25,062 bases of DNA, taken from a virus. Numbering within the stretch: position 1 is the first letter of the stretch; each line of letters opens with the position of its first letter. Position numbers and translations under genes: made by a program. Below are positions 1 through 25,062 of this stretch, in pieces. The stretch is taken from IMG/VR virus record IMGVR_UViG_3300028197_000148, positions 1-25,062 of that record; one strand, written 5' to 3'. Under the pieces are notes generated by a model. That model ran no database searches. It saw nothing but the letters and a program-made list of their open reading frames with translations, and had not been told where the DNA came from.

Positions 1-1973
1 GTCATTGTAAGTGTTCCATTTCCTACTGATGGTATAGCTGGGAAAGTACTTAAAGAACCATCACCTCTTACATACTGACTAGTTGAACCTTGCCAAGGTA
101 GAGTTAAAGTTCCAATACTAGTTACTGATCCTGATAAACCTAATGAATTACCATCTGTTGTAGCTTTTATACTTGTTACAGTTCCTTGAGGCACACCAGA
201 TATAGCGTTATCTACATAAGTTTTATTAGCCGCATCTGTGCCTGATGATACTGTATCAATACCTTGAATACGTCCTGTACCCCCAAGAGTAATATCACCA
301 CCTGATACTGTTATATCATTGGCAAAAGTAGAATTACCACTTGCATCATTTATTTTTGTAGTGTTTCTTCCTGCCCATCCACTACTCCAATTATCAGGTG
401 AAGAGTTAACTTCTAACCCTTGTTCAGCATTTATATAAAGATATTCATTTGTTTGTCCTGTTGCTTGAGAATATGATTCACCTGCATTTAATACAAGTTG
501 TTGTCCACTACCTCTTAGATAACCGTTAAATGTTGTATTACTTGTAAAAGTTTTAACACCACCTATTGATTGTGTGCCTGTAGTTCTTACTACTGTACTG
601 TCAACTGTTAATGTACCTGTAGAGGTAATAGTTCCTCCACTTAATCCATCTCCCGTTGCTACAGAAGTTACTCCTTGGGCGTCACTATTAGCTGATATAG
701 AAGTTACGTGTCCTGTAGCATTTACTGTTACAGTAGCTCTTGCATATGAACCTGCAATCACACCTGAATTAGCATGAGCAATAGTTACAGAACCACTTGA
801 TCCACCCCCAGTTATTGGTGAGGTTGTACTTACATTTGTAATATCACCTTGAGGTACACCTGCAACAGCATTATCAACGTAAGTCTTGTTTGCTGCGTCA
901 GTTCCAGAACTAACTGTATCTACACCTGTAATCCTACCTGTACCTCCAAGAGTAATGTCTCCTCCTGAAACAGTTATATCTCCTGCAAAAGTTGTTGCTC
1001 CATTACTTGCAATAGTCATTCTTGTGGAATTACTTGTTCCTAAAGTTATGTTGCCTGCTTCTCTATTATTTATATTAAAGTTTTTCCCATTTGAAACTAA
1101 AGCTGTTCCATCAGACGCAGTACTTCCTGTTGTATCATTTGTAAATTTTAATTCAGAAGATGTTGTAGCGTTTATATGAAGACCTGTTCCACCTGATTGT
1201 AAAGCAGGACTATTCTCATTAATCCCAACGTTGCCGTTGGAGTCAATAACCATTTTTGTGTTATTACCGCTATCTTTAAAAGCAGTTCCGCCACTTCCAG
1301 CTGCGTGTAATTCTGTAGTTGTTGAATTATTGGTTAATATTAATTTACCTGCAGGGGTTGTAGATCTTATTTCTCCATTGTAATACAAATCTCCTGTCAA
1401 AGGATAACTTGACCCAGCTGTAAGTGGTAAGTATCTACCATCAAGATCTACTGTTAAAGAACTAAGACCAACTCTTGCTGCAGTAATAATACCATTACCA
1501 GTATTAAAACTTAAGCTAGATACATAGTTGTTATCATTGTTATCAGTAGAACTTATTGTAAGTACATCTCCAACTATTTTAGTAGTAGTACCACCACCAC
1601 CAGCTACTTCCAATGAATCACTATTACTATTAGCAGTTGTTGATCCTGAATCAGAAGTAAAAGTTTTAAATATAGATTGAGAAGAACCCCTGTCTGAATT
1701 AGTAAGAGTTATTGTACCACTAGAAGTAACGGTACCAGAACCAGTTAAACCTGTTGTTCCTTGAACAGTAACAGAGGTTACAGTACCTAAATTGCCAGTA
1801 GCACCAATATCAGAAAGAATTTGTGATTTACTTCTGTATTTGAGAACACCACCATCCCATACCATAATACCTGTATAAGTACTATTATCTGCTGTAACAT
1901 TACTAACTGATAGTGTACCTGTTATCTCGCTGTTTCCAGTTATAGATAATCCTGATATAAATTGTATAGCCAT
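1..1973 (-). CDS. Tail fibre-like protein, 3' end cut by window edge
   Basis: The reading frame starts with ATG at 1973. I read it codon by codon to position 3 without meeting a stop, so at least 657 residues are present and the C-terminus lies outside the window. The product is rich in Gly, Ser, Thr and Asn and made of short beta-type repeats such as GTVTSVxxGxGLxGGTIT and GGDITLGGTGRIxGxDTVSS, the style of phage tail fibres and other trimeric beta-structured fibres. It begins MAIQFISGLSITG, closely matching the start of the neighbouring 807-aa fibre (MAIQFLAGIQVDG), which suggests a shared N-terminal virion attachment. It lies behind a strong terminator, so it probably has its own promoter or depends on readthrough. 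The receptor is unknown. Confidence 0.85.
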   Translation of the reverse strand, partial: MAIQFISGLSITGNSEITGTLSVSNVTADNSTYTGIMVWDGGVLKYRSKSQILSDIGATGNLGTVTSVTVQGTTGLTGSGTVTSSGTITLTNSDRGSSQSIFKTFTSDSGSTTANSNSDSLEVAGGGGTTTKIVGDVLTISSTDNNDNNYVSSLSFNTGNGIITAARVGLSSLTVDLDGRYLPLTAGSSYPLTGDLYYNGEIRSTTPAGKLILTNNSTTTELHAAGSGGTAFKDSGNNTKMVIDSNGNVGINENSPALQSGGTGLHINATTSSELKFTNDTTGSTASDGTALVSNGKNFNINNREAGNITLGTSNSTRMTIASNGATTFAGDITVSGGDITLGGTGRITGVDTVSSGTDAANKTYVDNAVAGVPQGDITNVSTTSPITGGGSSGSVTIAHANSGVIAGSYARATVTVNATGHVTSISANSDAQGVTSVATGDGLSGGTITSTGTLTVDSTVVRTTGTQSIGGVKTFTSNTTFNGYLRGSGQQLVLNAGESYSQATGQTNEYLYINAEQGLEVNSSPDNWSSGWAGRNTTKINDASGNSTFANDITVSGGDITLGGTGRIQGIDTVSSGTDAANKTYVDNAISGVPQGTVTSIKATTDGNSLGLSGSVTSIGTLTLPWQGSTSQYVRGDGSLSTFPAIPSVGNGTLTM
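184..329 (-). repeat. Internal repeat of the left-edge fibre gene, copy 2
   Basis: About 146 bp that clearly resemble 848-992. Both encode a module of about 48 residues reading roughly DITVSGGDITLGGTGRI, then DTVSSGTDAANKTYVDNA, then GVPQG. The DNA has drifted mainly at third codon positions while the protein is almost unchanged. This points to an old intragenic duplication kept under protein-level selection. Confidence 0.8.
848..992 (-). repeat. Internal repeat of the left-edge fibre gene, copy 1
   Basis: Partner of 184-329. The AANKTYVDNAxxGVPQG part resembles a linker common in phage fibres. The two modules are separated by about 170 residues of different fibre sequence. Confidence 0.8.
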
Positions 1974-2003
1974 GTTCTTTTTTTTGCTAAGATAGTAATT
2001 TTT

Positions 2004-2047
2004 AAAAAAAGAGGAAAGTTTAAATTTTTATATTCAAACTTCCCTCT
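2004..2047 (-). terminator. Strong intrinsic terminator after the 807-aa fibre gene
   Basis: On the minus strand the arms AGAGGGAAGTTT and AAACTTTCCTCT (plus coordinates 2010-2021 and 2036-2047) pair over 12 bp with one G-T wobble around a 14-nt loop. A run of seven U follows directly. It starts 16 nt past the stop codon of the 807-aa gene. Confidence 0.85.
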
Positions 2048-2062
2048 ATTTAAATATAAATA

Positions 2063-4486
2063 TTATACTACCTTAAGTATAATAAATTTAAGACTGTTAG
2101 CAGTTACATTGTTAGTCCAACTAAATTCAACATTACCATTTGAAGTATCATATTCTGTTTGCACTTTAACTTCAAAACCACCTGCATTATAAACTTGTGT
2201 TATAAATGGTCCTGTTCCTAGTCCGTGTGTAGCAGCTGAAATACTCATTGAACTAGTAGAAGTTGCTGGTCCTGCAACTACATAAGACCTATCATCAACA
2301 TGAGCTTTCAATGTAGCTGGTGATATAGCTTTATTAGTTATAGTACCTGCTGCAGTCTCAGTAGTATCTGCCATCTCAACAACACCTAAGTTAGTTTGAG
2401 ATGTAGTTGGTAATGTTCTTTTAGTTAATGTTTGAACAACACCATCAGTTAAACTAATTTGATCAACTACTTCAACACCACTTGTATTAATATCTGTATC
2501 AATACCAATAATCTGGTTATAAGTGTTTGCCAACTGTGCATTACTAATACCACCCGCTTTAACAGAAATCCATCCATTTGCTGTAGCACTAAATGTTGCA
2601 CTGTTAAATCCAGCAACACCTTTTTCTGTATTTCCATCTGTTGAACCAGTACCTGCTATATTCTGATCTTGTATAACAATTGCATAAGCTGAAGCAGCTG
2701 GATTAGAACTTGCTGAAATATCTGCATTAGCATAAAGCATATCACCTACTTCAACATCTACAGTACTACCATTAAAAGATATAGTACCATCTGTTGTTAC
2801 AACAAAAAAGTCACCTGTAGTAAGAGCAACGTTACTTGATCCTGCTATTGCAGGAGAGTTTGTAGCAGCATTATATCCTCCTTGGAATACACCCACTCCA
2901 GCTACAAGTGATTGTACCTGTCCTAAGTTTACAGCATCACCTGATGCAGTACCATTGGATAAAGAAGTAAGCTTATTAGAATTAAAGCTCACTGCACCAC
3001 TTGGAGCACCAAACTGATTTAATGGTATATCTACTAATTGAATTTTCCTAGTTGCACCTGAAGCAGTATCATCTCCAATAAGTATATAGTCATCTGATTC
3101 TCCAGATTGTGGACTTGCGGTAGGAGCATCATTAATTAATCCTGATGCACTATAATCTACTGCAAGTGATCCTGTACTTGTTATAGTACCACCTGTAAGA
3201 CCTGCACCACTTCCTACACTTGTTACACCATCTACTGGTAAAGTAGCAAGTGTTAAGTTACCTAAGATTACTTGTGAAGCTGAACCTGCACCTGCTATAT
3301 TAATATTACCAGATGTTGTAATTGGTGTATTTGTAATTGTAAGAGCATTACCTGTTTCAGTAATACCAATACTTGTTACGGTTCCTCCTGAATTTGAATC
3401 TGCTGCCCAACTAGGAATTCCACCTGCTACTTTTAATACTTGTCCCGCAGAACCTATAGCTAGTTTAGCTAATGTTGATCCACCAGAAGCATATAATATA
3501 TCTCCTGTTGTATAACTTGCAAGTCCAGTACCACCATTATCTACATCTAATGTACCTGACATTGTCATAGTACCACTAGAAGTAATTGGAGAGTTACTAA
3601 ATGATAATCCTGTTGAACCACCACTTACACCTACTGAAGTTACAGAACCTGCACCTGCATTTATATAACTAGCTAATTGAGTAAGTTTTGTAAATTTTAC
3701 ATTACTATCAGTATTATCATTAATTAAAAGTGTATCAGAATCAGCTAAAGTTATACTTGTACCATCTGCAGCTGATAGAACTACGTTATCTGATCCAGCA
3801 TAATCTACGGCTAAAGTTCCTGAAGAAGTAATTGTACCTCCAGTCAAACCAGATCCAGATCCTACAGAAGTTACAGTACCATCTTTTCCAAATCCTGGAA
3901 AATCAGATATTAAAGATTTTTTAATTCCACTATCTGTTGCATCAGAAAACCACATTGTATCAGCACCAACAGGTGTTGCACTTGCTGGAGATGCTAAAAT
4001 TGCATTGTCAGATCCTGCATAGTCAATGTTAACTGTTGGTGTTACACTTGCTGATCCAGAAATTGTAATACCAGTACCACCTGATACACTAGTTACTGTA
4101 CCAGCTGCTGAGTCAGTTCCTGTAACTGTAAGTGTATTTCCACTTCTTGTTACTCCTACTGTACCTGAACCAACAATTAATACATCATCATCAGTTCCAT
4201 CTGATCCTGTTAATCTTACACCTGCTGTGCCATTTGTAGAACCTACACCTGATAAATCATAAGTTGTATTTGAATCTGATCCGGTAGTAAAGTCTACCCA
4301 TGCTCCATTTGCACGGAGTCTCATTTTATCTGTGCTAGAATTATAATAAATCTGACCATCTCCTAGCAAGCTAGCACCAGTAGGATCTGCAGTTTCATTT
4401 TGAATTCTGGCGTTCTTGAATGTACCTTGGTTAACAAGCGTAATATGCCCATCAACTTGAATACCTGCTAAAAATTGTATTGCCAT
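2063..4486 (-). CDS. Large repetitive tail fibre protein (807 aa)
   Basis: Complete 807-residue protein, probably a receptor-binding or structural tail fibre. The N-terminus MAIQFLAGIQVDG is shared with the next fibre gene, and residues 40-66 contain a GDGQIYYNSSTDKMRLR-type segment common at the base of phage fibres. From about residue 129 to 450, five degenerate repeats occur, built on G(T/S)VTSVGxGxGLTGGTITSSGTLAVDYAGSDN. The C-terminal third has a VEMADTTETAAGTITNKAISP segment, a linker style seen in many tail fibres, and ends in a Trp/Phe-containing beta domain. The ATG at 4486 has an A/T-only leader and no Shine-Dalgarno sequence. The gene lies 33 bp after the 179-aa gene and is closed by the terminator at 2004-2047. 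The fibre class is firm; the binding target is unknown. Confidence 0.88.
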   Translation of the reverse strand: MAIQFLAGIQVDGHITLVNQGTFKNARIQNETADPTGASLLGDGQIYYNSSTDKMRLRANGAWVDFTTGSDSNTTYDLSGVGSTNGTAGVRLTGSDGTDDDVLIVGSGTVGVTRSGNTLTVTGTDSAAGTVTSVSGGTGITISGSASVTPTVNIDYAGSDNAILASPASATPVGADTMWFSDATDSGIKKSLISDFPGFGKDGTVTSVGSGSGLTGGTITSSGTLAVDYAGSDNVVLSAADGTSITLADSDTLLINDNTDSNVKFTKLTQLASYINAGAGSVTSVGVSGGSTGLSFSNSPITSSGTMTMSGTLDVDNGGTGLASYTTGDILYASGGSTLAKLAIGSAGQVLKVAGGIPSWAADSNSGGTVTSIGITETGNALTITNTPITTSGNINIAGAGSASQVILGNLTLATLPVDGVTSVGSGAGLTGGTITSTGSLAVDYSASGLINDAPTASPQSGESDDYILIGDDTASGATRKIQLVDIPLNQFGAPSGAVSFNSNKLTSLSNGTASGDAVNLGQVQSLVAGVGVFQGGYNAATNSPAIAGSSNVALTTGDFFVVTTDGTISFNGSTVDVEVGDMLYANADISASSNPAASAYAIVIQDQNIAGTGSTDGNTEKGVAGFNSATFSATANGWISVKAGGISNAQLANTYNQIIGIDTDINTSGVEVVDQISLTDGVVQTLTKRTLPTTSQTNLGVVEMADTTETAAGTITNKAISPATLKAHVDDRSYVVAGPATSTSSMSISAATHGLGTGPFITQVYNAGGFEVKVQTEYDTSNGNVEFSWTNNVTANSLKFIILKVV

Positions 4487-4519
4487 TTTATTTTATTTTA
4501 ATTGTTATTATTCTTTTTT

Positions 4520-5059
4520 TTAATTTAAAAATGCACATCCAGCAAATGCGTTGCTAAATGAAACTCTTACTTGATTAGTTGATAAATAATCTATATCACC
4601 TATTACAACATTATTATTTAAGTCTGCTATAGTTACTGAGGGATATTCACCTAAGTTATGTGTTATTGTCCATACAGATGCTGCAGAATCAAAACACTGT
4701 ACAAATGTTGCTTCACTTGCTAATATATCAGCTAAGTCTAATACAGTACAAACATTAGTTGGTACTGCTGGGCATGATATGCTTGCCTTAGCATTAATTT
4801 TTGCAAGTGGTTCAACAAATACTCCCTTGTCTTCTGTTGCTACAACTACTTTATCTGATTTTTTATAAAGCCAATCACATAGTTCTTTCTTTAATACTGC
4901 ACTAACAAGATCAGTAAAACAACAAGATTCAATACCAAATTTAACTTCTTTAAAATTTGCATAGGCCTGAATAGCAAAAGTCTGTTCAACCTTTATTCTT
5001 TTTTCAAGAGCAACATGCTTTACTTGTTCTGCATTTGATATTTCTCTAGGTTTACCCAT
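4520..5059 (-). CDS. Small tail fibre/tip protein with HNLG knob domain
   Basis: 179 residues. The last 50 or so (about 130-179) read WTITHNLGEYPSVTI, then VVIGDIDYLSTNQVRVSF, ending AFAGCAFLN. This pattern (HNLGxYPSV, GDxxY, FSxAFxGxAxLN) recurs at the C-terminus of many phage tail fibres. The first 100 residues are charged and include seven Cys-containing or Lys-rich stretches, but match nothing I recognise. The start overlaps the stop of the upstream zinc-ribbon gene by 8 bp, implying translational coupling. As it lacks fibre repeats, it may be a short tip protein, an adaptor or a baseplate-type component carrying a knob. Tail location is well supported; exact position is inference. Confidence 0.75.
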   Translation of the reverse strand: MGKPREISNAEQVKHVALEKRIKVEQTFAIQAYANFKEVKFGIESCCFTDLVSAVLKKELCDWLYKKSDKVVVATEDKGVFVEPLAKINAKASISCPAVPTNVCTVLDLADILASEATFVQCFDSAASVWTITHNLGEYPSVTIADLNNNVVIGDIDYLSTNQVRVSFSNAFAGCAFLN

Positions 5060-5240
5060 TTTTTAAATTAACTATTTGTTGTTTAGCAAGTTCTAAAGAC
5101 AAATTTCTACTCCCCTGTGCAGCTTGTTGCTGAGCTTTAGATGAGTTTTTACATCCTTTACAAATTACATTTCCATTTTCATCATGGGTCTTTTGACACC
5201 CACACGTAAATTTTTTACCACATATGGTACAGTTGTTCAT
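5052..5240 (-). CDS. Small zinc-ribbon-like protein (62 aa)
   Basis: The N-terminal half carries Cys at 4, 7, 13, 15, 27 and 30 in an arrangement CTIC-x5-CGC and CKGC, which suggests one bound zinc ion in a ribbon fold. The C-terminal half is Gln/Ala/Leu-rich and probably helical. The gene overlaps the 179-aa tail gene by 8 bp and follows the 193-aa gene by 12 bp, so it belongs to the tail cluster. Its role (assembly factor, small virion protein or regulator) cannot be told from sequence. Confidence 0.7.
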   Translation of the reverse strand: MNNCTICGKKFTCGCQKTHDENGNVICKGCKNSSKAQQQAAQGSRNLSLELAKQQIVNLKNG

Positions 5241-5252
5241 AATCCTTTGGTT

Positions 5253-5834
5253 TTATACGTAATACATTCCTCTCTTTGCTGATCCACAATTACCAGTTGG
5301 ACAAGTTATTTTATTTAACCTAGCTTTAGCATAATTATATAGTTGCATAGCTTGAGTTGATGATTGACAATATTCTGCATTAGAAACTGCAGCATCTATC
5401 ATAGTTCTTATATAACTCATTTCAGCTAATAAATCTTGTTTTTCTGAATCAGGTTGACATGGTTGTACATCTAGATCACACAATACCTCATAGTATTTAC
5501 CTAATAGTTGTGTAACTCTAAGATGATTGTATTCTACATATACCTTTGAATTTGGTGATACACTGTATCTTATGATATATATACCATCTGGTATATTTTC
5601 TTGTCTTGTTCCACAATCAGTGGTTTGCAAAGCAAGTGTACATGCTGTTAAACACATATCAAAACCTTTATCAACTTTAACTAAAACAGGTACAGAAAAA
5701 CCAGGAAAAGTAATTAATAATTCTTCACAATCTACAGCCAAATCTTTTGAGTACTGGCTGGTATCTTTGATGCAAAGTAAATTACAATTAGATACTGTAG
5801 GTATTTCTAAACTTAATATATGTCTATCTGCCAT
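5253..5834 (-). CDS. Cys-rich putative structural protein (193 aa)
   Basis: 193 residues with about twelve Cys spread along the chain (for example SNCNLLC near 16-21 and CPTGNC near 178-183). The N-terminal part is beta-rich and the middle carries a helix (DLLAEMSYIRTMIDAAVSNA). I do not recognise a named family. The location between the 500-aa structural gene and the fibre genes suggests a virion or assembly protein, perhaps in the neck or tail. It lies downstream of the terminator at 5893-5929, so it starts a new unit or is expressed by readthrough. Its 120-bp upstream region is very AT-rich with no convincing promoter match. Confidence 0.65.
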   Translation of the reverse strand: MADRHILSLEIPTVSNCNLLCIKDTSQYSKDLAVDCEELLITFPGFSVPVLVKVDKGFDMCLTACTLALQTTDCGTRQENIPDGIYIIRYSVSPNSKVYVEYNHLRVTQLLGKYYEVLCDLDVQPCQPDSEKQDLLAEMSYIRTMIDAAVSNAEYCQSSTQAMQLYNYAKARLNKITCPTGNCGSAKRGMYYV

Positions 5835-5892
5835 TGTCTATTCTATTAATAAATGATACTATATAGATAATATACAAAAAAATTAGGACTTA

Positions 5893-5929
5893 TAAAAAAT
5901 AAAAGAGCAGGAGATTTCTCCCCTGCTCT
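5893..5929 (-). terminator. Strong intrinsic terminator after the 500-aa gene
   Basis: The minus-strand RNA forms a hairpin with arms AGAGCAGG and CCTGCTCT, extended inward by three pairs to a GAAA tetraloop, 11 bp in all. The stem occupies 5904-5929 and is followed by UUUUAUUUUUU. It is about 25 nt beyond the stop codon at 5955. Confidence 0.9.
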
Positions 5930-5954
5930 AATATCTTGGTTGATATTTAAGTTA

Positions 5955-7457
5955 TTACCAAATAGCATTAGTTTCTACTGGAACATTATTTCCATTAGCC
6001 TTTGCAAATTCAGATAAACCATCCATCAGCTTTTCAACAGCAGTTTGTGCTGCAGCATCAGAACATTTAACATAAATTTTGTATTGGTATTGATCATTAT
6101 CAAATACACCTGTTGGGTTATTAAACCTTGGCACAGAGTGCTGAACGTAATAAGCTCTGTATGTAGCAGTTCTATCTACTGCTGCTAAAAGCTCATCAGA
6201 CATTTCTATCTCTCTAATTCTAGCACTGTCTCTGTTTCCTTGATTATAAGGAGACTGACGGTATCTTTCAGACATGATTAACTCTCTCAATACTTCTTCA
6301 CCTTGTGTTTGTTGCATTGAACCTGGAGTATTTGAAGCTACACCACAGTCATTACATGGATTACCAGTTTCATCAAGTAAAGATACTTCAATTGCAACTG
6401 GCTCTGCATTATAATGATCTCTAGTATCAAATGAACAGTTACCAAATACAGTGTCTACGTAAGCTCCTACAAAATTAACTGTAGCAGATACTTTAGATGC
6501 ACCATTAGGATCAGTTGAAGCAACATAGTTTCCTGAAGCTGCTTTACCTTGTGCTTGAGCAATAGTGTATACAGATTGAACTGTAATACCTGCTGTTACC
6601 ACACTTACAACAACCCCACCTTCAGATACTGTATCTACTAAAATACTAGCATCTGCATTACCACCTGCAACAGCAAGAGAGTCACCTGCAACATATCCTG
6701 ATCCAGCATTAGCTACTGAAAAAGTTCCAATTGCATCAGAAGCTCCTAGTGTTAAAATGTTAACTGCAAATCCTGATCCAGTAGAACTACCTGAAGTAGC
6801 TGAAGCAGCAGCATTAGCAGCAGTAACTGCATAACCTGTTCCACCAGCTGACAACGTAGAAGTTGCTACAGCATCTAGATCTTTTTCAGCAACAAATGGT
6901 TTAATTAGAGGATCTCCAAGAACCATTTCTGCCATTGCTCCTACAATTACTGCAGGATCAATATACTCTTGTCCATCAATACAACATACTCCAGCTGAAT
7001 CACCGATTGCATATGCATGGTGGTTTAAGAATCTAAGTGCAGGTGAACCCTTCACATCAATTCTCATGAATTGTGTTTTACCACATGGTGCACAATCAGA
7101 AGCTAAAGATAAGCTTGCTGTTGCTTGAGATGCAGTTGCACAATTTGTTTTCCATAATCTGCTAATATATCTTGGGTTAATACCTTTAGATTTTACAGAT
7201 TCTTTGTACCCTCCGTGTCCTGGATTGTTTCCAATAGTGTCTTTAGTGTAGAAAGATCCTTGTACAATATAGGCAAAACTGCCTGCTGTTACAACTGGAC
7301 CTGTTCCTGCTACTCCTGGAATTGCTACTGATTCCCAGTCTGCACCATCTACTAAAGCTACTTGACCCGCAGTTAAAGCACTTGTTGCAGTACCCGCTGT
7401 TGCCAACGTGCTATCTGCAATAAACGTTTTATTAAACGCATGATTAAAATAAGCCAT
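5955..7457 (-). CDS. Virion structural protein, candidate tail/neck or decoration component (500 aa)
   Basis: 500 residues. The outer parts (1-195 and 300-500) look like a compact domain with nine Cys, including CAPC near 122-125, CC at 158-159 and CNDC at 368-371. Residues about 197-295 form a Gly/Ala/Ser/Val-rich insertion with the pattern GSGYVAGDSLAVAG, typical of beta-rich decoration domains in phage structural proteins. A strong terminator directly after the gene and a 128-bp leader before it suggest it is separately and highly expressed, as expected for a major virion protein. It might be a major tail or tube-like subunit or an appendage; a second capsid-surface protein is also possible. 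No named family recognised. Confidence 0.65.
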   Translation of the reverse strand: MAYFNHAFNKTFIADSTLATAGTATSALTAGQVALVDGADWESVAIPGVAGTGPVVTAGSFAYIVQGSFYTKDTIGNNPGHGGYKESVKSKGINPRYISRLWKTNCATASQATASLSLASDCAPCGKTQFMRIDVKGSPALRFLNHHAYAIGDSAGVCCIDGQEYIDPAVIVGAMAEMVLGDPLIKPFVAEKDLDAVATSTLSAGGTGYAVTAANAAASATSGSSTGSGFAVNILTLGASDAIGTFSVANAGSGYVAGDSLAVAGGNADASILVDTVSEGGVVVSVVTAGITVQSVYTIAQAQGKAASGNYVASTDPNGASKVSATVNFVGAYVDTVFGNCSFDTRDHYNAEPVAIEVSLLDETGNPCNDCGVASNTPGSMQQTQGEEVLRELIMSERYRQSPYNQGNRDSARIREIEMSDELLAAVDRTATYRAYYVQHSVPRFNNPTGVFDNDQYQYKIYVKCSDAAAQTAVEKLMDGLSEFAKANGNNVPVETNAIW

Positions 7458-7585
7458 AATTTATAAATTTGTGAGGAGACCATTACCCCCTCTGGTTAAT
7501 ATATAATGATTTAAACAGTTTACTCTGTCCGTAACATCTTTGTTACTATAATAATATAGTGATTTTCTATTAGATAACCAATATA
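7458..7585 (-). promoter_or_regulatory. Leader region upstream of the 500-aa structural gene
   Basis: A 128-bp gap, long for this compact genome. It contains small inverted repeats: GTAAC at 7531-7535 with GTTAC at 7542-7546, and GAGG/CCTC arms around an ACC-rich loop near 7473-7492, close to the start codon. I found no exact TAnnTTTG box. It may hold a promoter or a structured 5' leader, but this is inferred mainly from its length and the strong terminator downstream of the gene. Confidence 0.3.
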
Positions 7586-8287
7586 TTAATTATTTCTTTC
7601 TGCAGCTTGTAAGCCTCTTTGTTGTTGATACATATTTTCTATATCACCTGCAATTAATGCAGCAGTGTCATCAAGAATTACTTCTACTAAATCATCTTTA
7701 AACTCACATTCCACATTAAATAAACTAATATTACCAGTATATGGGTCTGTACAATTAGCTATCTGTATCAATGTAGGTTGTCTGTAATAAGTTAATACAG
7801 GATTTACTATATCAAAGTCTTTCCTATATATTCTTATTCTATTATCAAGCATTGTACAAAATGTTTCTCCCCATTCAAAATCAGGATTTTTTAATGGATC
7901 TCTCATTATTAAATTTACATTAGCTTCTTCTGCTAAATAAACTGTCATTGATCTAGGAGTACAACAATCATCTTTTGCTTGAGTTGTTACTTTTTTAAAT
8001 TCCATATATGTTTCAATAGGAAAATTGTCTGTTTCAAAATAATCAGGAAAAACATTACCTGTAAGAGATTGTTCTATAAGAAGGGGTTGTAAATCATCTA
8101 TTCTTCTTTTAGACAACTCATCCCCTTCTTGATACATATTACCTCCATGTAAATTTCTTCTGCACCACTCAACTTGAGCTTTATTAAAAGCTTCTACAAA
8201 CTGCCAACATTCTATATTGTCATAATCCTGACTATCTAGTTTATTTAGCCTTTGTTTAAGTTTTATTAGTAGTGTGTTATTTTCCAT
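7586..8287 (-). CDS. Head-tail adaptor/ring protein candidate (233 aa)
   Basis: 233 residues. The N-terminal part (LKQRLNKLDSQDYDNI, then FNKAQVEWCRRNLHGGNMYQEGDELSKRRIDDL) resembles, by recollection, proteins following the capsid genes in crAss-like phages, where adaptor or ring proteins join portal and tail. The middle is beta-rich, and the C-terminal 40 residues are helical and acidic, ending in a Gln-rich tail. It lies 11 bp after the 338-aa gene and ends before the 500-aa gene leader. The adaptor call combines position with remembered similarity and is not proven; a tail-completion protein is the alternative. Confidence 0.55.
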   Translation of the reverse strand: MENNTLLIKLKQRLNKLDSQDYDNIECWQFVEAFNKAQVEWCRRNLHGGNMYQEGDELSKRRIDDLQPLLIEQSLTGNVFPDYFETDNFPIETYMEFKKVTTQAKDDCCTPRSMTVYLAEEANVNLIMRDPLKNPDFEWGETFCTMLDNRIRIYRKDFDIVNPVLTYYRQPTLIQIANCTDPYTGNISLFNVECEFKDDLVEVILDDTAALIAGDIENMYQQQRGLQAAERNN

Positions 8288-8298
8288 TTTATATTATT

Positions 8299-9315
8299 TT
8301 AAGCGTTCCAATATGGTTCAACTTTGTCCATTAAAGATAACAACGTTTCTTCATTTTTAGGATCCATTAAATAATCTAAACACTCAGATGGTCTTTTTCC
8401 TAATCTTATACCACTATCAAGAGGTTCTATCCAACCACCTGCTTTAGTAAGTAAAAATCTATAAAACAAACAATCTTTTACAAGAGCCCTAATTTTTATT
8501 TCTTCCATACTTAAAGTAGATACATCTAAGAAATTTTGAGCTGCTTTCTTTTTGTTAGCTTCTGACCCATGTCCATTAACATAGTCATCCATGTTTTCAT
8601 ACATTACATCATTTGGTGTAGACTTAGAATACTGTGTACTATTAGCATCACATATTTTAGCAACATACATAAGTTTTGATTGATTAGAATCAAACATTTT
8701 TTGTAGTTCAACTAATGCTCTATTTCTTACTTTACTAAGTTCTGTTCTTGTAGTAAGTGTTTCCTCTAATGTATCAAGATAAAACTTTACACCTTTTGGA
8801 TTTTGCTTTGCTTCTTTTAATGAACTTGACACAATAGAAAAGCCCCCTGCTCTAATTGCATAGAGTTTTATTCTATCATATGGATCTACCTCCGGATCTA
8901 AAAATACTGGATCATTACCACATCTAATAGAAATCTTATCCCAAAATTTATCATTGTTTGGACTCATAATAGTTAAATTATTCCAAAAATCTTTATCTTC
9001 TGGGTCTACTACATTAGCAGCAAGTGATGCTTCTAACTCAGCAACAACTTCTCTAATTTCTTTAATTTTTGCTTTTCTTTCTTTTGGAGGTAACATCTTT
9101 ACTTCAGGTGCAAATTCATTCAAACCTGTAACGTATCTTTTAACACCATTCATTTCTAAACATGCTAATGATTCCTCATGATATACTCCATCATGCAATG
9201 CAAGACCATAACTCTCTAATCCCATATTTTCTTTATTAGGATTAAAGTATGGACGCACTGCAACAGATTGTTTTTTAGTCTGTTGATACTTTTCTACAAT
9301 TGTGTATTCACTCAT
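8299..9315 (-). CDS. Unrecognised structural-region protein (338 aa)
   Basis: 338 residues, mixed helical, with a Lys/Glu-rich coiled segment near 76-97 (PPKERKAKIKEIREVVAELE) and a C-terminal region containing GGWIEPLDSGIRLGKRPSE. No catalytic motif or membrane segment is visible and I do not recognise the family. The neighbours (short capsid-associated protein upstream, adaptor candidate 11 bp downstream) suggest a head-completion or connector role. A box matching the Bacteroidota promoter consensus lies 37 nt before the ATG, so this gene may open a transcription unit. The A-rich leader has no Shine-Dalgarno sequence. Confidence 0.6.
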   Translation of the reverse strand: MSEYTIVEKYQQTKKQSVAVRPYFNPNKENMGLESYGLALHDGVYHEESLACLEMNGVKRYVTGLNEFAPEVKMLPPKERKAKIKEIREVVAELEASLAANVVDPEDKDFWNNLTIMSPNNDKFWDKISIRCGNDPVFLDPEVDPYDRIKLYAIRAGGFSIVSSSLKEAKQNPKGVKFYLDTLEETLTTRTELSKVRNRALVELQKMFDSNQSKLMYVAKICDANSTQYSKSTPNDVMYENMDDYVNGHGSEANKKKAAQNFLDVSTLSMEEIKIRALVKDCLFYRFLLTKAGGWIEPLDSGIRLGKRPSECLDYLMDPKNEETLLSLMDKVEPYWNA

Positions 9316-9351
9316 TTTTTTTTGGTTTTAAATTAATAATTGTTTCACAGT

Positions 9352-9367
9352 CAAAAGTACATAAATA
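9352..9367 (-). promoter_or_regulatory. Promoter-like motif before the 338-aa gene
   Basis: Minus strand TATTTATGTACTTTTG. Its last eight bases TACTTTTG fit the Bacteroidota -7 consensus TAnnTTTG, 37 nt before the ATG at 9315. A nearly identical motif stands before the 101-aa gene (22046-22061). No clear -33 TTG was found at the usual spacing. Confidence 0.5.
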
Positions 9368-9394
9368 TGTACATTTATTATTACTAATTTCTAA

Positions 9395-9414
9395 AGCAAG
9401 GTTTTACCCTTGCT
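9395..9414 (-). terminator. Weak terminator-like hairpin after the 79-aa gene
   Basis: Perfect 7-bp arms AGCAAGG and CCTTGCT around a 6-nt loop, 16 nt past the stop codon of the 79-aa gene. On the minus strand only UUUAG follows, so the U-tract is poor. It could be an attenuator, an RNA-end stabiliser or a partial terminator. Confidence 0.4.
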
Positions 9415-9429
9415 AAAGTTTTTTGACAT

Positions 9430-9669
9430 TTAGCCTATAACAATTTTTAAAGCTCCTGCTGTATGATATATATCACCTTTTTTTAAACCGGCTGCAATAG
9501 CTGCCGCTTCATTTGCATATGAATCAGAACTGGCTACATCACGTACCCAACTAATTACTTCATTTACATGTAGTAATCTAGCATTTCCTGTTTCTGCTCT
9601 TGATACACCTTCATAAGCTGGGCTCTCAAATTTTTGCTTCAGCTTAGTTAATTGTTTTGGTGCTCCCAT
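9430..9669 (-). CDS. Short capsid/tail-associated protein (79 aa)
   Basis: 79 residues. The C-terminal half reads YANEAAAIAAGLKKGDIYHT and then AGALKIVIG, a small beta motif (xAIAAGLxxGDxYxTxGxLxIV) that recurs in phage head-fibre and tail proteins. The N-terminal half is basic and may dock to another virion protein. It lies between the MCP candidate terminator and the weak hairpin at 9395-9414, so it may be an independent small unit. A minor capsid, decoration or head-fibre subunit fits best by position, but the same motif also occurs in tail proteins. Confidence 0.6.
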   Translation of the reverse strand: MGAPKQLTKLKQKFESPAYEGVSRAETGNARLLHVNEVISWVRDVASSDSYANEAAAIAAGLKKGDIYHTAGALKIVIG

Positions 9670-9689
9670 GATTATTATATTTAAAGGTT

Positions 9690-9726
9690 AAAAATAAAAA
9701 GGGAGGAGGATTAACCCCTCCCCTTT
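9690..9726 (-). terminator. Intrinsic terminator after the MCP candidate
   Basis: The minus-strand RNA forms a G/C-rich hairpin (AAAGGGGAGG against CCTCCTCCCTTT, one bulged G, stem at 9698-9726) followed by UUUUUAUUUUU. It begins 12 nt beyond the MCP stop codon and separates it from the 79-aa gene. Confidence 0.85.
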
Positions 9727-9738
9727 AATTGATTAGTT

Positions 9739-11358
9739 CTAGAATGATCCTCCTGTAACAGGGTTTCTCATTACAATTTTAAGAACTTTAGTTGGATCCT
9801 TAACCCAAATAGCTGGCATGGTCTGAGTCATATATACTCTATACCCATTGAATTGTCCTGTAGAAGCAAAACCTTGAGTTCTTCCCATGTAGTCCATAGT
9901 ACCATTTTGGTAGAACCACTTAAGTTGATTATCCCAAGAAAGTTTCAACAAATGAATGTTGTCATTTCCTTCATCAGTTACATCAAAGATAATAAAGCTA
10001 TAAGAACTTAGAGGTCTTCCATCAATTAGTGGATTCTCAATGTCATTAGTATTTAAATTATCAAATGCTGGATTCAATACAAACTTAACGTTAGCTAAGA
10101 AAGGAATAGTAAAGCTAGTGTAAGCAAAACCATAATCTAAATCCATACCAGAACCTTTAACAGCTCCAATATCAGATGCATTTTGTACTAGACCTGAACC
10201 ATACACTTCATCAGCAATTGCTTTGTTGATTAGTTGCATACCTCCAATACCTGTTTGTACAACAAGTGATCTTTGTGGGTCTGGCCCTTTAAATTCAACT
10301 TTACCTTGGTAGAAGTTGTAAAGTTCAGACTTAAACATATCAAGAGTAAATGATGACTTGTTATATACTCTTTTGAAAGAGTTATCTAACTGTGACCATA
10401 GACCTACAGATAATCTAATATCATCTGGTCCATCTTGCTTAATTCTACCACCTTTACCCCACATTAGGTAAGTTTCAATATCTGTTGCTATTTTAGATAA
10501 GTGAGCTGCTTCCATATTTGTAATGAAAGTTCTTGTTAGAGTTCCATTCTCAAATGCTTCTCTAGCTCCCGCTTTACCCATAGTTGCAACAAGTCCTTCA
10601 ATACTAGGTACTGATGGATTGTTTGGATCATTGTCAAAGTTTCTCCAAATCTCAGTTACTGGTACAGTACCATCAGCATTCAAACCACCTTTGATCATAA
10701 GATCAGCACGGCTTGAAATAGAATAATGTACATGTGCTTCTGCTCCTCCTACAAAATTGTAGAATTCACGGAATCCAGATCCTGTTTCAATGTCAGAAAA
10801 TCTTTCACCATACTCACCTCTTGCAGAACCTTTTCTGAAGAACTTTGTACCTTTAGCTAAATACTTGTTATCCAAGATAGCTGCGTTATTGTTATTAACT
10901 AATTGAACAGTGTAAACATATCCATCACCTGCAGGAATAATATCCTCAGCTGTAATGTATAGTTCAAGTCCATTATACTTATCATAAGTAATAATGTCAC
11001 CATGTCCAAAAGTTCTTTTGTTGATCTTGATCTTAAATAGAGTTCCATCTACACCTTTGCTAGCATTAGCTGGTTCAATGTCTGCCACTATGTAAGGAAG
11101 ATCTTGTGCAATAGGAGTTTGCCACTTATACTCACCTCTAGCGTTATCCACCATGATTGTATTCTTTCCACCAAAAGAAGCCATTTGATATAAAGGCATT
11201 TCTACCTTTTGGGTCATAGCCCATAAATCAATTGGTCCCATATCCATAGGCTCGGAGTTACCAAGCATTTGGGTAAGGTGATAAGAATCAACATGAGAAC
11301 TAGCTTTGTAGCTTGTATCACGTAGGAAAATCCCATTATTTAAAACTGGAGTTGCCAT
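9739..11358 (-). CDS. Major capsid protein candidate (539 aa)
   Basis: 539 residues directly after an acidic scaffold candidate and the portal, the canonical position of the major capsid protein, and closed by its own strong terminator as expected of the most abundant late product. The composition is mixed alpha/beta, rich in Gly, Asn and aromatic residues, with no membrane segment. Features include MGPIDLWAMTQKVEMPLY near the N-terminus, possibly the N-arm region, and a C-terminal beta-rich stretch ending NPVTGGSF. The expected fold is HK97 (known for tailed phages; not visible in primary sequence here). The ATG at 11358 has an A/T-rich leader with no Shine-Dalgarno sequence. Confidence comes mainly from gene order and size. 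Confidence 0.8.
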   Translation of the reverse strand: MATPVLNNGIFLRDTSYKASSHVDSYHLTQMLGNSEPMDMGPIDLWAMTQKVEMPLYQMASFGGKNTIMVDNARGEYKWQTPIAQDLPYIVADIEPANASKGVDGTLFKIKINKRTFGHGDIITYDKYNGLELYITAEDIIPAGDGYVYTVQLVNNNNAAILDNKYLAKGTKFFRKGSARGEYGERFSDIETGSGFREFYNFVGGAEAHVHYSISSRADLMIKGGLNADGTVPVTEIWRNFDNDPNNPSVPSIEGLVATMGKAGAREAFENGTLTRTFITNMEAAHLSKIATDIETYLMWGKGGRIKQDGPDDIRLSVGLWSQLDNSFKRVYNKSSFTLDMFKSELYNFYQGKVEFKGPDPQRSLVVQTGIGGMQLINKAIADEVYGSGLVQNASDIGAVKGSGMDLDYGFAYTSFTIPFLANVKFVLNPAFDNLNTNDIENPLIDGRPLSSYSFIIFDVTDEGNDNIHLLKLSWDNQLKWFYQNGTMDYMGRTQGFASTGQFNGYRVYMTQTMPAIWVKDPTKVLKIVMRNPVTGGSF

Positions 11359-11409
11359 AATTTTGATTGTTTTTGATTAATAATTATTGTTTATATATTT
11401 AATACTTGA

Positions 11410-12717
11410 TTAAATTCTTTTAAAAATGTTGTTTGCTCTAGGTATCTTTCTCTTAGAAGTTCTTTTAGTAGCTGGTTCTTTATCTTTAACTCCTAAAGAT
11501 GTAGATCCTCCACTATTTGATTGTTCCGTTTTGAGTTTTCTTACCGTTTTCTCTATAGTTTTTTGTGCACCTTTATCCATTATCTTTGCTTTATATCCTT
11601 CTGGATCTTGCAATAACCATAATGCTTCAGATATCAAACCATAGTTTGGCTCAACAAATTGATACTTTTCTAGAAGGTGTCCAAGTAAATTGGTATTCTT
11701 ACCACTAACTGACGGATAAGCTGGCTGTACTAAACCATTATATAGCATAGCTTGTGTCTTCTTATCTATTTTAACGTCATTAATAGCTCCTCCTTTTAAA
11801 GTCTCATATACATTCTTCATATACTGTTGAGATGCTTGTTCTTGTTGTTTCTTCTTAAGCTCTTGCTCTTGAAGTTTTCTTGCAACAACTTTTTCTTGCA
11901 TCTTATCTAATTTGGGTTTAAACTTCATTGCTTGTTGTTCAAGCTTACCTAAGTCTTTCCAAATTTCAATTTCTTCTTGAACTTCTTCTGCAGTACCATA
12001 ACCAGTTGCTGATAAGTACTCAGTAATAATTCTTTCTTGATCACTTGATTTTTTAACATCTAGTGATCTATTTTCTTCCACTTGTGATAGAGTAGCAAAC
12101 ATACCTTTAAGATCTTGTCCACCATCTGCAACATATCTTGCTGCTATTTGTAGTTCTTGAGGTAAACTATCAAAGAATTTTTTTGGAGTCTCTCTTCTAA
12201 CTTCATTAGCTTTTTCATCTAAATTAGCTTGAATAAGTTCTTCCCAATCTTTAACAGTATAATCATCTAGAGATTTGTCATCATCAAAAGGTACAATTTT
12301 ATCTTCTTTAATAAGTTTAGTAAATACATCACTTATACCAGAAATTTTCTTTCTACCTCTTGTTTCTGTTTTTTCTTCTTCAGAATCATCATTGTCAATA
12401 CTGTTTATTACTTCATCAATATTAACTTCTTCTTTAACTTCTGCTTTAACCTTATCCTCTTCAGCTTCTTTAACTTCTTCAGCTTTTTGTTCTTCAACTA
12501 CTTCTTCTACTTTAGCATTCAAATCATCTTTATCATCTAAGTCAGGATCTGCAAATGACATATCTGCTTTTCCTCCTGTTCCAGAAAAGATATTTTTATT
12601 TGGTTTTTCTTCTGGTAAAGTTACATCAGCTGCACTAGGTGCTGCATCAAAAATCTCATCCAGGTTTATGTCTAACGTTTCTACTTTGCTATCCACAGTT
12701 TGTGTTTTTGTACTCAT
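11410..12717 (-). CDS. Putative capsid scaffolding protein (435 aa)
   Basis: 435 residues between portal and MCP candidate, the usual place of a scaffold. Residues about 60-120 are strongly acidic and Lys/Glu-rich. A central helical part includes a predicted coiled coil (KLQEQELKKKQQEQASQQY). The C-terminus is very basic (KRTSKRKIPRANNIFKRI), like the capsid-binding tails of known scaffolds. No protease motif is apparent, so removal of the scaffold would need another factor. A virion-internal cargo protein is the main alternative. The gene starts after a 119-bp spacer and ends 51 bp before the MCP candidate. Confidence 0.7.
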   Translation of the reverse strand: MSTKTQTVDSKVETLDINLDEIFDAAPSAADVTLPEEKPNKNIFSGTGGKADMSFADPDLDDKDDLNAKVEEVVEEQKAEEVKEAEEDKVKAEVKEEVNIDEVINSIDNDDSEEEKTETRGRKKISGISDVFTKLIKEDKIVPFDDDKSLDDYTVKDWEELIQANLDEKANEVRRETPKKFFDSLPQELQIAARYVADGGQDLKGMFATLSQVEENRSLDVKKSSDQERIITEYLSATGYGTAEEVQEEIEIWKDLGKLEQQAMKFKPKLDKMQEKVVARKLQEQELKKKQQEQASQQYMKNVYETLKGGAINDVKIDKKTQAMLYNGLVQPAYPSVSGKNTNLLGHLLEKYQFVEPNYGLISEALWLLQDPEGYKAKIMDKGAQKTIEKTVRKLKTEQSNSGGSTSLGVKDKEPATKRTSKRKIPRANNIFKRI

Positions 12718-12798
12718 AATATTTGTTGGTTTTAATATTAAACTTCCTATACATATATAATATAAGAATAATCTTTTAGAATAAACTTATAATATTTT

Positions 12799-12833
12799 AA
12801 AAAAATTAAAAGTTTTTAGCAGTATATAGCTAA
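12799..12833 (-). terminator. Possible weak terminator after the portal gene
   Basis: Minus strand TTAGC and GCTAA (12829-12833 and 12816-12820) form a 5-bp stem around an 8-nt loop, followed by a T-rich tract. The stem is short and AT-rich, so termination is likely partial at best. It sits in the 119-bp spacer between portal and scaffold candidate; no promoter box was recognised there. Confidence 0.3.
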
Positions 12834-12836
12834 CAC

Positions 12837-15596
12837 TTATTTTTTATCTTTATTTTCTTTAGAATTTGGAACATCATACTTATTTTTATTTTCTCTAGCT
12901 ATGTCCAATTTAGTTTGTGCAATCTCCTTTTGAGCAGATATTTTTTCTCTTTCAACATCAAGTCTACTATTCTCCATTGACATCTTGGAAGTATTCTTTT
13001 CTCTTTCCATACTAATCTGTTGATTATATCTGGTAGATTCTTTAATTTCTTCCATAGCATCTTGATAATCAGACCTTTTGTTTTCATTAATATCAACCAT
13101 TGAACCATAACCGGCTGATCTAATCTCTGCTAACAGTATATTATTTTGTCTGTCTTTTTCATTTTCATCTATTTCAACTTGAAGTTTCATTTGCTCTTCT
13201 TGTTGTTTAGCTTGAATTTGTTGCTGTTGCATTTCCTGTTGCTGTTGCATTTGTTGCTGTCTTTCCATTTCTACTCTTGATTGAGAGTCTTTTAATATGT
13301 CAGTTACTTCAGCAATAGAATCTGCTTTTACAATATTACCTAATTCATAGATACTTGCACCTGTAGTATTATTTGTAAGAGCCATTTGTTTAAGATTTTC
13401 TAAAATAGCTCTATGATTTGTTTTTGTTGTAGCAAAAATATTAAAGTCTCTTAACAATAAATCAGTACCGTTAATCATAAAATTAATTTTTTCTGCCTCA
13501 GAAGATATATATGATAACCTAACACTAGGGTTAGTGCTATAGTAAAATTGAGCTAGATCAGTTCTCATTTGATGTACTCTAGGCATTAGTTGATCTGAGT
13601 GTTGTACAAAATACATCTCTGTTTGAGCGTAAGACTGTTGCATAGCTTGTACTACTCCTGTTGCCGTTTGAGCTGATACAGCTCCTCCTAGACGCTGTGG
13701 GTTAACTCCTATAGCATCAAAACATTGTTGTTTAAAATAATTAGCAAGTTGAATCCTAGACATCAATCTACTTGTCTGCTCCATGTTTAGAGTTTGATAG
13801 TGATTAAAGTTAGTAGCATTCTCAGTATTAGTAATGGATGTATCTAAAGGTAACATTTGAAAGTCTTTCATTGCTACCCATGCTTTAGCATAGTTATTTT
13901 TACCCCAGTCTTCTCCCATAGAGTGACGTGGTAAAGCATTCTGATCAAACATAATTACAGTTCCTAATTCATCTATTAGAATGTCAGCAATTTGGTTATT
14001 AACCATATTGTATCCAACTTGATAAGCTTTCATTAAATCTACCAAAGAAGTAGATCTAGTATTTCTATCAGAAAATACTCTACCTTCTACAGGTAATTTA
14101 CATCCATAAAGTGTATTGTTACCTTTGAATTGAAAAGGTAATCTTCCTGGTTTAGTTCTATTTATACCAACATATATTGGATTTATATTATCCCCCATTG
14201 TTGATTGCCACATTGCTGGTAAGTTTGGACCTATCTTAACTCCACCCCATACTTCATTAATCCATATCCATTCAATATGTTCACCTTGTAATAAATTCTC
14301 TTTAGTTCTATTTTTAAATATAGAAGTATCATATACTGCTTTCTCTGTAATTTTAAAAGTCTCATCAATAATCTCTTGGGTTACAGACCCGTCAAGTTCA
14401 ATCTTTGTAAGATGACCAACTCTCCTTTGCGTTTTCCAATATATAGTTGATACTCTCATTAAGTTACCTTCTTCTATATTTCCAGTGTCTTCAGAGTTGT
14501 CAAGTATTTCACTTAATATATCTCCTCCTACCCCTGGGTTGTTCCAGTAATTACTTGTGTATTGTCTATATGCTAGACCTGGCATATTAGTATTCCACTC
14601 ATGTGATCTTGTTGCATCATAATACGCACCATCATTTTGATATCCATTAACTTGATATTGTGCTGATCTAGCTGGATATATTTTTTGTAAAGACTTTAAT
14701 TGTTTCTCATCCATTAAATATCCATATCTATCAATAACATCAGATACAGTCATTAAATCCATTTTACCTACATAGTTAGAATCAGATATATATCTTTGGT
14801 CTGGAGACTTTTGATAAAAAGTTAGAACTGGATTCCATAGCTCAACATCATAATCATCTTCCAACATACGGAAATGCCAGAACTCTCTATCACAAATTAA
14901 CATATCTCTAAAACCTCTTTCTTCTAGTTCTTGCATATGAAAGCGTTCTTCATCTACTGCAAGTTGGTGTGATGCCCACTCTTCAACCATACTTCTATAG
15001 TCTTTAGAAAAGAAGTCCTCTATTTCTGGTAATGATTTAAGTCCTTCTGGAGATAGCTTTTGTTGTGCTTCTTCTGATGCAGGATCCATTCCCATCTCAA
15101 TCATCTTCATTACTAGATTTGCTTCAGCATCAGCAAGTAATGATTCTTCAATTTGAAGTCTCTTTTGTTCTAACATCTCATTGTAAGATGTATCATCTAC
15201 TGCTCTAAATTGTACTTTAGAATATCTTTTAGCAAATTCACCAGTTAACACATTAACTACATTTGGAATAATAGGATAAAATTTTAGTTCTAAAGCAGAA
15301 TCATTTTCAGCTGTTAGAACATCCATCATATCTTTATAATCATTATCTGGTTCAACAATGTAATCAGATTTGTCTATTACACCTTTTGCTAACTTATAAT
15401 TTTTAAGTAGTCTTCTTGCGTTGATACGCAAAAACTCTATTCCTTGTAACTCTAACCAATCTAAATTCCAAGCTGCCCAATCATCAGTCTTTTTAGAATA
15501 AGGTAAAAACTGTGTTGGCTGTGTTAAGCTAGAAAATGTAGGCCCGCTTTCAGCTTTAGCCCCATTTTTCATTTGCATTGCATTTAATACTCTCAT
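12837..15596 (-). CDS. Portal protein (919 aa)
   Basis: 919 residues, immediately after TerL (15 bp apart), forming the dodecameric portal through which DNA is packaged. The body includes segments typical of large phage portals: PNVVNVLTGEFAKRYSK near 111-127, aromatic wing/clip-like regions, and INPQ-like text GVNPQRLGGAVSAQTATGVV followed by a long helix, as in portal stem/crown regions. Residues 779-800 are an extreme Gln-rich run. They are followed to about residue 905 by a charged coiled-coil extension (QISMEREKNTSKMSMENSR) and a Lys-rich tail. This C-terminal extension resembles the barrel/crown domain of long podovirus portals. Length and context fit crAss-like or other Bacteroidota phage portals. 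The start has no Shine-Dalgarno sequence. Confidence 0.85.
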   Translation of the reverse strand: MRVLNAMQMKNGAKAESGPTFSSLTQPTQFLPYSKKTDDWAAWNLDWLELQGIEFLRINARRLLKNYKLAKGVIDKSDYIVEPDNDYKDMMDVLTAENDSALELKFYPIIPNVVNVLTGEFAKRYSKVQFRAVDDTSYNEMLEQKRLQIEESLLADAEANLVMKMIEMGMDPASEEAQQKLSPEGLKSLPEIEDFFSKDYRSMVEEWASHQLAVDEERFHMQELEERGFRDMLICDREFWHFRMLEDDYDVELWNPVLTFYQKSPDQRYISDSNYVGKMDLMTVSDVIDRYGYLMDEKQLKSLQKIYPARSAQYQVNGYQNDGAYYDATRSHEWNTNMPGLAYRQYTSNYWNNPGVGGDILSEILDNSEDTGNIEEGNLMRVSTIYWKTQRRVGHLTKIELDGSVTQEIIDETFKITEKAVYDTSIFKNRTKENLLQGEHIEWIWINEVWGGVKIGPNLPAMWQSTMGDNINPIYVGINRTKPGRLPFQFKGNNTLYGCKLPVEGRVFSDRNTRSTSLVDLMKAYQVGYNMVNNQIADILIDELGTVIMFDQNALPRHSMGEDWGKNNYAKAWVAMKDFQMLPLDTSITNTENATNFNHYQTLNMEQTSRLMSRIQLANYFKQQCFDAIGVNPQRLGGAVSAQTATGVVQAMQQSYAQTEMYFVQHSDQLMPRVHQMRTDLAQFYYSTNPSVRLSYISSEAEKINFMINGTDLLLRDFNIFATTKTNHRAILENLKQMALTNNTTGASIYELGNIVKADSIAEVTDILKDSQSRVEMERQQQMQQQQEMQQQQIQAKQQEEQMKLQVEIDENEKDRQNNILLAEIRSAGYGSMVDINENKRSDYQDAMEEIKESTRYNQQISMEREKNTSKMSMENSRLDVEREKISAQKEIAQTKLDIARENKNKYDVPNSKENKDKK

Positions 15597-15611
15597 CTAG
15601 ATTCTTTTTAT

Positions 15612-17804
15612 CTATTTAATATTTTTAAAACCAGATCTTCTTATTTTTTGACCACCTATACTTCTTCTACGGCCTATATTTTTAAACGCACTGGTATACT
15701 TTAATTTACTTATTTTTTCTGAATTTACCAAAGAATCACCCTCTGATTCACGCCTTTTAGCATAACCTCTGTTAGATTGTTGTATTTTAACAAAAGCAAC
15801 TAAGGCACCAAACGTAACTAATCTATCTACGTTAAGTCCCGGATAGTATGCTAACATTTCTTTTAAAAGCATTGGGTCAGGTATCCTTTCTACTCCTAAA
15901 GTTTGTGACATAACATTACCCTCATCATCTAATTTTTCATCTATAGCTTCTCTTATAAATTCAATTGCATATGATATTAAATGACTTTTAAATAATGTAC
16001 CTGTATTTTTCCAACCATATTCCTGATAAACTGTTCTATTAGATCCTAAGTCTTTTAGAAAAAGTATCTGTTGTTTAGGTACTAAATATCTTTGTTTTTT
16101 TCTAGCTATCATGTGTTGAATAAACAATGATATGTTATTCTCAACAATTGTCCACGCATTGTACCATTCAATAATTAATTCTAATCTTTCATGAGTTTTA
16201 TTAATATCATCAAATCTACCACACCATGCTGCTACAATTTTATCACCCTCAATAAATATTTCTGTATCTCCTGCCTCTGTTGTTCTTGTAACTTCAGTTG
16301 CATTTTTATATATAAAAATACTACATAATGAATCTGATGTAGTTGTCTTACCTTCTGATACGGGGTCAATAGAACCATAATACTGTCCAAATTCAGGACG
16401 TTTACTAGCAGGTCTTTCCCAAACAACTATAGAACCAGTCTTGTCAGTCATTTTCTTATTTACTGGAAAGTCTGATATAGGAAGTTTTGAAGTTCTCTTT
16501 GCAATTATACCTTCCTGTTCTCTATCTAATTCTATTAATTCATAAGCATATTGTTTTTCTTCTATCTTCTTCATCTGTTTAGATAGTATACCTTGTGGGA
16601 ATACAGACGCTTTTCTGTATGCAAATGCTTCAGCAATATTTAATGGTTTCTGAGATATCCTTAATTGATATTGCTCAGGTCCTAGTTCTGCTTTCCATCT
16701 TTCCCTTTCTCTTACAATAGCTTCTATAGCTTCTTCTATTTGTGAGTTGCCCCAGTCATCAATGTAAGGTGGCATAGACCACTGTTCAGGAATAAATAAC
16801 CCTGCCATACCAGTAGTCCCTTCTGCATCTATAAGATCAGTTTGTACTGCATATATATCATTTGCAGTAGGATTCATAATCATTTCTTTCAAAGGATTAC
16901 ATTGTTCTAAATCTCCCACTGATCCTGCTGCAATAAATTGACCTGTTGTCATCATACCTGAAGACATAGCAGGACGCAAGTATTCATATGTCTGCATCAT
17001 CTTAGGAGCAATACCTGCTTCTTCATGAAAGAAATAAGTAGTAGGTCCACCTACACCAGATGTAGCATTCTTTTCAAATGATGCACCTTGTATCTTTGAC
17101 TTTAAACCTCTTGATGTTTTTCTATTACCAACTTTAACCTCTATTTGTTGTTGCCATAATAAAACCTTTTCAGGATTGCTTGGTCTATACCATGCAGTAT
17201 GTTCATTAAGAAAAGTTTTATATTCATCTAAAAATTTCCAAGATCCTTTGTCATTTATGTAATCTTTTAATGAAGCACCAATCTTGCATGTACTTCCTTC
17301 CTCAAACCAATAGGTATTAATAATCTTACCCATATGAAAATATGAAGAAGCTATCTGACGTTTCTTAAGTATAGCAACATGTTGATTATTTAGTTCTGCA
17401 ATAATTTCATATAATGCCATATGATATTGGGCATCTCTTACTTTTGCAAAACCATATTTTTTTTCTTCTTTATCAAAAATTGGTAAGAAGTTTAACCACA
17501 TATAGTAATCTCTAGTTAAATACCAGACTCTACCATTATTCTTATATATTGCCCCTTGTCTACATTTGTTCTTTTGATCATCCCAGTATGACATAAAGTC
17601 TTTTGATCTAAATGGTGAACTACAGTATAAACCTTCTTTGTTAAATCTTCTTGCTTCAGCATTAAAAATTAAACTTGTATTGTCAAATTCATACTTTCCA
17701 GGTTCTTTAAAAATGTCAAAAAGAAACTCATGGAAATCTTCATCAGAATCAAAAGTAGTAGTTACCCACTTATTGTTTTCATATGTGGGTATAGTTCTAC
17801 TCAT
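15612..17804 (-). CDS. terL: Terminase large subunit, TerL (730 aa)
   Basis: Packaging motor with ATPase and nuclease activity. A degenerate Walker A-like segment KKRQIASSYFHMGK lies at 147-160. Walker B with catalytic Glu is TTYFFHEEAG at 255-264. The RNase H-fold nuclease shows D480 in GSIDPVSEG, the ENN triplet at 555-557 (IVENN) and D660 in NVDRLVTFG, the three usual acidic positions. The C-terminal 45 residues are strongly basic (RRRSIGGQKIRR). The start overlaps the stop of the GroES-like gene by 8 bp, and the portal follows 15 bp downstream. A terminase small subunit is not obvious nearby; the 126-aa and 172-aa genes are possible candidates. No intron or intein was seen. Confidence 0.93.
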   Translation of the reverse strand: MSRTIPTYENNKWVTTTFDSDEDFHEFLFDIFKEPGKYEFDNTSLIFNAEARRFNKEGLYCSSPFRSKDFMSYWDDQKNKCRQGAIYKNNGRVWYLTRDYYMWLNFLPIFDKEEKKYGFAKVRDAQYHMALYEIIAELNNQHVAILKKRQIASSYFHMGKIINTYWFEEGSTCKIGASLKDYINDKGSWKFLDEYKTFLNEHTAWYRPSNPEKVLLWQQQIEVKVGNRKTSRGLKSKIQGASFEKNATSGVGGPTTYFFHEEAGIAPKMMQTYEYLRPAMSSGMMTTGQFIAAGSVGDLEQCNPLKEMIMNPTANDIYAVQTDLIDAEGTTGMAGLFIPEQWSMPPYIDDWGNSQIEEAIEAIVRERERWKAELGPEQYQLRISQKPLNIAEAFAYRKASVFPQGILSKQMKKIEEKQYAYELIELDREQEGIIAKRTSKLPISDFPVNKKMTDKTGSIVVWERPASKRPEFGQYYGSIDPVSEGKTTTSDSLCSIFIYKNATEVTRTTEAGDTEIFIEGDKIVAAWCGRFDDINKTHERLELIIEWYNAWTIVENNISLFIQHMIARKKQRYLVPKQQILFLKDLGSNRTVYQEYGWKNTGTLFKSHLISYAIEFIREAIDEKLDDEGNVMSQTLGVERIPDPMLLKEMLAYYPGLNVDRLVTFGALVAFVKIQQSNRGYAKRRESEGDSLVNSEKISKLKYTSAFKNIGRRRSIGGQKIRRSGFKNIK

Positions 17805-18072
17805 ATCTGATTATTGCAAATACATCACCTTCTTGAAGCAATAAATGTTCTGATCCTTCATGTTGCATAGGTGTAGGCATTGCATGCTCAGCATATTGTA
17901 CAACATCACCAATTTTAATTTCTGTCACTTCTTGACCAACACCAACTACTTCACCTTTAAACTCTTTCTTTTGAGCAATTTCAGGGATAATAATTCCTGA
18001 TGCAGTTTTTGTTTCTGCAGATTTTCTTTTTATTAAAAGTCTTCTACCTACTGGTATAATTAATTGTTTCAT
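17797..18072 (-). CDS. groES: GroES-like co-chaperonin (91 aa)
   Basis: 91 residues aligning end to end with Cpn10/GroES: VGRRLLIKRKSAETKTASGI near 8-27, FKGEVVGVGQ at 38-47, IKIGDVVQY at 52-60 and a C-terminal EGDVFAII. The mobile loop that contacts GroEL is kept (ETKTASGIIIPEIAQ, with hydrophobic triplet III at 27-29 where E. coli has IVL). Between VGQ and IKIGD it is about eight residues shorter than E. coli GroES, in the roof hairpin, as might occur in a phage variant with a larger or open dome. It overlaps terL by 8 bp and follows the 172-aa gene by 15 bp, so it is coexpressed with head genes. It probably helps the host chaperonin fold the capsid or another virion protein, as T4 gp31 does. 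Confidence 0.9.
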   Translation of the reverse strand: MKQLIIPVGRRLLIKRKSAETKTASGIIIPEIAQKKEFKGEVVGVGQEVTEIKIGDVVQYAEHAMPTPMQHEGSEHLLLQEGDVFAIIRYE

Positions 18073-18087
18073 ATTTTCTTTTAGTTA

Positions 18088-18606
18088 TTATAATTGGTCA
18101 TAAGCTAATCCTGCACCACCACGCACAGAGCTTTCTTGTTCTTGTTGCATATCAGTATAGGCACCTTTATATGATTGTCTGATCTGTTCAAACTTAGCTG
18201 CTGCATTAATCATAGAGTTCATATTACCGTCTCTACCGTGTTCTATAGGGGTAACCTCCATATACTGTGCTAATCTGTCTAACATAGCTTTAATGCCCAC
18301 ATAAGCTCTGTATGTAGGAGTTTCATACATTTTTTTACACATATCTAAAGCATATCTTATTTTGCTATCTTCTGGAGATTCCTCTAATCCTATTTCTTCT
18401 ATAATGATATCCTCCTTTTCATGTTCTGGCAAATTAAAAAATGGATTTAAATCAGGATTAGGACATGACATATAAAAAATGTATTGATAAACTTGCATGT
18501 TAGTATCTGGATACTCTATCATTATACTTTTTAAAAAAGGTATAGAATAGCAATGCTCTGTTAATACTAATTTATTATTTTGAATATCAAATAATTTTAC
18601 TATCAT
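18088..18606 (-). CDS. Unrecognised protein upstream of groES (172 aa)
   Basis: 172 residues, acidic, mostly helical in the second half. A segment EKEDIIIEEIGLEESPEDS lies near 63-81, and the C-terminus is Gln-rich (DMQQEQESSVRGGAGLAYDQ). There is no Cys cluster, membrane segment or clear enzymatic motif. The start overlaps the 85-aa gene by 4 bp (ATGA type). Its place two genes upstream of terL makes a packaging or head-assembly role, including a diverged small terminase, possible; no helix-turn-helix is evident to support that. I do not recognise it. Confidence 0.6.
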   Translation of the reverse strand: MIVKLFDIQNNKLVLTEHCYSIPFLKSIMIEYPDTNMQVYQYIFYMSCPNPDLNPFFNLPEHEKEDIIIEEIGLEESPEDSKIRYALDMCKKMYETPTYRAYVGIKAMLDRLAQYMEVTPIEHGRDGNMNSMINAAAKFEQIRQSYKGAYTDMQQEQESSVRGGAGLAYDQL

Positions 18607-18860
18607 CCTTTGTTATTTTTTAAAAGTTTTTTAAAATCATCATAGTTTATTTGAAGAGTCATTTCATCATTTTGTCCATCTACAAATATATTAGTGTAAT
18701 CATCATTAAATTCATCTGTTGCTTCATGAAAATATTGTTTACACCAAATTACCTTATTTAAGTCTAACATAATTTTTGTTGTCTCAAATCTAAAATCAGT
18801 AGGTACTTTTGATTTCTTTGATTGAATAGCTAATGCTACTATAAATTCTTTATATTTCAT
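18603..18860 (-). CDS. Small unrecognised protein (85 aa)
   Basis: 85 residues, with Lys-rich ends and an acidic middle (HEATDEFNDDYTNIFVDGQN). It overlaps both neighbours by 4 bp (nuclease stop and 172-aa start), which strongly supports it as a real, translationally coupled gene. No motif identified. Confidence 0.65.
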   Translation of the reverse strand: MKYKEFIVALAIQSKKSKVPTDFRFETTKIMLDLNKVIWCKQYFHEATDEFNDDYTNIFVDGQNDEMTLQINYDDFKKLLKNNKG

Positions 18861-19675
18861 TTTTGATTATCTTTTAGCCACATTATTAATGATCTCACTT
18901 CATCTTTTAAATATGGTAGTTCATACATTTTTAGTCCTTCTAAAACTGGCTCTCCATTTATATGTTCATTAATTGGATACCCGTTTTTATCTTCTCCTAC
19001 TTGCTTAAATTTTACGTGTTGAATAATTAACTTACCAACCTTTAGTTTAGGATTATGCTTTTTAATAATATACGCATAAATACTTAATTGTAAATTATAA
19101 TGGTTAAGATTACAATCATCTAAATGATTCACAGGCCTAAACATTTTACTTGTTATTCCCTCCCAATTAGTAAAGCCTTTGTCTTTAATTTCTTTGTTAG
19201 TCTTGTAATCTGTTATGTTTATATAACCATTTACTATTTCAACTAAATCAGCTTGTCCACATATACCAGCAGATTTGAGATATACTAAATGCTCAGGATA
19301 AACGCCTTCTTCTAATTTTTGTTTTGGTGCTATTTTAAGTCCTAAATCTTCATCTACTAAAGGTTTAATTATAGGTACTTCAGTACCAAACTTTTGAATA
19401 GTTTCAAACTCTAATATATCAGCCTCTCTTTGATTATGGTAAAAATTACCTAGCTTTATTGCTCTATCTGTTTCACCATCCCATGCAGCTATTATTTCTT
19501 TAGGTGTCATACCATACCATTTTGATCTTTTATTTTTTGATGACTTTATTGCTTGTCCATCTCTATCAAATTTAGGTTTGAATTTACCTACTAAAGAAGT
19601 GACACTTAACCAATCTATTTTGTCTTGATCAGTACTTTCATAAACATGTCCTTCTTCTTTAAATATAATTGCCAT
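18857..19675 (-). CDS. PD-(D/E)XK nuclease, RecB/Cas4-like (272 aa)
   Basis: The core motifs are in order: GNFYHNQREADI with H80, AGICGQADLVEI with D143, INITDYKTNKEI with D156 and K158, and the QLSIY box with Q196 and Y200. This is the pattern of RecB-type PD-(D/E)XK exonucleases. I chose the ATG at 19675 (MAIIFKEEGHVYES) because a longer frame to 19708 would use a TTG codon and add eleven residues unlike the family, and because the upstream 29-codon ORF ends two bases before it. It likely processes DNA during replication, recombination or genome maturation. The stop overlaps the next gene by 4 bp. Confidence 0.85.
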   Translation of the reverse strand: MAIIFKEEGHVYESTDQDKIDWLSVTSLVGKFKPKFDRDGQAIKSSKNKRSKWYGMTPKEIIAAWDGETDRAIKLGNFYHNQREADILEFETIQKFGTEVPIIKPLVDEDLGLKIAPKQKLEEGVYPEHLVYLKSAGICGQADLVEIVNGYINITDYKTNKEIKDKGFTNWEGITSKMFRPVNHLDDCNLNHYNLQLSIYAYIIKKHNPKLKVGKLIIQHVKFKQVGEDKNGYPINEHINGEPVLEGLKMYELPYLKDEVRSLIMWLKDNQK

Positions 19676-19677
19676 AA

Positions 19678-19767
19678 TTAAAGTGTTAATGTAGTATACC
19701 ACCAACAACCTTCAGTGTTAGTTTTTACTGTTGTTACTTCTGATTTATAATAATAATTAATTTCCAT
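19678..19767 (-). CDS. Possible 29-residue microprotein between zinc protein and nuclease
   Basis: An ATG at 19767 opens 29 codons ending TAA at 19678-19680, two bases before the nuclease ATG. The product starts MEINYYYKSEV and ends EGCWWYTTLTL. It overlaps the end of the 108-aa gene by 11 bp in another frame and exactly fills what would otherwise be an empty 81-bp gap. Placement between stop and start codons suits translational coupling. It may also be only a leader that keeps ribosomes moving to the nuclease start. Length alone cannot prove coding. Confidence 0.4.
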   Translation of the reverse strand: MEINYYYKSEVTTVKTNTEGCWWYTTLTL

Positions 19768-20083
19768 TATTCTCTATTTGTTCATTAATAATTTCTTCCT
19801 GATCTTCTGATACTACTGCATCCCAATAACCTTTAGGACATTCAGAAGATAATGACCTTGTTTTAAACTCAAGACTACAACCACAATCTGAACAACATGG
19901 TTGTGTTCCTGGTACTAAACAATTTTCACCCTTGGAATCATATAATCCACATTTAATACAGACTTGAAATCTATCTGTTGCTATTGCTTCTACATGTTCT
20001 TTTTTAAACAATGAGTTAGCTATACCATCAGCAATTTTATCTGCATTTTTAAATATCTCTATATACTTTTTCCATTTACCCAT
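19757..20083 (-). CDS. Cys-rich zinc-binding protein (108 aa)
   Basis: 108 residues. The centre carries eight Cys: CIKC at 42-45, C55, CCSDCGC at 63-69 and C82 in SSECPKG. The pattern CxxC-x9-C-x7-CCxxCGC suggests one or two zinc sites. Around it are conserved-looking strings such as GTQPCCSDCGCSLEFKTRSL. The N-terminus is a basic amphipathic helix (KWKKYIEIFKNADKIADGI). The start overlaps the HU-like gene by 8 bp. Position among DNA-related genes suggests a nucleic acid or protein-binding accessory factor. I recall similar small Cys proteins in other phages, but no named function. Confidence 0.7.
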   Translation of the reverse strand: MGKWKKYIEIFKNADKIADGIANSLFKKEHVEAIATDRFQVCIKCGLYDSKGENCLVPGTQPCCSDCGCSLEFKTRSLSSECPKGYWDAVVSEDQEEIINEQIENNGN

Positions 20084-20432
20084 TTTTTTTAAACTTTTCT
20101 TTGTCTAAAATATCTTTATGCATTTGTTCCAATGCAGCTTCCATTTGTTCAATGTTAAGCTTTATATCTTCACTTTTAGCATAACCATTATAAGTTCTTT
20201 TAGCAATGTTACCTAATAAACTTTTATTCTTTTTTATTGCTTTATCTAACTTACTTCTTCTTAGTTCAAAAGTGCCTAAGCCCTCTACATAAATTCTAGG
20301 GAAGCTTAGTTCAGATAACTTTCTTCTTACTTTTGCATAATAAAAAGTAATAAAATCCTCAACTACTTGTGGATGCACTTCTACATCTTCTGCTATTTTT
20401 TCTCTAAACTCCTTGTGTGACTTGGGACGCAT
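20076..20432 (-). CDS. HU/IHF-like DNA-binding protein (118 aa)
   Basis: 118 residues. After an N-terminal helix, VHPQVVEDFITFYYAKVRRK leads into a beta segment RIYVEGLGTFELRRSKLDKA. This matches the HU/IHF layout in which helices are followed by the I-x-GLGTF-x-LR turn. The C-terminal 55 residues replace the usual long DNA-clasping arms with a charged helix (IEQMEAALEQMHKDILDKEK), so the DNA-binding mode may differ. IHF-like subunits are known from crAss-like phages. It overlaps the 126-aa gene by 29 bp and the 108-aa gene by 8 bp. It probably bends or compacts phage DNA. Confidence 0.72.
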   Translation of the reverse strand: MRPKSHKEFREKIAEDVEVHPQVVEDFITFYYAKVRRKLSELSFPRIYVEGLGTFELRRSKLDKAIKKNKSLLGNIAKRTYNGYAKSEDIKLNIEQMEAALEQMHKDILDKEKFKKNG

Positions 20433-20784
20433 TTCCTAAAATTTTATAGTCTAGTAATACTAACCCATTAGTCTGAATCTTAATAGCTGAATTGATTGTA
20501 ATTGTCTTTTTGTTATTACCTTTTTTTCCAAGTAAACCTTTTTTCTCTGCCTTTGTAATTGCATTTCTTGCAGACTGAGGGCTTTTGAAAATATTCATAC
20601 TTACTAACTTAACACAAAACTTAGTTAATTCTATATTAGGTGTCTTAGACAACTCACATAAAAACTTTAAATCAGAATTAGTAACAAGTATACTATTAAA
20701 AAAACAATAGGTAAGTATTTGAAACTTTATTGATTCATCAATATTTACTTTTAATTTTAAATCTACTTTATTTACTATTGCCAT
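20404..20784 (-). CDS. Possible winged-helix protein (126 aa)
   Basis: 126 residues. The segment from about 67 to 103 (SPQSARNAITKAEKKGLLGK followed by KKTITINSAIKIQ) reads as a recognition helix plus beta wing, suggesting a winged helix-turn-helix. The N-terminal 60 residues are helical and hydrophobic. The stop lies inside the HU-like gene (29-bp overlap) and the start is 1 bp after the amidase gene. It could be a transcription regulator or a diverged terminase small subunit. The call rests on visual pattern only. Confidence 0.5.
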   Translation of the reverse strand: MAIVNKVDLKLKVNIDESIKFQILTYCFFNSILVTNSDLKFLCELSKTPNIELTKFCVKLVSMNIFKSPQSARNAITKAEKKGLLGKKGNNKKTITINSAIKIQTNGLVLLDYKILGNASQVTQGV

Positions 20785-20785
20785 T

Positions 20786-21709
20786 TTATAAACTCATTAT
20801 CATATCAACCATATCTGGGTGTGGATAAATATCAGATTTACCTGTTCTCACATTACCATGTGTTAATAAACCTTTTACTTTACCAGCCCATGCATCCTCT
20901 TGAAAATCAAAACCTTTAGTAGGACCATACTTTTTGATATATTGCTTTAAACCTAATCTTATGTCTACACCATCTCTTTCACCTACCCACTTAATCCACT
21001 TTTCAGTAGCTTTAATTTGTTCTTCAGTGTAGTTATGCCAGTGTAGTTTCTTTTTAAAATGCTCAGGAAGTTCACATACTTGATCTTCCTGACATACTGA
21101 ACCTACATATGTCTGCATGTTTTTACTATCTAAATATCCCATGTTACATATTTCAATTCCTACTGAATGTCTGTTCATATAGCCAGATCCAGTTTTACCT
21201 AGATGAAATCCTTGAGCCCCAGTTGGAAATGCTTGAACCATAACACCGTTATAATCATCATTACCATTTCTATGGTTCACTCCCCCTAATACAAATTCTG
21301 TTGCAATACGCCCCCTACTATCTCTACCCCAGTGATCAATGCATCTATAAGGGTTTGCATTACCGGCAGTATGATGTAAAAATATATACTGGTTAATAAC
21401 TGGTCCCTCAACATATTCTCCTTTAGGTAAATAATGTTTATGTATAATTTGATCATAGCTTGTCTTAAACATTTGACCATGTATATCAGTATCTTCATCT
21501 ATTGCTATTGTCATAGCATTTGGTAGTTGTAATAATAGTGCCCAAGTATCAGCACCTACTATACCGTCAGCTGATATATTATGCATAAGTTGAAATCTTA
21601 TTACATGCTTTTCTGTCTCTCTTCCAAATATCCCATCTCTATTGATTAAAAGATTTTGTTGTAGTGTATGTACTTCAGGTCCACTATCACCTTTCTTTAT
21701 CATTTTCAT
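20786..21709 (-). CDS. N-acetylmuramoyl-L-alanine amidase with PG-binding domain (307 aa)
   Basis: Endolysin-type hydrolase that cuts the bond between MurNAc and the L-alanine of the stem peptide. Residues 6-60 form a PG_binding_1 domain (GPEVHTLQQNLLINRDGIFG, then ADGIVGADTWALL). Residues about 100-300 are an amidase_2 domain: H112/H113 in FLHHTAG, E186 in GIEICNM, H284 in LLTHGNVRTG, and K291/D293 in GKSDIYPHPD, giving the expected zinc ligands and catalytic Lys. There is no signal peptide, so release needs a holin; the small membrane protein at 22882-23070 is one candidate. It starts 1 bp after the 101-aa gene. A virion-associated role is also possible given the head-module location. Confidence 0.9.
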   Translation of the reverse strand: MKMIKKGDSGPEVHTLQQNLLINRDGIFGRETEKHVIRFQLMHNISADGIVGADTWALLLQLPNAMTIAIDEDTDIHGQMFKTSYDQIIHKHYLPKGEYVEGPVINQYIFLHHTAGNANPYRCIDHWGRDSRGRIATEFVLGGVNHRNGNDDYNGVMVQAFPTGAQGFHLGKTGSGYMNRHSVGIEICNMGYLDSKNMQTYVGSVCQEDQVCELPEHFKKKLHWHNYTEEQIKATEKWIKWVGERDGVDIRLGLKQYIKKYGPTKGFDFQEDAWAGKVKGLLTHGNVRTGKSDIYPHPDMVDMIMSL

Positions 21710-21710
21710 A

Positions 21711-22016
21711 CTACTTTACATTAGCTGCCGCTTTTTCCATTGCTTGTTTAAAAGCTTTCTCATCTTCACTAACCTCTCCTCCGTTTTCTTTTTGTGATGC
21801 TGCTGTTTGAGCAATAAACATTTGAGCCTGTAGTCTTTCAGCTCTTGCTTTGTCAATAGTAGCTAATAAATCCTCATATTCTGCCTGAACAGTTAAGTGA
21901 GGTATATTCTCTTTGTAAAATTGTGTGATTTCCTCTCTACGCTGTGTAAGTTCTTCTTTACTTAGCTGAGGTTGTTTGTCCTGTAGATTAGGATCTAAAT
22001 TTTTAATGTCTGCCAT
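21711..22016 (-). CDS. Small helical protein of unknown function (101 aa)
   Basis: 101 residues, charged and almost entirely helical (KEELTQRREEITQFYKEN, then DLLATIDKARAERLQAQMFI), so a short coiled coil is likely. There is no Cys or membrane segment. It directly precedes the amidase with a 1-bp gap and stands 30 nt behind the promoter-like motif at 22046-22061, so it may begin the amidase-packaging unit. I do not recognise the family. Confidence 0.65.
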   Translation of the reverse strand: MADIKNLDPNLQDKQPQLSKEELTQRREEITQFYKENIPHLTVQAEYEDLLATIDKARAERLQAQMFIAQTAASQKENGGEVSEDEKAFKQAMEKAAANVK

Positions 22017-22045
22017 TTTATTTGGTTTTATAAATTAAACATACG

Positions 22046-22061
22046 CAAACATACATAAATA
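22046..22061 (-). promoter_or_regulatory. Promoter-like motif before the 101-aa gene
   Basis: Minus strand TATTTATGTATGTTTG, matching the motif at 9352-9367 at 14 of 16 positions and ending in TATGTTTG, which fits the Bacteroidota -7 consensus TAnnTTTG. It is 30 nt before the ATG at 22016. No -33 TTG was identified at the expected spacing. Confidence 0.5.
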
Positions 22062-22070
22062 GTTTAACTT

Positions 22071-22092
22071 ATAAAAGTTTAATGACTTTTAT
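22071..22092. repeat. Perfect AT-rich inverted repeat after the 83-aa gene
   Basis: Arms ATAAAAGT and ACTTTTAT (8 bp) around a 6-nt loop, two bases beyond the stop codon at 22095. No U-tract follows on the minus strand, while a T-rich stretch follows on the plus strand. It could be a weak terminator, an RNA 3'-end element or an upstream part of the 22046 promoter. Confidence 0.4.
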
Positions 22093-22094
22093 TT

Positions 22095-22346
22095 TTATGA
22101 CTTAGGAAATAAAGGATTATTTTGAATAAGGTTTATTAACGCAACTAGATCCGATTTAATATAAGTTTTAAAATTGATAGCAAAGTTTTCTGCTGGCCAG
22201 TTATCACCAGTAATAGTACTACTATCTGGTGTAATAAAAGGAGATCCATTCCCTACTTGTTTATAAAAAGTATACTTTTCTGGGGTACAACAAGTATCTT
22301 GTACTTGTTTAACAAACCCTAGTTCTATTAAATCTGCTTCTGTCAT
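22095..22346 (-). CDS. Small unrecognised protein (83 aa)
   Basis: 83 residues beginning MTEADLIELGFVKQVQDTCC, with CC at 19-20 and a beta-rich centre containing GDNWPAENFAINF. The pattern (a helix, then a Phe/Tyr-rich sheet, ending in a helix) looks like a small folded domain, but I do not recognise it. It is 3 bp after the 96-aa basic protein gene and is the last gene before the spacer holding the 22046 promoter motif. Confidence 0.6.
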   Translation of the reverse strand: MTEADLIELGFVKQVQDTCCTPEKYTFYKQVGNGSPFITPDSSTITGDNWPAENFAINFKTYIKSDLVALINLIQNNPLFPKS

Positions 22347-22349
22347 AGT

Positions 22350-22640
22350 CTACCATTTTACCTTGTCTGCCCAATAAGCTGCACTCATTTTTCCTTTAGC
22401 TATATTTTTACCATGTCTAGCTTTAAAACTTTTACGTCTAGCCTTTTGTTTAGCTGACTCACCTGCTTTAGGCTTACCTGCAGTCTTAACACCTTGTTGT
22501 CCAAAACGTATTGTCTTTACTTTGTCTCCTTGCTTAGCCACTACCACGTGTGACTTCTTTGGATGACTAGGGGTACGTTTAGGTTTATTGTATCCTGATA
22601 CTCCTGCTTTTGCTAACCTGCTATCTTTTTTCTTTGCCAT
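22350..22640 (-). CDS. Small basic protein with KARHGKNIAKGKMSAAYWA motif (96 aa)
   Basis: 96 residues, about one quarter Lys/Arg. A beta segment HVVVAKQGDKVKTIRFGQQG is followed by a basic C-terminal part KARHGKNIAKGKMSAAYWADKVKW. I recall this C-terminal signature from many unrelated phages, where such proteins are annotated only as domains of unknown function. The start overlaps the stop of the 80-aa gene by 1 bp (TAATG). The charge suggests nucleic acid binding, perhaps inside the virion; this is inference. Confidence 0.75.
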   Translation of the reverse strand: MAKKKDSRLAKAGVSGYNKPKRTPSHPKKSHVVVAKQGDKVKTIRFGQQGVKTAGKPKAGESAKQKARRKSFKARHGKNIAKGKMSAAYWADKVKW

Positions 22641-22882
22641 TATCTTTTTTTACCTTTATGCAACCCGTGGGAAGCATGTTGTTTACCTTTTTTAGTTGCA
22701 GCACGTTTCTTTTTATTTGCAGCAGCCAGCTTAGCTCTACCTTTTTTAGAACCTTTTAATTTAGAGATTGTCTTTGATGGAGCATATACTTCTCCTGTCT
22801 CAGAAGATTTCTTACCCGAAGGAGTTCTCCACTTCTGCTTACCCCATCTAGTTAAACTCTTTTGTTGTTTTGTTTTTGCCAT
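22640..22882 (-). CDS. Small very basic protein (80 aa)
   Basis: 80 residues, over one third Lys/Arg, almost without acidic residues. It starts MAKTKQQKSLTRWGKQKWRT, continues PSGKKSSETGEVYAPSKTI and ends in a Lys/His-rich tail (GKQHASHGLHKGKKR). I remember the RWGKQKWRTPSGKKSS pattern from small phage proteins of unknown function. It has 1-bp TAATG overlaps with both neighbours, so it is part of a coupled small-gene operon. Histone-like DNA or RNA binding is plausible but unproven. Confidence 0.75.
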   Translation of the reverse strand: MAKTKQQKSLTRWGKQKWRTPSGKKSSETGEVYAPSKTISKLKGSKKGRAKLAAANKKKRAATKKGKQHASHGLHKGKKR

Positions 22883-23070
22883 TATCTTGCAAATAATATC
22901 TTTATTGAATAAATAATTAACGCTGATACAAGTATTCCCATTAAAGGATCTTTATTAATACTAACTACTTGAGTTTTTTCCTTGCAACATTTATCACTTG
23001 CTGGTTTGACTGATCCACAAGTAGATAATAAACCACAACATAGTAATACTATAATTAACTTTTTACCCAT
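22882..23070 (-). CDS. Small membrane/lipoprotein-like protein, possible lysis factor (62 aa)
   Basis: 62 residues. The N-terminus KKLIIVLLCCGLLSTCGS is a basic start plus hydrophobic core with a lipobox-like LSTC (Cys18; Thr at -1 is unusual). A short polar part with CC at 28-29 follows, then a second hydrophobic stretch LMGILVSALIIYSIKILF at about 43-60. It could be a two-pass small holin, a spanin-like lipoprotein or a superinfection-exclusion protein. Overlaps of 1 bp with both neighbours (TAATG) place it in the small basic-gene operon, about 1.2 kb upstream of the amidase. The membrane character is clear; the job is not. Confidence 0.65.
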   Translation of the reverse strand: MGKKLIIVLLCCGLLSTCGSVKPASDKCCKEKTQVVSINKDPLMGILVSALIIYSIKILFAR

Positions 23071-23243
23071 TACTTTTTCTTTTTAGCTTTTAGTTTAGCT
23101 GTTTTAGATAAGTCTTTAAAATGAACTAAAGGCTTACTAGTCTTAGTATGCGTCTTACCAGTATGTAATTTACCATTGGCCATTTTATGACTACCACCTT
23201 TCCATTCAGTTCCGTTTTTTAAATAATGCTTTACTCCTTTCAT
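23070..23243 (-). CDS. Small basic protein (57 aa), easily missed
   Basis: I translated this frame by hand: ATG at 23243, TAA at 23070-23072, 57 residues. It begins MKGVKHYLKNGTEWKGGSHK and continues MANGKLHTGKTHTKTSKPLV, ending HFKDLSKTAKLKAKKKK. The HKMxNGKLHTGKTHTKxSK and VHFKDLSKTAK strings are familiar from small phage proteins of unknown function. The stop overlaps the start of the membrane-protein gene by 1 bp (TAATG), and it starts 4 bp after the 64-aa gene, so it completes an otherwise empty gap in the operon. Strongly basic, probably nucleic acid binding. Confidence 0.82.
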   Translation of the reverse strand: MKGVKHYLKNGTEWKGGSHKMANGKLHTGKTHTKTSKPLVHFKDLSKTAKLKAKKKK

Positions 23244-23247
23244 AATT

Positions 23248-23442
23248 TTATTTCTTTGATTTATATCCGCCTCCAGCTGCTTTGTAACGTTTAGCTAACA
23301 TTTGTGCTTTACGTGCAGACCATTGTCCTGGTGCTCCACCCTTTCCCCCAGCTTTGATTGAGTTAAATAATCTTTTACGCATAGTAGGTTTAGTATAGTT
23401 TCCCGAACTATTTACTGTACTTTTCTTTTTCTTTGCTGCCAT
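23248..23442 (-). CDS. Small basic protein with KGGAPGQWSARKAQMLAKRYK motif (64 aa)
   Basis: 64 residues, rich in Lys, Arg and Gly. After MAAKKKKSTVNSSGNYTKP comes RKRLFNSIKAGGKGGAPGQW and then SARKAQMLAKRYKAAGGGYK, a signature I recall in many marine and T4-like phages without an assigned function. The gap to the 102-aa gene is 3 bp and to the 57-aa gene 4 bp. Like its neighbours it may bind DNA or RNA. Confidence 0.78.
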   Translation of the reverse strand: MAAKKKKSTVNSSGNYTKPTMRKRLFNSIKAGGKGGAPGQWSARKAQMLAKRYKAAGGGYKSKK

Positions 23443-23445
23443 CTC

Positions 23446-23754
23446 TTAATTATTAATATTATCTGGGTATGTTAATTGCATAAGATCTCTTATTTTTGCA
23501 CACCTCTCATATTCTTCAATATCTATATAGTACGCTAACATATTTTCAAATTCGGATAACTTGGGACCATTGTCAGGATCAAAAGCCAATACTGCTTCAT
23601 GACCATGTTTAAATTTATTTACCAATAGATCTTCAAAAGTAATTTGATTAGTTAAAACTAAAAATGAATTTTCATAAGCTGTATCAAGCAATATAGCATC
23701 AAATTGCATTTGTTCTATCTCAGTGAGACCACTATCTTCCTTTTTACTGTCCAT
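23446..23754 (-). CDS. Small protein with UVR-like motif (102 aa)
   Basis: 102 residues, acidic. The C-terminal segment FENMLAYYIDIEEYERCAKI followed by RDLMQL fits the UVR motif (helical hairpin with EEYExCAxIRD), used by UvrB/UvrC and ClpC adaptors for protein contacts. The N-terminal 60 residues (including FEDLLVNKFKHGHEAVLAF) are not recognised. It is the first minus-strand gene after the divergent region, so its promoter should lie in 23755-24003. A short protein-protein adaptor is the most likely role; this is inference from one motif. Confidence 0.65.
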   Translation of the reverse strand: MDSKKEDSGLTEIEQMQFDAILLDTAYENSFLVLTNQITFEDLLVNKFKHGHEAVLAFDPDNGPKLSEFENMLAYYIDIEEYERCAKIRDLMQLTYPDNINN

Positions 23755-23834
23755 GTTATTTTATTTAAGTTATACTGCGTCTATAAGAACAATATACTAA
23801 ATTTCTAAATCCTATAAAAATTTTTGAGTCAGAA

Positions 23835-23874
23835 CATGTCCCCCACATGATTAAAAAAAAATAGTGTCCCCCAC
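23835..23874. promoter_or_regulatory. Repeated GTCCCCCAC elements, operator-like
   Basis: The 9-mer GTCCCCCAC occurs at 23838-23846 and 23866-23874, 28 bp apart and separated by an A-tract. The first lies in a perfect inverted repeat, CATGT and ACATG around CCCCC (23835-23849). Related strings are TCCCCAC at 23929-23935 and TCACCCCCC at 23954-23962. Such C-runs are rare in this AT-rich window, and the position between divergent genes suits a protein-binding operator. Confidence 0.5.
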
Positions 23875-23884
23875 CCGGTCCTGG

Positions 23885-23892
23885 CAAAATTA
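23885..23892 (-). promoter_or_regulatory. Weak candidate -7 box for the leftward small-gene operon
   Basis: Minus strand TAATTTTG fits the Bacteroidota consensus TAnnTTTG, 131 nt before the ATG at 23754. No matching -33 element was seen and the leader would be long, so support is low. Confidence 0.25.
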
Positions 23893-23902
23893 TGTATTTG
23901 GC

Positions 23903-23946
23903 ATAGGTGAGAGGTTATATAAAACTGATCCCCACCTCTTACTTGT
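23903..23946 (+). promoter_or_regulatory. Long hairpin in the leader of the first rightward gene
   Basis: The arms at 23903-23915 and 23934-23946 pair over 13 bp, three of them G-U wobbles, around an 18-nt loop that includes CCCC. There is no U-tract, so it is not a terminator. If transcription starts upstream, the RNA leader of the gene at 24004 would carry it 57 nt before the start codon; it could also be an imperfect dyad for a DNA-binding protein. Confidence 0.45.
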
Positions 23947-23966
23947 GGTTGGGTCACCCCCCGTAA

Positions 23967-23975
23967 TTATCCACA
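23967..23975 (+). promoter_or_regulatory. Sequence identical to the strict DnaA box
   Basis: TTATCCACA is an exact match to the E. coli R1-type DnaA box. It lies in the AT-rich end of the only strand-switch region in the window. Only this one exact copy was noticed. Confidence 0.35.
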
Positions 23976-24003
23976 CTTAATATTTAACTTAATACTTTTA
24001 CAA

Positions 24004-24333
24004 ATGGTTTACTTTAGAAAACTAAACATCAATGAGTCTACTGGCTCAGCAACAATCATTGTGAGCTCTGCTCCAATGTCACAGAAACAAACTACTCTTG
24101 CTGGTTTGTCTGTGGGAACAAGAACTCAAGGAAACATCTCCTTTGGTGTTCTGTCACTAATAGACCCTGAAACTAATCAGGTGATGCGTAGTGACCACCC
24201 TACAATCAAAGCGTTAGCTGGGAAGCTGAACGTTGGGGATGAACTGAAGAACTTTAAACTCTCTGAGTCTAAGGTTGTCAACCTAACTACTGGTGAAGAG
24301 AATGAGAACCTCTTCTGGGTTGAACAGGTCTAA
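24004..24333 (+). CDS. Paralogous small protein A, unknown family (109 aa)
   Basis: 109 residues, no membrane segment and no Cys. The pattern suggests a compact beta-rich domain: VYFRKLNINESTGSATIIVS, then FGVLSLIDPETNQVMRSDHP, then GDELKNFKL, and a C-terminal strand LFWVEQV. It is about 72% identical to the protein at 24590-24928 over 107 positions. It is the first rightward gene after the divergent region and is followed by its own terminators. G+C is about 42%, higher than its paralogue and the leftward genes, and it uses more GTG/CTG codons, which may reflect strong expression or separate history. The leader lacks a Shine-Dalgarno sequence. A small single-strand-binding or OB-like fold is conceivable but not supported by any motif. 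Confidence 0.8.
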   Translation: MVYFRKLNINESTGSATIIVSSAPMSQKQTTLAGLSVGTRTQGNISFGVLSLIDPETNQVMRSDHPTIKALAGKLNVGDELKNFKLSESKVVNLTTGEENENLFWVEQV

Positions 24334-24340
24334 CCTGTAC

Positions 24341-24379
24341 AGGAGGGAAGTGTAACTGCTCCCCTCCTTTTCTTTGTCT
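24341..24379 (+). terminator. Terminator after protein A
   Basis: The arms AGGAGGG (24341-24347) and CCCTCCT (24362-24368) pair perfectly over 7 bp around a 14-nt loop and are followed by a T-rich tract TTTCTTTGT. It begins 7 nt past the stop codon. Confidence 0.7.
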
Positions 24380-24438
24380 ACCGCTCATGTGTAGCTCTCC
24401 ACTTGGTCAGGAATGAATCAGGTGTAACTACCGTGCAG

Positions 24439-24486
24439 ACACACACAACACCACAAGGCTGATGCTTTGTGTGTGTTGTTTTTTTT
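24439..24486 (+). terminator. Second terminator between the paralogues
   Basis: The arms ACACACACAA (24439-24448) and TTGTGTGTGT (24467-24476) pair over 10 bp around an 18-nt loop. TG and then eight T follow. Two terminators within 150 bp would insulate gene B from transcription of gene A. Confidence 0.75.
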
Positions 24487-24496
24487 CTTTATGGAC

Positions 24497-24524
24497 TGGT
24501 CATACATTCTTATAGCTTTATAAT
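24497..24524 (+). promoter_or_regulatory. Possible sigma70-type promoter for protein B
   Basis: TATAAT at 24519-24524 with TGGTCA (four of six matches to TTGACA) at 24497-24502 and a 16-bp spacer, about 65 nt before the ATG at 24590. Immediately upstream is the second terminator, so a promoter is needed here. TAGCTTTA at 24513-24520 is a near match to TAnnTTTG as an alternative. Confidence 0.35.
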
Positions 24525-24533
24525 ATAACTCTG

Positions 24534-24552
24534 ACTGCTCCCTTCCTTTCTT
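24534..24552 (+). repeat. Short repeat upstream of paralogue B, related to 24355-24373
   Basis: ACTGCTCCCTTCCTTTCTT here closely matches ACTGCTCCCCTCCTTTTCTT at 24355-24374. The earlier copy forms part of the terminator hairpin of gene A. It is either a remnant of the gene duplication or a shared leader/trailer element. Confidence 0.5.
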
Positions 24553-24589
24553 ATGCAAATATTTATTAATCATTAATTAAAATTAAATT

Positions 24590-24928
24590 ATGGAAACAAA
24601 TTCAGTTTATTTTAGAAAGCTTAACATCAATGACAACACAGGTAGTGCAACAATAATTGCATCAGATGTACCATTGATACAGAAAGCAACTACATTAGCA
24701 GGTGTTAATGTAGCAACAAGAACACAGAACAACATTACATTTGGCGTATTAAGCCTAATAGACCCAGAGACTGGACAGGTAATGCGTTCTGAACATCCAA
24801 CCATCAAGCAGTTAGCTGCTAAACTTAACAGGGGTGATGAGATGAAAGGTTTCAAACTATCTGACAATCCAGTGTTAAACCTAACATCTGGAGAAGAAAC
24901 AGGTATGTTTTGGATAGAAGCAGTGTAA
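24590..24928 (+). CDS. Paralogous small protein B, unknown family (112 aa)
   Basis: 112 residues, about 72% identical to protein A. Shared strings include VYFRKLNIN, TGSATII, FGVLSLIDPET, QVMRS, HPTIK and GDE. It has four extra N-terminal residues (METN) and ends in MFWIEAV. Differences concentrate at surface-type positions (Glu/Asp, Lys/Asn), suggesting the same fold is retained. Codon use is more AT-rich than in A although the proteins are close, so synonymous sites have diverged strongly. It has its own terminator. Function unknown; two maintained copies could form a heteromer or differ in timing. Confidence 0.8.
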   Translation: METNSVYFRKLNINDNTGSATIIASDVPLIQKATTLAGVNVATRTQNNITFGVLSLIDPETGQVMRSEHPTIKQLAAKLNRGDEMKGFKLSDNPVLNLTSGEETGMFWIEAV

Positions 24929-24951
24929 ACCTGCAGTAAAAGGTAAGAACT

Positions 24952-24994
24952 CTACAAATCTAGTGTAAAAGCTAGGTTTGTAGTTGTTTTTTTT
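24952..24994 (+). terminator. Strong terminator after protein B
   Basis: The arms CTACAAATCTAG (24952-24963) and CTAGGTTTGTAG (24972-24983) pair over 12 bp with one T-G wobble around an 8-nt loop, followed by TTGTTTTTTTT. Confidence 0.9.
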
Positions 24995-25032
24995 ATTTAA
25001 ATGTGTATAGCATTATATAAGTTAGGTCTTAT

Positions 25033-25058
25033 TACCACATTATACCACCTTTTACCAC
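25033..25058. repeat. Three TACCAC hexamers with exact 10-bp period
   Basis: TACCAC occurs at 25033-25038, 25043-25048 and 25053-25058, separated by AT-rich tetranucleotides. All copies would face nearly the same side of the helix. The window ends four bases later, so the array may continue. Iteron or operator character is inference. Confidence 0.5.
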
Positions 25059-25062
25059 TATC

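Follow-up and report, generated by a model that had tools for sequence, protein, structure and literature searches.

Among duplicated genes already described, those most comparable to the locus studied here are the two repL copies of p-crAssphage (PMC10136315) and the tandem gene 74 of crAss-like phages (PMC7886860). A phage protein that controls its own amount is T4 gp32: this single-stranded DNA-binding protein (SSB) acts as repressor of its own mRNA, by way of a leader pseudoknot and UUAAA repeats (PMC535899). We now turn to a pair of adjacent paralogous genes, A and B, found at the right end of a 25,062-base window, by which we mean the whole stretch of DNA analysed. The window is a complete IMG/VR virus record but covers part of a larger phage, because a relative of the same lineage (G001) is 101 kb long; phages related to the window span about 80–118 kb. 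The phage is marine. Its terminase large subunit gene (TerL; 15612–17804, minus strand) encodes a protein 25–26% identical to the terminases of Flavobacterium phages and Crassvirales and, judged by this terminase likeness, the phage resembles the crAss-like group.

The pair and its relatives

Gene A (24004–24333, plus strand) encodes a 109-residue OB-like protein and gene B (24590–24928, plus strand) its 112-residue paralogue, both as intact open reading frames. The earlier note had put their identity at about 72% by hand alignment; BLASTP gives 77 identical positions of 108 (71%), with an E-value of 4e-57 that makes chance similarity untenable. The two copies also differ in composition as that note described, in G+C (A 43%, B 38%) and at third codon positions (GC3; A 42%, B 29%), and both lie above the 33% G+C of the same-lineage 101-kb relative. 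A is the richer in G+C in all 13 pairs tested, and a gap kept this consistently excludes recent import; perhaps it reflects selection on codon use or expression. Against relatives, dN/dS is 0.08–0.28 for A and 0.04–0.29 for B, and both genes are under purifying selection. The proteins are mildly acidic (pI 5.8 and 5.3) and end in FWVEQV (A) and FWIEAV (B), the acidic tip of SSBs being absent from both.

All large open reading frames of the window, including TerL and the packaging and virion genes, lie on the minus strand, and A and B are its only clear rightward genes, so that their orientation opposite to those genes holds as first described. Two of the minus-strand genes have recognizable products: an endolysin-like protein with a peptidoglycan-binding domain and Amidase_2 (20786–21709), and a PD-(D/E)XK-type exonuclease-like protein encoded next to the terminase block (18857–19708, listed start TTG). 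A conserved gene for a 102-residue protein (23446–23754, minus strand) heads the opposite arm and serves as a landmark for the locus in relatives; in most lineages read, its homologue adjoins the family gene. The family gene itself comes first in the arm that runs against the virion genes in the relatives read, and in the 101-kb relative the same rightward arm continues downstream with DnaB, Sak4, primase, DNA polymerase and recombination nucleases. Early expression of A and B is plausible from this arm and from an upstream motif that they have in common with other units.

Successive IMG/VR scans for the A/B family returned 41, then 30, then 106 loci. No credible match was found in Pfam, PHROGs, NCBIfam or PDB sequences, and the sub-threshold library matches are scattered and contradict one another. 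Relatives were likewise not found by tblastn in annotated phage records, in 85,000 bacterial and archaeal genomes or, at full length, in an A2 profile search of phi14:2, crAss001, cr55_1 and Fpv20. The family is thus still without a name in curated libraries, as the earlier note had it, but structural models narrow it to OB-like proteins (see below).

Within the window's lineage, 29 contigs hold both A and B intact. Another three contigs are truncated by their own ends, one of them retaining the last 16 codons of A, and no decayed copy of either gene was seen. In a second lineage the upstream copies and the downstream copies are that lineage's own, each set forming a supported clade; two loci (L138 and L139) pair one normal copy with a very diverged one, 38–39% identical to B; and a single copy occurs in records of 96, 92, 82 and 113 kb, although such records may be incomplete. 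Extra copies therefore recur across lineages that differ in copy state. In the family tree, A and B fall into separate clades, the A rows as a starred clade of 15 rows (98/97) and the B rows as one side of a branch (92/80, not starred), while A plus B together make up another branch (92/98). A single ancestral duplication behind all pairs was considered and set aside: in topology tests, joining A and the other lineage's upstream copy in one clade was marginally rejected (p 0.045), while the remaining pairings of copies were not (p 0.10–0.19). Separate duplications in different lineages are favoured by these comparisons, but not proven.

That two copies are maintained is borne out by their integrity in relatives. 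The accompanying argument from a compact genome is weak, because the A–B interval of relatives measures about 0.2 to 0.6 kb and often holds extra small genes. Small accessory reading frames occupy this interval in four of the loci (L088 5445–6000, L079 5637–6000, L107 50–780 and L139 6328–6969), often followed by GTGTGTAACAGCACAC-type terminators, and one of them (DAQDAWNLYSISPELTCTCDEVHTC...) is common to two lineages. The interval is possibly a spot for cassette insertion.

Sequence elements flanking each copy

A 24-nt motif with consensus AAACTGCTCCCCACCTATAATTTG (CTGCTCCCC-type) precedes 35 of the 36 examined family members by 44–86 nt, in all lineages; the single member missed by the motif pattern, L167, has a variant of it. 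Matrix and pattern scans place the conserved motif in the window as AAACTGATCCCCACCTCTTACTTG 82 nt before A (23922–23945, plus strand) and as TGACTGCTCCCTTCCTTTCTTATG 58 nt before B (24532–24555, plus strand). A third match (24353–24376, plus strand) is ambiguous in nature, because it overlaps the first terminator-like hairpin of A. With one mismatch allowed, the window holds three motif sites against 0.03 expected. When five genomes were scanned at a cut-off of 15 bits, using a matrix trained without the genomes tested, 17 sites exceeded the cut-off, 16 on the strand of the family gene and one opposite, whereas shuffled genomes gave 0–2 in total. One site lies 99 nt upstream of the Sak4 start in the 101-kb relative (54065), with a similar site in G008 (61414), and some further sites away from the family stand at the head of rightward genes. 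Such a preference for one strand points to a promoter or to an element linked to transcription.

The claim that each copy has its own promoter is accordingly carried by the motif and not by generic signals: sigma-70 promoters number 7 in the window against 5.1 expected from shuffles, which is no excess. We do not claim that a virion RNA polymerase reads the motif, as the phi14:2 RNA polymerase proteins (one of them truncated) had no detectable sequence similarity to the proteins of the 101-kb relative. The motif offers a testable candidate early or middle promoter for such phages.

Between the motif and the start of A lies a leader hairpin (23944–23975, plus strand), TGTGG..CCACA with inner GGGTCACCC, visible as conserved columns. 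Single-sequence folds of leaders have a mean z of −1.9; they are strong in the one-copy lineage and weak in the A lineage (z −1.35), and the leader of the upstream copy in the second lineage's pair folds differently. RNAalifold recovers only two pairs from the leader alignment, probably since the alignment misplaces the stems, and a search of Rfam returned nothing except a chance match to U6atac.

Downstream, each gene has a terminator of its own, in agreement with the earlier note. Gene A is followed by two terminator-like hairpins with T-runs, the first with a loop centred on TGTAA (24341–24368, plus strand; −14.9 kcal/mol for 24334–24375) and the second a strong one (24445–24479, plus strand; −22.7 kcal/mol for 24425–24490). 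Scan and fold place after B a terminator-like hairpin with a 12-bp stem, the conserved loop TGTAAAAG at 24964–24971 and a T-run (24952–24983, plus strand). The insulation of the two units is real and conserved. Of 76 distinct regions 3′ of the stop codon, 43 have a hairpin whose loop reads TGTAAnAG or closely resembles it, on a stem of at least five pairs and usually with a T-run. Across 22 distinct hairpins, both sides of the stem vary at each of its nine pairs, 97.5% of cells are paired and the loop TGTAA(A/C)AG is constant; the stem covariation score is 1.02, compared with 0.28 for shuffled and at most 0.27 for slid versions, figures inflated by preselection of the hairpins for a short stem (at least five pairs). 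The loop 8-mer is frequent in five genomes and the window, but stems of at least nine pairs number only one or two per genome, and nearly all long-stem TGTAA(A/C)AG hairpins with a T-run lie at the A/B-family locus. Since termination does not need a conserved loop, a binding partner is possible.

Predicted fold and candidate functions

AlphaFold2 models of B and A were built from different alignments (32 and 50 sequences) and reach pLDDT 89.9 and 87.9, respectively. Both consist of beta strands with one helix ahead of the last two strands, a predicted OB-like fold. In Foldseek searches of the PDB, SSB and PriB chains come top for both models: the best match for B is 4dam, the small SSB of S. 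coelicolor (E 0.013, probability 0.95, TM about 0.33), and for A it is 2ccz, PriB with single-stranded DNA (E 0.031, TM 0.30). These neighbours are weak throughout, with E never below 0.001 and TM-scores of 0.3–0.4; VIA-align returns mixed OB-fold proteins, all under Z 5, and SSBs score no better than general OB folds. The sole strong structural match, in BFVD, is the 95-residue A0A7S9XDU8 of Virus NIOZ-UU157 (E 1.2e-9, TM 0.71/0.82, 34% identity), by its strength a likely member of the family; below it, the named viral matches are mostly phage SSBs. The SSB profile PF00436 does not match A or B in Pfam, and an hhalign comparison of the A/B profile with gammaproteobacterial SSBs gave 0.2%, the profiles being low in diversity. 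Binding of nucleic acid, either single-stranded DNA or RNA, is the most likely reading of the models.

We tentatively regard A and B as two diverged, functional copies of an early or middle phage gene whose small, OB-fold-like and presumably abundant product most likely coats or otherwise handles single-stranded DNA (or RNA) while the phage replicates, a reading somewhat short of an even chance. Each copy would be a short transcription unit composed of a dedicated promoter-like element, one gene and a terminator, and two such units would raise the yield of protein, or supply two specialised forms with distinct timing or partners; nucleic-acid binding, early expression and what the two copies are for are what we infer here. 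The top Foldseek ranks of SSB and PriB, the replication arm, the lack of a PF00436 SSB in 13 relatives, the motif before Sak4 and the retained copies support this reading. It is weakened by the weak structural matches, the failed SSB profile, the missing acidic tail and a second candidate in the same genomes.

That candidate is P0001, a very conserved family of 223 residues encoded between Sak4 and primase (54873–55541 in the 101-kb relative, 3873–4541 in L157) and ending in an acidic GS/DDFDL-type tip. It is found at 494 IMG/VR loci, compared with 106 for the A/B family. Profile searches of Pfam, PHROGs and PDB gave no match to P0001, and kinship with the syntenic gp032 of phi14:2 was rejected, similarity being absent. 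L157 also encodes (656–1168) a 171-residue phage protein whose helix-turn-helix resembles DnaA domain IV (PF08299, E 4e-7, slightly under the curated cut-off). From its conservation, position and acidic tip, P0001 may be the replicative SSB and, with this SSB-like tail in the same genomes, a replicative-SSB role for A and B is contested.

A and B could instead be OB-like regulators that bind their own mRNA leaders or loop hairpins, or that act early in infection on transcription or the host, with P0001 as the replicative SSB. P0001 occupies the usual SSB slot and has the acidic tip, the fixed loop TGTAA(A/C)AG on covarying stems is essentially restricted to this locus, a structured leader precedes the first copy, and T4 gp32 shows that an SSB can repress its own mRNA (PMC535899). 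However, the 22 hairpins were chosen for stems of at least five pairs and AT-rich leaders are common in AT-rich genomes, and we consider this alternative unlikely.

It is similarly unlikely that the proteins do not bind nucleic acid at all and are small beta-barrels of another kind, for example a host-takeover protein or a minor component of the virion. Every structural match to a named protein falls below threshold and a family match is entirely lacking, but A and B lie on the strand opposite to the virion genes, both models independently rank single-stranded DNA-binding OB proteins first, and the control motif also precedes Sak4.

We think it rather improbable that A and B are themselves the replicative SSB of this phage clade, with another role for P0001. 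PF00436 SSBs were not found in 13 relatives, the replication gene set read in the 101-kb relative is otherwise full, the models are OB-like, and a protein required in bulk would be well served by monocistronic units that open the arm. In contrast, A and B have no acidic C-terminal tip, and P0001 is the more widespread family and sits with Sak4 and primase. Least probable is control by A and B of their own synthesis, in which the proteins would recognise the TGTAA(A/C)AG loop and the leader of the first gene and each copy would be a self-limiting unit.

Comparison with known systems

A and B represent an unnamed conserved family heading the replication arm of a widespread aquatic group of crAss-like phages. 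Several lineages retain duplicates, together with a cis set composed of a directional upstream motif and a covarying fixed-loop hairpin. If the proteins do bind single-stranded DNA or RNA, the locus would be a compact system for studying the reasons for maintaining two SSB-like proteins in one phage and the control of their amounts.

The likeness to SSBs (PF00436), and to the small SSB 4dam in particular, consists of similar size, an OB-like beta topology with one helix and the best Foldseek rank, but A and B have no sequence or profile match to them, a TM-score of about 0.33 and no acidic C-terminal tip. PriB (2ccz, 1v1q) is likewise a single small OB-like domain without an acidic tail and ranks top for the A model; it differs in that a sequence match is absent and the rmsd is around 10 Å over the alignment, and PriB is a primosome protein of the host, not of a phage. 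The comparison with T4 gp32 is proposed as an analogy only, that of a single-stranded DNA-binding protein whose mRNA has a structured 5′ leader and is AU-rich in its initiation region; gp32 is single-copy and has an acidic domain, and no sequence similarity to it is claimed. A0A7S9XDU8 of Virus NIOZ-UU157, the likely family member, is an uncharacterised protein of an unclassified virus. The repL and gene 74 duplicates of crAss-like phages concern other genes, but they share with A and B the retention of duplicate copies.
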